In this document: positions 1-64,000 of the stretch, piece after piece
Layout of the letters: each line of letters begins with the position of its first letter
Position numbering within the stretch: the first letter of the stretch is position 1
Source: Bacteroidaceae bacterium
GTDB lineage: Bacteria; Bacteroidota; Bacteroidia; Bacteroidales; Bacteroidaceae
Assembly (NCBI GenBank): GCA_017464345.1
Contig: JAFUAH010000015.1
Span: 34,775-98,774 of the forward strand
Direction: 5' to 3'
Length of the DNA: 64,000 nucleotides
Program-made: the position numbers and the translations under genes
The notes under the pieces: generated by a model
The model's database searches: none
The model's input: only the letters and a program-made list of their open reading frames with translations
Told to the model about the DNA's origin: nothing

Positions 1-209
1 TCAAGAACATTTTCATCAACTACGCCCACGGCATCATGAACGAGAAACAACTGAACTATGGCATCAAGGTCTGTTCCATGCCAGCCCAGAAGAAAATGAT
101 GGAAGCCTTGGGAAACTACATGACCAATATGCAGTCTCTGGGCATGAACCTCCTTGATTATTATGTGGAGTGGCTCGAAGCACAGGGCGTGGAACTCAAG
201 GAGATGTAA
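1..209 (+). CDS. C-terminal end of an unrecognised protein (partial)
   Basis: The reading frame is open from the window edge and ends with TAA at 207-209, giving the last 68 residues. The peptide is mostly helical in appearance, rich in Met, Lys and Leu, and ends ...EWLEAQGVELKEM. No family motif is recognisable. The gene starts outside the window. Real coding is likely because the frame is open to the edge and the codon use looks normal, but the function is unknown. Confidence 0.6.
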   Translation, partial: KNIFINYAHGIMNEKQLNYGIKVCSMPAQKKMMEALGNYMTNMQSLGMNLLDYYVEWLEAQGVELKEM

Positions 210-273
210 CATCGCTGAAGTACAATGGCCGGCGCTATCTGTTCTGTGAGACCATTTTATCTGCTCGTTGGCG

Positions 274-584
274 TAAGGTATTATAGTTGGCTATATGCTG
301 CCGTCCTCTTCTGCTGCTAAAGAGGGAATGGTTCCTATGGGCTTTGCTTGTGGGTCAATTGTCCGTCAAGCGAAACCCGTACGGGACGAAGCCCAGACTC
401 GGGCGAGTCGGCCTTGACGGACAATTGACCCACAAGAGCATCCCCTATGGGTTCTCTGATTATCCTCTTGACGAGAGCTGCAAATCTGTCAGACTTTTCG
501 CCCCACTCTTCGTAACTCTGCCGATAAATCGACGAAATTAAAGGCGTTTGTGTGCCATAAGGCATTATAGTTGGCTATATGCTG
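274..584. repeat. 27-bp direct repeats flanking the palindromic repeat
   Basis: A 27-bp sequence beginning TAAGG and ending CTATATGCTG occurs at 274-300 and again at 558-584 with one mismatch. The copies bracket the 222-bp palindromic repeat at 319-540. Such flanking direct repeats could mark an insertion event; this is inference. Confidence 0.6.
319..540. repeat. 222-bp dispersed palindromic repeat, copy 1
   Basis: This is nearly identical, without length change, to 27816-28037. Its core is a perfect 24-bp inverted repeat (347-370 with 413-436, starting CTTGTGGGTCAATTG). The loop of about 42 nt contains two smaller palindromes, CCCGTACGGG and GACTCGGGCGAGTC. Both strands happen to be open for about 80 codons, but a palindrome conserved at the DNA level explains this better than a protein. 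Confidence 0.85.
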
Positions 585-633
585 GCATTTCTTCCGCGGC
601 GCAAAGTACATTCTCCTCACTGGGCATTGTGTA

Positions 634-888
634 CTAGGAGCCAATGGCCGTACCGTACTCATATAGGGTGTCGCTGGGTAGGTCTATCTGGTCGTTCCAA
701 TAGATGCAAGTGCGGCTTCCGTCGAGTTGCGCTTGGTGGAACAGACCATGCACAGCCAGCAGGTCTTGAAAAGCAGGTATCGTACGAATGTCATCCATCA
801 CGTCATATCGCACAGCGTAACCGTCGTCGAAGGTCACCAGTAACTGATAATCGTCGGTGGTCGTGAATGACTTTATACGTGGAATCAT
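634..888 (-). CDS. DUF2442 family protein
   Basis: This 84-residue protein matches the DUF2442 pattern: a beta-rich start (IKSFTTTDDYQLLVTFDDG), a central region and a terminal segment containing IYWNDQIDLPSDTLYE. It lies 12 bases downstream of a DUF4160 gene on the same strand. The pair recurs at 4549-5057 on the other strand. In many bacteria these two small families are neighbours and are suspected to form a toxin-antitoxin-like or DNA-associated module. No biochemical role is established, and none can be read here. Confidence 0.8.
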   Translation of the reverse strand: MIPRIKSFTTTDDYQLLVTFDDGYAVRYDVMDDIRTIPAFQDLLAVHGLFHQAQLDGSRTCIYWNDQIDLPSDTLYEYGTAIGS

Positions 889-900
889 GGCAGCAGGACG

Positions 901-1152
901 TTATAGTGGAGGTAGTTTTACGATACGTTGTGTCTGCCACATGTTGAGCAACTCGTCTTGGTGTTCTGAAAGCCACTCCCGTACCAATGACTGTGCTCGA
1001 AGTGGCATGTCGCCCTCTGTCATTTCATAGGTATGAATATCGAACACACCTACAGACTCATTGTATAGGGCATGGATGTGGGCGGGGTCATGCTCTTTTG
1101 GCTTAAAGAACATCTTGATTATAATTCCGTAGAAACGAGCGATTTCTGGCAT
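901..1152 (-). CDS. DUF4160 family protein
   Basis: The 83-residue product starts MPEIARFYGI and carries the family's KMFFKPKEHDPAHIH segment with its conserved His residues. An upstream Met at 1212 is open in frame but lies before the -7 box at 1183-1190, so the start at 1152 is chosen; it also matches the usual DUF4160 start (MPxIxRF). It is the first gene of a two-gene unit with DUF2442. Function unknown; a toxin-like role is only suspected from gene context in other genomes. Confidence 0.8.
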   Translation of the reverse strand: MPEIARFYGIIIKMFFKPKEHDPAHIHALYNESVGVFDIHTYEMTEGDMPLRAQSLVREWLSEHQDELLNMWQTQRIVKLPPL

Positions 1153-1182
1153 GATTGGCAGATAAATTCTTGGTTCTTGTGG

Positions 1183-1190
1183 CAAATTTA
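1183..1190 (-). promoter_or_regulatory. -7 box for the DUF4160-DUF2442 unit
   Basis: TAAATTTG on the minus strand fits the Bacteroidetes TAnnTTTG consensus and lies about 30 nt upstream of the chosen start at 1152. Confidence 0.65.
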
Positions 1191-1285
1191 CGAAATAATG
1201 CTGATGTGGCAAAGCATTTTACGATGATAAATGTATATGGCACACAGATAAAGGCGTTTGTGCCAATAGTGTACGTAAAGAGAAA

Positions 1286-1325
1286 GTGAACCCCGAAAGT
1301 TATTCGTTTAACTTTCGGGGTTCAC
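1286..1325 (-). terminator. Hairpin terminator after araB
   Basis: A perfect 17-bp inverted repeat (1286-1302 with 1309-1325, arm GTGAACCCCGAAAGTTA) with a 6-nt loop lies 42 nt past the araB stop codon. It is placed to end the araB transcript and to shield it from the convergent or upstream units. Confidence 0.8.
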
Positions 1326-1366
1326 TGCATCTTGAGGCGTCCTCGTGAGGAGGGGGTGGCAGGTTG

Positions 1367-2959
1367 TTACTTCTTGCACTCCGTGGCGGCCTTCTCGATG
1401 GGCAGGCCTGCCTTGTAGGTCTCGATGTAGCGGTTGAAGCCGGCCACGTCCTCGGGGGTGGGCTTAACCTCTACGCCCGTGTTGCCAGCGAAGACAACCT
1501 GGTCAAGGTAGTCGGCCAGCGAGAGTTTGTCGTGGTTGTTCACGGCGTAGGCTGCCAGCAGGGCGATGCCCCATGCACCTCCTTCGCCTGCCGTCTCCAT
1601 GACGGAGATGGGGGAGTTGAGGGCTGCGGCCAACATGCGCTGACCGACCTGAGGCGTGGTGAAGTAACCACCGTGCCCCATGATGCGGTCCACACGGATG
1701 CGCTCCTCGTTGAATAAAATGTCGTTACCCAGTTTCAGCACACCGATGGCGCCGTAGAGGTGGGCACGCATGAAGTTGGCAAGGTTAAACTTGTCGGTAG
1801 CCGAGCGCACGAAGAGGGGACGGCCGTCCATCAACCCGGCAACGGGCTCGCCGGAGAAGTAGTTGTACGACATGATGCCGCCGCAGTCGGGGTCGCCCTG
1901 TGCGGCAATGTTGAACAGCGTGCCATAGAGGTCGCTCGTGGCTTGCTTGATGCCGAGCAACTGCTGGTACTCCTTGAAGATATTGACCCAGGCGTTAATG
2001 TCCGAGGTACAGTTGTTGCAGTGTACCATGGCCACGAGCGAGCCGTCGGGCGTGGTCACGAGGTCGATGGGCTCGTAGGGCTTCGACAGCGGGCGCTCCA
2101 GCACAATCATCGAGAAGGAGGAGGTGCCGGCCGAGACGTTACCCGTGCGCTGACGGACGGCGTTCGTGGCAACCATGCCCGTGCCTGCGTCGCCCTCGGG
2201 AGGACAAACGGGGATGCCGGGCTTCAGGTGACCGCTGACGTCCAGTTTCATGGCACCCTCGGGAGTCAGGAAACCGGCGTTCTCGCCTGCATTCAGCGAC
2301 TTGGGCAGGATGTCGAGCAACTTCCATGAGAAACCACGTGGGGCGATGAGTTCGTCGAACTTGCGCACCATTTCGGCGTCGTAGGTCTTCGTGGCGGGGT
2401 CAACGGGAATCATACCCGAAGCGTCGCCCACGCCCAGCACGAACTGACCCGTCACCTGCAAGTGAACGTAGCCGGCCAAGGTGGTCAGGTACTTGATGTC
2501 GGGCACGTGCTCCTCGTTGTCGAGGATGGCCTCGTAGAGGTGGCTGATGCTCCAGCGCAGGGGGATGTTATAGACGAAGAGTTCGGAGAGTTCAGCGGCG
2601 GCCTTGCCCGTGTTGGTGTTGCGCCAGGTGCGGAAGGGCACGAGTATTTCCTGCCGTTCGTTGAAGGCCATGTAACCGTGCATCATGGCCGAGAAGCCGA
2701 TGGCGGCCAGGGTCTCAATCTCGCAGTCGTATTCCTTCTGCACGTTCTTTCTGAGGTCGGCGTAGCAGTCCTGCAGACCGTACCAGATGGCCTCGGTCGA
2801 GTAGGTCCAAAGGCCGTCCACCAGTTGGTTTTCCCACGTGTGGCTACCCTGTGCGATGGGCTTATTCTCGGGGTCGATGAGGACCGCCTTGATGCGGGTC
2901 GAGCCGAACTCAATACCGAGTATGGCCTTACCCGACTCAATAACTTGTTTTGCTGTCAT
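1367..2959 (-). CDS. araB: Ribulokinase, FGGY carbohydrate kinase
   Basis: A 530-residue FGGY kinase. The N-terminal phosphate-binding segment ILGIEFGSTRIKAVLID is at about residues 13-29. The C-terminal nucleotide-binding segment, including METAGEGGAWGIALLAAY, is at about 460-480. In the arabinose pathway it would phosphorylate L-ribulose to L-ribulose 5-phosphate in the cytoplasm. The symbol rests on context: araA and araD lie on the same strand further upstream, separated by an accessory block. Xylulokinase is the main alternative from sequence alone. Its own -7 box lies at 3010-3017, and the length is normal for the family. Confidence 0.82.
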   Translation of the reverse strand: MTAKQVIESGKAILGIEFGSTRIKAVLIDPENKPIAQGSHTWENQLVDGLWTYSTEAIWYGLQDCYADLRKNVQKEYDCEIETLAAIGFSAMMHGYMAFNERQEILVPFRTWRNTNTGKAAAELSELFVYNIPLRWSISHLYEAILDNEEHVPDIKYLTTLAGYVHLQVTGQFVLGVGDASGMIPVDPATKTYDAEMVRKFDELIAPRGFSWKLLDILPKSLNAGENAGFLTPEGAMKLDVSGHLKPGIPVCPPEGDAGTGMVATNAVRQRTGNVSAGTSSFSMIVLERPLSKPYEPIDLVTTPDGSLVAMVHCNNCTSDINAWVNIFKEYQQLLGIKQATSDLYGTLFNIAAQGDPDCGGIMSYNYFSGEPVAGLMDGRPLFVRSATDKFNLANFMRAHLYGAIGVLKLGNDILFNEERIRVDRIMGHGGYFTTPQVGQRMLAAALNSPISVMETAGEGGAWGIALLAAYAVNNHDKLSLADYLDQVVFAGNTGVEVKPTPEDVAGFNRYIETYKAGLPIEKAATECKK

Positions 2960-3009
2960 AGTAATAAGATTATAGTTACAGTTAATGATAATGTCCCTAA
3001 AAATTTAGA

Positions 3010-3017
3010 CAAATATA
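3010..3017 (-). promoter_or_regulatory. -7 box for araB
   Basis: TATATTTG on the minus strand lies about 50 nt upstream of the araB start, giving araB a promoter separate from the araA-containing operon. Confidence 0.7.
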
Positions 3018-3041
3018 TTCATTTTCCCCGATACCCACAAA

Positions 3042-3110
3042 GTTTTCGGCCTCAAATTGATAAAATCCCGTCCATCTTTCCTCGTTTCTCGGGATTTGTT
3101 TGTATATTTG
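3042..3110 (+). promoter_or_regulatory. 69-bp promoter repeat, copy 1
   Basis: A 69-bp sequence identical to 4460-4528. It ends with TATATTTG (3103-3110), a perfect -7 box, and contains an imperfect hairpin, AATCCCG ... CGGGATT. It drives the toxin-antitoxin pair beginning at 3140. Identity over 69 bp of non-coding DNA in front of unrelated genes indicates a recently copied promoter cassette. Confidence 0.85.
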
Positions 3111-3139
3111 CCTGCAGAAAACAATAGAAGTGTAAGTTT

Positions 3140-3391
3140 ATGGCAACAGTTTCGGCATCAATGCCTCGCCCCGTGACACTCAATGTCAGTCTTGAAGATA
3201 CTTCAATGTTGCGAGATGTAAAGAAGGCCATCTCCATGTTACGCGGTGTAACTAAGGTAAGCGTACCGCGTACTAAGAAGTATGACATCACCAAAACCGC
3301 AGGTTTTCGTGAGGCCATGGAAGACGTAAAGTGTGGACGCGTGACACACTACGACTCTCTTCAGGACTTTTACAAAGAGATGGGGCTGTAA
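3140..3391 (+). CDS. Putative antitoxin of a YafQ-type toxin-antitoxin pair
   Basis: An 83-residue small protein with an N-terminal segment, MPRPVTLNVSLEDTSMLRDVK, and a short acidic/helical C-terminus typical of antitoxins (YDSLQDFYKEMGL). One base separates its stop from the YafQ-like toxin start, the classical antitoxin-first arrangement. The antitoxin family itself is not clearly recognised; the N-terminus may be a dimerising DNA-binding region. It is expressed from the 69-bp promoter repeat just upstream. The role is inferred from its partner. Confidence 0.7.
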   Translation: MATVSASMPRPVTLNVSLEDTSMLRDVKKAISMLRGVTKVSVPRTKKYDITKTAGFREAMEDVKCGRVTHYDSLQDFYKEMGL

Positions 3392-3392
3392 G

Positions 3393-3668
3393 ATGGAATA
3401 TCATGTAATCATTTCCTCACGCTTCAAGAAAGACTTCAAGCGTTGCATGAAGCGGGGGCTTGACATGCGTCTCATCACAACAGCAATGGACATGCTCAAG
3501 GCTACAGGTACGTTGCCGGCACAATACCATCCCCATAAACTTGTTGGAGAAAAGCGTGGTATCTGGGAATGTCACATCCAGCCCGACTGGCTGATGACGT
3601 GGGAACAGAATAATCAAGAACTCACCCTCCTGTTCCTACAGACAGGTACGCACGCAGACCTTTTTTAA
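3393..3668 (+). CDS. YafQ/RelE-family mRNA interferase toxin
   Basis: A 91-residue toxin with the YafQ hallmarks: FKKDFKRC near the N-terminus, HKLVGEKRGIWECHIQPDW in the centre and THADLF at the very end. The His, Asp-Trp and terminal His/Phe residues correspond to the ribosome-dependent RNase residues of YafQ. In characterised relatives the toxin cleaves mRNA in the ribosomal A site and is neutralised by the upstream antitoxin. All key residues appear intact, so an active toxin is plausible. A structured element follows 9 nt after the stop. Confidence 0.88.
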   Translation: MEYHVIISSRFKKDFKRCMKRGLDMRLITTAMDMLKATGTLPAQYHPHKLVGEKRGIWECHIQPDWLMTWEQNNQELTLLFLQTGTHADLF

Positions 3669-3677
3669 TTACTTAAC

Positions 3678-3900
3678 CCTTACGCCCATGAACAGATAAA
3701 CAAACGTAAAAACATATAGGAAGAAGCGTCCGCTTTGATTCTTGTTTACCGTAATTTAGCCAAAATTATTAAACTATCAAGATTGAAGAATGGATGCTCA
3801 CGCCGATGGCGTGGGCTTTTACTCGTTGATGATAGTTGGGTGTTTGGCGACACCTCGGTAAACGTAGACGAAAGTAATTGTCCACGTTTCTTTTTTGTGT
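3678..3900 (+). ncRNA. Covarying structured element, copy 1
   Basis: A 223-bp element related to 5060-5285. The ends are conserved: a left block around AAGAAGCGTCCGCTTTG and a right block around GACGAAAGTAATTGTCCACG. The inner stems are different in sequence but perfectly paired: 3744-3751 with 3856-3863, 3759-3764 with 3843-3848, and 3772-3779 with 3830-3837. The apex is a conserved hairpin, CACGCC-GAT-GGCGTG, at 3799-3813. This is strong evidence for selection on folding. It ends 48 bases before a lipoprotein gene. It could be a leader RNA, a free small RNA or a folded single-strand recombination site. No match to a known class is recognised. Confidence 0.75.
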
Positions 3901-3947
3901 ACTTATTCGTAAGACATCTTATTATTAACTTTTAAAAATAAACAAAA

Positions 3948-4352
3948 ATGAAAAAACTTTTAGGAATGTTGCTGCTGACCTTAATAGCAGCAGTTAGTTT
4001 CACTCTCGTATCGTGTGGGGATGATGACGATGACAAGAACAAGGCTGGTGAAGTGACCGAAATGTACGGCCTTTGGGTGTGCATCACCAGCGAAGACAGT
4101 TGGTCGGGCTATATTGCTAAAGACCAGTTTGTGGGAGAGGAACTTACTATTAACTCTGATGGAACATACACATCTACAGCAGAATCGTTCGGCTATACGG
4201 GAAAATGGAGCGTTTCGGGCAATTCGTTCGTAGCAAAAACCAGTTATGGCAAAACTATTACTGCTACATTTTCTGTAAGTGGTAACTACATGACTCTATC
4301 AGGTAAGACGAACGAGGGAGTTACCTTCAATTATCATTTTAGGAGGAAGTAA
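3948..4352 (+). CDS. Small lipocalin-like lipoprotein
   Basis: A 134-residue protein with a signal peptide and lipobox (TLVSC, Cys about 23), followed by an Asp-rich stretch (GDDDDDKNK) that in Bacteroidetes often directs lipoproteins to the surface. The remaining about 100 residues are beta-rich, with alternating strands (TYTSTAESFGYTGKWSVSGN), resembling lipocalin-like domains of Bacteroides lipoproteins. Function unknown. It sits directly after structured element copy 1, which may act in its 5' leader, and before a hairpin terminator. Confidence 0.75.
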   Translation: MKKLLGMLLLTLIAAVSFTLVSCGDDDDDKNKAGEVTEMYGLWVCITSEDSWSGYIAKDQFVGEELTINSDGTYTSTAESFGYTGKWSVSGNSFVAKTSYGKTITATFSVSGNYMTLSGKTNEGVTFNYHFRRK

Positions 4353-4382
4353 GGGCTCGACAGAATACTATACGTCAAAGAA

Positions 4383-4417
4383 CAAGGGCAGCCAGTCGGA
4401 GTAACTTGTTGCCCTTG
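4383..4417 (+). terminator. Hairpin terminator, AAGGGCAGC family
   Basis: CAAGGGCA pairs with TGCCCTTG around a loop containing AGTCGGAG. It lies 31 nt after the lipoprotein stop. Similar hairpins are at 6133-6166, 7628-7659 and 11760-11794. Confidence 0.65.
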
Positions 4418-4459
4418 AATCATGGCTTTTGTCGGTTGCAATGAGTTGGAAAATGTTAG

Positions 4460-4528
4460 GTTTTCGGCCTCAAATTGATAAAATCCCGTCCATCTTTCCT
4501 CGTTTCTCGGGATTTGTTTGTATATTTG
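4460..4528 (+). promoter_or_regulatory. 69-bp promoter repeat, copy 2
   Basis: Identical over 69 bp to 3042-3110, ending in the -7 box TATATTTG at 4521-4528. Here it drives a DUF4160-DUF2442 pair instead of the YafQ pair. Confidence 0.85.
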
Positions 4529-4548
4529 TGGCACAAATATGTAATGCG

Positions 4549-4788
4549 ATGCCTACGATATTCATCTTTTTCGGATTCCGTTTCATGTTCTACTCTAACG
4601 ACCACGAGCCAGTGCATGTGCATATTTTCAAGGATGGGAACGAGGCTAAGTACAACGTCACGGGGATAGAACTGATATACAATCACGAATTCAAGAAACA
4701 GGAACTGGCACTTATCGAATCCATCATAGAAGAGAACAAGGAAATAATCATAGAACGCTGGAAGGCTCATTTTGACAAGAAGAAGTGA
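4549..4788 (+). CDS. DUF4160 family protein
   Basis: A 79-residue protein starting MPTIFIFFGFRFMFYSNDHEP and containing the conserved His-x-His (VHVHIF), the standard DUF4160 core. The Met at 4549 is chosen over an in-frame upstream Met because the latter precedes the promoter box at 4521-4528. It has the same role and partner as the pair at 634-1152 but diverges strongly from it in sequence, so this is not a recent local duplication of those genes. Function unknown. Confidence 0.82.
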   Translation: MPTIFIFFGFRFMFYSNDHEPVHVHIFKDGNEAKYNVTGIELIYNHEFKKQELALIESIIEENKEIIIERWKAHFDKKK

Positions 4789-4799
4789 TAACGCAGGCA

Positions 4800-5057
4800 A
4801 TGATAACCAAGGTGTGGGTAGATGAGACCCATGTGTATGCCGAAACGAAAGACGGCAGACAGGCTCGTTATGCATTTGCGGAATGGCCGCGTTTGGCTAA
4901 TGCCACAGACGCGCAACGGCGTGACTTCTATCTCTCATACGGTGGCATTCATTGGCCGCAAATCGACGAAGACCTAAGTTTCGAGGGCATGTTCGAAGAC
5001 AGCGGCGTGCTCTATGCTGCCGAGCCGGAAGCCCCTGAGTATAATGTAAAACAGTAA
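4800..5057 (+). CDS. DUF2442 family protein
   Basis: An 85-residue partner of the DUF4160 protein, with the DUF2442 features RQARYAFAEWPRLANAT and GGIHWPQIDEDLSFEGM. ATG 4800 is preferred. A GTG at 4785 overlaps the preceding stop codon and would add five residues, so translational coupling through that site is possible. The stop is followed within three bases by structured element copy 2. Function unknown. Confidence 0.82.
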   Translation: MITKVWVDETHVYAETKDGRQARYAFAEWPRLANATDAQRRDFYLSYGGIHWPQIDEDLSFEGMFEDSGVLYAAEPEAPEYNVKQ

Positions 5058-5059
5058 AA

Positions 5060-5285
5060 CCTTACGCCAATGGACAGATAAACAAACGTAAAGACATATA
5101 GGAAGAAGCGTCCGCTTTGATTCTTGTCTTCTGAAAATCTGCAAAATTTAAGAAGTACACGAGAGTAAAAGGCTCAGACGCTCACGCCGATGGCGTGGGC
5201 TTTTACTCGTAGATGTGTACATAGGTTTTTGCAGATACCTCAGAAGACGTAGACGAAAGTAATTGTCCACGTTTTCTTTTTGTGT
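5060..5285 (+). ncRNA. Covarying structured element, copy 2
   Basis: A 226-bp element homologous to 3678-3900 at both ends and at the apical hairpin. All intervening stems have been rewritten but still pair perfectly: 5126-5134 with 5240-5248, 5137-5146 with 5227-5236, 5155-5160 with 5215-5220, and 5163-5171 with 5200-5208. The right boundary is followed after 50 nt by a small membrane protein gene. The alternatives are as for copy 1. Confidence 0.75.
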
Positions 5286-5335
5286 AAATATGACACAACC
5301 ACTATTAATTAATAATCTTTTAAATATAATTAACT

Positions 5336-5530
5336 ATGAAAAAAGCGACTTTAATGGGACTTGTAGGCAGCATTATTATACTGCTGATACAAGTGTATTA
5401 TTTTATTGGGAGTTTCAGTGTCATCCAGTATGGCGGTGGCATTGTACACGTAGTTACTAATTTGCTGGGAATCGCAGCATGGTGTTGTATTGCCTATTTC
5501 TTTTTTACCCTTTATAAAAAGCAGAAGTAA
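5336..5530 (+). CDS. Small two-helix membrane protein
   Basis: A 64-residue hydrophobic protein with two predicted membrane helices (about residues 6-27 and 36-58) and a basic tail, LYKKQK. It begins 50 nt after structured element copy 2 and is followed after two bases by another membrane protein gene, so the two are probably co-expressed. No family is recognised. A small membrane partner such as a holin-like or toxin-like peptide is possible, but nothing in the sequence establishes it. Confidence 0.6.
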   Translation: MKKATLMGLVGSIIILLIQVYYFIGSFSVIQYGGGIVHVVTNLLGIAAWCCIAYFFFTLYKKQK

Positions 5531-5532
5531 TT

Positions 5533-5889
5533 ATGGAAGAAAGTAATGTATTTGAGGAGTTAGGAATCGAAACCGTAAAAGAGCAGAAGTCGCAAACTGA
5601 CGAAAAGATTGAAGTCGGCACTAATAATAGTGCAGAAAACATGCTGGAGTCAATTTCTTACTTTATACTGATTGGGGGAATTATCGTGACGGTTATTCTG
5701 CTATTTAGTATCTGCTTTATTCAGAATCCTGCTTACCACTATTACAAGGAGTATATGTTTAACCCGACCGGATTCGGAATAACATGTGGGACACTACTTT
5801 CAACGCTGGCCTCATGGGCTGCCTTGAAAGTTTTTGCCAACATCTCTAAGACTCTGAAGGAGATTAAAAACCGGATGCCCAAAGCATAA
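5533..5889 (+). CDS. Small membrane protein, unknown function
   Basis: A 118-residue protein with a soluble acidic N-terminus of about 40 residues, a hydrophobic helix (YFILIGGIIVTVILLFSICF, about 43-63) and a second, weaker helix (about 82-102), ending in a basic tail. It is probably co-transcribed with the 64-residue membrane protein two bases upstream. It is not recognised as a known family. The region following it up to 6190 holds an array of short repeats and a terminator but no gene. Confidence 0.6.
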   Translation: MEESNVFEELGIETVKEQKSQTDEKIEVGTNNSAENMLESISYFILIGGIIVTVILLFSICFIQNPAYHYYKEYMFNPTGFGITCGTLLSTLASWAALKVFANISKTLKEIKNRMPKA

Positions 5890-5952
5890 TACATGTTTTC
5901 CGATGAGAAGCCATATAGTACATACTTCCTTTATTAGCCCACCGTCGTGCAC

Positions 5953-6104
5953 GCTATTAGGGAGAGGGGTGTGCTCATTAGTAGTGCGCAAGATTCCTCG
6001 CTATTAGCGAACAAACTTGCTGGCTATTAGTGAGCATACCCTGTTGGCTATTAGCGAGACGAATTGTTCGCTAATAGCGAGGAAAGAGGCGGGCTAATAG
6101 TGAG
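5953..6104. repeat. Phased array of CTAWTAGYGA motifs
   Basis: The motif CTA(T/A)TAG(C/T)GA occurs at 6001, 6024, 6048, 6071 and 6094, that is every 23-24 bp. Two degenerate copies lie at 5954 and about 5975 in the same phase. The spacers are unrelated in sequence. It is not a coding repeat (the period is not a multiple of three) and not CRISPR (the repeat is too short). It looks like an iteron-style protein-binding array. It lies between two convergent genes. Confidence 0.7.
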
Positions 6105-6132
6105 TAGCATGGTGCGTTAGTGGTTGGATAAA

Positions 6133-6166
6133 CAAGTGCGGCAAGCCAATCGGCTTTCCGCACTTG
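6133..6166. terminator. Hairpin terminator
   Basis: CAAGTGCGG (6133-6141) pairs with CCGCACTTG (6158-6166) around a loop containing CCAATCGG, between the convergent genes ending at 5889 and 6190. It shares its loop with the hairpin at 7628-7659. Confidence 0.65.
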
Positions 6167-6189
6167 AATCTACATCCTCGTGGGGGGAA

Positions 6190-7503
6190 TTAAATATCGT
6201 CCAAAGAAAGTGCTCTCAGCGATAATGTATATGCGCCAAAGGTGTTCGATGTCAATGATGTGAGTTTTTCCTTTAGTCGGTTTAGGTCGATTTTGTGCGG
6301 ATTCCGCTTTATCTCAGCACAGATACCCGTATGGTTGAACTCGTTCAGGGCAATCATGTCAATTTCATTCTCCCCCTTTCTATCCCACCAATTTCCCACG
6401 AGGGTATATAGCCCCGACTCCATCGCCCTTGTCTGGAAATATTGCTCCAACGTGCGACCAGAGAACTGTTCGTAGTGTTGTCCCATGTGCTGGCGTAGGA
6501 GTGCGAGTTGGCGACGTTCAATGAGTGACTGATATGGCCAGATGAAGCGGAACCAGAAGCGTAGGAACTGGTCGGAGATTTCGTAGGCCGTGGTTTTGCT
6601 GTTCGGCTTTGCAAGCAATGGCTTCAGGCGCGTGACCATGTGGTAGTTCTTTTCCAGATTCTGCAGGTAGACCCCCATGTCCTTCTGCATGGCACCGTCG
6701 ATGTCGGAACGCTTGGTCATGCCACCGGCTATCAGTTGGAGGATGGAGAAGTAGGTGGCACTCTCATCACTGAATTCCTGATTCACAAGGTCTCGGCCTT
6801 CTGTCAGGAAATAGGAATCCTGTCGGCAAACGTAGTTGAGCATTTTCTCTTTTGTATAGCATTGGGCATCCATCAGCAACTCCACATACTTCGCTACACC
6901 ACCAGTTATCATATATAGGCACAGCAGGTCATCATGCTTATAGTCGGGGGCGTGGTCGAGGAAAATCTGTTTAATGACAGCGGTACTGAACGGTAGCAAG
7001 GTCAGTTTGGAGGTTGGGCGACCATAGAGTGGCTCGTGTTCGTCTTCGAAGATGCGCTTCATCAGTGACTGAATGCTGCCCGAGGCAATCAGGTAGAGGT
7101 GTGAGTCGCGATGATAGCGGTCCCACAGGTCTTGCATCTCGCTGAAAATGGCAGGATTGACCTTGTATAGTGTCTGAAACTCGTCGAAAATAATCGTAAA
7201 GTGGCGTTTAAGAGATTCTTTCATGATGACCTCGAACAAATCGCGGAATCGCGAGAGCACGCCGTACACATGGATTCCCAATTGTTCTTCTAACGTCTGT
7301 TGGAATTTTTGGCAAAGTACGGCTTCACTATCCTTGGAAACAAAGAGATAAGCATAGTCGCGCCCCTCCAATGTAGTTGTCAGGAGCGTGGTCTTTCCGA
7401 CACGCCTGCGCCCCATCAATACGGTGAAGACCGCGCTTCGTTCCGCTTGTTTCTCATTCTCTCGAAGGATGGCAATCTCTTCTTGCCGGTCGTAGAATCT
7501 CAT
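6190..7503 (-). CDS. AAA+ ATPase with C-terminal DUF234 nuclease-like domain
   Basis: A 437-residue protein of the archaeal-type ATPase family widespread in Bacteroidetes. Walker A is GRRRVGKTTLL at about 31-41 and Walker B is FTIIFDEFQTL at about 102-112. The arginine-rich middle carries a winged-helix region. The C-terminal third contains NEIDMIALN followed by CAEIKRN, the D...ExK signature of the PD-(D/E)xK fold found in DUF234. Its role is not established; suggested roles include stress response and DNA transactions. It is monocistronic, with a -7 box at 7550-7557. Confidence 0.85.
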   Translation of the reverse strand: MRFYDRQEEIAILRENEKQAERSAVFTVLMGRRRVGKTTLLTTTLEGRDYAYLFVSKDSEAVLCQKFQQTLEEQLGIHVYGVLSRFRDLFEVIMKESLKRHFTIIFDEFQTLYKVNPAIFSEMQDLWDRYHRDSHLYLIASGSIQSLMKRIFEDEHEPLYGRPTSKLTLLPFSTAVIKQIFLDHAPDYKHDDLLCLYMITGGVAKYVELLMDAQCYTKEKMLNYVCRQDSYFLTEGRDLVNQEFSDESATYFSILQLIAGGMTKRSDIDGAMQKDMGVYLQNLEKNYHMVTRLKPLLAKPNSKTTAYEISDQFLRFWFRFIWPYQSLIERRQLALLRQHMGQHYEQFSGRTLEQYFQTRAMESGLYTLVGNWWDRKGENEIDMIALNEFNHTGICAEIKRNPHKIDLNRLKEKLTSLTSNTFGAYTLSLRALSLDDI

Positions 7504-7549
7504 AATGTAAATCGCTATTTATATTAACGGCCATTTATATTTGGCGTTA

Positions 7550-7557
7550 CAAATATA
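7550..7557 (-). promoter_or_regulatory. -7 box for the AAA ATPase gene
   Basis: TATATTTG on the minus strand lies 46 nt upstream of the start codon at 7503. Confidence 0.65.
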
Positions 7558-7627
7558 TGGACTTTTTCTGAATCCTCAAAGAATATTCGAATAAAATACT
7601 ATGAATGCTCATGTTTAGAAGAAAAAC

Positions 7628-7659
7628 AAGGGCAGCAAACCAATCGGCTTGCCGCCCTT
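7628..7659 (-). terminator. Displaced araA terminator hairpin
   Basis: AAGGGCAGC pairs imperfectly with GCCGCCCTT around a loop containing CCAATCGG. It lies just beyond the orphan araA 3' end at 7689-7745. The intact araA has a similar hairpin at 11760-11794, so this appears to be the terminator that originally belonged to araA or to its donor allele. Confidence 0.55.
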
Positions 7660-7688
7660 AATTATAGGAGTTAATTACTAAGGCTCCG

Positions 7689-7745
7689 TTACTTCAGTGC
7701 CTTGTTCAGCATGTAGTAAACCTCGTTGTTGCGGAGGGTCTGCTG
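7689..7745 (-). pseudogene. Orphan 3' end of araA
   Basis: The minus strand encodes QTLRNNEVYYMLNKALK followed by TAA, which is the C-terminus of arabinose isomerase. The intact araA ends ...NEVYYMLNKALR. Bases 7702-7744 are identical to 11852-11894 (43 bp), while the last six codons differ at synonymous or near-synonymous positions. This is a remnant left when a block carrying its own araA end was inserted. Confidence 0.85.
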
Positions 7746-7746
7746 C

Positions 7747-8835
7747 TTATTTCTTTTCGATAGATGAGAAAAATGTTTTGTTGTCAATATAGCCGTATTG
7801 TTTGCCTTGGTGACCAATGAAATTGATGGCATATTTCAACAACTTGCAATATTCTATAGAATCTTTGCTAAAGATACGCATCTCATAGTCGCGTTCAGAC
7901 AATCTGGTCAAGGCCATAAGGTCTTGCCTGTTTGCCACTTTTGTCCCTCGAAGCCTTGATGTACCCAGACGGAAATCGTAGTTATTCTCGGCTTCAAATG
8001 TTACTCGTTCTTCTGATTGCAGCCCAAGGTTCTTGTAGTCGATATTGATGAGTGTCTGGAAGGTTTTCTTGCTTCCCCTTTTGTTGGGTATATTTAGTGC
8101 GGGGAAAAAGTCGTATGAGTCCTTCTATAGCCAGATGTATTGTGTACCCTTGGCTTGGTTGCTTCCAGGCAGGGCTTGGATTCGGGCGGTGTCAGAATGG
8201 CTAAGTGTGATAAGTAATGTGGAATATCCTTCACTGGATTCTTCTTCCTCGACTCTCCCTTTTTCCTCATTGAACAAAAGTTTCCAGAAAGGTGCATCGG
8301 CTTTCTGGCTTGCCTGATAGTACTCAAATTTCTGTGCCTTGATTCGTTGGAACATGTTTTCCCATTCGAAACCGCATACTTTTGTGTCTTCAAAACTTAA
8401 ATGCAGTGACGCTTCTATATTCTGGGTCAGTCCTCTGCTCGTAAAATTACCTGATGATACTATCAGACTGCTGCCCTTGTCGCATTTGTAGCCGTAGCAT
8501 TTGGCATGAAAGATGGCTTTGCGGTTGATTATGCCCACATCGCAACCTATGTCAAGCAACTTTTCTACAACTTGCCGACTTGACATGTTCTGCCTGCTAC
8601 TACCTCCGAGGATAATCTGGCAGCGGCCACCTGCCTGAATATGTCGTTCGATATGGTTGTAGAAGCGCACACCGCCATTGAAATTGGAAAAGCCGGAGAG
8701 TATGAACATAGAACCTTGGCCCATAAGTCCATTTTCTTGCAAATCGTTAATCCACACCTGTTCTAATAAAGTAAGAAGATTTGGGGGCATACTCCTGGCT
8801 GTGGAGTAGATGTTGGGCTGAAGTGTGAAATCCAT
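7747..8835 (-). pseudogene. BfiI-like PLD-family restriction endonuclease interrupted by an in-frame amber codon
   Basis: The N-terminal 236 residues carry a phospholipase-D-type nuclease site: His110, Lys112, Asn130 and Glu141. The spacing equals that reported for BfiI (His105, Lys107, Asn125, Glu136). A TAG at 8125-8127 then interrupts the gene. The same frame continues without other stops for 125 residues to TAA at 7747, so the total of 363 codons matches the length of BfiI-type enzymes. The lost part corresponds to the C-terminal DNA-recognition domain. The stop ends translation in the linker, so the enzyme is probably inactive unless the amber is read through. The start lies 3 nt after the methyltransferase stop. 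Confidence 0.85.
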
Positions 8836-8838
8836 AGA

Positions 8839-10323
8839 TTATGCAGTTCTTAAAATGATTAATGCTTCACTCGTGATGGCTTGTTGCGCATGGAGACCAT
8901 AGCGTTGATAGGTTTCCAATGGGATTATTTCTTGCAGCAGAAAACCTTTTGCCTTTGCCTCTTCCGCTAATAGTCTTGGAGTGTCAATTATTTTGTATCC
9001 GCCGATGGTGGTCTTGTTATATCCTACGACCAAGCAGTAATAGCCTCCCTCCCTTAGCAAGCGATATACATTCTCAAACATCTGGGCCATTTCTGCAAAA
9101 TATTTGTAAAGCAACAGGGGGGTGTATTGTTTTCTGAAGCCATCGGCTGGGGTCAAGGCCATTTGCAGTTCCTTGCAAAGACTGATTGTAGTGGAGGAAA
9201 GATTGTCGGTATTGTGGCTCATGCATGAGAAGAGTTTGTCCCTTTCTCCTTTTGACATAAGTTCTCGGCTTCCAATTAGCGAACATTCCAAGCCTCTTAT
9301 GTTTCCAGGGATATCCAATCCCAGCCAGACAATGCTTAGCCTCTGTGTGTCAATGTAGGGCAATGCAGTGGCGTATGGTGGGCTTGTAACGGCCAAGTCG
9401 AATTTGGGCAGCATGTCGGCCTGTATGTCTTTTATGTTCCGATTGATGATTTGAGGCTCATGTAGTGATTCTGCATCAACCTTCGCAAGGAACTGGTTAA
9501 TACAACTTTGTGATTTCAAGAAACTATTCTGGGCAGCCTCTTCCATAGGTATTGTAGGATAGGGGGTGTTTCGTCTCCTTATTCTCAGGTCAGAAGGTTC
9601 CTGTTCAGAGTACTCACGCAATATATTACTGAGGGCTAGCAGCAACAGCCCTCGTAATGTCTTGTCTTCCTGATTCTCTGCTTCTCTTTTCCATGCTTCG
9701 ATATATGGCAGATAATCCTGTCGAAACCATTTTCGCAAGTAATTTGTTCTTGCGTCATCGGATAATACAATGTTTTCAGCAGAATGTTTGACCTCGTCTG
9801 CAAACTTGTCAATATCGAATTGGATTATTTTTTCGCGGCTGAATATTGCATGGGTCTTGATGTTTGCAATGAAGGTAGCCATAGGATTAACATCTACTCC
9901 GTATGCTCTTATGCCTTGAAGTTCGGCCTCCAGAAGCGAAGTTCCGCTACCACAAAACGGGTCTATAATTTGGACTCCTCTATTGCATTGGCAAATGTTC
10001 ATAATAGCCCTAACAATTTGTGGATTGAACTTGCCTTTATATTCATGAATTCCGTGGGAAAAATAGCGGGTGTTTTGTTTTTTGGAGGTTGTGCCTTCAC
10101 GTTCATACTGACGCGTATATGCCGTCACACCGTCAATAGCGTATGCTGAAAAGTATACTAAATCCTCTGCCAATTCTGGCCGCCTACATCCCTTTGCTGT
10201 CAGACTTCCTCTATCTTCCACTATCTCAATAGGTTGGAGTAGAGCCTCAACTTCTCGTCTGCCCAACACCTTCTCATAAGGGAATAGCCGATAAGATTGC
10301 CAAAACAATGTTACGTCCTTCAT
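8839..10323 (-). CDS. DNA methyltransferase (N4-cytosine or N6-adenine type), second of two
   Basis: A 494-residue amino-methyltransferase. Motif I (DPFCGSGTS, SAM binding) is at 121-129 and the catalytic motif IV (TSPPY) is at 313-317; S/T-PPY is more common in N4-cytosine enzymes. It overlaps the upstream methyltransferase by ATGA and ends 3 nt before the nuclease gene. Two different methyltransferases beside a BfiI-like nuclease suggest an asymmetric recognition site with one enzyme per strand. All motifs look intact, so DNA modification may persist without restriction. The target sequence cannot be inferred. Confidence 0.9.
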   Translation of the reverse strand: MKDVTLFWQSYRLFPYEKVLGRREVEALLQPIEIVEDRGSLTAKGCRRPELAEDLVYFSAYAIDGVTAYTRQYEREGTTSKKQNTRYFSHGIHEYKGKFNPQIVRAIMNICQCNRGVQIIDPFCGSGTSLLEAELQGIRAYGVDVNPMATFIANIKTHAIFSREKIIQFDIDKFADEVKHSAENIVLSDDARTNYLRKWFRQDYLPYIEAWKREAENQEDKTLRGLLLLALSNILREYSEQEPSDLRIRRRNTPYPTIPMEEAAQNSFLKSQSCINQFLAKVDAESLHEPQIINRNIKDIQADMLPKFDLAVTSPPYATALPYIDTQRLSIVWLGLDIPGNIRGLECSLIGSRELMSKGERDKLFSCMSHNTDNLSSTTISLCKELQMALTPADGFRKQYTPLLLYKYFAEMAQMFENVYRLLREGGYYCLVVGYNKTTIGGYKIIDTPRLLAEEAKAKGFLLQEIIPLETYQRYGLHAQQAITSEALIILRTA

Positions 10324-11537
10324 TTCTGTAGAATCACGATATATTCGTCTTTGATTCGCGCATGGGACAGGTTGAATGATTTCCGCTTACAATTGATTTC
10401 ACGCTGGAGCGTTGTTATATGTCTGAAACCGGCATTCATGCCAATCTCAGCAATAATCTTGTCATTGCAGTATATCTCTCCATGTATTTTTGAGCGGCCG
10501 ATGACGAAACACAGATATGCATCATCCGAACAGTAAGGATAAAGCATCGATAGCAATTCGCTCATTTGAATAGCAAAGTCATAGCCCTCATATTTGCTCT
10601 TTTTGAAATACTGAGCCCTTGCGCCTATTTCCTCATTTTTTACCTGTATCGGGTTGAATCCCAGCCAATACATGCGATATTTATGGTATAGCCAATATTC
10701 GTATGCGTTAGGATAGGGGGGGGAGGTTACAACTAAGCCTATCTTGCCAGGCAAGTCTTCACTTGTCAGTTTCAGCGAATTCTTATTTAATACCCTTGCC
10801 TCTGCATGCGGATTTCCCATCATCGCCTTTGTCAATTTTCTGGCAGACAATAAGAAGTATGAATATACGTCACTGGCAGTTTTACCTTTGTCTCTAAAAG
10901 CATATCTTGTGTCGCTATCCTGATTTGACACCTTGACTATGATGCTCGAAAAACAATACAGGAGTGCATCGTATACCTCTGTACCTTTATAATTGTCGAT
11001 AGAGTGTTTCAATTTAGCCAAAGCCTCTTGAATGTCAGCCTTAAACCAATGGTCAATGTTGGGCAATGCAGGTACTTCGATTATCGTGTCTAAGGTTTGG
11101 CAATCTTTGACAATTGCTTCGCAAATGTTAAGAAAGGCTTCTGGGAGTTGATTGGTACGAACCCGAGAAATCAAACAGGCTATGGGGTTAAGGTCGATGC
11201 CTACAGATGAAATTCCTCTCCTCTGTGCCTCTTCCAAGGTTACTCCACTTCCACAGAAAGGGTCTAAGACAAAGTCACCCTGCCCATGCCACAAGTTTTT
11301 AATCAAGGTGGCGGGAATTTCATTAATAAATTTTGCCGGATAGGGGTGGATGGAACTAAATGGAGATGCTTTCGCTTCAGTGAAATTCCACTCTATACTC
11401 TTCAAAATATCCACATTCTTTGTACTGAAATTGCACGCTATTTGTGATTGTTCCCTTTTGTAGAAGGAATTTGAGCATCCCAAATGTGGGGGATATGAAT
11501 GTGGGGATGTTTCGTATGAGTAGGTATGCGATTTCAT
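10320..11537 (-). CDS. DNA methyltransferase (N4-cytosine or N6-adenine type), first of two
   Basis: The start at 11537 is chosen because the -7 box TATCTTTG (11561-11568) lies between it and an in-frame Met at 11618 that would sit upstream of the promoter. The 405-residue product has DPFCGSGVT at about 92-100 and TSPPY at about 271-275. Its neighbour shares the same motif order, but the two proteins are clearly different elsewhere (for example HPYPAKFINEIP here). It is the first gene of the operon methyltransferase - methyltransferase - nuclease. The A+T richness is higher than in the arabinose genes, consistent with transfer. Confidence 0.9.
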   Translation of the reverse strand: MKSHTYSYETSPHSYPPHLGCSNSFYKREQSQIACNFSTKNVDILKSIEWNFTEAKASPFSSIHPYPAKFINEIPATLIKNLWHGQGDFVLDPFCGSGVTLEEAQRRGISSVGIDLNPIACLISRVRTNQLPEAFLNICEAIVKDCQTLDTIIEVPALPNIDHWFKADIQEALAKLKHSIDNYKGTEVYDALLYCFSSIIVKVSNQDSDTRYAFRDKGKTASDVYSYFLLSARKLTKAMMGNPHAEARVLNKNSLKLTSEDLPGKIGLVVTSPPYPNAYEYWLYHKYRMYWLGFNPIQVKNEEIGARAQYFKKSKYEGYDFAIQMSELLSMLYPYCSDDAYLCFVIGRSKIHGEIYCNDKIIAEIGMNAGFRHITTLQREINCKRKSFNLSHARIKDEYIVILQK

Positions 11538-11560
11538 CTCTATTCTTTCGTTTTCGTCCA

Positions 11561-11568
11561 CAAAGATA
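11561..11568 (-). promoter_or_regulatory. -7 box of the restriction-modification operon
   Basis: TATCTTTG on the minus strand, 23 nt upstream of the ATG at 11537. It decides the start of the first methyltransferase. Confidence 0.75.
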
Positions 11569-11759
11569 CGAATTAGCGAGCGAAATCGCAAGTTTTTATG
11601 TGCAGAATTCACGTGCAATCATGCGCCTCAGTGTAATGGTTCCTTCTTATTGACTATGTGACATGTTTAAGGAGATTGATATTTTTTGCTTAGGTAAACG
11701 TCTTTGTGAGTTGTCTTGGGAGTTTACAATGCACAATTCACAGTTGGAAGTTGAAAAAA

Positions 11760-11794
11760 CAAGGGCAGCAGGTCGGAGTGACTTGCTGCCCTTG
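11760..11794 (-). terminator. Terminator after intact araA
   Basis: CAAGGGCAGCA (11760-11770) pairs with TGCTGCCCTTG (11784-11794), 45 nt downstream of the araA stop. The surrounding 11569-11838 holds no other gene. Confidence 0.75.
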
Positions 11795-11838
11795 AATCAT
11801 GAATTGCTTAATTGTTTTAATCTTTCAATTCTTCAATT

Positions 11839-13374
11839 TTACCTGAGCGCTTTGTTCAGCATGTAGTAAACCTCGTTGTTGCGGAGGGTCTGCTTGAACT
11901 CGCTGGTCTTCGTCTCCTTGTTAATCTTGACATATTCGATGCCGCAGATTTCGGCGAAGTCTTCCCAGTACTCCTCGGTGATGTCGTAGGAGAAGGCGCT
12001 GTGGTGCGTACCACCGGCTAGAATCCATGCGCCGGCACCGATCTCGAACGTCGGCTGGGGTACCCACAGGGCAGAGGCCACGGGCAGTTTGGGCATGGGC
12101 TTGGGCTCGATGCACTCAACCTCCTGCGAGATGAGGCGGAAGCGGTTGCCGAGGTCTACGACGGTGGCCTTCAGGCCACGGCCGGTCTTCGAGGTGAAGA
12201 CGAGGCGAGCGGTCTGCTGCTTGCGGATGCCGATGCCGAGGAAGTGGACTTCCAGTTTGGGCTTGTCCTCAACGGCGATGAGCGGACATACCTCGAGCAT
12301 GTGGCTCTGGAGGCAAGAGGAGCGGTCGCCGGCGAAGTTGAGCGTGTAGTCCTCCAGGAACGAGCAACCGGTGGGGAGGCCCTGCTGCATCACCCAGAGG
12401 GTGCGATAGAGGCAGGCGGTCTTCCAGTCGCCTTCGGCACCGAAGCCGTAACCCTCGGCCATCAGGCGCTGAGAGGCGAGGCCTGGTATCTGGTCGAAAC
12501 CGAAAAAGTTGGGGTCGTCGATGTTGGCATCGCCCAGGTCGTCGAAGTTGGTGGTGAAGGCGGTGGCACCCTCGTCCTTCAGTACGCGGCGCAGGGCGAT
12601 TTCGGCCTTGGCGGCGTTCTTCACCTTCTCCCAGTAAACCTCTTCGCCCGACTCGTCAATCTTGATGGTGTACAGGCGCTTGTACTCCTCCACGAGGGCG
12701 TCGGCCTCTGCGTCGGTCACCTGCTTCAGGTACTCCATCAAAGAAGAAACGGGATAGTAGTCAACGTGGTAACCCAGACGCTGCTCGAACTCTACGCGGT
12801 CGCCGTCGGTCACGGCTACGTTGTTCATGTTCATGCCGAACATCAGGCAGCGCACGTTCTTGGCATCAGCCACACCGGCGGCCACGCGTGCCCAGACGGC
12901 AATCTTCTTCTGAGCCTCTTGGTCCTTCCAGTAACCGCAAACGACCTTGCGGGGAACGCGCATGCGGGTGCAGATGTGTCCGAATTCGATGTCGCCGTGA
13001 GCCGACTGGTTGAGGTTCATGAAGTCCATGTCGATTTCGCCCCAGGGAATCTCGGCGTTGTACTGCGTGTGGAAGTGGAGGAGAGGCTTCTGCAACTGCT
13101 GGAGGCCCTTAATCCACATCTTTGCGGGCGAGAAGGTGTGCATCCATGTGATGATGCCGACGCACTTCTCGTCGTTGTTGGCGGCGAGCATGACCTGTTC
13201 AACCTCCTTGCTGCTGTTGGCCGTGCCCTTGTAGACAACCTTCACGGGGATGTTGCCGCCTTTGTTCAGGCCTTCCACCATTTCCTTGGAGTGAGCGTCG
13301 ACTGCGATGACTGCGTCACCTCCGTAGAGTAACTGTGCACCAGTTACCCACCAAATCTCATAATTTTCAAACAT
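11839..13374 (-). CDS. araA: L-arabinose isomerase
   Basis: The 511-residue product follows the AraA family end to end: EIWWVTGAQLLYG at the start, HTFSPAKMWIKGL at about 80-93, HFHTQYNAEIPW at about 101-112, and GGTHHSAFSYD with its metal-binding His near residue 456. It converts L-arabinose to L-ribulose in the cytoplasm using a divalent metal. It lies downstream of araD, the symporter and the mutarotase on the same strand. Its last 43 bp before the terminal codons are duplicated at 7702-7744, so the 3' end was probably replaced when the restriction-modification island entered. The protein remains full length. Confidence 0.97.
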   Translation of the reverse strand: MFENYEIWWVTGAQLLYGGDAVIAVDAHSKEMVEGLNKGGNIPVKVVYKGTANSSKEVEQVMLAANNDEKCVGIITWMHTFSPAKMWIKGLQQLQKPLLHFHTQYNAEIPWGEIDMDFMNLNQSAHGDIEFGHICTRMRVPRKVVCGYWKDQEAQKKIAVWARVAAGVADAKNVRCLMFGMNMNNVAVTDGDRVEFEQRLGYHVDYYPVSSLMEYLKQVTDAEADALVEEYKRLYTIKIDESGEEVYWEKVKNAAKAEIALRRVLKDEGATAFTTNFDDLGDANIDDPNFFGFDQIPGLASQRLMAEGYGFGAEGDWKTACLYRTLWVMQQGLPTGCSFLEDYTLNFAGDRSSCLQSHMLEVCPLIAVEDKPKLEVHFLGIGIRKQQTARLVFTSKTGRGLKATVVDLGNRFRLISQEVECIEPKPMPKLPVASALWVPQPTFEIGAGAWILAGGTHHSAFSYDITEEYWEDFAEICGIEYVKINKETKTSEFKQTLRNNEVYYMLNKALR

Positions 13375-13388
13375 GGTTTTAAAATTTT

Positions 13389-13864
13389 TAATTCACAATT
13401 CACAATTAACAATTCACAATTGTTTGTTGTGCATCGTGAAAAGGTTAATAATTAGTTGTATTGTTTTCTTTAGTTTTCTTTATGATAGATATCAGTAGTT
13501 TGTTCAATTCAGCACAATCACAATTAAGACTATTATATTGGTCGGTATCGATATATTCTGTTTTGTGAAGTATCTCTAACCAATATTCCGTTTCATTTGC
13601 CTCTTTTAATGCGATTTTCAACTTGTGAATAAAATCTTCTGTGCTTTCTGCATGTTCGGCTTCGCGTATATTCGCTCCAATACTAGTGCCAGACTTCAGT
13701 ATCTGTGTGCAAATAGGATGTTCTGCATATGGTATTCTGCGAATAAGGTATTTTACCATCTTTACAATCCTGACAGCGAAATCAATACTTTTTGTCTTTA
13801 CAATATTGTCTTGCTTCATGGCGCGCAGCCTAATTGTGAATTGTCAATTGTCAATTGTGAATTA
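13389..13864. mobile_element. Inverted-repeat cassette carrying a four-helix-bundle gene (AATTCAC arms)
   Basis: Arms 13389-13421 and 13832-13864 are 33-bp inverted repeats with about four mismatches, built from reiterated AATTCAC units. They enclose exactly one gene (13445-13819). The cassette fills the araA-araD gap and its right arm stops two bases before the araD stop codon. Length (476 bp) and layout match the second cassette at 16525-16997, although the arm sequences differ. Mobility is inferred. Confidence 0.65.
13445..13819 (-). CDS. Four helix bundle protein (S23/IVP family)
   Basis: A 124-residue helical protein with the family's typical N-terminus (FAVRIVKMVKYL) and the conserved SGTSIGANIREAEHAESTED segment at about 48-66, followed by FIHKLKIALKEANETEYWLEIL. 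This family was first met as the protein encoded in intervening sequences of bacterial 23S rRNA, and relatives act as accessory proteins of diversity-generating retroelements. The function of stand-alone copies is unknown. Here it sits inside an inverted-repeat cassette within the arabinose operon. It shares about half its residues with the copy at 16588-16980. Confidence 0.9.
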   Translation of the reverse strand: MKQDNIVKTKSIDFAVRIVKMVKYLIRRIPYAEHPICTQILKSGTSIGANIREAEHAESTEDFIHKLKIALKEANETEYWLEILHKTEYIDTDQYNSLNCDCAELNKLLISIIKKTKENNTTNY

Positions 13865-13866
13865 AA

Positions 13867-14571
13867 CTACTTCTTTTTCTGTCCGTAGTACGCATTAGGG
13901 CCGTGTTTCCTCATATAGTGCTTTTCCACCAAGAGGGGATTCATCGTGAGGTCGGGATTCACCGAGAGGGCGACGAAGGCCATCTTGGCACACTGCTCCA
14001 TGACCTTGGCGTTATAGACGGCATTGTCGGGAGAGGTGCCCCACGAGAAGGGCCCGTGATTCTTGACGAGCACGGCAGGCGTGTGGTCGGGGTTAATCTT
14101 GCGGATGTTCAGGATTTCGTCCACGATGACGTTGCCCGTCTCCAGTTCGTACTGCCCCTTGACCTCCGCTTCGGTCATGTCGCGCGTGCAGGGGATATCC
14201 TTGTAGAAGTAGTCGGCGTGCGTGGTGCCGATGTTGGGGATGTCGCGCCCTGCCTGAGCGAACGCCGTGGCGTAGGTGGAGTGGGTGTGTACGACACCCT
14301 GGATGTTGGGGAATGCCTTGTAGAGCACGAGGTGCGTGGGCGTGTCGCTCGATGGGTTGAGGTCGCCCTCTACCACCTTGCCTGTCTGCAGGTCAACGAC
14401 CACCATGTCCTCGACCTTCATCTCGTCGTAACTCACGCCCGAGGGCTTGATGACAACCAATCCCTTTTCGCGGTCGATGCCCGAGACGTTGCCCCAGGTG
14501 AATATCACAAGGCCTTGCTTCACCAAGTCAAGGTTGGCCTTAAATACTTTCTCTTTTAACTGTTCAAGCAT
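13867..14571 (-). CDS. araD: L-ribulose-5-phosphate 4-epimerase
   Basis: A 234-residue class II aldolase-fold epimerase. [21 protein letters not shown] is at about 25-45 and the zinc ligands appear in VVHTHSTYA (about 93-101) and NHGPF (about 170). It converts L-ribulose 5-phosphate to D-xylulose 5-phosphate, feeding the pentose phosphate pathway. The length is normal. It lies between the symporter (upstream) and araA (downstream). A hairpin repeat of GATAGA units occupies the gap to the symporter gene. Confidence 0.96.
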
Positions 14572-14587
14572 ATCTTTCGATGTTTAA

Positions 14588-14714
14588 GAGGAGATAGAAG
14601 AAGATAGAGGGAGATAAAAGAAGATAGAGGACGTGTGTTTCGAGCCTTGAGAAGATGTCATTCATCAGAACTATCGTCCTTTATCTCCATCTATCTCCTT
14701 TTATCTCCCTCCCA
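14588..14714. repeat. Hairpin element with GATAGA-type arms
   Basis: The left part (14588-14633) is a run of GATAGAAGAA/GATAGAGGGA units. The right part (14677-14714) is its approximate complement, made of CTATCTCC and TTTATCTCC units. The element separates symporter and araD inside the operon and belongs to the same class of tandem-armed hairpins as those at 25038, 34093 and 51343. Confidence 0.6.
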
Positions 14715-14729
14715 TTCCTATATTATTGT

Positions 14730-16514
14730 TTACCAGAAATACCAATAGAAGCAAGCGCAGAGGCCGATGACGATGAGCGAGCCGATGATGTCGAACAGGC
14801 CCCAACTCTCGCGGATGCTCTTCTTGAAGTCAGCGGTGAAGGTGATGGCCTCTACCTGTGCCTTCCAGGGTGCCGGCGTGAAGAAACTTACACATACCAT
14901 GAGGCAGATGATGAACACCAAAAGCCAGCACTCGAAAATGAGCCAGTTCGTCTGCCAGAACCATGTGGTGTTCTCCCAGAAAGCGCCGTGCATAATCTGA
15001 CCCTCAAAATTTGGAATAAGAGCAGCCTGAGCATCAGAAAGCGCCTTGCCGGAGTCGGTGAGCACGTTGGTGAGCAGGCGAATCATGCCGATGACGAAGC
15101 CGCCAATCAAGCCCCACTCACCAGCCTTCGGGGTAATCTTCTTGGAGAAGATACCGAGCGTGAAGACGGCTACCATGGCGGGAGCAATCAGCGACTGGAT
15201 GTCCTGCAGGTAGGAGTAGAGGTTGCCCATGTTCATCATGATAGGCATCCAGGCGAGGCCCAGCAGCACGACAACCACCGTGGCGATGCGGCCAACGAGT
15301 ACGTAGTGCTCCTCGGTCATGCCCTTCTTCATGGGCTTGTAGAAGTCCTCGGTGAACAGCGTTGCGCACGAGTTGAAGAAGGCAGCCAGCGAAGCCACCA
15401 GGGCGCATACGAAGCCGATGGTGACGATGCCCTTAATGCCGACGGGCAGGATGTTCTTCACCATCATGGCGAAGGCACCGTCCGTGGATTCGTGGTTTGT
15501 GATGTCCATCTCGATGCCGCTTCCGGCCTTCAGCGACAGGGCGTAAGCCACCATGCCGGGGATGAGGAACATGAAGCAGGGGAGAATCTTGAAGAAACCG
15601 GCGGCGATGGTACCGCGACGAGCACGCTGAATCACCTTGGCATTGTCCTCACCGGGCACCTGACCCAAGACACGCTGTACGATGTGCTGGTCGGTGCACC
15701 AGTACCAGAAACCGATAATCGAAGCGCCGAGGAACACCACATAGCCGGGGAACTGCGGGTACATGGGGTCGGCGGGGTCGGTGTGGAACATGTGGGTCGT
15801 ACCGGAACCGTCGTGAGCGGCATCGCACACCGACTTCATCGTCTGCCAACCGGCTACGATGCTACCGTCGCCCAGAGAGGCAAGACCCAGGAACAGTACG
15901 AGGAACGAGCCGATGATGAGGATGGGTGTCTGGATGGTGGAGAGCGTCATCACGCCCTTCATGCCGCCAAACACGGTGAAGACAGCCGTTACGGCAATCA
16001 GGCCGATGGCACCTACCCAGAAGTTCAGGCCCAGCAGGTACTTGAAGAAGATACCGCCCGTGAAGGCCGTCACCGAGACTTTCGTCAGCACGTAGGCAAT
16101 CAGGGTGATAATAGACAACCAGGAACCCGTGCGCTGGGTGTAGCGCATCTTCAGGAAGTCGGGCATCGTGATAATCTTGCCCATCTTGTTAATCATCAAC
16201 TGATAGAAGGGGACGAACAGCCAGCCGAGGATGAGAATCATCCAGCCCTGCATCTCCCAGTGTGCCATGCCCACACCGTCCTTGGCACCTGTACCTGCGA
16301 GGCCCACGAGGTGTTCCGAGCCGATGTTGGCCGCAAAGATGGCCATACCGATTACGTACCAAGGCTCGCCCTTGCCGAACAGATAGTCCTGCGAGTCGGC
16401 ACCCTTCATTTTCTCTTTGTCTTTCTTGATGGCGCGATAAACCGCCCACACTACACCTACGATGCCCACTGCAAGGACAATCCAGTCAAGTGTAGCAAAT
16501 CCACCTGTGTTCAT
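14730..16514 (-). CDS. Sodium/sugar symporter (SSS family)
   Basis: A 594-residue SGLT-type transporter with about 14 predicted membrane helices. It starts with a helix at about 8-25 and carries the SSS hallmarks FAANIGSEHLVGLAG (about 60-74), a GGIFFKYLLGLNFW segment and FWYWCTDQHIVQRVLG (about 265-280). It should import L-arabinose or a related monosaccharide with sodium across the inner membrane; the substrate is inferred from its position between the mutarotase and the araD-araA genes. No separate -7 box is evident, so it probably belongs to the operon starting at 18246-18253. Confidence 0.9.
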   Translation of the reverse strand: MNTGGFATLDWIVLAVGIVGVVWAVYRAIKKDKEKMKGADSQDYLFGKGEPWYVIGMAIFAANIGSEHLVGLAGTGAKDGVGMAHWEMQGWMILILGWLFVPFYQLMINKMGKIITMPDFLKMRYTQRTGSWLSIITLIAYVLTKVSVTAFTGGIFFKYLLGLNFWVGAIGLIAVTAVFTVFGGMKGVMTLSTIQTPILIIGSFLVLFLGLASLGDGSIVAGWQTMKSVCDAAHDGSGTTHMFHTDPADPMYPQFPGYVVFLGASIIGFWYWCTDQHIVQRVLGQVPGEDNAKVIQRARRGTIAAGFFKILPCFMFLIPGMVAYALSLKAGSGIEMDITNHESTDGAFAMMVKNILPVGIKGIVTIGFVCALVASLAAFFNSCATLFTEDFYKPMKKGMTEEHYVLVGRIATVVVVLLGLAWMPIMMNMGNLYSYLQDIQSLIAPAMVAVFTLGIFSKKITPKAGEWGLIGGFVIGMIRLLTNVLTDSGKALSDAQAALIPNFEGQIMHGAFWENTTWFWQTNWLIFECWLLVFIICLMVCVSFFTPAPWKAQVEAITFTADFKKSIRESWGLFDIIGSLIVIGLCACFYWYFW

Positions 16515-16524
16515 AATGTTTTTT

Positions 16525-16997
16525 AGTTGAAAGTTGAAAGTTGAAAGTTTTGGCTTCGCGTTTCAGCATTCAACTTTGGGTTAATAATTAATGTTTATTG
16601 TTATTTGTTTTTGTTGTTTTAATGATGCTTGTCAGCATTGCGGTAAGTTCTTTGTTGTCCGTAATCATGGAGTCAAACTCATCATCTCCGAGGTAACTTG
16701 TTTCGTGGAGTATTTCCAACCAGTATTCGGTTTCGTCTGATTCCTTGAGTGCTATTTCAAGTTTACTAATGAAATCGGCCGTGCTTTGTGCGTTCTTGCT
16801 TTCGCGGACATTGGCTCCTATGCTTGTTCCGCTTCTCAGCACTTGTCTCGAAAGCACGTATTCATGTCTCTCTTCTTGCAAATGGCGAGACATCCTCACA
16901 ATTCGTATGGCAAATGCCTTACTCTTTGTCCGGATGGTACTTTCCTGCGACATGGGCGTAGCCAAACTTTCAACTTTCAACTTTCAATTTTCAACTT
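16525..16997. mobile_element. Inverted-repeat cassette carrying a four-helix-bundle gene (TTGAAAG arms)
   Basis: The left arm (16525-16560) is three TTGAAAG units followed by TTGGCTTCGCG. The right arm (about 16956-16997) is the complement: GGCGTAGCC followed by CTTTCAA units. They enclose the gene 16588-16980, and the right arm runs into the stop codon of the mutarotase gene. The left-arm junction GGCTTCGCGTTTCAGCATTC recurs almost exactly in the gene-less element at 25038-25202. Confidence 0.65.
16588..16980 (-). CDS. Four helix bundle protein (S23/IVP family), second copy
   Basis: A 130-residue paralogue of the protein at 13445-13819, with matching segments: FAIRIVRMSRHL, SGTSIGANVRESKNAQSTAD and FISKLEIALKESDETEYWLEILHET. 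It has the same strand and the same placement between operon genes, but its cassette is bounded by a different arm sequence. Translation begins within about 18 bases of the right arm. Function unknown; see the first copy for family background. Confidence 0.9.
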   Translation of the reverse strand: MKVESLATPMSQESTIRTKSKAFAIRIVRMSRHLQEERHEYVLSRQVLRSGTSIGANVRESKNAQSTADFISKLEIALKESDETEYWLEILHETSYLGDDEFDSMITDNKELTAMLTSIIKTTKTNNNKH

Positions 16998-18189
16998 AGC
17001 GGATGCTGAACTTGTATGCGCAATGGCTGAAATACTTCTCGCCGGGCTTCAGGTTTGCCGAGGGCCAGCCTTCGCCAGCCTTGTTGGGAGAGTCGGGATA
17101 CTTCTGGCTCTCGAGGCAGACACTGACGTGCTTCGGGTACTTGATGCCATGCTTGCGCAGGATGTCGGCATCGCGGCCAACGCCCTGGAAGTTGCCCGTA
17201 TAGACCTGAATGCCAGGCTCGTTGGTGAAGACCTCCAGCAGGATGCCCGTCTCGGGCGAGTAGAGGGAGGCGGCCACCTGCGTGTCGTCGCCCTTGCCGG
17301 TCGAGTGGTCGTAAGTGTTCAGGCAGAAGTTGTGGTCGACGCCCGTGGCGTTCTTAATCTGCTCGAAGGTGGTGTCGTTCACAACCTCGGCAAGAGCCTT
17401 GGGCTGACGGAAGTCGAAAGGCGTGCCATCGACGGCTTGCAGTTCGCCCGTGGGGATGTAGTAGATGTCGGAGGGCGTGAAGCAGTCGGCATTCACATAC
17501 AGTTCCATGTTCGTGCCCACGCGACTGGGGTCGCCGTTGAGGTTGAAGTAGCAGTGGTTTGTCTGGTTGATGACGGTCTCCTTCGTGGTTGTAGCCTCCC
17601 ACGTGATGTCGAGCACGTTGTCGTCGGTCAGGCGGTAGGTCGTGATGGCCGTAACCTCGCCGGGGAAACCATTGTCGCCGTCGGGGCTTACGATGGTCAG
17701 GCGGATTGTCTGGTCGTCCACCTGCTCGGCATCATACACCTGATACTGCCAACCCGTGGGGCCGCCGTGCAGACAGTTGTCGCCGTCGTTGGCCACCAGT
17801 TCGTAGGTTTCTTCGCCTATCGTGAACGAGTGCTTGCTGATGCGGTTGGCATAGCGGCCGATGCTTGCTCCGTAGTCGCTGGGCGAGTTCTCGGAGTCGG
17901 CATACTGAGCCACGTTGTCGTAACCCAGCACGACATCCTTCAGGTTGCCGTCGCGGTCGGGCACCATAATACTGACAACGCGACCGCCAAAGTTGGTGAT
18001 GTCCACCTCCATGCCGTTCGCGTTGCGCAGTGTGTACAGGGCCGTCTGCTTGCCGTCAATCGTACTCTCGAAGTCTGCGGGATTCAATCCCGAGGCCAGT
18101 TCGGCCTTCGCGTCCTTCTTGCAGCAACAGGATGCCAGAAGGGCAGCCGTGGCCACGCCGAGGAGCGCTGTTTTCATGATACTTTTCAT
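16996..18189 (-). CDS. Aldose 1-epimerase (mutarotase), lipoprotein
   Basis: A 397-residue protein with a lipoprotein signal (ALLASC, Cys about 21, then CCKKD), so it should be anchored in the periplasm or outer envelope. The galactose-mutarotase domain includes YANRISKHSFTIGEETYEL, NDGDNCLHGGPTGW (catalytic His) and NQTNHCYFNLNG (second His). It interconverts sugar anomers before uptake. It is the first gene of the arabinose operon, which continues with the symporter. A second, cytoplasmic-type mutarotase lies at 26634-27713 in the galactose operon. Confidence 0.92.
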   Translation of the reverse strand: MKSIMKTALLGVATAALLASCCCKKDAKAELASGLNPADFESTIDGKQTALYTLRNANGMEVDITNFGGRVVSIMVPDRDGNLKDVVLGYDNVAQYADSENSPSDYGASIGRYANRISKHSFTIGEETYELVANDGDNCLHGGPTGWQYQVYDAEQVDDQTIRLTIVSPDGDNGFPGEVTAITTYRLTDDNVLDITWEATTTKETVINQTNHCYFNLNGDPSRVGTNMELYVNADCFTPSDIYYIPTGELQAVDGTPFDFRQPKALAEVVNDTTFEQIKNATGVDHNFCLNTYDHSTGKGDDTQVAASLYSPETGILLEVFTNEPGIQVYTGNFQGVGRDADILRKHGIKYPKHVSVCLESQKYPDSPNKAGEGWPSANLKPGEKYFSHCAYKFSIR

Positions 18190-18245
18190 GGTTGTTTATA
18201 GTTGTTAGTGAATGATAATGGCACGCAATATGCAGTTAAACCTCA

Positions 18246-18253
18246 CAAATATA
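18246..18253 (-). promoter_or_regulatory. -7 box of the arabinose transport/catabolism operon
   Basis: TATATTTG on the minus strand, 57 nt upstream of the mutarotase start. No other clear box is seen before the symporter, araD or araA, so one promoter may serve all of them. The 18254-18433 stretch is A/T rich and holds no gene. Confidence 0.65.
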
Positions 18254-18433
18254 ACGAAAAAAAACGAAAGAATAATGCCTCCAAGGTACTTTTTTTGTGA
18301 AAGGGAGTAAAAAAATCTTGCATATAGGACATCCCTGATAAAAAGAAACCTTTCAGGGGTTATATAACCTCGGGCTCTTGATTGCATAACCCTTGGAGGC
18401 TAAGAGGACAATGTAAACTTTTTTGGTTTATGA

Positions 18434-18465
18434 TTTGCAGGAATGGAATATTTGGCGTACCTTTG
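18434..18465 (+). promoter_or_regulatory. -33/-7 promoter of the gene at 18488
   Basis: TTTG at 18434-18437 and TACCTTTG at 18458-18465 are separated by 20 nt, matching both halves of the Bacteroidetes housekeeping promoter. The start codon follows 22 nt later. Confidence 0.7.
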
Positions 18466-18487
18466 ACTTAAATAAGGAAAGAAAGCA

Positions 18488-19453
18488 ATGGAGCAAGATA
18501 GGATGGCAGAGACGGTGACCGACTTGGCGCGGCTGCGCAAGGCTGTGGAGCAGGAACTGGGGCAGCGGCTGCTGAACCCGAAGGACTTCGTCTATCTCTC
18601 AGAGTGCATCGGCGAGCGCACGCACCAGCACATCGGTGTGAACACGCTGAAACGTATCTGGGGACAGTTGGACGACCACGTCACGCCGCGCCTCAGTACG
18701 CTGAACCTGCTGGCACAGTTCGTCGGAGCCGACAGTTGGGAGGCTTTCCGCCAGCCGCTCCGCCCGGCGGACGAAACTCTGGCTCCTGCCCAGCCAGGGG
18801 ATGCAGGAGTGGAGACGGCTCTCCCCAGGAGCACCGCCGCGGAGGCGTCCCTGTCCGTCCGAAGGCCTCGGTTCCTGCTGTGGGTGGTTCCCGTGCTGGC
18901 ACTGCTGTCGCTCGCAGCCATCGGGGGTGTGCACTACTATCGGGTCCACACTGCCCACATCGCGCAACTGGAGGACTCGCTGCAGCGGGCCTCCGCTCGG
19001 CACTACCTCCTGCGGTGTGGCCAGCGCTTCGCTTCCTACGACGACTATCTGCAGCTGTTTGGCCTCGTGGATGTCCGCGAATTCCCCTATTTCCAGATTC
19101 ATCCCCAGCATCCCCATCTGGTACTCTGGGGGCCGGAGTACCACCATCCCCACTGGCACAACGACGGCGATGCCTCGCAGATGATGCCCACCATCACGGA
19201 ACGCTGGGAACCGGCCGACACCCTGCCCGAACTCGTGGCCTTGCAGAATAGCGAACTCTACTACAACGGCCGCCGCAACCGCGACATCCGCCTGACCTTT
19301 ATGAAAGGGCTTGACGGCGACACCAGTTTCGTATTCCTCGGGGTCTATCGCTTCTCCCTCACCCAGAGCGACACCACGCACATCGTCTGGGAGCGTGTGG
19401 CCGACGAGGCCGACCTCCTGCATCTGGAAGCCCTGGAACGCTTCCGTGAATAG
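18488..19453 (+). CDS. Membrane-anchored protein with N-terminal helical (HTH-like) domain
   Basis: A 321-residue protein transcribed divergently from the arabinose operon. Residues 1-90 form a helical domain (LLNPKDFVYLSECIGERTHQ, then NTLKRIWGQLDDH) that resembles N-terminal domains of Bacteroidetes proteins with putative DNA-binding ability. A single membrane helix follows at about 130-150 (LLWVVPVLALLSLAAIGG), then a periplasmic part of about 170 residues rich in His and Trp. It could be a membrane-bound sensor/regulator, but this is inference from layout; no enzymatic motif is seen. Confidence 0.75.
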   Translation: MEQDRMAETVTDLARLRKAVEQELGQRLLNPKDFVYLSECIGERTHQHIGVNTLKRIWGQLDDHVTPRLSTLNLLAQFVGADSWEAFRQPLRPADETLAPAQPGDAGVETALPRSTAAEASLSVRRPRFLLWVVPVLALLSLAAIGGVHYYRVHTAHIAQLEDSLQRASARHYLLRCGQRFASYDDYLQLFGLVDVREFPYFQIHPQHPHLVLWGPEYHHPHWHNDGDASQMMPTITERWEPADTLPELVALQNSELYYNGRRNRDIRLTFMKGLDGDTSFVFLGVYRFSLTQSDTTHIVWERVADEADLLHLEALERFRE

Positions 19454-19548
19454 TTCAACTCCCGTTTGATATTCAGCCCGTTGCCCCGAATGGACGAAAT
19501 GGACGGCATTTGGGGCGAAATGGACGAGGGTAACGACGCGCGAATGCG

Positions 19549-19556
19549 TATCTTTG
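19549..19556 (+). promoter_or_regulatory. -7 box separated from its gene by the insertion sequence
   Basis: TATCTTTG lies 51 nt before the left end of the insertion sequence. Without the element it would be about 90 nt upstream of the lipoprotein gene at 21065, so it may be that gene's original promoter. Confidence 0.5.
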
Positions 19557-19607
19557 CCCTCGTCATTTGTAGTTATGTCTTTGCCTTCATTGTCTATTTT
19601 TTGCAAT

Positions 19608-21029
19608 TATTACTGTCCGCTAAACTTTCGACATTAGGCTAAAAATGGGGCTGATACCAGATTCGGTGTCAGCCCTTTTGGTTACCTTTGTAGTCGCCAA
19701 ACAAAATCAAACGTAACCATGGGCAAAAGTACACATTTTTTCGGACAGCCGGTGTATGGTCAGTTAATAAAATCACTCGACCGGGATAAAATTGTTGAAA
19801 TAAGCCGCAAAAACGGCGGTGAAAAGTATGTAAAGAGCTTTAACGGGTTCACTCATCTGCTCACGATGCTGTATGCCGTCATCATGCGCTTCGACTCTTT
19901 GCGCGAGATAGAGGCGGCGATGACGGCCGAGGTGCGCAAACTCCATCACATAGGCATTGATAGGGTGCCCAAGCGCAGCACTCTGTCCGATGCCAATGCC
20001 AGACGCTCGGAAAAGTTCTTCGAGGACGTTTACCGTGACCTTTACCTGTCGAACAAAGACAAACTTTCTTCGGACAGCCGACGTAACGGCACAGAGGAAT
20101 GGGTGAAAAGGCTGAGGATTATTGATTCCACGACCATAACCCTGTTCTCCAACGTCATCTTCAAGGGCGTAGGCCGTCATCCTAAGACGGGAAAGAAGAA
20201 AGGTGGCATAAAAGTCCATTCTGTCATTCATGCCAATGAGGGCGTTCACTGTGACGTAAAGTTCACCTCCGCAGCCACCAACGACTCCTTCATGCTTGCA
20301 CCGAGTCATTTCCAGCACGACGAGATCGTTGCACTCGACCGCGCTTACATCAACTACACGAAGTTTGAGGAACTGACGGAGAGAAACGTGGTGTACGTCA
20401 CGAAGATGAAGAAAAACCTAAAATATGAAGTCCTGGTGGACTGCATGGACATGAACACTGACGGCAAGATGGAGTACCGTGAGCAGGTGGTTGTCTTCTG
20501 GAAGGACGATGTCAACCACATTGCACGTATCATCACATACGTGGACATCAAGAAGGGAAAGCCTGCCAAATTGGTCTCGCTGCTCACCAACGACTTTGAC
20601 ATGCCTATGGAAACCATCGTGGCCATATACCGAAGGCGGTGGCAGATAGAGTCGCTCTTCAAGCAGATAAAGCAGAACTTCCCACTCAGATACTTTTACG
20701 GTGAATCTGCCAACGCCATCAAAATCCAAATATGGGTTACACTGATCGCCAATCTGCTACTCTCACTGTTGCAAATCTCGTTGGAAAGACGCTGGAGCTT
20801 TTCCGGGCTTGCAACAATAGTGCGTATCGTGTTGATGGAATATCTCAACATGGCCACGTTCTTCAATATGCCGGACGCAGACATGAAATTAATGCTTGAA
20901 GAGGCGGCTGAATCACCTCCAAACACTACTGAAAATGAGTAAGGGGGCTTGTCATTAACAAAAAAGCATCCCAACTCCTGTATTACAATGAGTTGGGATG
21001 GGGTGTCCTATGTTTAGCGGACAGTAATA
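19608..21029 (+). mobile_element. IS4-family insertion sequence, complete
   Basis: A 1422-bp element with perfect 18-bp terminal inverted repeats (TATTACTGTCCGCTAAAC at 19608-19625; its complement at 21012-21029). It is flanked by 9-bp direct repeats TTTTGCAAT at 19599-19607 and 21030-21038. It contains one intact transposase gene with its own -7 box TACCTTTG (19683-19690) and an internal terminator hairpin (CATCCCAACTC ... GAGTTGGGATG, about 20967-21000). Intact ends and target duplication indicate a fairly recent insertion. Confidence 0.93.
19719..20942 (+). CDS. IS4-family transposase with DUF4372 N-terminal domain
   Basis: A 407-residue DDE transposase. The N-terminal DUF4372-type domain begins MGKSTHFFGQPVYGQLI and includes FTHLLTMLYA and RSTLSDANARR. 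The catalytic core shows the first Asp in RIIDSTTI (about 145-152), the second Asp in VALDRAYINY (about 206-215), and the Y-(2)-R-(3)-E-(6)-K signature in YRRRWQIESLFKQIK (about 305-320). It is uninterrupted and therefore probably active. It cuts and pastes the element using the 18-bp ends described above. Confidence 0.95.
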   Translation: MGKSTHFFGQPVYGQLIKSLDRDKIVEISRKNGGEKYVKSFNGFTHLLTMLYAVIMRFDSLREIEAAMTAEVRKLHHIGIDRVPKRSTLSDANARRSEKFFEDVYRDLYLSNKDKLSSDSRRNGTEEWVKRLRIIDSTTITLFSNVIFKGVGRHPKTGKKKGGIKVHSVIHANEGVHCDVKFTSAATNDSFMLAPSHFQHDEIVALDRAYINYTKFEELTERNVVYVTKMKKNLKYEVLVDCMDMNTDGKMEYREQVVVFWKDDVNHIARIITYVDIKKGKPAKLVSLLTNDFDMPMETIVAIYRRRWQIESLFKQIKQNFPLRYFYGESANAIKIQIWVTLIANLLLSLLQISLERRWSFSGLATIVRIVLMEYLNMATFFNMPDADMKLMLEEAAESPPNTTENE

Positions 21030-21064
21030 TTTTGCAATACACATATTATCAACCCTAAAAAAGT

Positions 21065-22444
21065 ATGGTTATGACAAAAATGAAAAGTTGCACCAGCGTG
21101 GTGCTGATGCTCTGCACCATGTTCTTCATGGGCAGTTGTGACTCAAACAAAGGAAAGTCCAAGGAACTGGCCGAACAGTTCATGGTGGCCCTGAACGACG
21201 GCGACAAAGCCGGCATCTACGACCTCTATCCTACGGCTAAGGCCTATGCCAACCTGGAGATGGTGACAGAAATGGCAACGGGCGACCTCAAGGTAGAAAA
21301 GGACAAGGAGACGGGGCTCTACACTGTGAGCATCGAGAACACTCGCCAGCAGAAATTGGTCTTCAAGGCCGACTCGCTCGGACAACTCAGCATCGTGGAT
21401 TCGTACGGCGTGCTGCTGCTGACCTCGCAATGCAGTGAATTGGCCTTGCAGACAGGTGTGCCCATCAAGAAACTGAGCGACATGGAGCAGGCAAAGTTAC
21501 TGGATGAGCAGTCGCTCTACATTACGTACCTGAAGGAGCAGAACCCAGCCGCTGTCTATGGCACCCTCTCTGAGTTGCCAGGCACCTATTCCTGGGGGCG
21601 CGATGCTTCGGGCTTCTACATGCGTGTGAACATTAACATCCAGAACAACGGTAACCAGACGGTGCAGGGAAGCGACTATTATCTGGCAGTAGATATTCAG
21701 CGCCGCTCAAAAGCCTTTGGCTATTCAAACATCAAGACCTGCGAGGGCGTGGACCTTGCTCCGGGCGAACGCCACGTATTCGTAATCAACGACCCCGCAA
21801 TGTATAAATACGCTAACCAACGCGACGTGACTTGGACGTGCAGCATCAACTTCCGCAATGCCACGGCAGTGGACGCCCTGCTCAAATACTGCAAGTTTAC
21901 GGGTGAAGAGTACGGCCAGTTCCTGGAGGTGAAGGAAGGCATGGAAATCCGCATGAACTCCCAACAGGCAATGGCCATTGCAGAGAAGGTCGGACACATA
22001 GACCTCTATGAGCAGCCCTCGGCTGACAGTCAGGTCATGGGTACCGCCTACCACCGCCAACCCATCTACGTCGTGGATGAGGACGAAACCGACGAATGGG
22101 CCAAGGCCTACGACCTCGTGGAAATGGACAAGTACAAGTTCCTGGGCAATGTGCGTCGCAGCGATTTCGAGTATTCCGACCGTAGCGAACTACTGCCTCT
22201 CTATCTTTCCGACGGCGTGGCTCAGGGTGAGGACGGCGGCGGTGTGCCTGTCTATAAGGAGGCCGATGCCGAGAGCAAAGTGGTGAAGACGCTGAAGTCG
22301 GGCACCAAGGTGCAGTACGAATACGACTTTGCCAGTCAGATGAACATCATCTACGAAGCCGACGGCAAGGGGGGCTACAAGGTGGCCGGCTACGTGCCTA
22401 TGGAACTCATCCAGTTCGAAAGCACCGAGATGGAAACTCCCTAA
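21065..22444 (+). CDS. Lipoprotein with C-terminal SH3-like region
   Basis: A 459-residue protein with a signal peptide ending in the lipobox FMGSC (Cys about 25). Alternative starts at 21071 and 21080 are possible. The middle is a beta-rich domain (DYYLAVDIQRRSKAFGYSNI). The last 150 residues contain two segments resembling bacterial SH3-type repeats (GHIDLYEQPSADSQVMGTAY and GGVPVYKEADAESKVVKTLK). It is probably an envelope protein; function unknown. The insertion sequence lies 36 nt upstream, in its leader, and may have altered its expression. A second exported protein follows 41 nt downstream. Confidence 0.75.
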   Translation: MVMTKMKSCTSVVLMLCTMFFMGSCDSNKGKSKELAEQFMVALNDGDKAGIYDLYPTAKAYANLEMVTEMATGDLKVEKDKETGLYTVSIENTRQQKLVFKADSLGQLSIVDSYGVLLLTSQCSELALQTGVPIKKLSDMEQAKLLDEQSLYITYLKEQNPAAVYGTLSELPGTYSWGRDASGFYMRVNINIQNNGNQTVQGSDYYLAVDIQRRSKAFGYSNIKTCEGVDLAPGERHVFVINDPAMYKYANQRDVTWTCSINFRNATAVDALLKYCKFTGEEYGQFLEVKEGMEIRMNSQQAMAIAEKVGHIDLYEQPSADSQVMGTAYHRQPIYVVDEDETDEWAKAYDLVEMDKYKFLGNVRRSDFEYSDRSELLPLYLSDGVAQGEDGGGVPVYKEADAESKVVKTLKSGTKVQYEYDFASQMNIIYEADGKGGYKVAGYVPMELIQFESTEMETP

Positions 22445-22485
22445 ATCCGCGTACAATAATTTTTATTAAACAATAAAACAAACGT

Positions 22486-23760
22486 ATGAAAAGAGTATTT
22501 CGCTTGCAGACCATCGTTTGTCTGCTGACATTGGGCGGAGCCACTCAGACATTGGCCCAAGGCTTAGAGGGATACACCCTGAAGGAAACGAAGAAAATCG
22601 GCAACATCACAGAGAAGACTTATGTCCAGGAGGACGATTTCGGCAATGTAAAGCAGTCGTATTACATGTGGGAGAAAAAGAACGGCGACTACTATATCAG
22701 TAAGGATAGGTATGGCAAGGATGTGATTAAATACAAGCATACAGTACCTAAATACGAAAAAGATGGAAATGAAGGTATCACTCCCATCGGAACCGTCTAT
22801 ACTTACGAAAACGGAATTGGCACCATTACCTATCCCAATGGAAACAAACTCGTAAACGTGAATCGGAAAGAGGATCTTGTTAGTTACGAAGCCTTCCAAG
22901 AACGCGATAACGGTTGGGGAATAACAATAAAGGCAAAGGCATTCGGAAACCCTAATAACTTCGCGATAGACAAAAGTTATCAGACGGCAGAAAAACCACT
23001 GATGGCCATTCCTGCCAAGCAGACAGAGGGATACCGTGCGGTTTTCGACATCATGGTTGTGGGGCAACAAGAACCAAGGTCGGGTTTCTCAAAAGGCGAC
23101 GATAGAATATATATGGTCACACTGAACGGAGAATTTGTACCCTACTTGCAAAAAATCCCCTACTGCCGGGACGACAATGGCACGGAATACTATTACTGGG
23201 CCTGTGCAACGGACGACATAGAGAAACTGACAAACAACCCTACGACGATACACTACAAGAACGGCGACCTAATTCAGTATCCCGGGCCGAATATGAAACT
23301 GCACAGGAACGGGGGGACGTACCTGCATAACAATACGAGCAGCGTCTTGAAATTCGCCGATGGCTCAAGGTTTGAGTTCGCCTCGCCTGCCTTTGACTGG
23401 TTTAAGATTGTAAAGCCGGAAATGGTGCTGACGGACGGATGGCTGATAAAAACCGACGGGACGAAAGAGCAGTACAAGAATGGCGTGAACCTGGCCAAGA
23501 AAGCAGCCGAAGAAGAGGCAAAGGAGAAAAAGAGATACAACGCTCTCTGCCAGAAGTACGGAAAGGCCCATGTAGATCGCCTGAAACGGGAAACTGTATG
23601 GATTGGGATGCCTGAGGGCCTGTTGAAGGAATCCTACAAATACACGGTGGAGCATCGCTCGACAACGAGCACGCAGTACTACCTCTATAATATAATGGAT
23701 AAACCGTTCAAGTCCGTCTGGGTGTCCCGAGGCCGGGTGACGTCCATCACCAATTTCTGA
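22486..23760 (+). CDS. Exported protein with MORN-like motifs
   Basis: A 424-residue protein with a cleavable signal peptide (cleavage after TLAQ, about residue 25). Two short MORN-like stretches are visible: GTVYTYENGIGTITYPNGNK at about 103-122, and IHYKNGDLIQYPGPN near 255-270. The C-terminus has a charged helical segment (AAEEEAKEKKRYNALC) followed by a small beta domain. It is likely periplasmic or surface associated and is probably co-transcribed with the preceding lipoprotein. No specific function is recognised. Confidence 0.72.
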   Translation: MKRVFRLQTIVCLLTLGGATQTLAQGLEGYTLKETKKIGNITEKTYVQEDDFGNVKQSYYMWEKKNGDYYISKDRYGKDVIKYKHTVPKYEKDGNEGITPIGTVYTYENGIGTITYPNGNKLVNVNRKEDLVSYEAFQERDNGWGITIKAKAFGNPNNFAIDKSYQTAEKPLMAIPAKQTEGYRAVFDIMVVGQQEPRSGFSKGDDRIYMVTLNGEFVPYLQKIPYCRDDNGTEYYYWACATDDIEKLTNNPTTIHYKNGDLIQYPGPNMKLHRNGGTYLHNNTSSVLKFADGSRFEFASPAFDWFKIVKPEMVLTDGWLIKTDGTKEQYKNGVNLAKKAAEEEAKEKKRYNALCQKYGKAHVDRLKRETVWIGMPEGLLKESYKYTVEHRSTTSTQYYLYNIMDKPFKSVWVSRGRVTSITNF

Positions 23761-23820
23761 TTACTCCTTGCAGAATCGCTTTGGGGAACCTTCCCCATGA
23801 CAGGCGTTTGACCAAAAGCA

Positions 23821-23850
23821 TCCCGCCCTTCCGAGTTCGGAAGGGCGGGA
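23821..23850. terminator. Bidirectional terminator hairpin
   Basis: TCCCGCCCTTCCGA (23821-23834) pairs with TCGGAAGGGCGGGA (23837-23850) between the convergent genes ending at 23760 and 23871. Confidence 0.8.
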
Positions 23851-23870
23851 TTATATATGAGATGTCAAAT

Positions 23871-25031
23871 TTACAGGAGACGGCGGGCACCAGGGCCGAT
23901 GACTACGTCGATGACGATGGGCTTCTTGCCGTACTTCTCGAAGAAACGCTTCTGGACGACTTCCTTGAAGTGGTCGTACATCTCCTCGGCTACGAGGTTG
24001 ATGGTGCAGCCACCGAAGCCGCCGCCCATGATGCGAGAGCCGGTTACGCCCTCTTCCTTGGCCACGTCGTTCAGGAAGTCGAGTTCCTCACACGATACCT
24101 CGTACTCCTTCGACAGGCCGTAGTGGGTCTCGTACATCTTCTGGCCGACGAGTTCGTAGTCGCCCTTCTCCAGTGCGTCGCAGACGGCCAGCACACGGTC
24201 GATTTCGCCGATGACGTAGCGGGCGCGCTTGTACTCAACCTCGCTAATTTCGCCCTTCACCTCGTCCAGCATCTCCATGTTGGCGTCGCGCAGGGTGTCC
24301 ACCTCGGGGTGGTGCTTCTTGATAATCTCAGCCACGTGCTCGCACTGCAGACGGCGCTCGTTGTAGGGAGAACCTGCCAGTTCGTGCTTAACACAACTGT
24401 TCACGAGCATCAACTTGTAGCCCTTGGGCTCCCAGGGGAAGTAGGCGATTTCGCCCGAACGGCAATCCATGCGCATGAGGTGACCGGCCTTGCCGAGGCA
24501 GGAGATGGCCTGGTCCATGATGCCGCAGTTGCAGCCGATGTATTTGTGCTCGGTGCGCTGACCCACCTTGGCCAGTTCCATGCGGTCAATCTTATTGTCG
24601 CCGAACATGTCGTTCAGGGCGAAGGCAAAGGTGCTCTCCAGAGCAGCGCTGGAACTCATACCAGCACCAAGGGGTACGTCGCCAGCGAAGGCGGTGTTGA
24701 AGCCTTGTACGGGAACGCCCAGTGCCATCATCTCGCGGCAAACACCGTAGATGTAGCGAGCCCATGTTGCGTTAGGTCCCTTCTCGTCGTCGAGCGAGAA
24801 CTCCACCTTGTCCTTTAGGTCGATGGAGTAGGCACGCACGTTGCGGGTGCCGTTGGCCTTGAGTTCGGCAATCATGCCCTGCTCAACGGCGCCGGGGAAT
24901 ACGTAACCGTTGTTGTAGTCGGTGTGCTCACCGATGAGGTTGATACGGCCAGGAGAAGCATACACATTTCCTGTGCTTCCGTCGAAGTGCTTGATAAAGC
25001 GACTCCGAACATCTTCGATTGTTAATTTCAT
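23871..25031 (-). CDS. galK: Galactokinase
   Basis: A 386-residue GHMP kinase. The galactokinase signature GRINLIGEHTDYNNG is at about 28-42. The ATP-binding motif VPLGAGMSSSAALE is at about 119-132. The C-terminal GHMP motif GSRIMGGGFGGCTINLV is at about 335-351. It phosphorylates D-galactose to galactose 1-phosphate in the cytoplasm. It is the last gene of the operon mutarotase - permease - galactokinase, and a gene-less hairpin repeat lies between it and the permease gene. Length and motifs are normal. Confidence 0.97.
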   Translation of the reverse strand: MKLTIEDVRSRFIKHFDGSTGNVYASPGRINLIGEHTDYNNGYVFPGAVEQGMIAELKANGTRNVRAYSIDLKDKVEFSLDDEKGPNATWARYIYGVCREMMALGVPVQGFNTAFAGDVPLGAGMSSSAALESTFAFALNDMFGDNKIDRMELAKVGQRTEHKYIGCNCGIMDQAISCLGKAGHLMRMDCRSGEIAYFPWEPKGYKLMLVNSCVKHELAGSPYNERRLQCEHVAEIIKKHHPEVDTLRDANMEMLDEVKGEISEVEYKRARYVIGEIDRVLAVCDALEKGDYELVGQKMYETHYGLSKEYEVSCEELDFLNDVAKEEGVTGSRIMGGGFGGCTINLVAEEMYDHFKEVVQKRFFEKYGKKPIVIDVVIGPGARRLL

Positions 25032-25037
25032 AGTTTT

Positions 25038-25202
25038 TAAGTTGAAAGTTGAAAGTTGAAAGTTGAAAGTTTTTGGCTTCGCGTTTCAACATTCAATGGT
25101 TTATAATGTATTTAGTTCTTTCGTTCTTTGCTGAAACTGAAAGCCGAAAGATGACAGCATAGCCGTAGGCTAACTTTCAACTTTCAACTTTCAATTTTCA
25201 AT
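25038..25202. repeat. Gene-less hairpin element with TTGAAAG arms
   Basis: The left arm at 25038-25095 has four TTGAAAG units and then GGCTTCGCGTTTCAACATTC, matching the left end of the four-helix-bundle cassette at 16525. The right arm at 25163-25202 has GCCGTAGGC and then CTTTCAA units. Only about 65 bp lie between them, so this looks like an internally deleted derivative of the cassette. Confidence 0.65.
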
Positions 25203-25203
25203 T

Positions 25204-26493
25204 TTATTCTACTGGAATATCCGTATTCACGTTCTTCGAGCCCCAGAGAGCATAGTACAGGATGTAGGCGGCGCAGAGCAGGGGTACCCAGTAGGAGGTG
25301 AGGTACGAGCCTGTCCAGTCGGCCACGAGACCCTGGATGCCCACCATGATGGCGAAGCCGCAAACCATGGTCATGAAGGCACCGGAAGCGATGGCGGTGT
25401 ACTTGCCGAGGCCCTCGGTGGCGAGGTTGAAGATGCCACCCCACATGACGCTGGCGCAGAGGCCTACGAGCAGGAAGCAGAAGATGCCCACGGGGATGTT
25501 GCCCCAGATGAGTTTCATGTTGGTGTAGTCGATACCGGGAACGCTGACTGCAACCGTCTGAGGCAGGTAGATGCCCAGCAGGAGCAGCACGATGGCCGAG
25601 GCACTGACGAAGGTCATCATGGCCTTGGTGCTGACTTTGCCGCCCACGCTGGCGCCGACGAAACGACCGATGAGCATGAACAGGAAGTAGATGCTGGCCA
25701 GTGTGCCCACATAGCCGGCGTCCATGGCAAGGCCGGGAGTGGCTGCATCTTCTGCGGCTGTCAGGTACTGGAGTATGTAGCCGGGAATGCCCATCTCAAC
25801 ACCGCCGTACAGGCCGATGGCCAGGATGCCGAGGTTGAAGTGGCGGAAGGAGAAGGCCGAGTGGGGGTCTTTCTCGCCCGACTTGACCTCAACGGCCTTT
25901 TGGGGCTCTTCGATTTTGGTGAAGAAGATGACGATGAAGGCCACAACGAAGATGGCCAGGGCAATCATCAGGGCCGGAGTGGCGTCGCTAATCTTTGCCT
26001 TGGCGGCATCGCCGATGAGGGCACCCATGATGATGTAGACGGCCACGGCGGCGGTGGAGTTGAACACGCCACCCGTCTGGATGAGCTGGTTACCCTTGTT
26101 GCCACCGCCTCCGAGGAGGTTCAGCATGGGGTTGACGACGGTGTTCAGGATGCACATGCAGCAACCCGAGATGAGTGCGCCGCACAGGTAGACGGCCATA
26201 CCGCCCCAACCGGAGAGCCACTGGACGATAATACCGGTAATGCCAACCAAGAGGCCGATGAGGGCAGTGGTCTTGTAGCCCCACTTCTGAATCATCATGC
26301 CGGCAGGGAAGCCCATGACCAGATAGGCCATGAAGTTGCCATAGTTGCCAATCATGGCCATGAAGTTCGTGGTGCCGAACTGATTTTTTACAATGACGCC
26401 CATGGGCGAACAGAGGTTCGTCACGAAGGCAATCATGGCAAACAGGGCAATCATCACGATGATGGCCCCCCATTGAGTTTTTTCTTGCTTCAT
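25204..26493 (-). CDS. Glucose/galactose MFS permease (FucP-like)
   Basis: A 429-residue major facilitator protein with about 12 membrane helices. The conserved first segment includes LCSPMGVIVKNQFGTTNF and FMAYLVMGFPAGMMIQKWGY (about 30-72), and FMLIGRFVGASVGG (about 270) marks the second half. It belongs to the FucP/GluP group of proton-linked sugar importers in Bacteroidetes. Galactose (or glucose) import is inferred from the neighbouring galactokinase and mutarotase genes. Expression probably depends on the promoter at 27748-27755. Confidence 0.92.
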   Translation of the reverse strand: MKQEKTQWGAIIVMIALFAMIAFVTNLCSPMGVIVKNQFGTTNFMAMIGNYGNFMAYLVMGFPAGMMIQKWGYKTTALIGLLVGITGIIVQWLSGWGGMAVYLCGALISGCCMCILNTVVNPMLNLLGGGGNKGNQLIQTGGVFNSTAAVAVYIIMGALIGDAAKAKISDATPALMIALAIFVVAFIVIFFTKIEEPQKAVEVKSGEKDPHSAFSFRHFNLGILAIGLYGGVEMGIPGYILQYLTAAEDAATPGLAMDAGYVGTLASIYFLFMLIGRFVGASVGGKVSTKAMMTFVSASAIVLLLLGIYLPQTVAVSVPGIDYTNMKLIWGNIPVGIFCFLLVGLCASVMWGGIFNLATEGLGKYTAIASGAFMTMVCGFAIMVGIQGLVADWTGSYLTSYWVPLLCAAYILYYALWGSKNVNTDIPVE

Positions 26494-26531
26494 AATATAC
26501 TATTTAATTACTTGATTATTAGTTTTGTTTT

Positions 26532-26626
26532 ACTACGAATTACACGAATTGAACGAATTTATGTTTCCGTGCCACTAAATCAGTGAAACTGATAAATAAT
26601 TCGTGAAATTCGTGTAATTCGTAGTT
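26532..26626. repeat. Hairpin element with AATTCGTG-type arms
   Basis: ACTACGAATTACACGAATT at 26532-26550 is matched by the complementary AATTCGTGTAATTCGTAGT ending at 26625. Similar elements lie at 42904-43013 and 57413-57535. It occupies the mutarotase-permease gap. Confidence 0.7.
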
Positions 26627-26633
26627 AAAAATA

Positions 26634-27713
26634 TCACTTGTCTGTGCCGAACTTATAAACGGTCTTTTGTGTGTACACTTCGCCGGGCTTCAGAACGACC
26701 GAGGGGAAGTACGGGCGGTTGGGCGAGTCGGGGAAGTGCTGAGCCTCGAAGCAGAGGGCAGAGCGGCGGGGGGCCGTGCAACCGTGCTGGAGGGCGTAGC
26801 CCGTGGCCCAGTTGTCGCTGTAGAACTGCACGCCGGGCTCCGTTGTCCACACCTCCATGGTACGACCGCTGACGGGTTCCGTCATTTCGGCAGCCAGGGA
26901 GAGTTCGCCGGGCTCCTTCTTGTTCAGCACGAAGCAGTGGTCGTAGCCGGCGCCGTTGCGAATCTGCTCGTCGTCGGCGTCGATGTCCTGGCCGACGGGC
27001 TTCGGGGTGCGGAAGTCGAAGGGGGTGCCGTCCACGCGGAGGATTTCACCCGTGGGGATGGAGGTGTCGTCGATGGGCACGTAGAAGTCGGCATTGATGC
27101 GCAGGACTACGTTCGTGGCCTCGGGCGTGGGGTTCTGGATGCCGGAGAGCGAGAAGTAGCCGTGCGAGGTCATGTTCACGATGGTCTTCTTGTTCGTCAC
27201 GCCGCGGTAGTCGATGACCAGTTCGTTGTCGTCGGTCAGCGAATAGCGCACCGTCATCTTCACTTCGCCGGGGAAGCCTTCCTCATAATAGGCAAAGGTA
27301 TAGCGCAGGACGAGTTCGCGCTCGTTCACCTGCTCGGCGTCCCATACGCGTGCATGGGCACCCGTGGGGCCTCCGTGGAGCGAGTTGGGGCCGTTGTTGA
27401 TGGCCAGGGTGTACTCCTTGCCGTTCATCGTGAAGCGGCCCTTGCAGATGCGGTTGCCGTAGCGGCCGATGAGGGTGGAAAGGAAGGGCTCCGGGCTCTC
27501 GATGACGTCCTTGATGTTGTCGTGTCCCTGGATGACGTTGCCGACGTTGCCGTCGCGGTCGGGCACCATTATAGACACGAGAGCACCACCGTAGTTGGTG
27601 ATGTCCACTTCCATACCATTATTATTTACTAAGGTGAACAGGTCAGTCTCTTTGCCCTGTACCACAGCCTGAAAGTCTTCGCGCTTCAGGCCCGAAAGAT
27701 GTTGTGGTGTCAT
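26634..27713 (-). CDS. galM: Aldose 1-epimerase (galactose mutarotase)
   Basis: A 359-residue mutarotase without a signal peptide, so cytoplasmic. IGRYGNRICKGRFTMNGKEYT is at about 78-98. The catalytic His is seen in NNGPNSLHGGPTG (about 105-117) and again in NMTSHGYFSLSG (about 180-190). The C-terminal acid lies in TTEPGVQFYSDNW. It is the first gene of the galactose operon. It differs from the lipoprotein mutarotase at 16996-18189 by the lack of an export signal, so the two act in different compartments. Confidence 0.94.
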   Translation of the reverse strand: MTPQHLSGLKREDFQAVVQGKETDLFTLVNNNGMEVDITNYGGALVSIMVPDRDGNVGNVIQGHDNIKDVIESPEPFLSTLIGRYGNRICKGRFTMNGKEYTLAINNGPNSLHGGPTGAHARVWDAEQVNERELVLRYTFAYYEEGFPGEVKMTVRYSLTDDNELVIDYRGVTNKKTIVNMTSHGYFSLSGIQNPTPEATNVVLRINADFYVPIDDTSIPTGEILRVDGTPFDFRTPKPVGQDIDADDEQIRNGAGYDHCFVLNKKEPGELSLAAEMTEPVSGRTMEVWTTEPGVQFYSDNWATGYALQHGCTAPRRSALCFEAQHFPDSPNRPYFPSVVLKPGEVYTQKTVYKFGTDK

Positions 27714-27747
27714 AGCTGTTTAGAGTTAAAGTTAATACTTCTGCCTA

Positions 27748-27755
27748 CAAATTTA
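27748..27755 (-). promoter_or_regulatory. -7 box of the galactose operon
   Basis: TAAATTTG on the minus strand, 34 nt upstream of the galM start. Confidence 0.65.
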
Positions 27756-27815
27756 TAGAAAACTTTTCAACCTTGCAAGGCTTTATAGGGAAAATGTGGT
27801 GAAGTTTTTCTAATC

Positions 27816-28037
27816 AAAGGGGGAATGGCCCCTACAGGCTTTGCTTGTGGGTCAATTGTCCGTCAAGCGAAACCCGTACGGGACGAAGCCCAGACTCGGG
27901 CGAGTCGGCCTTGACGGACAATTGACCCACAAGAGCGTCCCCTACGGGTCCTCTGATTGTCCTCTTGGCGAGAGCCGCAAATCTGTCAGGCTTTTCGCCC
28001 GACTTTTCGTAACTCTGCCGATAAATGGACGAAGTTA
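27816..28037. repeat. 222-bp dispersed palindromic repeat, copy 2
   Basis: Same length as 319-540 with about 90 percent identity. The 24-bp inverted repeat (27844-27867 with 27910-27933) and the loop are unchanged, while substitutions lie mostly outside the palindrome. It sits between the divergent galM and dxs promoters. Confidence 0.85.
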
Positions 28038-28106
28038 AATAGGCGAAGTTACCCACTTCGGCATAAGAAATAGATGAATTTATTTCGTTCTGCTCTCGAT
28101 TTTTCG

Positions 28107-28114
28107 TAACTTTG
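28107..28114 (+). promoter_or_regulatory. -7 box immediately upstream of dxs
   Basis: TAACTTTG ends only four bases before the dxs ATG at 28119. With usual spacing the transcript would begin at or near the start codon, giving a leaderless or nearly leaderless mRNA. Confidence 0.6.
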
Positions 28115-28118
28115 CGCG

Positions 28119-30035
28119 ATGAATCTGCTCGAACGCATACAATACCCTGCCGATTTACGGCAGTTGGACATAACTCAGTTGCCAGAAGTCTGCAAGGAAC
28201 TGCGCAACTGCATCATCCACGAACTAGCCGACAACCCCGGCCACTTTGCCTCCAGCCTAGGCGTGGTGGAACTGACGGTGGCTCTGCACTACGTATTCGA
28301 CACTCCCGACGACCGCATCGTCTGGGACGTGGGGCACCAAGCCTACGGTCACAAGATACTGACCGGACGCCGTGAGCAGTTTGCCACGAACCGTAAGCTC
28401 CACGGTCTGCGCCCCTTCCCTTCGCCCGAAGAAAGTCCCTACGATACTTGTACCTGCGGTCATGCCTCGAACAGCATCTCCGTGGCACTAGGCATGGCCG
28501 TGGCGGCCCGCAGGCAAGGCCTACGGCGCAAGGTGGTGGCCGTCATCGGTGACGGCAGCATGACGGGGGGGCTGGCCTTTGAGGGCGTGAACAATGTCTC
28601 CTGCATCCCCAACGATATGCTCATCATCCTGAACGACAACGATATGAGCATCGACCGCAGCGTCGGTGGCATGGGCCATTATTTGCATAAACTGCATACT
28701 AGTTCCACCTATAATAAAGTGCGCTACAAAGTGGCCAAGATGCTCTATCGCTGGGGATGGCTGAACGACGATTGCAAAGGGCGCGTCCTGCGCTTCAACA
28801 ATGCAGTGAAGTCGTTGCTCACCAACCAGCACAACCTCTTCGAGGGACTGGACATCCGATACTTCGGTCCCGAGGACGGGCACAATGTCATCGGACTGGT
28901 GCAGACGTTGCAGCGCATCAAGGACATGGAGGGGCCGAAGATGCTGCACATACATACGGTGAAAGGGAAAGGCTTCGAACCGGCAGAGCGTGATGCCACT
29001 GTATGGCATGCGCCAGGGAAGTTTGACCCCGAGACGGGAGAGATACTGGAGACCAAGGCTGAGGGGGACGTGCCGCCTAAGTTCCAAGACGTCTTCGGCC
29101 TGACCATGCTGGAACTGGCCCGGCAGAATCCGCGTATCGTGGGTGTCACGCCGGCCATGCCCACTGGCTGCAGTCTGAATTTGATGATGCGTGAGATGCC
29201 AGACCGCGCCTTCGACGTTGGCATAGCCGAGGGGCATGCTGTCACTTTCTCCGCCGGCATGGCACGAGACGGACTTCAGCCCTTCTGCAATATTTATTCA
29301 TCCTTTACCCAGCGGGCTTATGACAATATCATACACGACGTAGCCATCAGCGGTCTGCCCGTCGTGCTCTGTCTCGACCGCGCCGGCCTGGTGGGAGAGG
29401 ACGGCCCCACACATCACGGGGCTTTCGATCTTGCCTTTCTCCGCCCCATACCGGGCCTGACCATAGCCTCTCCGCTGAACGAACGCGAACTGCGTCGGCT
29501 AATGTTCACGGCCCAACAGCCTGGCCAGGGGGCTTTCGTCATTCGCTATCCGCGTGGGCGTGGCGTCTGTGCTGACTGGCGTTGCCCATTGGAGGCCATA
29601 CCTGTCGGGCAAGGACAGAAACTGAGGGATGGCGACGGCTGTGTGGCAGTCCTCACGCTGGGGCCCATCGGCAATGTGGCCACCCAGGCCATATTAGATG
29701 CCGAGAAGGCGACGGGCCTGCGCATAGCCCACTACGACATGCGCTTCTTGAAGCCGATAGACTGGGATATCCTGGCCGAAGTGGCTCACTGTCGGCACAT
29801 TATTACAGTGGAGGATGGTGTAGTCTCTGGTGGGCTGGGTTCTGCCGTACTGGAGTACATGGCCGACCACGATTGCCATCCCAATGTCGTGCGTTTGGGG
29901 TTGCCTGACAGATTTGTGGAACATGGCACACCAAGGGAACTGTATAAGATTGTGGGAATAGACCGTGACGGCATACGCCAGGCCATCGTGGAGTGTACGT
30001 CGGGCCACCGTCCACTGTCCGAAGGGGAGGATTAG
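28119..30035 (+). CDS. dxs: 1-deoxy-D-xylulose-5-phosphate synthase
   Basis: A 638-residue thiamine-diphosphate enzyme. [14 protein letters not shown] is at about 72-85. The cofactor site [16 protein letters not shown] is at about 146-161. The transketolase-like pyrimidine domain contains [20 protein letters not shown] (about 425-444). It condenses pyruvate and glyceraldehyde 3-phosphate, the first step of the MEP isoprenoid pathway. The start [16 protein letters not shown] matches the family, so the very short distance to the promoter is probably real. trkA follows after 29 bases. Confidence 0.96.
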
Positions 30036-30064
30036 TAATATATAAGGAACTAAGAAACTGACAC

Positions 30065-31462
30065 ATGAAAATCATCATCGCAGGTGCGGGAGCCGTAGGC
30101 GTACATTTGGCACAACTGCTGTCGCGTGACGAACACGACATAGTGGTCATCGACGAAAGTCAGGAAAAGACCGAAGGACTCAACGATTCGGGTAACTATG
30201 ACTTGATGACCATCAATGCATCAGCCAGTAGCATCAATAGCATGAGAGAGGCCGGCGTGCAACACGCCGACCTCTTCATTGCCGTCACCCCCGATGAGGC
30301 ACGTAACATTACCTGCTGTATGTTAGCCCACACGCTTGGAGCCCGCAAAACTGTGGCCCGGGTGGACAATGCTGAGTATGTGCAACCGCAGTATCAGGAG
30401 ATGTTCAAGCGGATGGGCATCGACTCACTCATCTATCCCGAAGTGCTGGCTGCCAACGAGATTTTGGAGGGACTTAAGCACTCCTGGGTACGTCAGTACT
30501 GGGAGATACACGGCGGAGCGCTCATCATGATGGGCATCAAATTGCGTGAGTCGGCCCATGTCATTCTTGGCCAGCCCCTGCGCGTGCTCTGTCCCCCAGA
30601 TTCGCCCTATCACATTGTTGTCATCAAGCGTGGTGAGCAGACCATCATTCCCGGGGGTAACGCAGAACTGCAGCTGGGTGACATTGCCTATTTCGTTACG
30701 ACGCTGAAGCATACGGCGCTCATCCGCGATTTGGTGGGCAAAATGGACTATCCCGATGTCAAGCGCGTCATGGTCATGGGCGGAGGACGCATTTCCGTGC
30801 AACTGGCCCACAAGAAGCCAGACTGGTTGTCCATGCGCATTGTGGAGCAAAGTGAGGAACGATGCCTGCAATTGAATGAATTGTTGGAGAACGACGATAT
30901 CGTGGTCATCCACGGGGATGGACGTGACACCGGGACACTGGTGGACGAGGGTATACGCAAGTGCGAGGCTTTTGCTGCCCTGACACCAGGAACCGAGACC
31001 AACATCCTGGCCTGTCTGGCAGCCAAGCGTCTGGGCGTGCGCAAGACGGTGGCTCTGGTCGAAAATATGGACTATGTGGACATGGCAGAGAAACTGGACA
31101 TCGGTACTATCATCAACAAAAAGGCCATTGCGGCCAGTCACATCTATCAGATGATGCTAGATGCCGACGTGACCACGGTCAAGAGTCTGACCATCGCCAA
31201 TGCCGATGTGGCCGAGTTCGTGGCTCTGGAGGGGTCGCTCATCACGCAGCAGCCCATTCGCAATCTGCATATTCCGGAAGGCGTCTCGTTGGGTGGCTTG
31301 ATTCGTGACAAGGTCGGTATTCCCATCAATGGTAGTACCGTCATTCAGCCTGGTGACAGTGTCGTCGTTTTTGCGATTGATGGGCTAATAAAGAAGATGG
31401 ATAAATTCTTTCGGAAGCCAGAGGGTAATATCTTGTCACAAATTATAGAAAGCCTGAAGTGA
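30065..31462 (+). CDS. trkA: Trk potassium uptake system regulatory subunit TrkA
   Basis: A 465-residue protein with two RCK units. The first nucleotide-binding site is IIIAGAGAVGVHLAQLLSRD (about 3-22) with its acidic end at VVIDE. A second Rossmann unit starts near residue 235 (VMVMGGGRISVQLAH). Each is followed by a small TrkA_C domain. It binds NAD(H) or ATP at the inner face of the membrane and gates the TrkH potassium channel. The trkH gene normally next to it is not directly downstream here; a convergent folC follows. Confidence 0.94.
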   Translation: MKIIIAGAGAVGVHLAQLLSRDEHDIVVIDESQEKTEGLNDSGNYDLMTINASASSINSMREAGVQHADLFIAVTPDEARNITCCMLAHTLGARKTVARVDNAEYVQPQYQEMFKRMGIDSLIYPEVLAANEILEGLKHSWVRQYWEIHGGALIMMGIKLRESAHVILGQPLRVLCPPDSPYHIVVIKRGEQTIIPGGNAELQLGDIAYFVTTLKHTALIRDLVGKMDYPDVKRVMVMGGGRISVQLAHKKPDWLSMRIVEQSEERCLQLNELLENDDIVVIHGDGRDTGTLVDEGIRKCEAFAALTPGTETNILACLAAKRLGVRKTVALVENMDYVDMAEKLDIGTIINKKAIAASHIYQMMLDADVTTVKSLTIANADVAEFVALEGSLITQQPIRNLHIPEGVSLGGLIRDKVGIPINGSTVIQPGDSVVVFAIDGLIKKMDKFFRKPEGNILSQIIESLK

Positions 31463-31481
31463 CGTTCGCACTTCAGGCTTT
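31449..31481. terminator. Shared terminator of trkA and folC
   Basis: AAAGCCTGAAGTG (31449-31461) pairs with CACTTCAGGCTTT (31469-31481). It overlaps the trkA stop codon and serves both convergent genes. Confidence 0.85.
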
Positions 31482-32840
31482 TTCTTGTAAACTCTTCAGC
31501 AGATCGGCCACAATGAAGGACGAACCGCCCACGAAAATGAAGTCTTGGGGACGTGCATCAGCAAGTGCTGCATGGTAAGCTTCCCCCACGGTGGAGTAGG
31601 TGATGGGGTTGCCCTCAAGGTCGGCACGGCATGGTAGTCCCAGTTCCTGTCCCAAAGAGGCAATCTCCTGAGCTGGCATGGCACGTTTCACAGAGGCTTG
31701 TGTAAAATAGTATGTGCCTTGGCGTGGGAACAAGGAAAGCGAACCGCGTACGTCCTTGTCTGCCACCATACCGATAACCATTCTAAGAGCCCCCTTATGT
31801 CCCGCCGTGAGGGAGGATTCACCCATGATGATGGATTTTCTCTCCTTTATGGTGGAGTCGGAGGGGGTTAATTGCTTTGCAATATATTGTAGTCCTCCGA
31901 CGTTGTGTCCCGTGTCGCAAATGACGGTCGGATTGCTTCTCAACTTTTGCCAGCGTCCCATGAGCCCAGTCAATTCGCAGACTCGTGCAAAGCCCTCATG
32001 GATCGCTGCGGGCTTAATTGTCAATTGCTGCACTGCCGCTAATATTGTTGCAGTATTCCTCTTTTGGCAGAGTCCGCCGAGTTCGGCTTCGAAACAACCG
32101 AAGTGGCGCGTTTCGTAATACCATCTGTCGTTTTCTAACCGTGCATTTGTGATTTCATCCCCTTCGTCGGCAAATATAATCTCAGCATCCATTGCTTGGG
32201 CTTTGTTTAGGAATACCTGATGGATAGTGCTGTTACCGTTTGTCTCACCTATGATTACGGGTACATTCGGTTTGATTATGCCTGCCTTTTCATTCGCAAT
32301 TTTATCTAAAGTGTCGCCTAAGAACTGTGTGTGGTCGAAACTGATGTTGGTGATGATGGAAACGAGCGGCGTGATGATGTTTGTGCAGTCGAGTCGTCCG
32401 CCCAGACCTACCTCAATTACGGCAATGTCCACTTCTTGTTCCATAAAATACTGAAAAGCCAAGGCTGTAGTGAGTTCGAAGAAGGAGGGATGGAGAGGCT
32501 CAAAGAACGAACGTTCGTCAGTCACAAAATCGATGACACGTTGCTCAGGTATCATTTTCCCATTGACACGGATGCGTTCGCGGAAGTCCACTAGATGTGG
32601 ACTAGTGTACAAGCCCACGCGGAATCCTGCCGCTTGGAGTATGGCTGCCAATGTATGGCTGACGCTACCTTTTCCATTCGTACCCGCTACGTGGATGGTC
32701 TTGTATGCTTTGTGAGGATGGCCAAAATGCTCGTCAAGCAGACGTGTATTTTCTAAACCCTCTTTATATGCACCCGCCCCGATGTTCTGAAACAACGGGG
32801 CGACATTAAAGAGGTAATCTATAGTTTCCTGGTAATTCAT
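31473..32840 (-). CDS. folC: Bifunctional dihydrofolate/folylpolyglutamate synthase
   Basis: A 455-residue Mur-ligase-like enzyme. The ATP site AGTNGKGSVSHTLAAIL is at about 52-68. The VIEVGLGGRLDCTNII segment is at about 140-155 and SFDHTQFLGDTLDKIANEKAG at about 168-188. The C-terminal domain has CDTGHNVGG (about 318-326). It adds glutamate to dihydropteroate and to folates in the cytoplasm. The start MNYQETIDYLFN fits the family. A hairpin repeat separates it from the upstream dnaJ gene on the same strand. Confidence 0.94.
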   Translation of the reverse strand: MNYQETIDYLFNVAPLFQNIGAGAYKEGLENTRLLDEHFGHPHKAYKTIHVAGTNGKGSVSHTLAAILQAAGFRVGLYTSPHLVDFRERIRVNGKMIPEQRVIDFVTDERSFFEPLHPSFFELTTALAFQYFMEQEVDIAVIEVGLGGRLDCTNIITPLVSIITNISFDHTQFLGDTLDKIANEKAGIIKPNVPVIIGETNGNSTIHQVFLNKAQAMDAEIIFADEGDEITNARLENDRWYYETRHFGCFEAELGGLCQKRNTATILAAVQQLTIKPAAIHEGFARVCELTGLMGRWQKLRSNPTVICDTGHNVGGLQYIAKQLTPSDSTIKERKSIIMGESSLTAGHKGALRMVIGMVADKDVRGSLSLFPRQGTYYFTQASVKRAMPAQEIASLGQELGLPCRADLEGNPITYSTVGEAYHAALADARPQDFIFVGGSSFIVADLLKSLQEKA

Positions 32841-32848
32841 AACGAATG

Positions 32849-32917
32849 GAAGTTAAGTCCCTTTAACTTTTTGGCCGCAGGCCATTAACTTCCTTTTAAC
32901 TCCCCTTTAACTCCTTG
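32849..32917. repeat. Hairpin element with GTTAA-type arms
   Basis: GAAGTTAAGTCCCTTTAAC on the left and repeated CCTTTTAACTCC/CCTTTAACTCC on the right flank the palindrome GGCCGCAGGCC, between folC and dnaJ. Confidence 0.5.
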
Positions 32918-32919
32918 TA

Positions 32920-34083
32920 TCAATTGAACATTGCCTTGAACTTCTCGAAAATCTTTGAGCGGCACGAATCCGAGGGCCGGAAGTTGTCGCTCTGTGCGAA
33001 GCGTTCCATCGCCTGCTTCTCGTCGCGCGAGAGCGTCTCGGGGATGTAGACGCTGATGTGTACGATGAGGTCGCCCACTCCGTAGCCGTAGCCTTGCACA
33101 GCAGGCAGGCCCTTTCCGCGCAGGCGAACCACCTTGCCGGGTTGCGTGCCGGGTTCAATCTTGATGCGTGCCTTGCCGTCGAGCGTGGGAATCTCCACCG
33201 TGCCGCCCAGCGTGGCCGTGGGCACGTCGAGCAGTAGGTTGTAGACGAGGTTCTGCTCCTCGCGTACGAATTCTTTGTGGGACTGCACTTCGATGAAGAC
33301 TTGGATGTCGCCGGACACCCCGTTATGCTTGCCTGCATTCCCCTTGCTTGGGACTGTCACCACCATTCCGTCGGCCACGCCGGCAGGTATTTTCACTTCT
33401 ACCACTTCTTCTCCAGTTACGACACCCTCACCGTGGCACTTCGTGCATTTATTCTTTATGGTATGCCCCTCACCACCACAGGTGGGGCAGGCTTGTTGCG
33501 TCTGCATCCGGCCAAACATTGAATTTACAGTGCGCACCGTGTAGCCCTTGCCGCCACATGTGGGACACGTCTGCGTTTGCCCGTCTTCAGAACCAGAACC
33601 ATGGCAGTGATTGCAGGTGATGTTCTTGCGTACTTTGAATTTCTTTGTTACGCCTGTAGCCACTTCGTTCAGTGTCAGACTCACTTTTAGTCGCAAGTCG
33701 CTACCCCGGTATACCTGTTGTCCGGCACTGCCACCGCCAAATCCACTGAAACCACTGAAGCCGAATCCTCCCCCCATGCGTCCGCCAAAGATGTCGCCGA
33801 ACATCGAGAATATATCGTCCATGTTCATGCTTCCGCCCGAGAAACCGCCGCCCATGCCGTTCAGTCCTTCGTGACCGAACTGGTCGTAGCGGGCACGCTT
33901 CTGCTCGTCGTGCAGCACGTCGTAGGCCTCGGCAGCCTCCTTGAACTTCTCCTCGGCCTCCTTGTTGCCGGGATTGCGGTCAGGGTGGTACTTGATGGCC
34001 ATTTTCTTGTAGGCGGCCTTTATCTCCTGTGGTGTCGCGTTCTTCTGAACGCCAAGCACCTCGTAGTAATCTCGCTTTGCCAT
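32920..34083 (-). CDS. dnaJ: Chaperone protein DnaJ
   Basis: A 387-residue type I DnaJ. The J domain (1-70) has the HPD motif in [11 protein letters not shown] Gly/Phe-rich linker follows at about 75-125 ([11 protein letters not shown] and [16 protein letters not shown]). Four zinc-binding motifs are complete: [24 protein letters not shown] and [10 protein letters not shown]-terminal substrate-binding domain completes it. It stimulates DnaK ATPase and delivers unfolded clients. It lies downstream of grpE on the same strand; dnaK is not in the window. Confidence 0.97.
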
Positions 34084-34092
34084 AATTCTATT

Positions 34093-34251
34093 AGTTGAAA
34101 GTTGAAAATTGAAAATTGAAAGTTTTGGCTACGCCATTATCGTTATACAGGAAAATTGTTGTTTAGTCTCTCCGTCTCGCCGAAGGCTAACTTTCCGCTC
34201 GACCTTTGGTCGCTCGCCGTGCGAGAACTTTCAATTTTCAATTTTCAATTT
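34093..34251. repeat. Gene-less hairpin element between grpE and dnaJ
   Basis: The left arm has TTGAAAG/TTGAAAA units followed by TTGGCTACGCC. The right arm has GCCGAAGGC, a CGCTCGACCTTTGGTCGCTCG palindromic patch and CTTTCAA/TTTTCAA units. It shares arm type with 16525-16997 and 25038-25202 but contains no gene. Confidence 0.65.
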
Positions 34252-34255
34252 ATGT

Positions 34256-34861
34256 TTAGATTCCCACAACAACCTTTGCGTACCTCAATACGGTGTCGTT
34301 GAGCATGTATCCCTTCTCTGTGCAGTCGATGACCTTGCCCTTCAGTTCGTCCGTGGGGGCAGGGAACTGCGTGACGGCCTCGTGGAAGTCGGTGTTGAAG
34401 TCGGCATCCTTTGTGTCCATCTGTGTCACGCCCTGTGCCTCCATCACCTTCAGGAACTTCTTGTAGATGAGGTCGACACCCTCGCGCACAGCCTCCACGT
34501 CCTCGGCCTTCTCCATGTGTTGCAGGGCGCGCTCCAGGTCGTCGATGACGGGTAGCATGGCCTCCAGCACCTTCCGGCCGCCGTTCAGGATGAGGTCGGC
34601 CTTCTCCTTGATGATGCGCTTGCGATAGTTGTCGAACTCCGCCTGCTTGTACAGCCGTTCCTTCTCCAGTTCCGCAATGCGCGCCTCGGCTAGTGTCAGC
34701 TTATCCTCGAGGGTTTCCTCCTTTGGCGCGTCTTCCGTGTTTTCGGTAGCACCAGTGTTCTCATTGGCCTTCGTGGCTTTGTCGTCTGCATGCTCCGTGC
34801 ATTCAGTATTTACCGTACTTTCTGTGTTGTCGGTGTTTACAATCTTTTCTTCTTTATCCAT
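34256..34861 (-). CDS. grpE: Nucleotide exchange factor GrpE
   Basis: A 201-residue protein. An acidic, low-complexity N-terminus (about 1-50, rich in Thr, Asn, Glu) precedes a long coiled coil (LEDKLTLAEARIAELEKERL) and the beta-wing domain with NTDFHEAVTQFPA and ENG-like KGKVIDCTEKGYMLND near the end. It releases ADP from DnaK in the DnaK-DnaJ-GrpE cycle. It is upstream of dnaJ with a repeat element between. No TAnnTTTG box is clear in the 190 bases upstream, so another sigma factor could be used. Confidence 0.95.
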   Translation of the reverse strand: MDKEEKIVNTDNTESTVNTECTEHADDKATKANENTGATENTEDAPKEETLEDKLTLAEARIAELEKERLYKQAEFDNYRKRIIKEKADLILNGGRKVLEAMLPVIDDLERALQHMEKAEDVEAVREGVDLIYKKFLKVMEAQGVTQMDTKDADFNTDFHEAVTQFPAPTDELKGKVIDCTEKGYMLNDTVLRYAKVVVGI

Positions 34862-35051
34862 AGTTTCATGTTATTTTCACTGAATGACGAGCTACAAAAA
34901 ACTTGCCAAATAGGGTGCTCCGTACAATGTTTTCCTGTTTGTCGCCAATCTGACGGGCTTAGCAGTTCTATAGATATTTTGGATTACAGGAGATGATTCA
35001 TAGAATATGTTTACGCTCGGCATACTTTATGAAAGTATGACTTTGCGCTGT

Positions 35052-35897
35052 TTAACCATATGTTTCTATCAAATATTTCACGAATTGCGGGTCGTTGAAG
35101 TTGATGGTGCCCGTGTCGTGCTGGTTGAGGGTAGTGATTTGTGCCATCTCGTCGGCGTTCAGCGTGAAGTCGAAGATGTCGAAATTCTGCGCCATGCGCT
35201 CCTTGTGGCTCGACTTGGGGATAGCCACGATGCCGCGCTGAGTGAGCCAACGGAGGGCAATCTGTGCAGCGCTTTTGCCGTAACGCGTACCAATGTTGCC
35301 GAGCACTTCACTCTTCACAATGCCATCGACACCTTGTCCGCCGAGCGGCCCCCAGGCCATCATTCGGGTGTCGGTCTCTGCCAGCAGGGGGGGGATGCCT
35401 GTCTGCTGAATCAGGACGTTGCACTGCAACTGATTCACCATAGGCTTTACATCGACATAGTGGGCAAAGTCGAAGAAGCGGGCGGCCTGGAAGTTCGAGA
35501 CACCGATGGCACGCACCTTGCCGTCGCGATAGGCTTTCTCCATGGCCCGCCATGTGCCGAACACGTCGCCGTAGGCCTGATGGATGAGCATCAGGTCGAT
35601 GTAGTCGGTCTGCAACTTGCGCAGGCTCTCGTCTATGCTCTTGGCAGCCTTCTCTTCACCATTGTTCGATACCCATATTTTGGTTACGAGGAAGATGTCT
35701 TCGCGCCGAATGCCGCTCTTGGTGATAGCCTGCCCAACGCCTTCTTCGTTGTAGTAGGCCTGTGCCGTGTCAATGAGCCGATAGCCTACCGAGAGTGCAT
35801 CGCTGACACACCGTTCTGCCTCCTGTGGCGGCACCTGGAATACGCCGTAGCCCAGCAGGGGCATATCCAAACCGTTGCTTAATTTGATGTTTTCCAT
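35052..35897 (-). CDS. Aldo/keto reductase
   Basis: A 281-residue TIM-barrel reductase. The catalytic Asp and Tyr lie in YRLIDTAQAYYNEEGVG (about 44-60), the Lys in FLVTKIWVSN (about 74-83) and the His in LMLIHQAYGD (about 106-115). The NADPH-binding tail IPKSSHKERMAQN is at about 227-239. It reduces aldehydes or ketones with NADPH. It ends a probable operon (alcohol dehydrogenase, decarboxylase-cupin, this gene) with short gaps, suggesting a role in detoxifying reactive carbonyls; the substrate is unknown. Confidence 0.93.
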   Translation of the reverse strand: MENIKLSNGLDMPLLGYGVFQVPPQEAERCVSDALSVGYRLIDTAQAYYNEEGVGQAITKSGIRREDIFLVTKIWVSNNGEEKAAKSIDESLRKLQTDYIDLMLIHQAYGDVFGTWRAMEKAYRDGKVRAIGVSNFQAARFFDFAHYVDVKPMVNQLQCNVLIQQTGIPPLLAETDTRMMAWGPLGGQGVDGIVKSEVLGNIGTRYGKSAAQIALRWLTQRGIVAIPKSSHKERMAQNFDIFDFTLNADEMAQITTLNQHDTGTINFNDPQFVKYLIETYG

Positions 35898-35909
35898 ATT
35901 ACCTGTTAT

Positions 35910-36923
35910 TTAGTAATTCGTTAGTTTGTCGTACGCCTCGTCGCTCACGGGTTCCAACCAGTCGTTACTTGCACCTTCCTTCACATCGGCGTGGTAGGTG
36001 AGGTGCTGCATCCACGAGTCGCGCTGAGCACCGTGCCAGTGTTTCACGCCCTCGGGCACAGCGATGGTCATGCCGGGGCGCAGTTCCACGGGCTCCTTGC
36101 CCCACTCCTGATACCAGCCACGGCCAGAGACGCAGATGAGTACCTGTACGGCTCCGTGGTGGATGTGCCAGTTGTTGCGGCAACCGGGCTCGAAGGTGAC
36201 GTTGCAGAGTCCGCTCTTGTCGAGCACGGCGAGGTAACTATTGCCCGTGAAGTACTGGGCGAAAGCAGTGTTGGGCTCGCCTTTGGGCCATGTCACTCCA
36301 CCGACCTCGAGGGCCAGCCGCAGAGCCTTCTCCACCACCTCGCCGCTGTTGCCCATGTTGCGGGCACCGCGCAGGTGAGCCTGCAACTGCGCTTCGCAAC
36401 CGGGCAGGGCGGAGATGATGCCCACCGTCACCAATTCGCGGTCGGCGTGGGAGAGGTTGTTGCGGGCAAAGATGTCGCCGAAGAGGTGCGCTTTCAGGTA
36501 ATAGTCGGTCTGCGGAGCAAAGGCATAGGTGAAAGGCACGCCCGTCACCTGCGTTTGCACTTCCGTACCCTGTTGCAGGGCATCGTAGTCCTCGGGCAAC
36601 GGGTCGGCTTCCTTGCCGGGCTCCACACGCCTGCCGTCGGCTTCGCGTTCCTTAATGACCTGTTGTAAGGCACCCAACGCATTCAGACTGCGGGGGAAAC
36701 CAGCGTAGGCATACACCTGCGACAGGGCCTCCTTCAATTCGCTTACCGTCATGCCGCCGTCCATTCCGTCGTGCAGAGCCGTCTTCAGTTTGTCAATGTC
36801 TCCCTTGCCTGCCAGTGCACCAATGGTCACCAGCGTTCTTTGCCTGTCATTCATAGACTGTTCTCCTTTCGTTTGTCCCGCCAGCAGCAGGGCTGCCAGC
36901 AGGGCGGTTAGATACTTTTTCAT
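35910..36923 (-). CDS. Exported carboxymuconolactone decarboxylase-like protein fused to a cupin
   Basis: A 337-residue fusion. A signal peptide (about 1-20) is followed by two AhpD/CMD-like helical units (about 25-95 and 125-215, with RELVTVGIISALPGCEAQLQAHLRGA) and a cupin domain (about 225-325) whose metal-site residues appear in NNWHIHHGAVQVLICVSGRG and GVKHWHGAQ. Such fusions are common in Bacteroidetes redox clusters; the reaction is unproven. It lies between the alcohol dehydrogenase and aldo/keto reductase genes. The CMD units lack an obvious CxxC pair, so peroxidase activity is doubtful. Confidence 0.85.
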   Translation of the reverse strand: MKKYLTALLAALLLAGQTKGEQSMNDRQRTLVTIGALAGKGDIDKLKTALHDGMDGGMTVSELKEALSQVYAYAGFPRSLNALGALQQVIKEREADGRRVEPGKEADPLPEDYDALQQGTEVQTQVTGVPFTYAFAPQTDYYLKAHLFGDIFARNNLSHADRELVTVGIISALPGCEAQLQAHLRGARNMGNSGEVVEKALRLALEVGGVTWPKGEPNTAFAQYFTGNSYLAVLDKSGLCNVTFEPGCRNNWHIHHGAVQVLICVSGRGWYQEWGKEPVELRPGMTIAVPEGVKHWHGAQRDSWMQHLTYHADVKEGASNDWLEPVSDEAYDKLTNY

Positions 36924-36946
36924 TATTCAGCATAGAAAGTGTTCCC

Positions 36947-38185
36947 TTACAGACTGGCCACAAGGATTTCCTTGATATTTTGCTCCATTAGGGGCGCGTA
37001 GGCGTGCTCCAGTCCTTCGTTTTCGGCGATGTGACGGGCCATCTCGTCCAATCGGCTGTCATCAATGCCCACCTCACGCAGATGCATGGGGATGCCAATG
37101 CTCTCGAAGAAGCGGTAGGTCTCGTCGATGGAGCGTTCGGCTATCTCCTGCTTGGGCAGCGAACTGTCGATGCCGAAGACGTTGATGCCATACTTCACGA
37201 AGCGGTCAATGGTCTTTTCGCTCAGGATATGCTTCATCCAGCGCGGCGTGATGATGGCCAGGCCCTCGCCGTGGGTTATGTCGTAGTAGGCCGAGAGGGC
37301 GTGTTCGATGCCGTGGCAGGGCCAACCAGAGGGGCTGTTGCCGAGCGACAGGATGCGGTTGCAGCCGTAGGTGCAGCAGAGCATCATCTCGGCACGGGCG
37401 GTGTAGTCCTCGGGGTTCTCCAGGCACTTGCGACCGTTCACCATCAGCGAGCGCAGCATCGACTCGCAGAAACCGTCGTTCAACAGCGTCGTGTCCTCAG
37501 CGAAGTATTGCTCGATGGTGTGGTTCATGGCATCGGCAATGCCGGCAGCGGTTTGTTTCTTCGATACCGTGAACGTATAGACGGGGTCTAGGATGGAGCA
37601 TACGGGATAGAGCAGCGGGTCGACGTAGCCCACCTTGTCGTTGGTCTCGGTGCGCGAGATGACACCTCCCGGGTCGAACTCAGAGCCCGTGGCAGCAAGG
37701 GTGATGATATCCACGATGGGCAGGGCCTTCTGTGCCTTCACCTTATACGTGATGAGGTCCCAAGGCTCGCCGTCGTAGCAAGCACCGGCAGCGATGGCCT
37801 TCGAGCAGTCGAGCACCGAGCCGCCGCCTACGGCCAGAATCACGTCAATATTGTTCTCCTTGCACAGGCGTACGCCGTCCAGCACGCTAGGGTCATACTT
37901 CGGGTTGGGCTGGATGCCGGGGAGTTCCGTAATCTCGAAGTCCTTCAGGAGTTCCTTCACGCGGCCATAGAGACTCAATTTGACCTTCGGTCGAGCCTCC
38001 TTACGCTCGGCAGAGTTGATGCAAGCATCACTCTGCTCTCGCTCAACCGGAGCCTTCTTGATGCTGCCGCCACCGTAGGTCAGCAACACACGCTTGCCGA
38101 GGGGGCGCATCACCTCGGGCAATTTCACAATCGACTCACGTCCGAAGATGAGTCGGGTCGGGGTTCTGTAATCAAAGTTCTGCAT
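36947..38185 (-). CDS. Iron-containing alcohol dehydrogenase (butanol dehydrogenase/YqhD type) with a palindromic-element insertion
   Basis: A 412-residue NADPH-dependent alcohol dehydrogenase. GGGSVLDCSKAIA (cofactor site) is at about 118-130. The metal ligands are in DAMNHTIEQYF (about 222) and GWPCHGIEHALSAYYDITHGEGLA (about 290-313). It reduces aldehydes in the cytoplasm. Between the conserved YGGGSIKK and LYGRVKELLKDFEI the protein carries about 27 extra residues (45-71) encoded by a palindromic repeat, so it is longer than its relatives (about 385). It is the first gene of its operon, with the promoter at 38233-38240. Confidence 0.92.
   Translation of the reverse strand: MQNFDYRTPTRLIFGRESIVKLPEVMRPLGKRVLLTYGGGSIKKAPVEREQSDACINSAERKEARPKVKLSLYGRVKELLKDFEITELPGIQPNPKYDPSVLDGVRLCKENNIDVILAVGGGSVLDCSKAIAAGACYDGEPWDLITYKVKAQKALPIVDIITLAATGSEFDPGGVISRTETNDKVGYVDPLLYPVCSILDPVYTFTVSKKQTAAGIADAMNHTIEQYFAEDTTLLNDGFCESMLRSLMVNGRKCLENPEDYTARAEMMLCCTYGCNRILSLGNSPSGWPCHGIEHALSAYYDITHGEGLAIITPRWMKHILSEKTIDRFVKYGINVFGIDSSLPKQEIAERSIDETYRFFESIGIPMHLREVGIDDSRLDEMARHIAENEGLEHAYAPLMEQNIKEILVASL
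37973..38053 (-). repeat. Palindromic element inserted in frame in the alcohol dehydrogenase gene
   Basis: About 81 bp contain the hairpin CAGAGTTGATGC-AA-GCATCACTCTG (38022-38046), flanked by partly complementary CGGTCGAGC and CGCTCAACCG. The segment translates as an Arg/Lys/Glu-rich stretch absent from typical family members. It preserves the frame, as known for Rickettsia palindromic elements. Confidence 0.7.
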
Positions 38186-38232
38186 AATACCTTTATGTTA
38201 ATTCTGTATCTTTCTGTATCTTGAATCTGGTG

Positions 38233-38300
38233 CAAAGATACGAAACAATCCGCAAACCGCTATTACACGATTTGCGGATTCTTTTACCATTTTTGCGGAA
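38233..38300 (-). promoter_or_regulatory. Promoter and candidate operator of the alcohol dehydrogenase operon
   Basis: The -7 box TATCTTTG is at 38233-38240 (minus strand). Upstream lies a perfect 10-bp inverted repeat, AATCCGCAAA (38247-38256) and TTTGCGGATT (38271-38280). A third half-site, TTTTGCGGAA, is at 38291-38300. This is a plausible regulator-binding region covering the -33 zone. Confidence 0.6.
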
Positions 38301-38376
38301 AAGCGATGATACTCTTCACATCTGCATGGTCGTCGAAGCGTTCGGCTTTTGGGGAATCGACAGAACCGTCCCGATT

Positions 38377-39069
38377 TTATATCTTCTCCACCAGCCGCTT
38401 GCCCAGTGCGTAGGCGTTTTTCAAGTCTATGTCGTAGTGCTCATCGCGATATTTCCGCTTGTCCTCTTCTGAGAACAGGTTGAAGTCGTAGCGGGAGTAG
38501 TCGTTGAACTGGTAGGTGTTGCAGACATACAGCGTCTCCGAGTAACCGAAGATGTCCTCCATCACCTTGGCGTTCTCGTCGAGGATGGCAGGATAGCCAA
38601 TCACTTTCATATAGTCCTCAGGGCAGTTCATCGTGAGAATCATGGCCGTGGGAATAACCTTGTCGCGGAGGGTGATGTGGCGACCTGCATGACCATCGCC
38701 CCCTTCTTCCCTTTCGTAAAGATACGTGCCGATGGGGAACATCAGACGCTCCATGAAGGCGCGCATGACACCCGTGGGATAACTGTAATAGACGGGTGAG
38801 CCGAGCACGATGACATCGGCCTGCCGGGCACGCTCCAGCACGGGGCGCAGGTCATCCTTGATGGCACACACGCCGTTGCACTTAGAGTTTTTCAGTTTGC
38901 AGGCAAAACAACTCTTGCACCCCTTGAAGTCGATGTCGTAGAGGTGGACGAGTTCGGTTTCAGCCCCTGCTGCCTCGGCTCCGCGCATGGCGCTCTGGAG
39001 CATGTCAGCGGTATTTTTGTTCTTTCGCGGACTGCCATTGAAGAACATGGCTTTGATTTTCTTTTCCAT
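38377..39069 (-). CDS. NADPH-dependent FMN reductase-like flavoprotein
   Basis: A 230-residue flavodoxin-fold protein. The FMN phosphate loop FFNGSPRKNKNTADML is at about 9-24. A Cys-rich segment, GCKSCFACKLKNSKCNGVC, is at about 52-70. PVYYSYPTGVMRAFMERLMFP is at about 97-117. The start at 39069 is chosen because the -7 box (39098-39105) lies between it and an upstream in-frame Met at 39207. It is likely an iron-sulfur or FMN flavoprotein reducing quinones or similar acceptors. It is transcribed divergently from the alpha/beta hydrolase. Confidence 0.88.
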   Translation of the reverse strand: MEKKIKAMFFNGSPRKNKNTADMLQSAMRGAEAAGAETELVHLYDIDFKGCKSCFACKLKNSKCNGVCAIKDDLRPVLERARQADVIVLGSPVYYSYPTGVMRAFMERLMFPIGTYLYEREEGGDGHAGRHITLRDKVIPTAMILTMNCPEDYMKVIGYPAILDENAKVMEDIFGYSETLYVCNTYQFNDYSRYDFNLFSEEDKRKYRDEHYDIDLKNAYALGKRLVEKI

Positions 39070-39097
39070 AAAAGTATTTGTTTTTATTTTGTGGGGA

Positions 39098-39105
39098 CAA
39101 AGATA
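39098..39105 (-). promoter_or_regulatory. -7 box for the flavoprotein gene at 38377-39069
   Basis: TATCTTTG on the minus strand, 28 nt upstream of the chosen ATG. Confidence 0.7.
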
Positions 39106-39251
39106 CACATTATTTTTGAGATTTCTGCGCCCGAAGGTTAAAAATGCACTGGTGGCCGGGCGTGCGGTAGCAGGAGTCGTGACTCGGCATTTACATTGCG
39201 ACAGCAAAGTTACAATGATTCCGCGAAGCCGTCAAACGACGGAATACTGAT

Positions 39252-39309
39252 AATTTTCGCAGTATTCAGGGAGTAGTGGCGATAATCTGCGAAAATTTCA
39301 CTACCTTTG
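39252..39309 (+). promoter_or_regulatory. Promoter with 11-bp inverted repeat upstream of the hydrolase gene
   Basis: AATTTTCGCAG (39252-39262) and CTGCGAAAATT (39287-39297) form a perfect inverted repeat ending four bases before the -7 box TACCTTTG (39302-39309). The half-site resembles that at 38247-38280, so one regulator may control both redox units. The 70-nt leader holds no gene. Confidence 0.6.
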
Positions 39310-39379
39310 CGCCTGATAAGCGAAACAGATTAATCGGTAACCGACATAAGTCGCTTGCCAAAAGCAAGAATTTCTGAAT

Positions 39380-40312
39380 ATGAATAGAATACTGACCATT
39401 CTTGCAACCATCGTGTTGGCACTTACGGCGATGGCTCAAAACAAAACGACAAGCAATATGATAACGTATCACAAAATCCAAGTCGAAGACTGCAACGTCT
39501 TCTACCGCGAGGCCGGCGCTAAGGACAAACCCGCCGTATTGCTGCTGCATGGTTTCCCCAGCAGCAGCCATATGTTCCGCGAACTGATGCCCGAACTGGC
39601 TGACGAGTATCATCTGATTGCCCCTGACTTCCCCTCGTTCGGACAGACGGAAAGCCCCGACCGCGAACACTTCACCTACTCCTTCGACCATCTGGCAAAG
39701 ATAGGCGATAAGTTTACCGAGGCCGTCGGACTGACGAAGTTCGCCATGTACGTGTTCGACTATGGCGCTCCCATCGGCTACCGCTTGGCCATGTGGCACC
39801 CAGAGCGCATCACGGCCATCGTGTCGCAGAATGGCAATATGTACGAGGAAGGCTTGGGCAAGAAGTGGGAGGCTCGCAAGGCTTATTGGACGAACCCCAC
39901 GCCCGAACTTCGCCAGCAGTTCTCGTCGGCCTTTGCCCTTGAGACCATCATCGGCCAGTACACCTTCGGCACGCCCGAAGGCTCGGTCGGCCCCGACGGC
40001 TATTCGCTCGACTTCTACTACGTCAACCTGCCCGGCCGCGCCGAGATGCAGAACGACCTCATTCTCGACTACCGCTCAAATGTGGCCCTCTATCCAGAGT
40101 TCCAGAAGTACCTGCGCGACAATCAACCCCCGTTGCTCGCCGTCTGGGGCGAGAACGACCCGTCGTTCATCCCCGCCGGAGCCGAGGCCTTCAAGCGTGA
40201 CCTGCCCAATGCCGAGATTCACTTCGTACCCAGCGGCCACTTCGCGCTGGAAAGCCACCACACGGAGATTGCCCGACTGATGCGCGAGTTTCTGAAGAGC
40301 GCGCTGGGATAA
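39380..40312 (+). CDS. Exported alpha/beta hydrolase (epoxide hydrolase/dehalogenase-like)
   Basis: A 310-residue protein with a signal peptide (cleavage after TAMAQ, about 20). The oxyanion-region motif LLLHGFPSSSHMF is at about 54-66. The nucleophile elbow VFDYGAPIG is at about 130-138 with Asp rather than Ser, as in epoxide hydrolases and haloalkane dehalogenases. The acid is in WGENDPSF (about 257) and the final His in PSGHFALE (about 287). It would hydrolyse a small electrophile in the periplasm. It is convergent with the NTF2-like gene. Confidence 0.9.
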   Translation: MNRILTILATIVLALTAMAQNKTTSNMITYHKIQVEDCNVFYREAGAKDKPAVLLLHGFPSSSHMFRELMPELADEYHLIAPDFPSFGQTESPDREHFTYSFDHLAKIGDKFTEAVGLTKFAMYVFDYGAPIGYRLAMWHPERITAIVSQNGNMYEEGLGKKWEARKAYWTNPTPELRQQFSSAFALETIIGQYTFGTPEGSVGPDGYSLDFYYVNLPGRAEMQNDLILDYRSNVALYPEFQKYLRDNQPPLLAVWGENDPSFIPAGAEAFKRDLPNAEIHFVPSGHFALESHHTEIARLMREFLKSALG

Positions 40313-40392
40313 CGACTTCCGTCCGAGGATGGAGGAGATTCTGAAGGAAAAAATCCGTAAAACAGGGACACTCAAAGGGTAAAAGGATTGTA

Positions 40393-40438
40393 AAAACAAA
40401 GCGTCCGTGTCATTCTTTTGTGACACGGACGCTTTGTT
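40393..40438. terminator. Bidirectional terminator hairpin
   Basis: A perfect 19-bp stem (40393-40411 with 40420-40438, arm AAACAAAGCGTCCGTGTCA) with an 8-nt loop lies between the convergent genes ending at 40312 and 40438. Confidence 0.9.
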
Positions 40439-40806
40439 TAATACGTTGAGGCCTGCGCTTCAGTGAAGAGCCACTGGCCGTTGCGACGGACGAGGCGGAA
40501 GCGGAGTTGCAAGGACCACGTGTGCCGACCACCGCCAAAGACGGCGGCCTCTACACGGCTGCAGCCTACGAGGGTGGCGTGGTCGCCGTCGATGTGGATG
40601 TCCAACTGTTCGTGCGCGGCAGAATAGTAGTTGAGCGTGCCGTTTAGGATGGACTGGATATAGACCGACTTCGGCTGGTGCATCCCCGTCATGTGGACGA
40701 GCACGAACTCCGAGGCATGGACGGCATCGAGCGTCGCACTGTCCTTTTCCACCATGGCGCGGTACATGCAGTGGTACTGCTCGGCTATCTGCTCACGGTC
40801 GGTCAC
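40438..40806 (-). CDS. NTF2-like (DUF4440-type) protein with GTG start
   Basis: A 122-residue protein of the SnoaL/DUF4440 fold: TDREQIAEQYHCMYRAMVEKD at the start, DAVHASEFVLVHMTGM and HTWSLQLRFRLVRRNGQW later. An ATG at 40947 is open in frame but lies well inside the upstream flavoprotein gene and would add a Cys/Ser-rich stretch unlike the family. The GTG at 40804-40806, five bases after that gene's stop, is therefore preferred. Function unknown; it is translated as part of the flavoprotein operon. Confidence 0.75.
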   Translation of the reverse strand: MTDREQIAEQYHCMYRAMVEKDSATLDAVHASEFVLVHMTGMHQPKSVYIQSILNGTLNYYSAAHEQLDIHIDGDHATLVGCSRVEAAVFGGGRHTWSLQLRFRLVRRNGQWLFTEAQASTY

Positions 40807-40810
40807 GACG

Positions 40811-41434
40811 CTATCGGATAAAATTGGTGTACAGCGTCTCGGGCTCCTGCTCGGGCAGTCCGCTGCGCTCGCGCTCGTTGGCGATGGCGCGGACAAGGAA
40901 AGCCATATTGCGACCCAGCACACGCATAACCTGCATACCTTCTTCATCCTGTAGAACGTCTTCGGCGGTGGCTCCGTGTACCTCGTTCCAGTAGCGGCTC
41001 GACACGACGGGCATTTCGCAGATGGTGAAATACTTGTTTAGGCGGTCGAGCGTGGCAATGGTGCCGGCACGACGGGCGGAGGCCACGGCAGCACCCACCT
41101 TCATGCGCTTGGAGAAGGGTGTAGAGAAGAACAGACGGTCGAGAAAGGCCGTCACCGTGGCGGCTGGGCCGGCGTAGTAGACGGGGGCACCGACGACCAG
41201 TCCGTCTGCCTCCTCAAACTTCCGTGCCGTCTCGTTCACGAGGTCCTTGTCGAAGACGCAGCGGCCCAGTTCCTTGCACTTGTAGCAGCCGATACAGCCG
41301 TGAATGTCCTTGTGGCCGACATGCAGAATCTCGGTCTCCACGCCGTTCCGTTCCAACTCTCCTGCCACCACCTCCAGCGCTGTCTGCGTGCAGCCGTGGG
41401 CGTGTGGACTTCCGTTAATCAATAGTACTTTCAT
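40811..41434 (-). CDS. Flavodoxin-fold NAD(P)H oxidoreductase
   Basis: A 207-residue NADPH-dependent FMN reductase-like protein. The FMN loop LLINGSPHAHGCTQTAL is at about 4-20. A Cys cluster, HGCIGCYKCKELGRCVF, is at about 45-61. GAPVYYAGPAATVTAFLDRLFF is at about 81-102. The Cys motif suggests an iron-sulfur flavoprotein or a redox-active pair. It lies in a minus-strand run with SDR and flavodoxin genes, consistent with quinone or electrophile reduction. Substrate unknown. Confidence 0.88.
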   Translation of the reverse strand: MKVLLINGSPHAHGCTQTALEVVAGELERNGVETEILHVGHKDIHGCIGCYKCKELGRCVFDKDLVNETARKFEEADGLVVGAPVYYAGPAATVTAFLDRLFFSTPFSKRMKVGAAVASARRAGTIATLDRLNKYFTICEMPVVSSRYWNEVHGATAEDVLQDEEGMQVMRVLGRNMAFLVRAIANERERSGLPEQEPETLYTNFIR

Positions 41435-41462
41435 AGTATAGAGGATTTAGTGAAATTGTGAA

Positions 41463-42299
41463 TTAGTGTGTTGCCTTGAGATATTGCAAATCGCCGTACC
41501 AGTACGAGGCGGTGCATCCGCCGTCGATGAGCAGGTCGGCACCCGAGATGAAGCGGCCACGGGAAGACATGAGGAACTCAGCCAGGTCGCCCACCTCGTC
41601 AGGTGTTCCGGCACGACGGGCGGGCATGCCCTCAATCATCTTCAGATAGCCGTCCTTGCGCGGGCCGTGCAGTTCGTCGTTGGCCAGCGGAGTGATGATG
41701 ATGCCGGGAGAAATGCTGTTGATGGTGGCACCGCGACGGCCCCAACGGGTAGCCTCGTACATCACGCGGAGCACATTGCAGCGCTTCGAATACTGATAGG
41801 CTTTTAAGGTGTCGTCAATCTTGCGGATGAAGGGCAGTGACAGCAACTCTTCGACGGGTGCGGTGGCCAGCGCGTCGTTCTGCTCCTGCGGCAGTTCAGG
41901 CAGACGGTGGCCGCTCTGCGACGAGATGATGATGCCACTGCCACCCTCGGCGATGACCTTTCCGAACTCCTCCAGCAAGACGCTCGTGCCGTAAAGATCC
42001 ACTTGCAGGATGTGCTCAACGGGAGCCTGCGACGGCGACACGCCTGCAGCATTTACCATATACTTGATTTCGCCTTTACCAGAAGCAAAGGTCACCAGAC
42101 GCAGAATGTCCTCTTTTGAACCGAGGTCACACTTAATCGTTGAACACTCGAACCCCGCATCCTCCAACGTCTTGGCAGCCCGCTCGGCGTTCTCCACGCT
42201 ATAGTCTGCCAATACCACATGTTTACCTGCCGACACGCGGCGAATGATGGCCTGTCCGATGCTTCCTGCACCAATCAGAACTGATACGTCTTTTGCCAT
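41463..42299 (-). CDS. Short-chain dehydrogenase/reductase
   Basis: A 278-residue SDR. The nucleotide-binding motif is GAGSIGQAI at about 10-18 (a variant of TGxxxGIG), NAAGV is near 88 and the catalytic YQYSK near 168. An insert between these (about 128-160, HRLPELPQEQNDALATAPVE) resembles that of SDRs in Bacteroidetes redox operons. The C-terminal SGADLLIDGGCT is conserved. It starts four bases before the end of the upstream lipoprotein gene's spacer, indicating an operon. Substrate unknown. Confidence 0.92.
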   Translation of the reverse strand: MAKDVSVLIGAGSIGQAIIRRVSAGKHVVLADYSVENAERAAKTLEDAGFECSTIKCDLGSKEDILRLVTFASGKGEIKYMVNAAGVSPSQAPVEHILQVDLYGTSVLLEEFGKVIAEGGSGIIISSQSGHRLPELPQEQNDALATAPVEELLSLPFIRKIDDTLKAYQYSKRCNVLRVMYEATRWGRRGATINSISPGIIITPLANDELHGPRKDGYLKMIEGMPARRAGTPDEVGDLAEFLMSSRGRFISGADLLIDGGCTASYWYGDLQYLKATH

Positions 42300-42303
42300 A
42301 TTG

Positions 42304-42906
42304 TCAATCCTTTAATGTCTTTAGCCATTTCTCGACTTTATTCCTCCCCGTGCGCACGTCGTGGCCATAGATGTCGAAGCCGGCGAGGACGGTAGCCTTG
42401 GGGTAGGCCTTCTTCACATCGCGGACGCAGCGGCCCAAGCCCGAACCCTCGTGGGTAGTGAAAGGTACGATGGTCTTGCCCGAGAGGTCGTGGTCGCGGA
42501 AGAAGGTGAACATCACTTGCGGATAGGTTCCCCACCAGACGGGGCCGCCGATGTAGATGGTGGAGTAGGGGGTGAGGTCGATATCGCCCTCGTAGGGAGG
42601 CAGTTCGCCCTGCTGTTGTTCCTGTTTGGCCAGTTCGGTCAGGGGGCCATAGGCCATGCCGTCGTACTTGTGCGTAACGATTTCAAATTGGTCAGCACCT
42701 GTCAGTTCTGTAATATAGTCAGCTACAATCTTCGTGTTGCCCACCTTGATGTCGCCTACGCTGTAGTTCTCACCAGCATGGGAGAAGAATACGACGATGC
42801 TCTTACCTTCAGCTTTGGCCTCGGTCTTTTCGTTCTCTTGCTGTTTGCTTCCGCTGCACGCCACGCTGATCAGCAGTGCGAGTGCCATGAATAGATATTT
42901 CTTCAT
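42304..42906 (-). CDS. Flavodoxin-like lipoprotein
   Basis: A 200-residue protein. The signal peptide has lipobox SVACS (Cys about 17), followed by a charged linker and a flavodoxin domain: IVVFFSHAGENYS at about 38-50, YIGGPVWWGTYPQVMFTFF near 118-136, and PFTTHEGSGLGRC near 146. A periplasmic flavodoxin needs FMN delivered or bound outside the cytoplasm. The start at 42906 is chosen for its signal peptide; an upstream extension to 43200 runs through the next gene. It is probably co-transcribed with the SDR gene. Confidence 0.88.
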   Translation of the reverse strand: MKKYLFMALALLISVACSGSKQQENEKTEAKAEGKSIVVFFSHAGENYSVGDIKVGNTKIVADYITELTGADQFEIVTHKYDGMAYGPLTELAKQEQQQGELPPYEGDIDLTPYSTIYIGGPVWWGTYPQVMFTFFRDHDLSGKTIVPFTTHEGSGLGRCVRDVKKAYPKATVLAGFDIYGHDVRTGRNKVEKWLKTLKD

Positions 42907-43013
42907 AATTCGTGGAATTAACTTCGTTGAATTTACTCTCACTCGGCATACTGAAAGTAAACTTTCGTCTGCACTTGTTAATTCGTGAAATTCGTGGTTA
43001 AAAATAGATACTA
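42904..43013. repeat. Hairpin element with AATTCGTG arms
   Basis: ATAATTCGTGGAATTAACTTCG on the left (split as ATAATTCGTGG / AATTAACTTCG) is mirrored by TTAATTCGTGAAATTCGTGG on the right, enclosing ACTGAAAGTAAACTTTCGTC. It lies between two flavodoxin genes. Confidence 0.5.
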
Positions 43014-43015
43014 GT

Positions 43016-43534
43016 TCACTTTGCCAGTCCTGCGATGTGCCGAGCCTCTGCATCTGCACCTGCGGCTTCGGCACCGTGGATGGGTGTGCCGGGCAGCACG
43101 TCTGCTGTGGGACAGAGGCGCTTGATGAAGCGCTCCGAGGCCCCCATGCCCGAGCCCTCGTTGGTGCAGAAGGGGATGATGCGTTTGCCTGTGAAGTCAT
43201 ACGACTCGAGGAACGTGTAGCACACCATGGGCATCGTACCCCACCAGTTGGGGTAGCCCAGGATGATGGTGCCGTACTCGTCGATGCTGGCCAGAGGGCC
43301 CTTCACCTCGGGACGGGCCTGGTCGTGCAGTTCCTGCTTGGCTTCCTCAATGCAGGTCATGTACGACTTGGAGTACTCGTAAGTCGTGTCAATCCGGAAC
43401 ATGTCAGCCTCGGGCAGCAGCGCCTGGATTTTGGCGGCCACGACTTCGGTGTTACCGAGTTTCAACTCACGGATGCTTCCGTTTACATAGTTCTCCCCGC
43501 GACGGGAGTAGTACGCGATAAGTGTCTTTGCCAT
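43016..43534 (-). CDS. Flavodoxin
   Basis: A 172-residue cytoplasmic flavodoxin homologue: LIAYYSRRGENYVNGSIREL at 5-24, LGYPNWWGTMPMVCYTFLES near 90-110, and PFCTNEGSGMGASERF near 120-135. It shares the pattern of the lipoprotein at 42304-42906 and is probably its paralogue. The start at 43534 follows the -7 box at 43579-43586. An open frame extending to 44329 runs antisense through luxS and is not used. Confidence 0.88.
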   Translation of the reverse strand: MAKTLIAYYSRRGENYVNGSIRELKLGNTEVVAAKIQALLPEADMFRIDTTYEYSKSYMTCIEEAKQELHDQARPEVKGPLASIDEYGTIILGYPNWWGTMPMVCYTFLESYDFTGKRIIPFCTNEGSGMGASERFIKRLCPTADVLPGTPIHGAEAAGADAEARHIAGLAK

Positions 43535-43578
43535 GTCTGTTTTTCGTTTGATGTGATTCTTATTCCGATTTCCATGGG

Positions 43579-43586
43579 CAAAGGTA
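43579..43586 (-). promoter_or_regulatory. -7 box for the flavodoxin operon
   Basis: TACCTTTG on the minus strand, 44 nt upstream of the ATG at 43534. The genes down to 40438 may depend on it. Confidence 0.65.
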
Positions 43587-43704
43587 CGGCCTTTAGCCGA
43601 ATCTCCGGTGACACAAAACGCGGTTCTTTTTATCAAAAACGAAGAATGTGATGCCGCAGCCCTACTATTTTTACGTATCGGCAAACGCGCGATGACTGTA
43701 CTGC

Positions 43705-44247
43705 TTACGCATCGGCAAACACGCGTCCGTCGTCGAGAGTTACCTGTAATTTTGTATATTCCGAGTGGAAATCGTGTTCCAGTCGGTCGAGGTAGCGACG
43801 GCTTTCCCACAGGCACATGGGCAGGTCGTGGAGCAGGTAGTTTCCGCAGGTCTCGGGCTGGGTGGCAGGAACCTCTGTCTGCGTGAGTATCCACCGTAGG
43901 CAGCGGATAGTCAGCTGGCGCATGTCCTCCACGGTGTAGCCTCTTGATTCCCGGCCTTCGGATTCCCGATGTTCCATCGCCGACCCGTAGCCTTTCATGA
44001 TGATGTACATGCCCGTGAGGCAGCCCATGGGGCCGACATAGACCACGTCGTCCCGGACTTCCGAGTTGCGGAACCAGGTTGCCATCAGGTGTTCCAGACT
44101 GTGCATGGCGGCCGGTGCCATGGCCGGTTCCTGGTTCGGTTCCGTGATGCGCAGGTCGAAGGTTGTGAAGCCGCGGTCTTCGCGCGATGCGTAGATGCCT
44201 GGTTTCAGTCGGTTGTGGTCGATAGTAAAGCTTTGTATGACTTCCAT
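43705..44247 (-). CDS. luxS: S-ribosylhomocysteine lyase (LuxS)
   Basis: A 180-residue protein. The metal-binding HxxEH is present as HSLEH (about 49-53), the catalytic Cys in GPMGCLTGMY (about 72-81) and the final ligand in CGNYLLHDLP (about 138-147). It splits S-ribosylhomocysteine into homocysteine and the precursor of autoinducer-2. It is monocistronic with the promoter at 44275-44282. It is slightly longer at the C-terminus than typical LuxS (about 160), with a basic/acidic tail after the last conserved motif. Confidence 0.94.
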   Translation of the reverse strand: MEVIQSFTIDHNRLKPGIYASREDRGFTTFDLRITEPNQEPAMAPAAMHSLEHLMATWFRNSEVRDDVVYVGPMGCLTGMYIIMKGYGSAMEHRESEGRESRGYTVEDMRQLTIRCLRWILTQTEVPATQPETCGNYLLHDLPMCLWESRRYLDRLEHDFHSEYTKLQVTLDDGRVFADA

Positions 44248-44274
44248 AGGGTGGGCTTTTTAGTGATTTGCGGA

Positions 44275-44282
44275 CAAAGATA
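44275..44282 (-). promoter_or_regulatory. -7 box for luxS
   Basis: TATCTTTG on the minus strand, 27 nt upstream of the luxS ATG. Confidence 0.7.
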
Positions 44283-44367
44283 CAAAATAAATGTAAACTA
44301 TTCCAATCCTTGTCGCCAAAATGTATCATTCGTGCTAAAAAGTGGCCAGGGTTACATCCCCCTTTCT

Positions 44368-45197
44368 TTATTCCCGGAAGTCGCTGGGCTTGACTCCGAG
44401 GTTGTTCTGGACGTAGCGGCTGAAGTGGGAGAGGGAGGAGAAACCGAACATGTCGCTGATGTCGGTGAAGGAGAGCGAACGGTCGCGTAGCAGGCGACTG
44501 ATGTCGAGCGCGGTGTAGCGCGTAATCCAGTAGTTGGCAGGCAGGCCGCTGACCTTCTTAGAGACTTCGGACAGGTATTTGGGCGTGACGCAAAGGCGGT
44601 CGGCGTAGTAGCTGATTTCGCGGTTCCGGCGGAAGTCACCCTGTTCCAGCATCTCCACGAACTGCTCCATCAGTTGCTGGCTCTGTGAAGAGATGCGGTC
44701 GGTACCGTGGAGTTGGGCGTGGAAGTCGAAGAAGTCCAGTATCATGCACTCGATGGCATTCTTCATGGCATCGCGGTGGAAGTGGTGGGTGGTCTGGGCC
44801 AGGCGGTGCTTGATGTAGTCGAAGTTCAGGGCACAAATCCGTTGCTGCTCGGGTGTGAGACGCATGATGGGGTTTTCGAAGAGTGAGAAGTGGCCGCGTA
44901 TGCCGTAGTTCGTGGCAGGGGTGGAAATCTCGATGAACTCCTGTGTCACATAGACGACATCGACCCGGAAGTCGGGGCTCTCCACGAGGTGGCTCACCAG
45001 GTCGCCCCTGCGGGGAATAATCATGCAGTCGCCCGCTTGGAAGCGAAGCTCCCTTCCACGATGGCTGAAGGTGCAGAAACCCGCGTGGCAGTAGGCGTGG
45101 CAGAGGTAGCCGGAGAAGTCCTCCTTGCCGATGTTGCGGAGCGTGTCGTCGATGATGATGTGCTGTATGGTACCCAAGTGCGTTTGAAATTTAGGAG

Positions 45198-45216
<19 letters not shown>
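44368..45216 (-). CDS. AraC-family transcriptional regulator
   Basis: A 282-residue regulator. An N-terminal cupin-like sensing domain (about 1-160, with CTFSHRGRELRFQAGDCMIIP) precedes a C-terminal double helix-turn-helix (about 185-282, with ISYYADRLCVTPKYLSEVSKK and ISDMFGFSSLSHFSRYVQNN). It overlaps the end of the glycerate kinase gene by 19 bases, so it is translated as the last gene of that operon. The ligand and targets are unknown. The AraC-regulated redox clusters of relatives make the neighbouring flavodoxin and dehydrogenase units candidate targets. Confidence 0.93.
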
Positions 45217-48411
<3,195 letters not shown>

Positions 48412-48433
48412 GCAAATAGCCTTATATCGAGTG

Positions 48434-48441
48434 CAAAAATA
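48434..48441 (-). promoter_or_regulatory. -7 box of the cdd operon
   Basis: TATTTTTG on the minus strand, 22 nt upstream of the cdd start. Confidence 0.6.
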
Positions 48442-48449
48442 CAAAAATA

Positions 48450-48572
48450 AGTTGAAAGTTGAAAATTGGTAGTTGAAAATTACTATCTTTGTAGCGACAA
48501 ATCCTAAAATCGATGAAACGAATACTCCTGCTCTTCCTGCTTTTCAACTTTCAACTTTCAACTATCAACTAT
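48450..48572. repeat. TTGAAAG-armed hairpin spanning the glucosaminidase promoter and signal sequence
   Basis: The left arm at 48450-48480 has TTGAAAG/TTGAAAA units. The right arm at 48543-48572 has CAACTTT/CAACTAT units. The region between contains the -7 box and ATG of the next gene, and the right arm itself encodes residues 11-20 of its signal peptide. Confidence 0.65.
48484..48491 (+). promoter_or_regulatory. -7 box for the glucosaminidase gene
   Basis: TATCTTTG, 21 nt upstream of the ATG at 48513. Confidence 0.7.
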
Positions 48573-49472
48573 CTCTTTGCTCAGCGCACAAATTCGGTCT
48601 ACTGGGATTATATTCAAACCTATAATTCAATGGCCCAAGATCAGATGCAACGCCATCGTATCCCAGCCAGCATTACATTGGCGCAGGCTCTGCTGGAGAG
48701 TGCTGCGGGCAAGAGCGATTTGGCTGTGCGAGCCAACAACCACTTTGGCATAAAGGTCGGGATGAACTGGACGGGGCCCTACGTGGTGAAGAGTGACGAC
48801 CATCCCAATGACAAGTTTCGCAAGTACAAAAGCGTGGCAGAGAGTTACGAAGACCACTCACAATTTCTCATGCAACCTCGCTATAAAAGCCTATTCCAAC
48901 TTTCAATAAGCGATTATAAGGGATGGGCACGGGGCCTGAAACAGTGTGGTTATGCCACCAGTCCCACCTATGCCCAACAGTTGATAACCATCATTGAAAA
49001 CTATGGTCTGCACCAGTATGATGCGACGAACAAAAAATTCGTCCATACCATGCAACAACCCGTCCAGGCCTCCGGGGCTACAGCTACACCCACAGCTCGC
49101 GAATTAGCCGAACAGGTATTCTACGCCACACATCCTGTCTATGCCTGCAACCGGAACTATTACATCGTGGTCCAGCCGGGTGACAATCTGCCCACTCTGT
49201 CCATGATGACCAATGTATCGAAGCGCAGGCTCCGCCAGTATAATGAACGGGCCAAAGGCTACGTGCCACAGCCTGGCGACATCTTGTATCTGCAGAAAAA
49301 ACGCACTCGTGCCGATAAGTCCTTCAAGGGAGTACCCCACATCGTACAAGCTGGCGAGTCGATGTATGACATTGCTCAGCATTATGGTATTCGCCTAAAG
49401 AGTCTTTATAAATTGAACGAACTTACGCCCGAATACGTACCTCAGGCGGGCCACATGCTCCGGATTTATTGA
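48513..49472 (+). CDS. Exported N-acetylglucosaminidase with two LysM domains
   Basis: A 319-residue protein. The signal peptide (cleavage after LFAQ, about 24) has a hydrophobic core partly encoded by a dispersed repeat. The glucosaminidase domain (about 30-165) has ITLAQALLESAAGKSDLAV with the catalytic Glu, and FGIKVGMNWTGPYV. Two LysM units follow, starting at VVQPGDNLPTLSMM (about 222) and IVQAGESMYDIAQHYGI (about 278). It should hydrolyse peptidoglycan glycan strands in the periplasm, the LysM units holding it to the wall. Confidence 0.93.
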   Translation: MKRILLLFLLFNFQLSTINYLFAQRTNSVYWDYIQTYNSMAQDQMQRHRIPASITLAQALLESAAGKSDLAVRANNHFGIKVGMNWTGPYVVKSDDHPNDKFRKYKSVAESYEDHSQFLMQPRYKSLFQLSISDYKGWARGLKQCGYATSPTYAQQLITIIENYGLHQYDATNKKFVHTMQQPVQASGATATPTARELAEQVFYATHPVYACNRNYYIVVQPGDNLPTLSMMTNVSKRRLRQYNERAKGYVPQPGDILYLQKKRTRADKSFKGVPHIVQAGESMYDIAQHYGIRLKSLYKLNELTPEYVPQAGHMLRIY

Positions 49473-49533
49473 TAATTTGCATTATGAAAGAATATTTTTT
49501 TACTTTCATCTTTTATCTTTCAACTTTTATTGC

Positions 49534-49541
49534 TACCTTTG
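49534..49541 (+). promoter_or_regulatory. -7 box for tRNA-Pro
   Basis: TACCTTTG, 22 nt upstream of the tRNA 5' end. Confidence 0.6.
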
Positions 49542-49563
49542 CACCGCTTTTCGGAGTAAAAAT

Positions 49564-49636
49564 CGGGGTGTAGCGCAGTTGGTAGCGTTCCTGGTTTGGG
49601 ACCAGGCGGTCGCCCGTTCGAGTCGGGTCGCCCCGA
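49564..49636 (+). tRNA. tRNA-Pro (anticodon TGG)
   Basis: The acceptor arms CGGGGTG and CGCCCCG pair over seven positions with one G-U. The anticodon stem-loop CCTGG-TTTGGGA-CCAGG places TGG at the anticodon. The T arm GGTCG/GTTCGAGT region is normal. CCA is not encoded. A repeat element begins 14 nt downstream. Confidence 0.95.
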
Positions 49637-49650
49637 CACATTAAACTAAG

Positions 49651-49755
49651 AGTGAAGAGTGAAGAGTGAAGAATTTAAGTTACTAGGGAATACTAAATAT
49701 TCTCGGAAATGTAACTCCCATTCTTCACTCTTCACTCTTCACTTTTCACTTTTCA
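49651..49755 (+). repeat. GAGTGAA-armed hairpin element at the 5' end of the MATE gene
   Basis: The left arm is GAGTGAA/GAAGAGTGAA units, and the right arm is TTCACTC/TTCACTT units. The middle is closely related to that of 50364-50462. It supplies the apparent start region of the MATE gene. Confidence 0.75.
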
Positions 49756-51026
49756 GTTCGCAGATATTGAAACTTGCCCTGCCATCTGTTATTACGAATA
49801 TCACCGTCCCCTTGCTGGGACTGATAGATGCCACTATAGTGGGGCACATGGGTACGACCTTCTACATTGGTGCCGTGGCCATTGGCTCCACCATATTCAA
49901 TATGACGTACTGGCTGTTCGGTTTCCTGCGCATGGGCACCACGGGCATTGTCTCTCAGGCCCATGGGGCGGGGGATGATCAAGGTATGTATGATGCACTG
50001 TTTCGCAGCCTGTCATGGGCAATGCTCATATCTCTGATTTTACTATTGTTGCAGACGCCTCTTTTGCACTTGGCCCTGTGGATGATGGCTCCCGAAGGCG
50101 AGGTAGCCCGGTATGCTACCCAATATTTTCGTGTCTGTATCTGGGGGGCTCCGGCCATGCTGGCTACGTACAGCCTGACAGGTTGGTTTATCGGGATGCA
50201 GGACACACGCACACCCATGTGGATGGCTATTTTGCAAAACCTCTTGAATATCTTTGCCACACTCCTTTTTGTCTTTGTCTTTGGTATGGGTGTCCGTGGA
50301 GTCGCGCTCGGCACCGTTGTGGGCCTGTATGGGGGAGTGGCTTACGCTCTCATTGAAGGACGAAGAGTGAAGAGTGAAGAATTCAAATTACTTTGGAACA
50401 ATATATTTTCTTGGAAATGTAACTCTAATTCTTCACTTTTCACTCTTCACTTTTCACTCTTCCTCCGCACTCTCTGCCTGGTGGCAGTCACGGTCTATTT
50501 TACTTCGGCAGGCAGTCGGTTGGGCACACTCTATCTGGATGCCAATGCCCTGCTGATGCAGTTTTTTATCATCTATTCCTATTTCACAGATGGCTTAGCC
50601 AATGCCGCAGAGGCTCTGAGTGGTGAACATACGGGTGCTCGTAACTGGGAGGCCCTTCGTTCCACTATTCGCAGCCTTTTTTGTTGGGGCCTGAGTCTTG
50701 CACTAGTGTTCACACTTCTGTATGCCTTGGCTGGCCCATGGTTCCTCTCTCTGCTTACCAATCAGGAAACAGTACTCCAAACAGCCCGTCCCTATCTGCC
50801 TTGGCTTGTGGCCGTGCCCTTCGTGGCCCTGCCTGCTTTCATTTGGGACGGCGTATATATAGGAATGACCGCCACGCGCAGGATGTTTCTTTCCATGCTC
50901 GTGGCGGCCATTGTCTTTTTTTCGCTGTGGTTTCTTCTTGGTCCGTCGAACCACATGCTCTGGCTCGCCTTCCTTGCCTACCTGTTCACACGCAGTCTCA
51001 TGCAGACACTGCTTTTCCGTGTCTAA
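49659..51026 (+). CDS. MATE family multidrug exporter carrying repeat-encoded insertions
   Basis: A 455-residue product if started at GTG 49659. About 12 membrane helices with the MATE features LALPSVITNITVPLLGLIDATIVGHMG (in two parts around residue 50) and GFLRMGTTGIVSQAHGA (about 87-103). There is no ATG before residue 64. The first about 35 residues come from a repeat, so TTG 49767 is an alternative start. A second copy of the repeat encodes residues 236-268, in the cytoplasmic loop between helices 6 and 7. It exports drugs or metabolites by ion antiport if functional. It lies downstream of tRNA-Pro and ends overlapping the convergent DUF4491 gene. Confidence 0.85.
   Translation: MKSEEFKLLGNTKYSRKCNSHSSLFTLHFSLFSSQILKLALPSVITNITVPLLGLIDATIVGHMGTTFYIGAVAIGSTIFNMTYWLFGFLRMGTTGIVSQAHGAGDDQGMYDALFRSLSWAMLISLILLLLQTPLLHLALWMMAPEGEVARYATQYFRVCIWGAPAMLATYSLTGWFIGMQDTRTPMWMAILQNLLNIFATLLFVFVFGMGVRGVALGTVVGLYGGVAYALIEGRRVKSEEFKLLWNNIFSWKCNSNSSLFTLHFSLFLRTLCLVAVTVYFTSAGSRLGTLYLDANALLMQFFIIYSYFTDGLANAAEALSGEHTGARNWEALRSTIRSLFCWGLSLALVFTLLYALAGPWFLSLLTNQETVLQTARPYLPWLVAVPFVALPAFIWDGVYIGMTATRRMFLSMLVAAIVFFSLWFLLGPSNHMLWLAFLAYLFTRSLMQTLLFRV
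50364..50462 (+). repeat. GAGTGAA-armed hairpin element inside the MATE gene
   Basis: A 99-bp copy of the element at 49651-49755, in the same orientation and reading frame. Both encode VKSEEFKLL, then KCNS, then SSLFTLHFSLF. The frame of the exporter is preserved across it. Confidence 0.8.
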
Positions 51027-51325
51027 CTGTTTTCATACTCCCCGCGCCGCTTCGGGTTCATGGGGAACCAGCCTTTGCGGACGCGTTGGTGCTGCTGGTG
51101 TACCTCCAGAATGCTCCAGAAGCAGGAGAAGGCGACGACACCCAGGATGATGCTCAGGTATTCGTTAGCAATGAATAGAGAGACGATAAGGGCGGCAATG
51201 CCGGCCAGCAGAAACGCTGGCCAGCATTGCCGCCCGAAGTGGTATTCGGCCTTGATGACCAAGGGATGGAACATGCCGATGCAGAGGAAGGTGGCAAGGC
51301 CGATGAGGAGACCGATGAAGTTCAT
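51023..51325 (-). CDS. DUF4491 small membrane protein
   Basis: A 100-residue protein with three membrane helices (about 3-24, 35-52 and 57-72) and a basic tail with VRKGWFPMNPKR, matching the DUF4491 family seen in Bacteroidales. Function unknown. Its last four bases overlap the end of the convergent MATE gene, and no separate terminator is visible. A GATAGA-type hairpin repeat lies upstream. Confidence 0.85.
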   Translation of the reverse strand: MNFIGLLIGLATFLCIGMFHPLVIKAEYHFGRQCWPAFLLAGIAALIVSLFIANEYLSIILGVVAFSCFWSILEVHQQHQRVRKGWFPMNPKRRGEYENS

Positions 51326-51342
51326 AATTAGAGAGATTAGAG

Positions 51343-51520
51343 AGGGGAGTTAGATGAAGTTAAAAGGAGATATGTGGCTTCGCCACGAAGATAGAGGACG
51401 ATACATTTTGATATTAGAATGCTGAACAAGCGTCCTCTATCTTCCTCTATCTTCCTCTATCTTCCTCTATCTTCTTCTATCTTCTTCTATCTTCTTTTAA
51501 CTTCTTTTAACTTCTTAAAC
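51343..51520. repeat. Hairpin element with CTTCTAT/GAAGATAGAGG arms
   Basis: A short left side (GAAGTTAAAAGGAGATA ... GAAGATAGAGGACG) faces a long right side made of seven CTTCNTCTAT units followed by TTTTAACTTC repeats. GTGGCTTCGCCAC is a small palindrome inside. It lies between the DUF4491 and beta-galactosidase genes. Confidence 0.65.
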
Positions 51521-53950
51521 TTAAAATTTGAAACTCTCGCTCTTCACGTAGATGCGATAGTCCTTGATGCTCTCGGGGGCACCTTCCTCCATGCGCGGCA
51601 GGTACTGGAAGCCGGACATCGTCTTGTCCTGTCCCATGTCGATGATGACGGTGTGGGGGAACTGCACGCCGCGGTTCGTGCTCCAGTAGGTGCTCTCCTG
51701 GAGGTCGAAAATCTTGTCGGCGTTCTTGTTGCCTGAGGTCACGTCCTCGTCGTCGGCGTAGGCTATCTGCCAGGGCTCACGGCTGAGGCGCTGACCGCTC
51801 TCGTCGAGCATGTACCACTCGGCGATGCAGCAGTATTCGCGGTTCCAGTGGCTGTTCAGTGCCTCGATGCAGATGTAGCGACCCGTTACGGGCTTGTCGA
51901 AGCGCACTTCCTGCCAGCCGTTACCAGCCTTGAAGGTACCCACCTTGACGGGCTTCTCACCCGAGAGGTCGAGGTTCTGGCCTTCGGCGCGGTGCGTCTG
52001 CGGGCCTTCCAGATTCAGTTTGTCGATGATGGGCTTCTGCAGACCTTCAATGGTTTTCATTCCCGACGTTCCGTCGCCTACCCGTAGCCTTTCACCACGC
52101 GGGCCCATGACGTCGAGCACAATGACTTCGTTCTGTCCCTTCTTCAACCAGCATCCGGGTACATAGAGCGTCTGCTGCGGACCGATGTACCAGTGGCGAC
52201 CCACGGCGTGTCCGTTCACATACACCTGCCCCTTGCCCCAATTCTCGAGATTGAGGAACGTGTCGCCGACTTTTTTCAAGTCAAAGTAGCCGCGATAGTA
52301 ACCGATACCAGCGGGCTCAAATCCTCTCTCTGCGAGACGTGCATCAGTGGTGGTACCAAGGGCACGAACGGCCTTCTCATAGTCGTCGGGGATGCAAATC
52401 TTTGTCCACTGGCGGGGCTTCCACGTCGTCTCGTTGTTATCAACTTCTGCGGTGATGACCACGTCGCTGACAATGCCCTTGAAGTCCTTGATGGCCCGAC
52501 CGAAGTTGATGCGGCCCATGCCCTCGACCAGTATCATCAGTTTGTCGCCCTTCTGCACGGCAGGCAGTTTCAGGGTCTGTTCGTGCTTTATGCGGTCAAT
52601 CTTGCCGATGAACTTGCCGTTTACGAACACCTGCGCGTAGTCGTGTGCATCCAGTTTGAGGATGCTCTGCACGGGAATTTCGGGCAGCGTGGTTTCATAC
52701 ATCATCGAGCCCCAGCCCATGTCCATTTCCTCAAAGGTCATCAGGCCACCCATCTTGACAATGCTGTCGCAACCATAGATAAGGGGCTTGAACTCCTTCA
52801 GTTCAAACTTCGGCACGGCAATCGTGGGGTATTCCTTGGGTACGGCAGACAGCTTTGCAGAACCTTCCCATTTACCAGTCGTCGGGTTCCAGTTGCCGCT
52901 GTACTTCTCCATAGCCTTGCGCAGTATCCAGTATTTTTCGGTCGTCTGACCGGCCTCGTTGATGGGCGCGTCGTAGTCGTAGGAGGTTACGTCGGGCGCA
53001 AAACCTGGCGAGTTGGCGCCTGCCCAGTGGCCCCAATTGGTGCCTCCGTGGGTCATGTAGAGCGAGAAGGAGATGCCGCGGTCGAGCATCTGCGTGATGC
53101 CATCGACCATAGCCTCGGCGCCGCGCGTCTCGTGGCGGCCGCCCCACTTGTCGAACCATCCGCTCCAGAACTCGGAGCACATCTTCGGCGAGTTGGGACG
53201 CAGTTCGCCCAGACGGCGGAACTCGTGGTCGATGTTGGCACCCGTACCGAAGTTCATAGTCCACGTCAGGTCGTCCAGACCGTTCTTCGTGAAGTTGCTG
53301 GACCAGTCGCACTGGAACAACTCCACCTTGTCGAATCCGCTCTTCCTTATTATATCGCGCACGGCAGCGATGTAGGGCTTGTCCTCACCGTAGGAGCCGT
53401 ACTCGTTCTCCACCTGTACCATGATGATGGGGCCGCCCTTCTCGATGGTCAGGTCGCCGAGTTGTTCGCCCACCTTCCGCTCGAAGATTTCCAGTCGCTC
53501 CATGAAGAACGGGTCTTGCTCGCGAAGTTTGATGTCCTTCTTCTTCAAGAGCCACCAAGGCAGACCGCCCATCTCCCATTCGGCGCAAACGTAGGGCCCG
53601 GGGCGTACGATGACGTACATGCCGTTCCGTTGCGCCAGCTTCACAAAGGCACGGATATCGTTGTTGCCCGTGAAGTCGAACTGGTCCTGCTGAGGCTCGT
53701 GCGAGTTCCAGAAGATGTAGATGCATAGCGTGTTCATGCCCAGCGCCTTGCACATCCGGATGCGCTGTTCCCAATAGGGTCGGGGGATGCGCGGATAGTG
53801 CACCTCGGCTGCCTTCACCACGAAGGGCTTGCCGTTGAGCAGGAACGTCTTGTCGCCAATGGAGAAACTCTCAGTCTTCGTTGCTGCGCTGGCCGGGAGG
53901 CAGAGCATGAGCAACATGGCCGTCAGTAGGCCGCATGTCAGTTTTTTCAT
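51521..53950 (-). CDS. Exported GH35 beta-galactosidase with F5/8-type C-terminal domain
   Basis: An 809-residue enzyme. The signal peptide ends near ASAA (about 22). The GH35 barrel includes EVHYPRIPRPYWEQRIRM, the acid/base Glu in VQVENEYGSYG (about 184) and the nucleophile Glu in KMCSEFWSGWFDKWG (about 260). Jelly-roll domains (about 390-640) and a C-terminal discoidin-like region (about 670-805, GRYICIEALNSHWN) follow. It releases terminal beta-galactosyl units from oligosaccharides in the periplasm. It is monocistronic with the promoter at 53973-53980. It could feed the galactose operon at 23871-27713. Confidence 0.95.
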   Translation of the reverse strand: MKKLTCGLLTAMLLMLCLPASAATKTESFSIGDKTFLLNGKPFVVKAAEVHYPRIPRPYWEQRIRMCKALGMNTLCIYIFWNSHEPQQDQFDFTGNNDIRAFVKLAQRNGMYVIVRPGPYVCAEWEMGGLPWWLLKKKDIKLREQDPFFMERLEIFERKVGEQLGDLTIEKGGPIIMVQVENEYGSYGEDKPYIAAVRDIIRKSGFDKVELFQCDWSSNFTKNGLDDLTWTMNFGTGANIDHEFRRLGELRPNSPKMCSEFWSGWFDKWGGRHETRGAEAMVDGITQMLDRGISFSLYMTHGGTNWGHWAGANSPGFAPDVTSYDYDAPINEAGQTTEKYWILRKAMEKYSGNWNPTTGKWEGSAKLSAVPKEYPTIAVPKFELKEFKPLIYGCDSIVKMGGLMTFEEMDMGWGSMMYETTLPEIPVQSILKLDAHDYAQVFVNGKFIGKIDRIKHEQTLKLPAVQKGDKLMILVEGMGRINFGRAIKDFKGIVSDVVITAEVDNNETTWKPRQWTKICIPDDYEKAVRALGTTTDARLAERGFEPAGIGYYRGYFDLKKVGDTFLNLENWGKGQVYVNGHAVGRHWYIGPQQTLYVPGCWLKKGQNEVIVLDVMGPRGERLRVGDGTSGMKTIEGLQKPIIDKLNLEGPQTHRAEGQNLDLSGEKPVKVGTFKAGNGWQEVRFDKPVTGRYICIEALNSHWNREYCCIAEWYMLDESGQRLSREPWQIAYADDEDVTSGNKNADKIFDLQESTYWSTNRGVQFPHTVIIDMGQDKTMSGFQYLPRMEEGAPESIKDYRIYVKSESFKF

Positions 53951-53972
53951 GTGTAATTACGATTTATTTGCA

Positions 53973-53980
53973 CAAAGATA
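53973..53980 (-). promoter_or_regulatory. -7 box for the beta-galactosidase gene
   Basis: TATCTTTG on the minus strand, 23 nt upstream of the ATG at 53950. Confidence 0.7.
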
Positions 53981-54097
53981 CAAAATAATTCATAATGCAC
54001 AATTCATAATTCACAATTATTTCTTACTTTTGTAATAGTAAATGTACAATTCACGATGCACAATTAAATGGTAAGTAACTAATCAAAATTAACTGGT

Positions 54098-54262
54098 ATG
54101 ATTTTCAACACAGAGCTTTTACTTTTTGGGGAGTTTGGCAAGAGGCATCAAAGATGCTGCACAGAGAGGCTACGCCCTTATGCCTCGCCGTAGGCCTCTG
54201 TGCAAGACCTTGGTCTCTCTTGCGTACTCTCATGTAATGATAAAACTCTGTGTTTAATATAA
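54098..54262. repeat. Hairpin element with CAACACAGAG outer arms
   Basis: TTTTCAACACAGAG on the left pairs with AAACTCTGTGTTTAA on the right. Inside is a second stem, GCACAGAGAGGCTACG with CGTAGGCCTCTGTGC, and GAGAGACC-like repeats. A related outer stem is at 58917-58972. The surrounding 53981-54308 holds no gene. Confidence 0.65.
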
Positions 54263-54308
54263 ACTAATTGTGTGCACTTACTTAAATGATTAAATCGTAA
54301 ATGAGATT

Positions 54309-55100
54309 ATGACCATGATAAAATGCCCCGAGTGCCGCCACCACATCTCGTCGATGGCAAAGGCCTGTCCCGAGTGCGGCGCTCCGATAGACCCCGAGTG
54401 GGCCGCCCAGGAAGCGGAGAAAGAACTGAAGAAACTGGAGGAAGTGCCTTTTACGGTGGAGGAAAACTTTCCTCCTGAAAACCTCCCCTTTACCCCCTCC
54501 ACGGAAGATGAGGAAATAAACCACATTCCAACGGAGGGCGAGGGGGCTCATGCGGCCTCTCCCAGAGGGGGGAGGGTAAGGTTTGTACTGCTTTTTCTCC
54601 TAATTCTGTTGGGAGTCTGTGTCGGCGGCCTCTATTATTACGATTATACCCAGCGTCAGGCGCGTGAGGAGCGAGCCTATGCCCTGTTGCAGGACTGCTC
54701 GAATCCGGCTTTCTATGAGGACTTCATCGTCCGCTTCCCCCATAGCCCCCACATCGACGAGGTGCGCGAGCGGCTGAAAGAGGTCATGGCCCAGCAGAAC
54801 GAATGGGAGAAACTGATAGCCAGTGGCAACCGTCAGGAACTGCAGAAGTTCGTGACGGAGCACCCTACCAGCCCCTATGTGAAAATGGCTCAGACACGCA
54901 TCGACTCACTCGACTGGGCCGAGGCCGACCAGCGGCGCACACTGGAGGCTGTCACCTTCTACATGGCCACGCACCCCGACGGCCTCTACATCAATCAGGC
55001 TGATGCCTTGCGTCAGACCTTGGAGCAGCAGCGTGCCGCTGCACAGGCTCGGGCCGATTCTCTACAGAACGCTCTGGGGGACACGCTTCAGAATGTTTAG
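54309..55100 (+). CDS. Membrane protein with N-terminal zinc ribbon
   Basis: A 263-residue protein. A zinc ribbon (KCPECRHHISSMAKACPECG, two CxxC pairs, about 5-23) is followed by a Pro/Glu-rich linker (about 46-90) that appears derived from a palindromic repeat. One membrane helix follows (FVLLFLLILLGVCVGGLYYY, about 92-111), then a helical C-terminus with two TPR-like or repeated stretches (DFIVRFPHSPHIDEVRERL and FVTEHPTSPYVKMAQTRID). The start at 54315 is equally possible. Function unknown; it may be a membrane-bound scaffold. Confidence 0.75.
   Translation: MTMIKCPECRHHISSMAKACPECGAPIDPEWAAQEAEKELKKLEEVPFTVEENFPPENLPFTPSTEDEEINHIPTEGEGAHAASPRGGRVRFVLLFLLILLGVCVGGLYYYDYTQRQAREERAYALLQDCSNPAFYEDFIVRFPHSPHIDEVRERLKEVMAQQNEWEKLIASGNRQELQKFVTEHPTSPYVKMAQTRIDSLDWAEADQRRTLEAVTFYMATHPDGLYINQADALRQTLEQQRAAAQARADSLQNALGDTLQNV
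54459..54586 (+). repeat. G/C-rich palindromic segment in the zinc-ribbon gene
   Basis: GGAGGAAAACTTTCCTCC at 54459-54476 is almost self-complementary. It is followed by pyrimidine-rich CCTCCCCTTTACCCCCTCC and later purine-rich GGAGGGCGAGGGGG and AGAGGGGGGAGGG tracts that can pair with it. The segment encodes the low-complexity linker and looks like an intergenic repeat captured in frame. Confidence 0.45.
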
Positions 55101-55116
55101 TCAAACTCGTTCTTAA

Positions 55117-55260
55117 ATATAAGGTACGTGCGCGTGGGCGCACACGTAGTATAGGTTGGAGCTCCGTCCCGTATAGGATGGAGCTCCAACTTGTACGGGA
55201 CGGAGGCGAAACCTGCCCGGGACGAACCTTCATCCTGTACGGGATGAGGCTATGCCCTTT
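55117..55260. repeat. Compound palindromic repeat with GTACGGGA motifs
   Basis: Several nested palindromes: ACGTGCGCGTGGGCGCACACGT, TTGGAGCTCC with GGAGCTCCAA, GTCCCGTA with TACGGGAC, and TCATCCTGTACGGGATGA. The GTACGGGACG core is shared with the loop of the 222-bp repeats at 319 and 27816. The 55101-55433 interval has no gene besides the promoter at 55375. Confidence 0.6.
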
Positions 55261-55374
55261 CATTTTGACACACCCTCGGCCGGAAATAGTCCCAGACCAA
55301 TCGTGAAGATACTCCCTCCAAGTATAAAATATGTTAAATGGAGACTGAATGGGGGGGCTACAATATTTTTTTAC

Positions 55375-55382
55375 TAACTTTG
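55375..55382 (+). promoter_or_regulatory. -7 box for the envelope gene cluster at 55440
   Basis: TAACTTTG, 58 nt upstream of the first gene of three on the plus strand. Confidence 0.6.
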
Positions 55383-55439
55383 CTTCCGTGATGACGCGGA
55401 CGGAGATGATAACTCTCAATAATATTAAAATTTATGCGT

Positions 55440-55931
55440 ATGAAGAAGCTTTTTCTCCTTAGTGTAGCGTGCATGTTGTCTCTGGCCGTGTCGGCCCAGA
55501 AGACCGTGAAGTTTGAAAACAACCAGGCACGGGCCTTCGACGTAGTGCCCAACTCCTACGTGAAGCCTCTGACCGTGGAGCTGAAGATCGACGAGCAAAA
55601 GGGGCGCATCACCGACGTGTGGGAAATCCGTCCCGACGAACTGATAGCCCTGGTCAATGAGAAGGACGCGGGCGACGTGCAGATGCAGAACTTGCGCAAC
55701 TATGCCATCTTCAAGTCCTCGCAGAAGCACAATTGTGACGTCATCGTGGCTCCCATATTTAACATTCGCAGTGAGGATGTTTCGCGCGGAGTGACTGTCA
55801 CGCTCATAGGCTTTTGTGCCAACTTTGTGAACTGGAAGACGATGGACGACAAGGATGTGCTGTGGATGAATGTCGAGCGAGCCGACCCGCGCAAGGTGGG
55901 CCAGTCCTACACTCCGTACGTCCGTCAATAG
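55440..55931 (+). CDS. Exported protein of unknown function
   Basis: A 163-residue protein with a typical signal peptide (MKKLFLLSVACMLSLAVSAQ, cleavage after Ala-Gln about 20). The mature part is a small mixed fold with VKFENNQARAFDVVPNSYV and RPDELIALVNEKDAGDVQ. An ATG six bases earlier is possible. It is the first of three exported-protein genes spaced by 10-25 bases, probably one operon acting in the envelope. No family is recognised. Confidence 0.72.
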   Translation: MKKLFLLSVACMLSLAVSAQKTVKFENNQARAFDVVPNSYVKPLTVELKIDEQKGRITDVWEIRPDELIALVNEKDAGDVQMQNLRNYAIFKSSQKHNCDVIVAPIFNIRSEDVSRGVTVTLIGFCANFVNWKTMDDKDVLWMNVERADPRKVGQSYTPYVRQ

Positions 55932-55955
55932 TAAGAGAATGAGAAATTGAGAATT

Positions 55956-56717
55956 ATGAAGCAGAAAGCATTATTCCTTCTGTTGGCCATGTTCCTGGTG
56001 GGGACAGTGGCCAACGCCCAAATCGTGACCTCCAAGAGCCGTCTGGTCACCAAAGTAAAGAAAACGCCCTTCGAGAAGACCCTTTACCTGGCCGTGGGCG
56101 GCCAGATGGTGGGTGTGACCAACCAGTACTATAAGTTCAGGCCGGGCGGAGAGGCAGCCTTAGGCTATCAGATGGGCTTTAAGCGCGGTAAGAAGTTTGG
56201 CTCGCAGTGGGGCATAGAAGCCGGCCTCACCACCCGTGGTTATAAGTACGAACAGCCCTACTATGCAACCGTCGATCAGTTGAACCCCACGATATTCTTC
56301 TCTCCGTTCAACTATGTCTATCGCATCGGTGTGGGCGAGGGCAAGAAGACTTGGATAGAGCCACATGTCGGTGTCTTTGTCGGTTTCGACCCGGCGAATG
56401 ACGTTGATCACGACGGTCTCATGCGTTTGGGAGGCGGCTCTGGCTCTACTTGGTTCCAGTCGTTACACTACGAAACCGGAAACCACGAAATTGACGGGGG
56501 CGTGAATCTGGGCATTCGCTTCTGGTTTGCTAAGCGCGTCAGTGTCGATCTCTCCTATCGGCAGTTTATTGGCCCAGAATTTGGCAGGGAGGGATTCCGG
56601 GTAACCCCCAGAGAGTACGTTGCCGGCCAATGGCAATCCGCTCCCACCATCGAGGAATGTCACAAAGGCCGGGCCGCAAACATCTGTCTGCGCATCGGTG
56701 TAAAATTCAATAAGTAA
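55956..56717 (+). CDS. Probable outer-membrane beta-barrel protein
   Basis: A 253-residue protein with a signal peptide (cleavage after VANAQ, about 22) and alternating hydrophobic/polar strands rich in Tyr, Phe and Gly (LYLAVGGQMVGVTNQYYKF, WGIEAGLTTRGYKYEQPYY, WIEPHVGVFVGFD), ending in a strand with IGVKFNK. This pattern fits small outer-membrane barrels. It is the second gene of the three-gene cluster. Function unknown. ATG 55947 is an alternative start. Confidence 0.72.
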   Translation: MKQKALFLLLAMFLVGTVANAQIVTSKSRLVTKVKKTPFEKTLYLAVGGQMVGVTNQYYKFRPGGEAALGYQMGFKRGKKFGSQWGIEAGLTTRGYKYEQPYYATVDQLNPTIFFSPFNYVYRIGVGEGKKTWIEPHVGVFVGFDPANDVDHDGLMRLGGGSGSTWFQSLHYETGNHEIDGGVNLGIRFWFAKRVSVDLSYRQFIGPEFGREGFRVTPREYVAGQWQSAPTIEECHKGRAANICLRIGVKFNK

Positions 56718-56739
56718 CCTCAGTAAAATGTACAAAGAT

Positions 56740-57402
56740 ATGAAAAACATAAAATATACGTTGCTGGCCTTCGGGCTCCTGCTCGCTGCGTCGTGTGGCA
56801 AGGAATATGATATCGAGGCAGTTTTGCCTGAGCCCGCCCTGACTATAGAACTGAATGATGTGAAGACTGGAATCATTAAGGACGCAAGTCCCGACGACGA
56901 ATTTCGCGTGGGGCGCAAGGCTACGCTGAAGGCTTCGTGGAATTCCAACACGCGGGACAACAACACGGTTGTGCAGTGGGCGACCTCGAACGACAACATT
57001 ACGATTGCCCGTCCGGATTCTTACGCCAGCGCAACCACCTACACGAACCATGAAATGGAGGTTACGGCTAACTCCGTGGGCACTACTACGGTTACGGTTC
57101 AGGTGGGCGACAACACATGTTCCTATGATGTGGAGGTGTTGCACCTGGCCGACTTCCGCCCTGAACAGGATGGCTATAGGATGAAGTTTTTCCCCCTGTA
57201 TAATCATTACGAGTACTATCGTGCCGAATGGGATTTTGGCGACGGGAATACCTATACGTGGTATGCGAGTTTGAATGACACAAAATACACGAATTACAAT
57301 AAATACTATGCGGCAAAGGGTACATATAACGTCGCACTCTCCCTCTACGACCGTAACGGCAACCTGATAGACCGTAACACGAAGGCCGTGACCCTGAATT
57401 GA
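56740..57402 (+). CDS. Lipoprotein with Ig/PKD-like domains
   Basis: A 220-residue protein with lipobox LLAASC (Cys about 19). A bacterial Ig-like region covers about 30-135 (TVTVQVGDNTCSYDVEVLHL). A PKD-like domain covers about 145-218, recognisable by AEWDFGDGNTYTWY and KGTYNVALSLYDRNGN. It is probably surface exposed and involved in binding, perhaps with the preceding barrel protein. The start at 56740 gives a standard signal peptide; 56728 would add four residues. Confidence 0.78.
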   Translation: MKNIKYTLLAFGLLLAASCGKEYDIEAVLPEPALTIELNDVKTGIIKDASPDDEFRVGRKATLKASWNSNTRDNNTVVQWATSNDNITIARPDSYASATTYTNHEMEVTANSVGTTTVTVQVGDNTCSYDVEVLHLADFRPEQDGYRMKFFPLYNHYEYYRAEWDFGDGNTYTWYASLNDTKYTNYNKYYAAKGTYNVALSLYDRNGNLIDRNTKAVTLN

Positions 57403-57412
57403 CATAGTATTA

Positions 57413-57535
57413 AACCACGAATTACACGATTTTTCACGAATTAAAGGCTACGCCCTTGTCGGCAATGCCAATTCGTATAATTTTCGCACTGCGAACGGCA
57501 AGCCAATTCGTAAAATTCGTGTAATTCGTAGTTGA
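57413..57535. repeat. Hairpin element with AATTCGTG arms
   Basis: CCACGAATTACACG on the left is answered by AATTCGTGTAATTCGTAG on the right, with AATTCGTATAATTTTCG and TTCGCACTGCGAA inside. Related to 26532-26626. Confidence 0.65.
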
Positions 57536-57545
57536 AAAAATCAAG

Positions 57546-57580
57546 AGGCTATGCCGTTCGTGTCGATCGGCATAGCCCCT
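57546..57580. terminator. Hairpin terminator after glyA
   Basis: AGGCTATGCCG (57546-57556) pairs with CGGCATAGCC (57568-57577), followed on the plus strand by CCCTTTTC. It lies between the convergent lipoprotein and glyA genes. Confidence 0.7.
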
Positions 57581-57604
57581 TTTCTGTAATCTGCTGTCGC
57601 GGAA

Positions 57605-58885
57605 TCAGTAGGCGTACAGCGGATATTTCTCCATCATGGCATTTACTTCTGCGCGTACGGCGGCGATATTCTCCGGATTCTCGGGGGCGTTTAGCACGCG
57701 CTCGATGAGTTCGGCTATCTTCACCATCAGGTCTTCCTTGGCACCGCGTGTGGTGATGGCCGGTGTGCCCAGGCGGATGCCCGAGGTCTGGAAGGCAGAG
57801 CGGGTGTCGAAGGGCACCATGTTCTTGTTCACCGTGATGTCAGCATCCACCAGTGCACGTTCGGCCACCTTACCCGTCAGGTCGGGGTACTTGGTGCGCA
57901 GGTCTACCAGCATAGAGTGGTTGTCGGTGCCGCCGCTGACGATGTGGAAACCGCGCTTGATGAGTTCGTCGGCCAGCACGCGGGCGTTCTTCTGCACCTG
58001 CTTGGCCCATTCCTTGAACTCCGGCTGCAAGGCCTCGCCAAAGGCAACTGCCTTGGCGGCGATGACGTGCTCCAGCGGGCCGCCCTGGATGCCGGGGAAT
58101 ACGGCGCTGTTCAGCAGGGCAGACATCATCTTCACCTCACCCTTCGGTGTGGTCTTGCCCCAGGGGTTGGGGAAGTCCTTGCCCATGAGGATGATACCAC
58201 CGCGCGGGCCGCGCAGGGTTTTGTGTGTGGTGGAGGTGACGATGTGGGCGTACTTCAAGGGGTTGTCGAGCAAGCCGGCAGCGATGAGGCCTGCGGGGTG
58301 GGCCATGTCTATCATCAGCAGGGCACCCACCTTGTCGGCAATCTCGCGCATCCGCTTGTAGTCCCACTCGCGGCTGTAGGCCGAACCGCCGCCCACGATG
58401 AGTTTGGGCCGGTGTTCCAGGGCCAGACGCTCCATTTCGTCGTAATCGACACGTCCCGTTTCCTTATTCAGGTCATAGCCCACGGGGCGGTAGAGGATGC
58501 CGCTCGTATTGACGTGTGACCCATGGCTGAGGTGGCCTCCGTGGTCGAGATTCAGGCCCATGAAGGTGTCGCCGGGATTCAAGCAGGCCAGAAAGACGGC
58601 AGCGTTGGCCTGCGCGCCAGAGTGAGGCTGCACGTTGGCATACTCTGCTCCGAACAGTTTGCACACACGGTCTATGGCCAGTTGTTCCACCTGGTCCACC
58701 ACCTGGCAGCCGCCATAGTAGCGCTTGCCGGGATAGCCCTCGGCGTATTTGTTGGTGAGTATGGAGCCCATGGCCTCCATCACCTCGTCGCTGACATAGT
58801 TCTCGGAGGCAATCAGTTCTATGCCGCGTGTCTGGCGCAGGCGCTCTGCCTCAATCAATTTGAATACGGTCTCGTCGTTTCGCAT
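57605..58885 (-). CDS. glyA: Serine hydroxymethyltransferase
   Basis: A 426-residue PLP enzyme: [22 protein letters not shown] near the start, [15 protein letters not shown] at about 48-62, [12 protein letters not shown] at about 192-203 and the cofactor Lys in [14 protein letters not shown] (about 220-233). It interconverts serine and glycine with tetrahydrofolate. It lies downstream of pyrB-pyrI on the same strand with an 82-base gap holding a hairpin repeat, so co-transcription is likely but not certain. Confidence 0.97.
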
Positions 58886-58916
58886 AATATTTTTGTGTTA
58901 GTAACTAATCAATTTT

Positions 58917-58972
58917 ATTTTAACACAGCGTCTTTTCATCGTTTAATATAAATCTCTGTGTTGAAAATCAGT
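58917..58972. repeat. Hairpin element with ACACAG arms between pyrI and glyA
   Basis: ATTTTAACACAGCG on the left and TCTCTGTGTTGAAAAT on the right form an imperfect stem related to the outer arms of 54098-54262. Confidence 0.55.
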
Positions 58973-59432
58973 TTTCATTTCCTTTCTCCACCAGTTTCAC
59001 ATCCTCCAGTGGAATGACAGTGTTGCAGTAATGGCACTTCAAGTGCTGCTGGGCGTCCACGTGGAAGTGGGTGTGCATCGGTTCGTTGTTGGTGATGCAC
59101 TTGGGGTTGGTGCAGCGTACGATGCTGTACAGTTCGTCGGGCAGGCAGACGGTGCGCTTCTCCACAATTTCGTAATCTCGGATGATGCACAGGGTCAGGT
59201 TGGGGCAGATGACGGCCAGTTGGTTCAGTTCCTCATCAGTGAAAAACTTGTCGGCCATTTTGATGATGCTCTTTGTGCCCATACCCTCGCTTGGCAGGTT
59301 GTAACCAATGGTGACGGCTGTCTTCATGCGATCCAGATGCAGCAAGTTCACCACGGCAAAGAGCTTTTCGGCTGGGATATGGTCAATTACGGTGCCGTTC
59401 TCGATGGCGGCCACCATCAGTTGCTTCTTCAT
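58968..59432 (-). CDS. pyrI: Aspartate carbamoyltransferase regulatory chain
   Basis: A 154-residue protein. The allosteric domain begins near VAAIENGTVIDHIPAEKLFAV, and the C-terminal zinc domain has the four Cys ligands in CTNPKC and CHYC (about residues 109-141). It binds CTP/ATP and modulates PyrB activity in the holoenzyme. It is 46 bases downstream of pyrB. All four zinc ligands are present. Confidence 0.96.
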   Translation of the reverse strand: MKKQLMVAAIENGTVIDHIPAEKLFAVVNLLHLDRMKTAVTIGYNLPSEGMGTKSIIKMADKFFTDEELNQLAVICPNLTLCIIRDYEIVEKRTVCLPDELYSIVRCTNPKCITNNEPMHTHFHVDAQQHLKCHYCNTVIPLEDVKLVEKGNEN

Positions 59433-59478
59433 AATGTATCGTCCTTTATCTCCATTAACTTCTTTAACTCCCCCTTAT

Positions 59479-60426
59479 TCATTCGATTATCGTCTTGTCG
59501 TTCTTCACTTGTTCCAGTGTGATGCCCAGAACGTCGCAAAGTAGGGCCTGACGGGCATAGAGCCCGTTGCGGGCTTGCTCGAAGTAGTAAGCGTGTGGAT
59601 TCTCGTCGATGCTGTATTCTATTTCGTTCACGCGAGGCAGAGGGTGCAAAATCTTCATGTTCGGGCGTGCCTTGGCCAGCATGGGCAACTTCAGCAGATA
59701 GCGGTCCTTGACGCGTTCGTATTCCATCAAGTCAGTGAAACGCTCGCGCTGCACTCGGGTCATGTACAAGATGTCGGCCCCGCTGATGACGTCGGCATCG
59801 AAATCCGTATGCTCGACGTAGCGGATGCCATGTTCGTGGCAGAAGGTCTTGTACGTCTCCGGCATGGCCAGTTCTTCGGGTGCAATAAAGTGGAACGTGG
59901 GATGGAAATGGTACATGGCATTGAGCATGGAATGCACGGTGCGGCCGTATTTCAGGTCGCCCACGAGGAAGATATCCAGATTGTCCAGTCGGCCTTGCGT
60001 CTTGTAGATGGAGTAGAGGTCGAGCATTGTCTGCGAGGGGTGCTGGTTGGCACCGTCGCCGGCATTGACAATGGGCACGGGAGCTATTTCCGAGGCGTAG
60101 CGAGCAGCTCCTTCGAGGTAGTGCCGCATGACGATGATATCGGCATAGTTGGAGACCATCATGATGGTGTCCTTCAGTGTCTCGCCCTTGGTGCCACTGG
60201 TCACCTTCGGATCGGCAAAGCCTATAACGCGAGCGCCCAGCCGGTTCGCTGCAGTCTCGAAAGACAATCGCGTTCGCGTGCTGGGCTCAAAAAACAGGGT
60301 GGCTACAACTCTACCCTCCAGAATACGGCGGTTGGGGTGCCGTTCAAACTCTTCAGCCATCTGAATGAGGTACTCAATCTTCTCGCGGCTGTGGTCGGCA
60401 ATCGTCACTAAACTTTTCTTTTCCAT
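59479..60426 (-). CDS. pyrB: Aspartate carbamoyltransferase catalytic chain
   Basis: A 315-residue enzyme. The carbamoyl-phosphate signature [15 protein letters not shown] is at about 47-61, [18 protein letters not shown] at about 127-144 and the aspartate-site HPLPRVNEI near 265. It catalyses the first committed step of pyrimidine synthesis. ATG 60426 is used; an in-frame Met at 60489 lies upstream of the -7 box at 60459-60466. It heads the pyrB-pyrI-glyA run. Confidence 0.96.
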
Positions 60427-60458
60427 AATGGATACAGAGTGATGTGGATTTTGCATCC

Positions 60459-60466
60459 CAAAGGTA
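60459..60466 (-). promoter_or_regulatory. -7 box for pyrB
   Basis: TACCTTTG on the minus strand, 32 nt upstream of the chosen ATG. Confidence 0.65.
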
Positions 60467-60561
60467 CTTCTTTTTGTTCGGATAGGCAATACTTACGTGC
60501 ATATACTTATAATAAAGATTAATTTTTCAACTCTCAACTTTCAACTTTCAACTTTATTTCG

Positions 60562-60569
60562 TAACTTTG
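60562..60569 (+). promoter_or_regulatory. -7 box for the penicillin-binding protein gene
   Basis: TAACTTTG, 23 nt before ATG 60593. A run of CAACTTT repeat units (about 60526-60556) lies directly upstream, over the -33 zone. Confidence 0.65.
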
Positions 60570-60592
60570 TACACTTCAAAGTCTTTGGTGAA

Positions 60593-62980
60593 ATGCGCAA
60601 AAAGTTAATGATAGCCCTTTGGGTGTTGTTTTTCGGGGTAGTGGGCTCAGTGGCAACCGTTTTTGTCCTGATAGAGAACGGGACAATCGGATATATGCCC
60701 GATTTGCAGCAATTGGAGAATCCCGTGGACAAGTATGCCAGTCAGGTGTTCTCAGATGACGGTGTGCTGCTCGGAACCTGGAGTTACAGCCGTGCAAACC
60801 GCATCTTTGTCAGTTATGACGAACTGCCGCCCAATCTGGTGAAAGCCCTTATTGCCACAGAAGACGAACGTTTCTATGAGCACAGTGGGGTGGACTTCCG
60901 GGCAGTGCTGCGTGCCATGGTCAAGCGCGTCATCCTGCGCCAGAAGCAAGCCGGTGGTGGCAGCACCATTACCCAGCAGCTGGCAAAGCAACTCTATAGT
61001 GCACGAGCCGACAACATCTGGCAGCGGGCCATGCAGAAGCCCATCGAGTGGGTCATAGCCGTCAAGCTGGAGCGATATTACACCAAGGAGGAAATCATCA
61101 CTATGTATCTCAACTATTTCGACTTCCTCCACAATGCCGTCGGTATCAAGACTGCTGCACGTACCTATTTCAACAAAGAACCGATGGAACTGGGTATCAA
61201 CGAGTGTGCCGTACTCGTGGGAATGTGCAAAAATCCTTCGCTGTTCAACCCGGTCCGCCGTCCGGAGAACGCACGGGGGCGGCGAGATGTCGTGCTTGAG
61301 CAAATGCAGAAAGCAGGTTGGCTGAATCAGGTAGAAGTGGACTCTTGTAAAGCAGAACCACTGACTCTGAACTTTCATCGTCAGGACCACAAAGACGGAC
61401 ATGCCACTTATCTTCGCGAGTTCTTGCGCACGGTGCTAACTGCTAAGAAACCCAAGCGCGACAATTATGCCTCCTGGCAGGAACAGAAGTTTTATGAGGA
61501 CTCTCTGGCCTGGGAAAATGATCCCCTCTATGGCTGGTGTAACAAGAACATAAACAAAAAGACAGGTTTGCCCTATGACCTCTATCAGGATGGGCTGAAA
61601 ATCTATACGGCCATTGACAGCCGTATGCAGGATTATGCCGAGGATGCAATGCGCTCACACGTCATCGGTACCCTGCAACCAGCCTTCGACAAGGAACGAA
61701 AGGGGTCGTCCAAGGCTCCATATGGGGCTAGTGTCACAGAAAAGGAGGTGGAGCACCTGTTGCAGCGTGGCAAGCGCCAGAGTGGCCGTTACATCCAGAT
61801 GAAGGCTGAGGGCTACAGCGATGCTGAAATCGACAAGGCATTTGCCACGCCCATAGAGATGACGGTCTATTCGCCACATGGTGACATTGATACCACCATG
61901 ACTCCCATGGACTCCATCAAGTACTACAAGAGTTTCCTGCGGTCGGGCTTCCTCTGTATCGATAATTCGCGTGGCTTCGTCAAGGCATACGTGGGGGGGC
62001 TCGACTATGCACATTTCCAGTACGATATGGTCAGCCAAGGTCGCCGGCAGGTGGGGTCTACCATCAAACCCTATCTCTATGCCATGGCCATGGAGAATGG
62101 CTGGACTCCCTGTGACGTGGCTCCCAACGAACAGCGAACCTATGGCAACTGGACCCCTCGAAACGGCAGTCGCTCGCACTACGGCGAAATGGTGACCCTG
62201 AAATGGGGACTGGCACAGAGTAACAACTGGATTTCGGCCTATCTGCTCAATTCGCTCAACCCTGTGCTCTTCGTCAAGTATCTCCATAAGTTCGGCATTA
62301 AGAACCGTAACATCCAGCCGTCGCTGGCCCTCTCTCTGGGGCCTTGCGAGGTGAGCGTACTGGAGATGGTGACGGCCTACACGACCTTCCCGAAGGGCGG
62401 AACACGTGTGCAGCCCGTCTTTGTGACGAAAATTACGGACTCTGACGGCAATGTGCTGGCCGAGGTCAGTTCCTTGCAAGTACGGAAGAACGAACGCGAC
62501 GAGAACGATACCCGCGAAGTGCTGAGTGAGGATGCTGCCTTCAAGATGGTGGATCTGATGCAAGGTGTGATGAACGGTGGTACCGGTAGCCGTATGCGCA
62601 ATCGCTATGGCATCCGTGCCGAGATGGGAGGCAAGACGGGAACCACCAACGGCAATTCCGACGGTTGGTTCGTGGGCTACACGCCGTCGCTGACCTTCGG
62701 TGCATGGGTGGGTGGCGAGGAACGCGACATTCACTTCAACAGCATGGCTTACGGACAGGGTGCTGCCGCTGCATTGCCCATCTGTGCCTTATTCCTGCAA
62801 AAAGTATTTGCTGATGATAAACTGCCTTACAATCCGAATGAGAAATTTGTCTTCCCACAGGGATTCAGCCTATGTAGCAGCGGATTTGGGGACGACGGAG
62901 AGGATGGAGAGGACATCATTGAATACGTAGGTGAGGAGAATGGACAGCCTTCCGTGATGAATGACCTGATGAACTATTAA
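60593..62980 (+). CDS. Class A penicillin-binding protein (PBP1a type)
   Basis: A 795-residue bifunctional enzyme. A membrane anchor is at about 4-26. The GT51 glycosyltransferase domain has EDERFYEHSGVDFRAV (about 90) and GGGSTITQQLAKQLY (about 123-137). The transpeptidase domain has the active Ser489 in GSTIKP, SNN in AQSNNWIS, and KTG at 681-683 (GGKTGTTNG). It polymerises and cross-links peptidoglycan. The start at 60593 follows the promoter. A longer frame from 60497 would put repeat-encoded residues before the anchor and is rejected. Confidence 0.95.
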   Translation: MRKKLMIALWVLFFGVVGSVATVFVLIENGTIGYMPDLQQLENPVDKYASQVFSDDGVLLGTWSYSRANRIFVSYDELPPNLVKALIATEDERFYEHSGVDFRAVLRAMVKRVILRQKQAGGGSTITQQLAKQLYSARADNIWQRAMQKPIEWVIAVKLERYYTKEEIITMYLNYFDFLHNAVGIKTAARTYFNKEPMELGINECAVLVGMCKNPSLFNPVRRPENARGRRDVVLEQMQKAGWLNQVEVDSCKAEPLTLNFHRQDHKDGHATYLREFLRTVLTAKKPKRDNYASWQEQKFYEDSLAWENDPLYGWCNKNINKKTGLPYDLYQDGLKIYTAIDSRMQDYAEDAMRSHVIGTLQPAFDKERKGSSKAPYGASVTEKEVEHLLQRGKRQSGRYIQMKAEGYSDAEIDKAFATPIEMTVYSPHGDIDTTMTPMDSIKYYKSFLRSGFLCIDNSRGFVKAYVGGLDYAHFQYDMVSQGRRQVGSTIKPYLYAMAMENGWTPCDVAPNEQRTYGNWTPRNGSRSHYGEMVTLKWGLAQSNNWISAYLLNSLNPVLFVKYLHKFGIKNRNIQPSLALSLGPCEVSVLEMVTAYTTFPKGGTRVQPVFVTKITDSDGNVLAEVSSLQVRKNERDENDTREVLSEDAAFKMVDLMQGVMNGGTGSRMRNRYGIRAEMGGKTGTTNGNSDGWFVGYTPSLTFGAWVGGEERDIHFNSMAYGQGAAAALPICALFLQKVFADDKLPYNPNEKFVFPQGFSLCSSGFGDDGEDGEDIIEYVGEENGQPSVMNDLMNY

Positions 62981-63015
62981 GAAATTAAAAGTTAAGAGTT
63001 AAGAATTAGGAATTG

Positions 63016-63774
63016 GTGAAGTTTATAGCAATCATACCAGCGCGATACGCTTCGACGCGTTTCCCCGCAAAGCCGTTGGCAGTGCTGGGTGGCAAGCCTG
63101 TCATCCAACGTGTATATGAACAAGTGCGTTCGGTCATGGACGATGTTTTTGTGGCAACGGACGACGAACGCATCCGTGCCGCAGTAGAGGCCTTCGGGGG
63201 GAGGGCCATTATGACGCGCGAAGACCACAAAAGCGGTACGGACCGTTGTTTCGAAGCTTATCAGAAGGCAAGCATCCAATGCGATGTGGTCATCAACATT
63301 CAGGGCGACGAACCTTTCATCCAGCCCAGCCAGATTCGGGCTTTGCAAGCTTGTTTCGAGGATGAGCAGACGCAGATTGCCACCTTGGTGAAACCCTTTA
63401 CGGAGGCAGACGGACTGGCAGCCTTGCAGAATCCCAATTCGCCAAAGGTCGTTGTCAGTGACGACCAACGAGCTCTCTATTTCAGTCGCAGCGTCATCCC
63501 TTATCTCCGTGGCGTGGCCCCCGAGGAATGGTTGGCACATCATACCTTTTACAAGCACATCGGACTTTATGCTTACCGCACCGAGACCTTGCAGGAGATT
63601 ACACAACTTCCGCAGAGTACACTGGAGAAGGCCGAGAGCCTGGAACAACTACGCTGGCTCGACCATGGCTACGTCATCAAGGTCGGACAGACTGACGTGG
63701 AGACCATCGGTATAGACACACCGCAGGACTTGGCTCGGGCGGAAGAGTTTTTGAAATTGAAAGTTGAGAATTGA
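63016..63774 (+). CDS. kdsB: 3-deoxy-manno-octulosonate cytidylyltransferase
   Basis: A 252-residue enzyme: FIAIIPARYASTRFPAKPL at the N-terminus, INIQGDEPFIQPSQI near 94-108 and GIDTPQDLARAEE at the C-terminus. It activates Kdo as CMP-Kdo for lipopolysaccharide. No ATG is available; GTG 63016 (preceded by TTG 63013) fits the family's start. The 5' flank and the last codons (LKLKVEN) are both made of dispersed-repeat sequence, so repeats border the gene on both sides. Confidence 0.94.
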   Translation: MKFIAIIPARYASTRFPAKPLAVLGGKPVIQRVYEQVRSVMDDVFVATDDERIRAAVEAFGGRAIMTREDHKSGTDRCFEAYQKASIQCDVVINIQGDEPFIQPSQIRALQACFEDEQTQIATLVKPFTEADGLAALQNPNSPKVVVSDDQRALYFSRSVIPYLRGVAPEEWLAHHTFYKHIGLYAYRTETLQEITQLPQSTLEKAESLEQLRWLDHGYVIKVGQTDVETIGIDTPQDLARAEEFLKLKVEN

Positions 63775-63893
63775 AAGTTATAAGGACGGAATCTATGATA
63801 GTGAAAACGTATATAAGAGACTGGCAGATTAAATTTATTATCTTGTTGGGAGTACTGCAACTTTCAACATTCAACTGTCAACTTTCAACTCTG
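63752..63893. repeat. TTGAAAG-armed element spanning the kdsB end and the next gene's signal sequence
   Basis: The left arm at about 63752-63778 (TTGAAATTGAAAGTTGAG and onward) encodes the kdsB C-terminus. The right arm at 63858-63893 (CAACTTTCAACATTCAAC and onward) encodes part of the signal peptide of the following gene. Confidence 0.6.
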
Positions 63894-64000
63894 AAAGCGC
63901 ACAGCATTACCGTTGGCACTTCCACGTTTCCGGACGGGGCCGTTTCTCAGGGTGAAATATTCCGAGGCAAACCATACGGTCAGGGCACGACGACCTTCCG
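63795..64000 (+). CDS. Exported MORN-repeat protein (partial, 5' end only)
   Basis: From ATG 63795 the frame is open to the window edge (68 codons). The first about 35 residues look like a signal peptide whose core LQLSTFNCQLSTL is repeat-encoded. The mature part starts with a MORN-like unit, FPDGAVSQGEIFRGKPYGQG. MORN repeats form beta-hairpin arrays in envelope or membrane-associated proteins. The remainder lies outside the window. Confidence 0.65.
   Translation, partial: MIVKTYIRDWQIKFIILLGVLQLSTFNCQLSTLKAHSITVGTSTFPDGAVSQGEIFRGKPYGQGTTTF

Follow-up and report, generated by a model that had tools for sequence, protein, structure and literature searches.

The described systems closest to the element reported here are transcription attenuators and riboswitches in which terminator and antiterminator strands compete; they share with it a 5′ position, a pseudoknotted fold, a strand with two exclusive partners and a U-rich tract after the second of these. 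The element differs from them in having no known ligand or Rfam match, in sharing the strand in question with an apical hairpin, and in carrying a putative mini-ORF at its 5′ edge. In leader-peptide attenuators, for example the short leader of Bacteroides tetQ, a very short ORF likewise lies upstream of a structured leader, but the ORF of the present family has only one to three codons, the second of which is variable. Integron attC sites resemble the element in their conserved ends, variable stems and cassette-like neighbours; the element differs from them in the predicted promoter and mini-ORF upstream and perhaps in an excess of G–U over A–C cells on the gene strand (121 : 95 without one column pair).

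Structured RNAs have also been described from the same phylum, and the Bacteroidota RNA motifs of Weinberg 2010 include Bacteroidales-1, Flavo-1 and Bacteroid-trp (PMC2864571). Rfam, which holds these three motifs, has no match for the leader family; GUCCY-hairpin, which has no Rfam accession in the table of that paper, falls outside the comparison. Copies in the window (the whole 64 000 nt stretch of DNA that was analysed) had no match in Rfam 15 even at an E value of 5, and in 19 distant loci no match at E 1 or better overlapped the element, in keeping with the preliminary description, according to which it resembles no class that can be named. No description of the leader RNA was found in the available text of PMC8040213, PMC7160235, PMC2864571, PMC7366714 and PMC9723704, and that of PMC11109978 and PMC8632094 did not mention the terms for it; literature searches returned no paper describing it, and a listing in supplementary files is possible. 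The family is apparently undescribed. It is widespread in the phylum Bacteroidota and larger than first claimed, and the start–stop mini-ORF, the second partner of the apical-hairpin strand and the modular gene context are new beyond the first observation. We think it probable that these elements form a family of cis-acting leader RNAs with mutually exclusive folds that attenuate the next gene, often a gene for a secreted or surface protein.

The two copies in the window

The leader copies lie at approximately 3683–3900 and 5065–5285, the conserved stretch starting near 3683 and 5065, within the following arrangement.

3042–3110, + strand: predicted promoter-region repeat, copy 1; 69 bp identical to 4460–4528, with the TATATTTG box at its end (3103–3110)
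3140–3391, + strand: small ORF in antitoxin position, no Pfam or NCBIfam match
3393–3668, + strand: YafQ/RelE-type toxin gene (Pfam PF15738, E 7.4e-28; RelE_StbE above cut-off)
3688–3699, + strand: putative start–stop mini-ORF, copy 1 (M-N-R-stop)
3711–3900, + strand: RNA core, copy 1 (match to model R1)
3725–3731/3792–3798, + strand: PK1, copy 1
3744–3751/3856–3863, + strand: P1, copy 1
3757–3764/3843–3850, + strand: P2, copy 1
3772–3779/3830–3837, + strand: P3, copy 1
3799–3804/3808–3813, + strand: P5, copy 1
3839–3843/3850–3854, + strand: small hairpin, copy 1
3880–3886, + strand: strand X, copy 1, complementary to the 3′ side of P5 (3810–3816)
3887–3896, + strand: U-rich tract, copy 1
3948–4352, + strand: downstream gene 1 (134 aa, lipoprotein-like signal, no Pfam match)
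4460–4528, + strand: predicted promoter-region repeat, copy 2, with TATATTTG at 4521–4528
4549–4788, + strand: DUF4160 gene (DhiT-like, below the NCBIfam cut-off)
4785–5057, + strand: DUF2442 gene, partner of the DUF4160 gene
5070–5081, + strand: putative start–stop mini-ORF, copy 2 (M-D-R-stop)
5093–5285, + strand: RNA core, copy 2 (match to model R1)
5107–5112/5177–5182, + strand: PK1, copy 2
5126–5134/5240–5248, + strand: P1, copy 2
5137–5146/5226–5236, + strand: P2, copy 2
5154–5160/5215–5220, + strand: P3, copy 2
5163–5171/5200–5208, + strand: P4, copy 2
5183–5188/5192–5197, + strand: P5, copy 2
5224–5228/5235–5239, + strand: small hairpin, copy 2
5265–5271, + strand: strand X, copy 2, complementary to the 3′ side of P5 (5194–5200)
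5272–5281, + strand: U-rich tract, copy 2
5336–5530, + strand: downstream gene 2 (64 aa, membrane-type), followed by a 118 aa membrane-type ORF at 5533–5889

The preliminary description had reported two folded elements at these positions. The covariance model R1 (191 positions, built from 54 copies) matched both, with 186.5 bits at 3711–3900 and 201.8 bits at 5093–5285, and both folded better than their shuffles (z −5.6 for copy 1 and −5.2 for copy 2, with none of 200 shuffles as good in either case). The stem given there as an example (3744–3751/3856–3863 against 5126–5134/5240–5248) is exactly P1 of the two copies. The accompanying statement that the inner stems pair in both copies applies to P1 but not to P4 (GAGUAAAAG/CUUUUACUC), which is poorly formed in copy 1; the apical hairpin is shared by the window copies as described, but its two top pairs vary across 102 copies.

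Two other repeat structures lie in the window. An inverted repeat (arms 336–370 and 413–447, 35 nt, 86 % complementary) is flanked by 32 nt direct repeats at 269–300 and 553–584 (91 % alike), so that 269–584 looks like a small palindromic, REP-like unit. After the second module, the intergenic region 5930–6104 holds five imperfect copies of a 35 nt GCTATTAGCGAG-type repeat with long inverted repeats.

Consensus fold and exclusive pairings

The consensus architecture, derived from an R1 alignment of 102 matches out of 100 sources searched, comprises five stems and two pseudoknots. Compensatory changes had been read as a sign that folding is under selection, and this reading is strengthened by the covariation in the 102 aligned copies: 31 of the 51 pairs changed on both sides, including all eight P1 pairs and all seven P3 pairs, there were 510 double-changed cells against 131 in shuffles, and 92.7 % of cells paired, compared with 82.2 % in shuffles and 34–44 % when partners were slid by one to three columns. 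PK1 joins a 5′ AGCGUCC to GGAUGCU, which adjoins the apical hairpin. The 3′ strand of P2 lies in the loop of a small hairpin (GGUGU/AUACC). For PK1 and this hairpin, both outside the alignment model, 95.7 % of cells paired and 32 were double-changed, against 5. Because pair counts on a model-fitted alignment lean towards the model, most weight falls on the permutation tests given below, on PK1 and on the small hairpin; relatedness among genomes and copies also means that the counts are not independent. Of the helices, P2 is the weakest, with 77.5 % of cells paired, partly through misalignment.

G–U cells outnumbered A–C cells on the gene strand, by 205 to 95 in the genus and 161 to 70 in the wide set, which points to an RNA of the gene strand; in the genus it does so modestly, as without one G–U-dominated PK1 column pair the excess there is 121 to 95. 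Two further helices were rejected. P6 (CGUAGAC/GUCCACG) has no covariation support as a general stem, because it is almost invariant in the genus and, by eye, absent from most distant copies; P0, a pairing of the 5′ strand with the 3′ end, gave z values of 2.0 and 0.5.

In distant copies, a strand that we call X lies directly before the U-rich tract and is complementary to the 3′ side of P5 (for example, GTGGGCGTTTC/GAAACGTCCAC at L313 and AGACGTGGGAC/GTCCCACGTCT at L308). Own and permuted partners were compared in 20 representatives (similarity below 0.75) from 60 distant loci, and own partners were superior for P5 (z 7.7), for the 3′ side of P5 with X (z 5.9), for PK1 (z 4.8) and for X with the 80 nt that follow it (z 4.5), the negative controls giving 1.1, −0.5 and 1.5. 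P5 and the helix of its 3′ side with X share one strand and are mutually exclusive, as in attenuators and riboswitches. The 3′ side of P5 thus has two exclusive covarying partners, and X also has two, which is the layout of an attenuator. A U-rich tract (at least 6 U in 10 nt) follows X in 90 of 100 copies.

In the preferred reading, that of an attenuating leader, the element and the downstream gene would be transcribed together, the helix of X with the 3′ side of P5, followed by the U-tract, would be the OFF state and the P4–P5–PK1 fold the ON state, and the balance may be tipped by a ligand, by a protein or by a ribosome sitting on the mini-ORF. The assignment of the two states is provisional, because X and its partner are almost invariant within the genus, the downstream partner of X was found by eye only outside it, and the hairpin CGUAGAC/GUCCACG could also stand before the U-tract there. 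When nearest-neighbour energies were calculated with pseudoknots left out, forcing the X helix gave the overall energy minimum in just 3 of 100 copies and a far weaker fold in many distant ones; a simple terminator scan of the window flagged P5 and not X.

X could instead pair with either P5 or a strand near the downstream start codon, in which case ribosome access, not termination, would be controlled. The covariation of X with the downstream 80 nt in distant copies speaks for such a translational switch, but the signal is weak when all 63 non-redundant copies are taken together (z 2.7), the downstream partner is missing by eye in the genus and the U-rich tract is kept in nine-tenths of copies, so that we regard this alternative as unlikely. 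A second L128 match (43 bits), probably false, is counted in the 63-copy test and the 100-copy fold set, and not among the 20 representatives.

Flanking genes and modular context

The genus set comprised 112 copies, of which 111 were used, L103 being cut by a contig end. Orientation is fixed: 104 of the 111 are followed by an ORF on the same strand, whose start lies a median of 60 nt away. By a crude rule for secreted types (early positive charge and a hydrophobic stretch, without a later membrane helix), 89 of these 104 ORFs qualified, against 61 of 273 control genes. The corresponding figures were 69/83 for named copies among the matches listed and 13/18 at both the family and the order level; the share drops with distance, to 4/7 at the phylum level and 7/18 in five chosen genomes. 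In several phylum-level loci the next protein, read by eye, presumably corresponds to the N-terminal part of a SusC-like TonB receptor. Other genes follow some of the distant copies, for example one for a zinc-ribbon-like protein (by eye) at L303 and L309.

The preliminary description had offered three readings: an undescribed cis-regulatory RNA, a small RNA, or a folded single-strand recombination site. The first is favoured by the fixed orientation, the distance of the downstream ORF, the G–U excess and the covarying alternative pairings. The copies might otherwise be trans-acting small RNAs with their own terminator, which came to lie in front of genes through common descent or duplication, as the U-rich tract behind the 3′ strand and the several copies per genome would allow; the link to a downstream gene, at a constant strand and short distance and enriched for secreted types, argues for action in cis, and we consider the trans-acting alternative quite improbable.

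One site was compared between the window and four other genomes; it lies beside the same gene, which we take to be sugar-kinase-like. Genome G110 matches the window through the promoter, the YafQ pair and the leader (92 % over 1505 columns) to position 3901, the leader end, and then diverges. In G028 and G127 the promoter region is followed by the leader with no pair between, and the downstream genes are others; the leader of G028 shares 98 % identity with copy 2 of the window. In G096 the kinase is accompanied by a promoter-like stretch, and the leader is absent from the approximately 960 bases available beyond. Promoter and leader are constant where the pair and the gene that follows are variable, so that modular exchange is shown, though not its mechanism. 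Promoter and leader would then be a platform with two exchangeable slots, one between promoter and leader for a toxin–antitoxin pair and one after the U-tract for a gene. The cassette idea thus survives from the third reading, in that flanking genes differ between species while promoter and leader stay. As a mechanism, a folded single-strand site that swaps cassettes is unsupported and very improbable: similarity does stop at the leader end and the genes on either side differ between genomes, but ordinary homologous exchange through the leader would yield the same borders, G–U exceeds A–C, a mini-ORF and a predicted promoter stand at the 5′ edge, and matches lie on many contigs.

Both window copies directly follow a two-gene module (the YafQ pair and the DUF4160/DUF2442 pair), as first described, but this does not hold for every copy: of 108 copies, 73 have the end of a same-strand ORF within the 260 nt upstream, the other three of the 111 having too little upstream sequence to be counted. 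Of 110 copies, 34 have a TAnnTTTG box that ends 40–75 nt ahead of the core, compared with 1.9 % of 1930 random positions. The box was found in 10 of the 60 copies with a same-strand ORF end within 100 nt upstream and in 33 of the 48 without one. To judge from this box, the 69 bp repeat is probably a promoter region; it was matched in only 5 of 139 genus genomes. The repeat (3042–3110, 4460–4528) also holds an inverted repeat, AAATCCCG/CGGGATTT, in place of which L015 has AAATTCC/GGAATTT, as if compensating.

The inspection of flanking genes that had been proposed revealed, besides the secreted-type ORFs on the 3′ side, toxin–antitoxin-type genes 5′ of many copies. Pfam searches of a first set of 74 upstream genes (the 73 and the window copy 2 gene, added by hand) found HepT (7), nucleotidyltransferase (7), HEPN (7), DUF2442 (6), YafQ (4), PDDEXK_2 (4), ORF6N (4), PIN_3 (3) and ParE (2), with PemK for the first member, and 46 genes one further upstream gave nucleotidyltransferase (14) and DUF4160 (5). 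A second set of 56, of which 54 remain after removal of spurious reverse-strand matches, gave HepT (6), nucleotidyltransferase (6), YafQ (3), PIN_3 (3), Zeta (3; these matches overlap general AAA families) and DUF2442 (2). Provided that no protein is counted twice, at least 28/74 and at least 23/56 are of toxin–antitoxin type. Among 90 control genes, picked mechanically from 328 ORFs, only ORF6N (1) of these families occurred within the 25 families listed, a rate that may be lowered by non-genes among such ORFs; even supposing five of the 90 controls to be positive, Fisher's test gives p of approximately 2e-7.

That the RNA serves the upstream toxin–antitoxin operon, as a processing site, a terminator or an RNA partner of the toxin, would fit these neighbours, and we give it very little credence, since most copies without a close upstream gene carry the TAnnTTTG box instead, G028 and G127 lack the pair at the compared site yet carry the leader there, and the toxin families are diverse where the RNA is one family.

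The start–stop mini-ORF and distribution

The 5′ edge of the leader reads GCC[T/A]ATG. Among 199 distinct leaders (the genus set and the named matches listed, without 28 overlapping reverse-strand matches of the palindromic element), 183 have the ATG, which an in-frame stop follows in 175, after 0 (26), 1 (121) or 2 (28) codons; the first TAA or TAG was in frame in 154 and out of frame in 28 of the same set. A start–stop mini-ORF (AUG, up to two codons and a stop) is therefore predicted in 175 of the 199, so that, as far as sequence can tell, the leaders share with leader-peptide attenuators an upstream ORF with an in-frame stop. No conserved peptide or regulatory codons were found, the second codon being varied, and with one to three codons no peptide sequence can be sensed. 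By eye, the mini-ORF is present in 12 of 19 order-level copies and absent from 12 of 13 copies in genome G450. In 20 phylum-level loci, L282–L300 among them, a raw count without a chance level placed a start–stop pattern 3′ of the RNA in 14, six of them with GCCT directly in front of it; those between RNA and downstream gene in L282–L300 might be a separate leader module.

Beyond the attenuating leader itself, we regard as possible rather than likely a ribosome-gated switch that is old in the Bacteroidota, in which the mini-ORF would load a non-elongating ribosome whose presence selects one of two folds of an RNA with two pseudoknots. Promoter and switch would form a portable two-slot platform exchanging toxin–antitoxin pairs and envelope genes, bringing surface repertoires under one ribosome-sensing control. 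A start–stop mini-ORF of this kind would be an unusual bacterial ribosome sensor. A regulatory RNA this large and this widespread, and missing from Rfam, would mean a further level of control for the surface proteins of major gut and rumen bacteria; the family supplies a ready list of target genes across many species, and its variable toxin–antitoxin slot is a natural experiment on where such pairs settle.

The covariance search of Bacteroidales that had been suggested found many further homologues. In the genus, 84 of 139 genomes had a match, spread over many contigs. R1 matched 156 of 251 sampled genomes (22 of 30 genera) in the family, 93 of 295 (67 of 184 genera) in the order and 29 of 296 (13 of 140 genera) in the phylum. 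Genomes often hold several copies; copy numbers are lower bounds, as the best 5–10 candidates per genome were scored (at most 10 in the family, order and phylum scans, and 150 in a scan of five genomes chosen for having matches). Named carriers of the 3′ motif, among the matches listed, are mainly rumen Prevotella and Prevotellaceae assemblies, along with Prevotellaceae bacterium MN60 and Prevotella sp. tc2-28; record titles of other taxa, for example one Lachnospiraceae, may be binning errors. A plasmid or phage element was rejected: blastn of copy 2 gave no match in plasmid and phage collections, and none of the nine viral contigs that matched a short pattern held the RNA according to R1. 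In the genome of the window itself, nucleotide search located the element in three places and the covariance model added a weaker fourth. This divergent copy (76.5 bits; contig C16, L332, 2726–2916) precedes an ORF (at 3013) that opens with what resembles a signal peptide.
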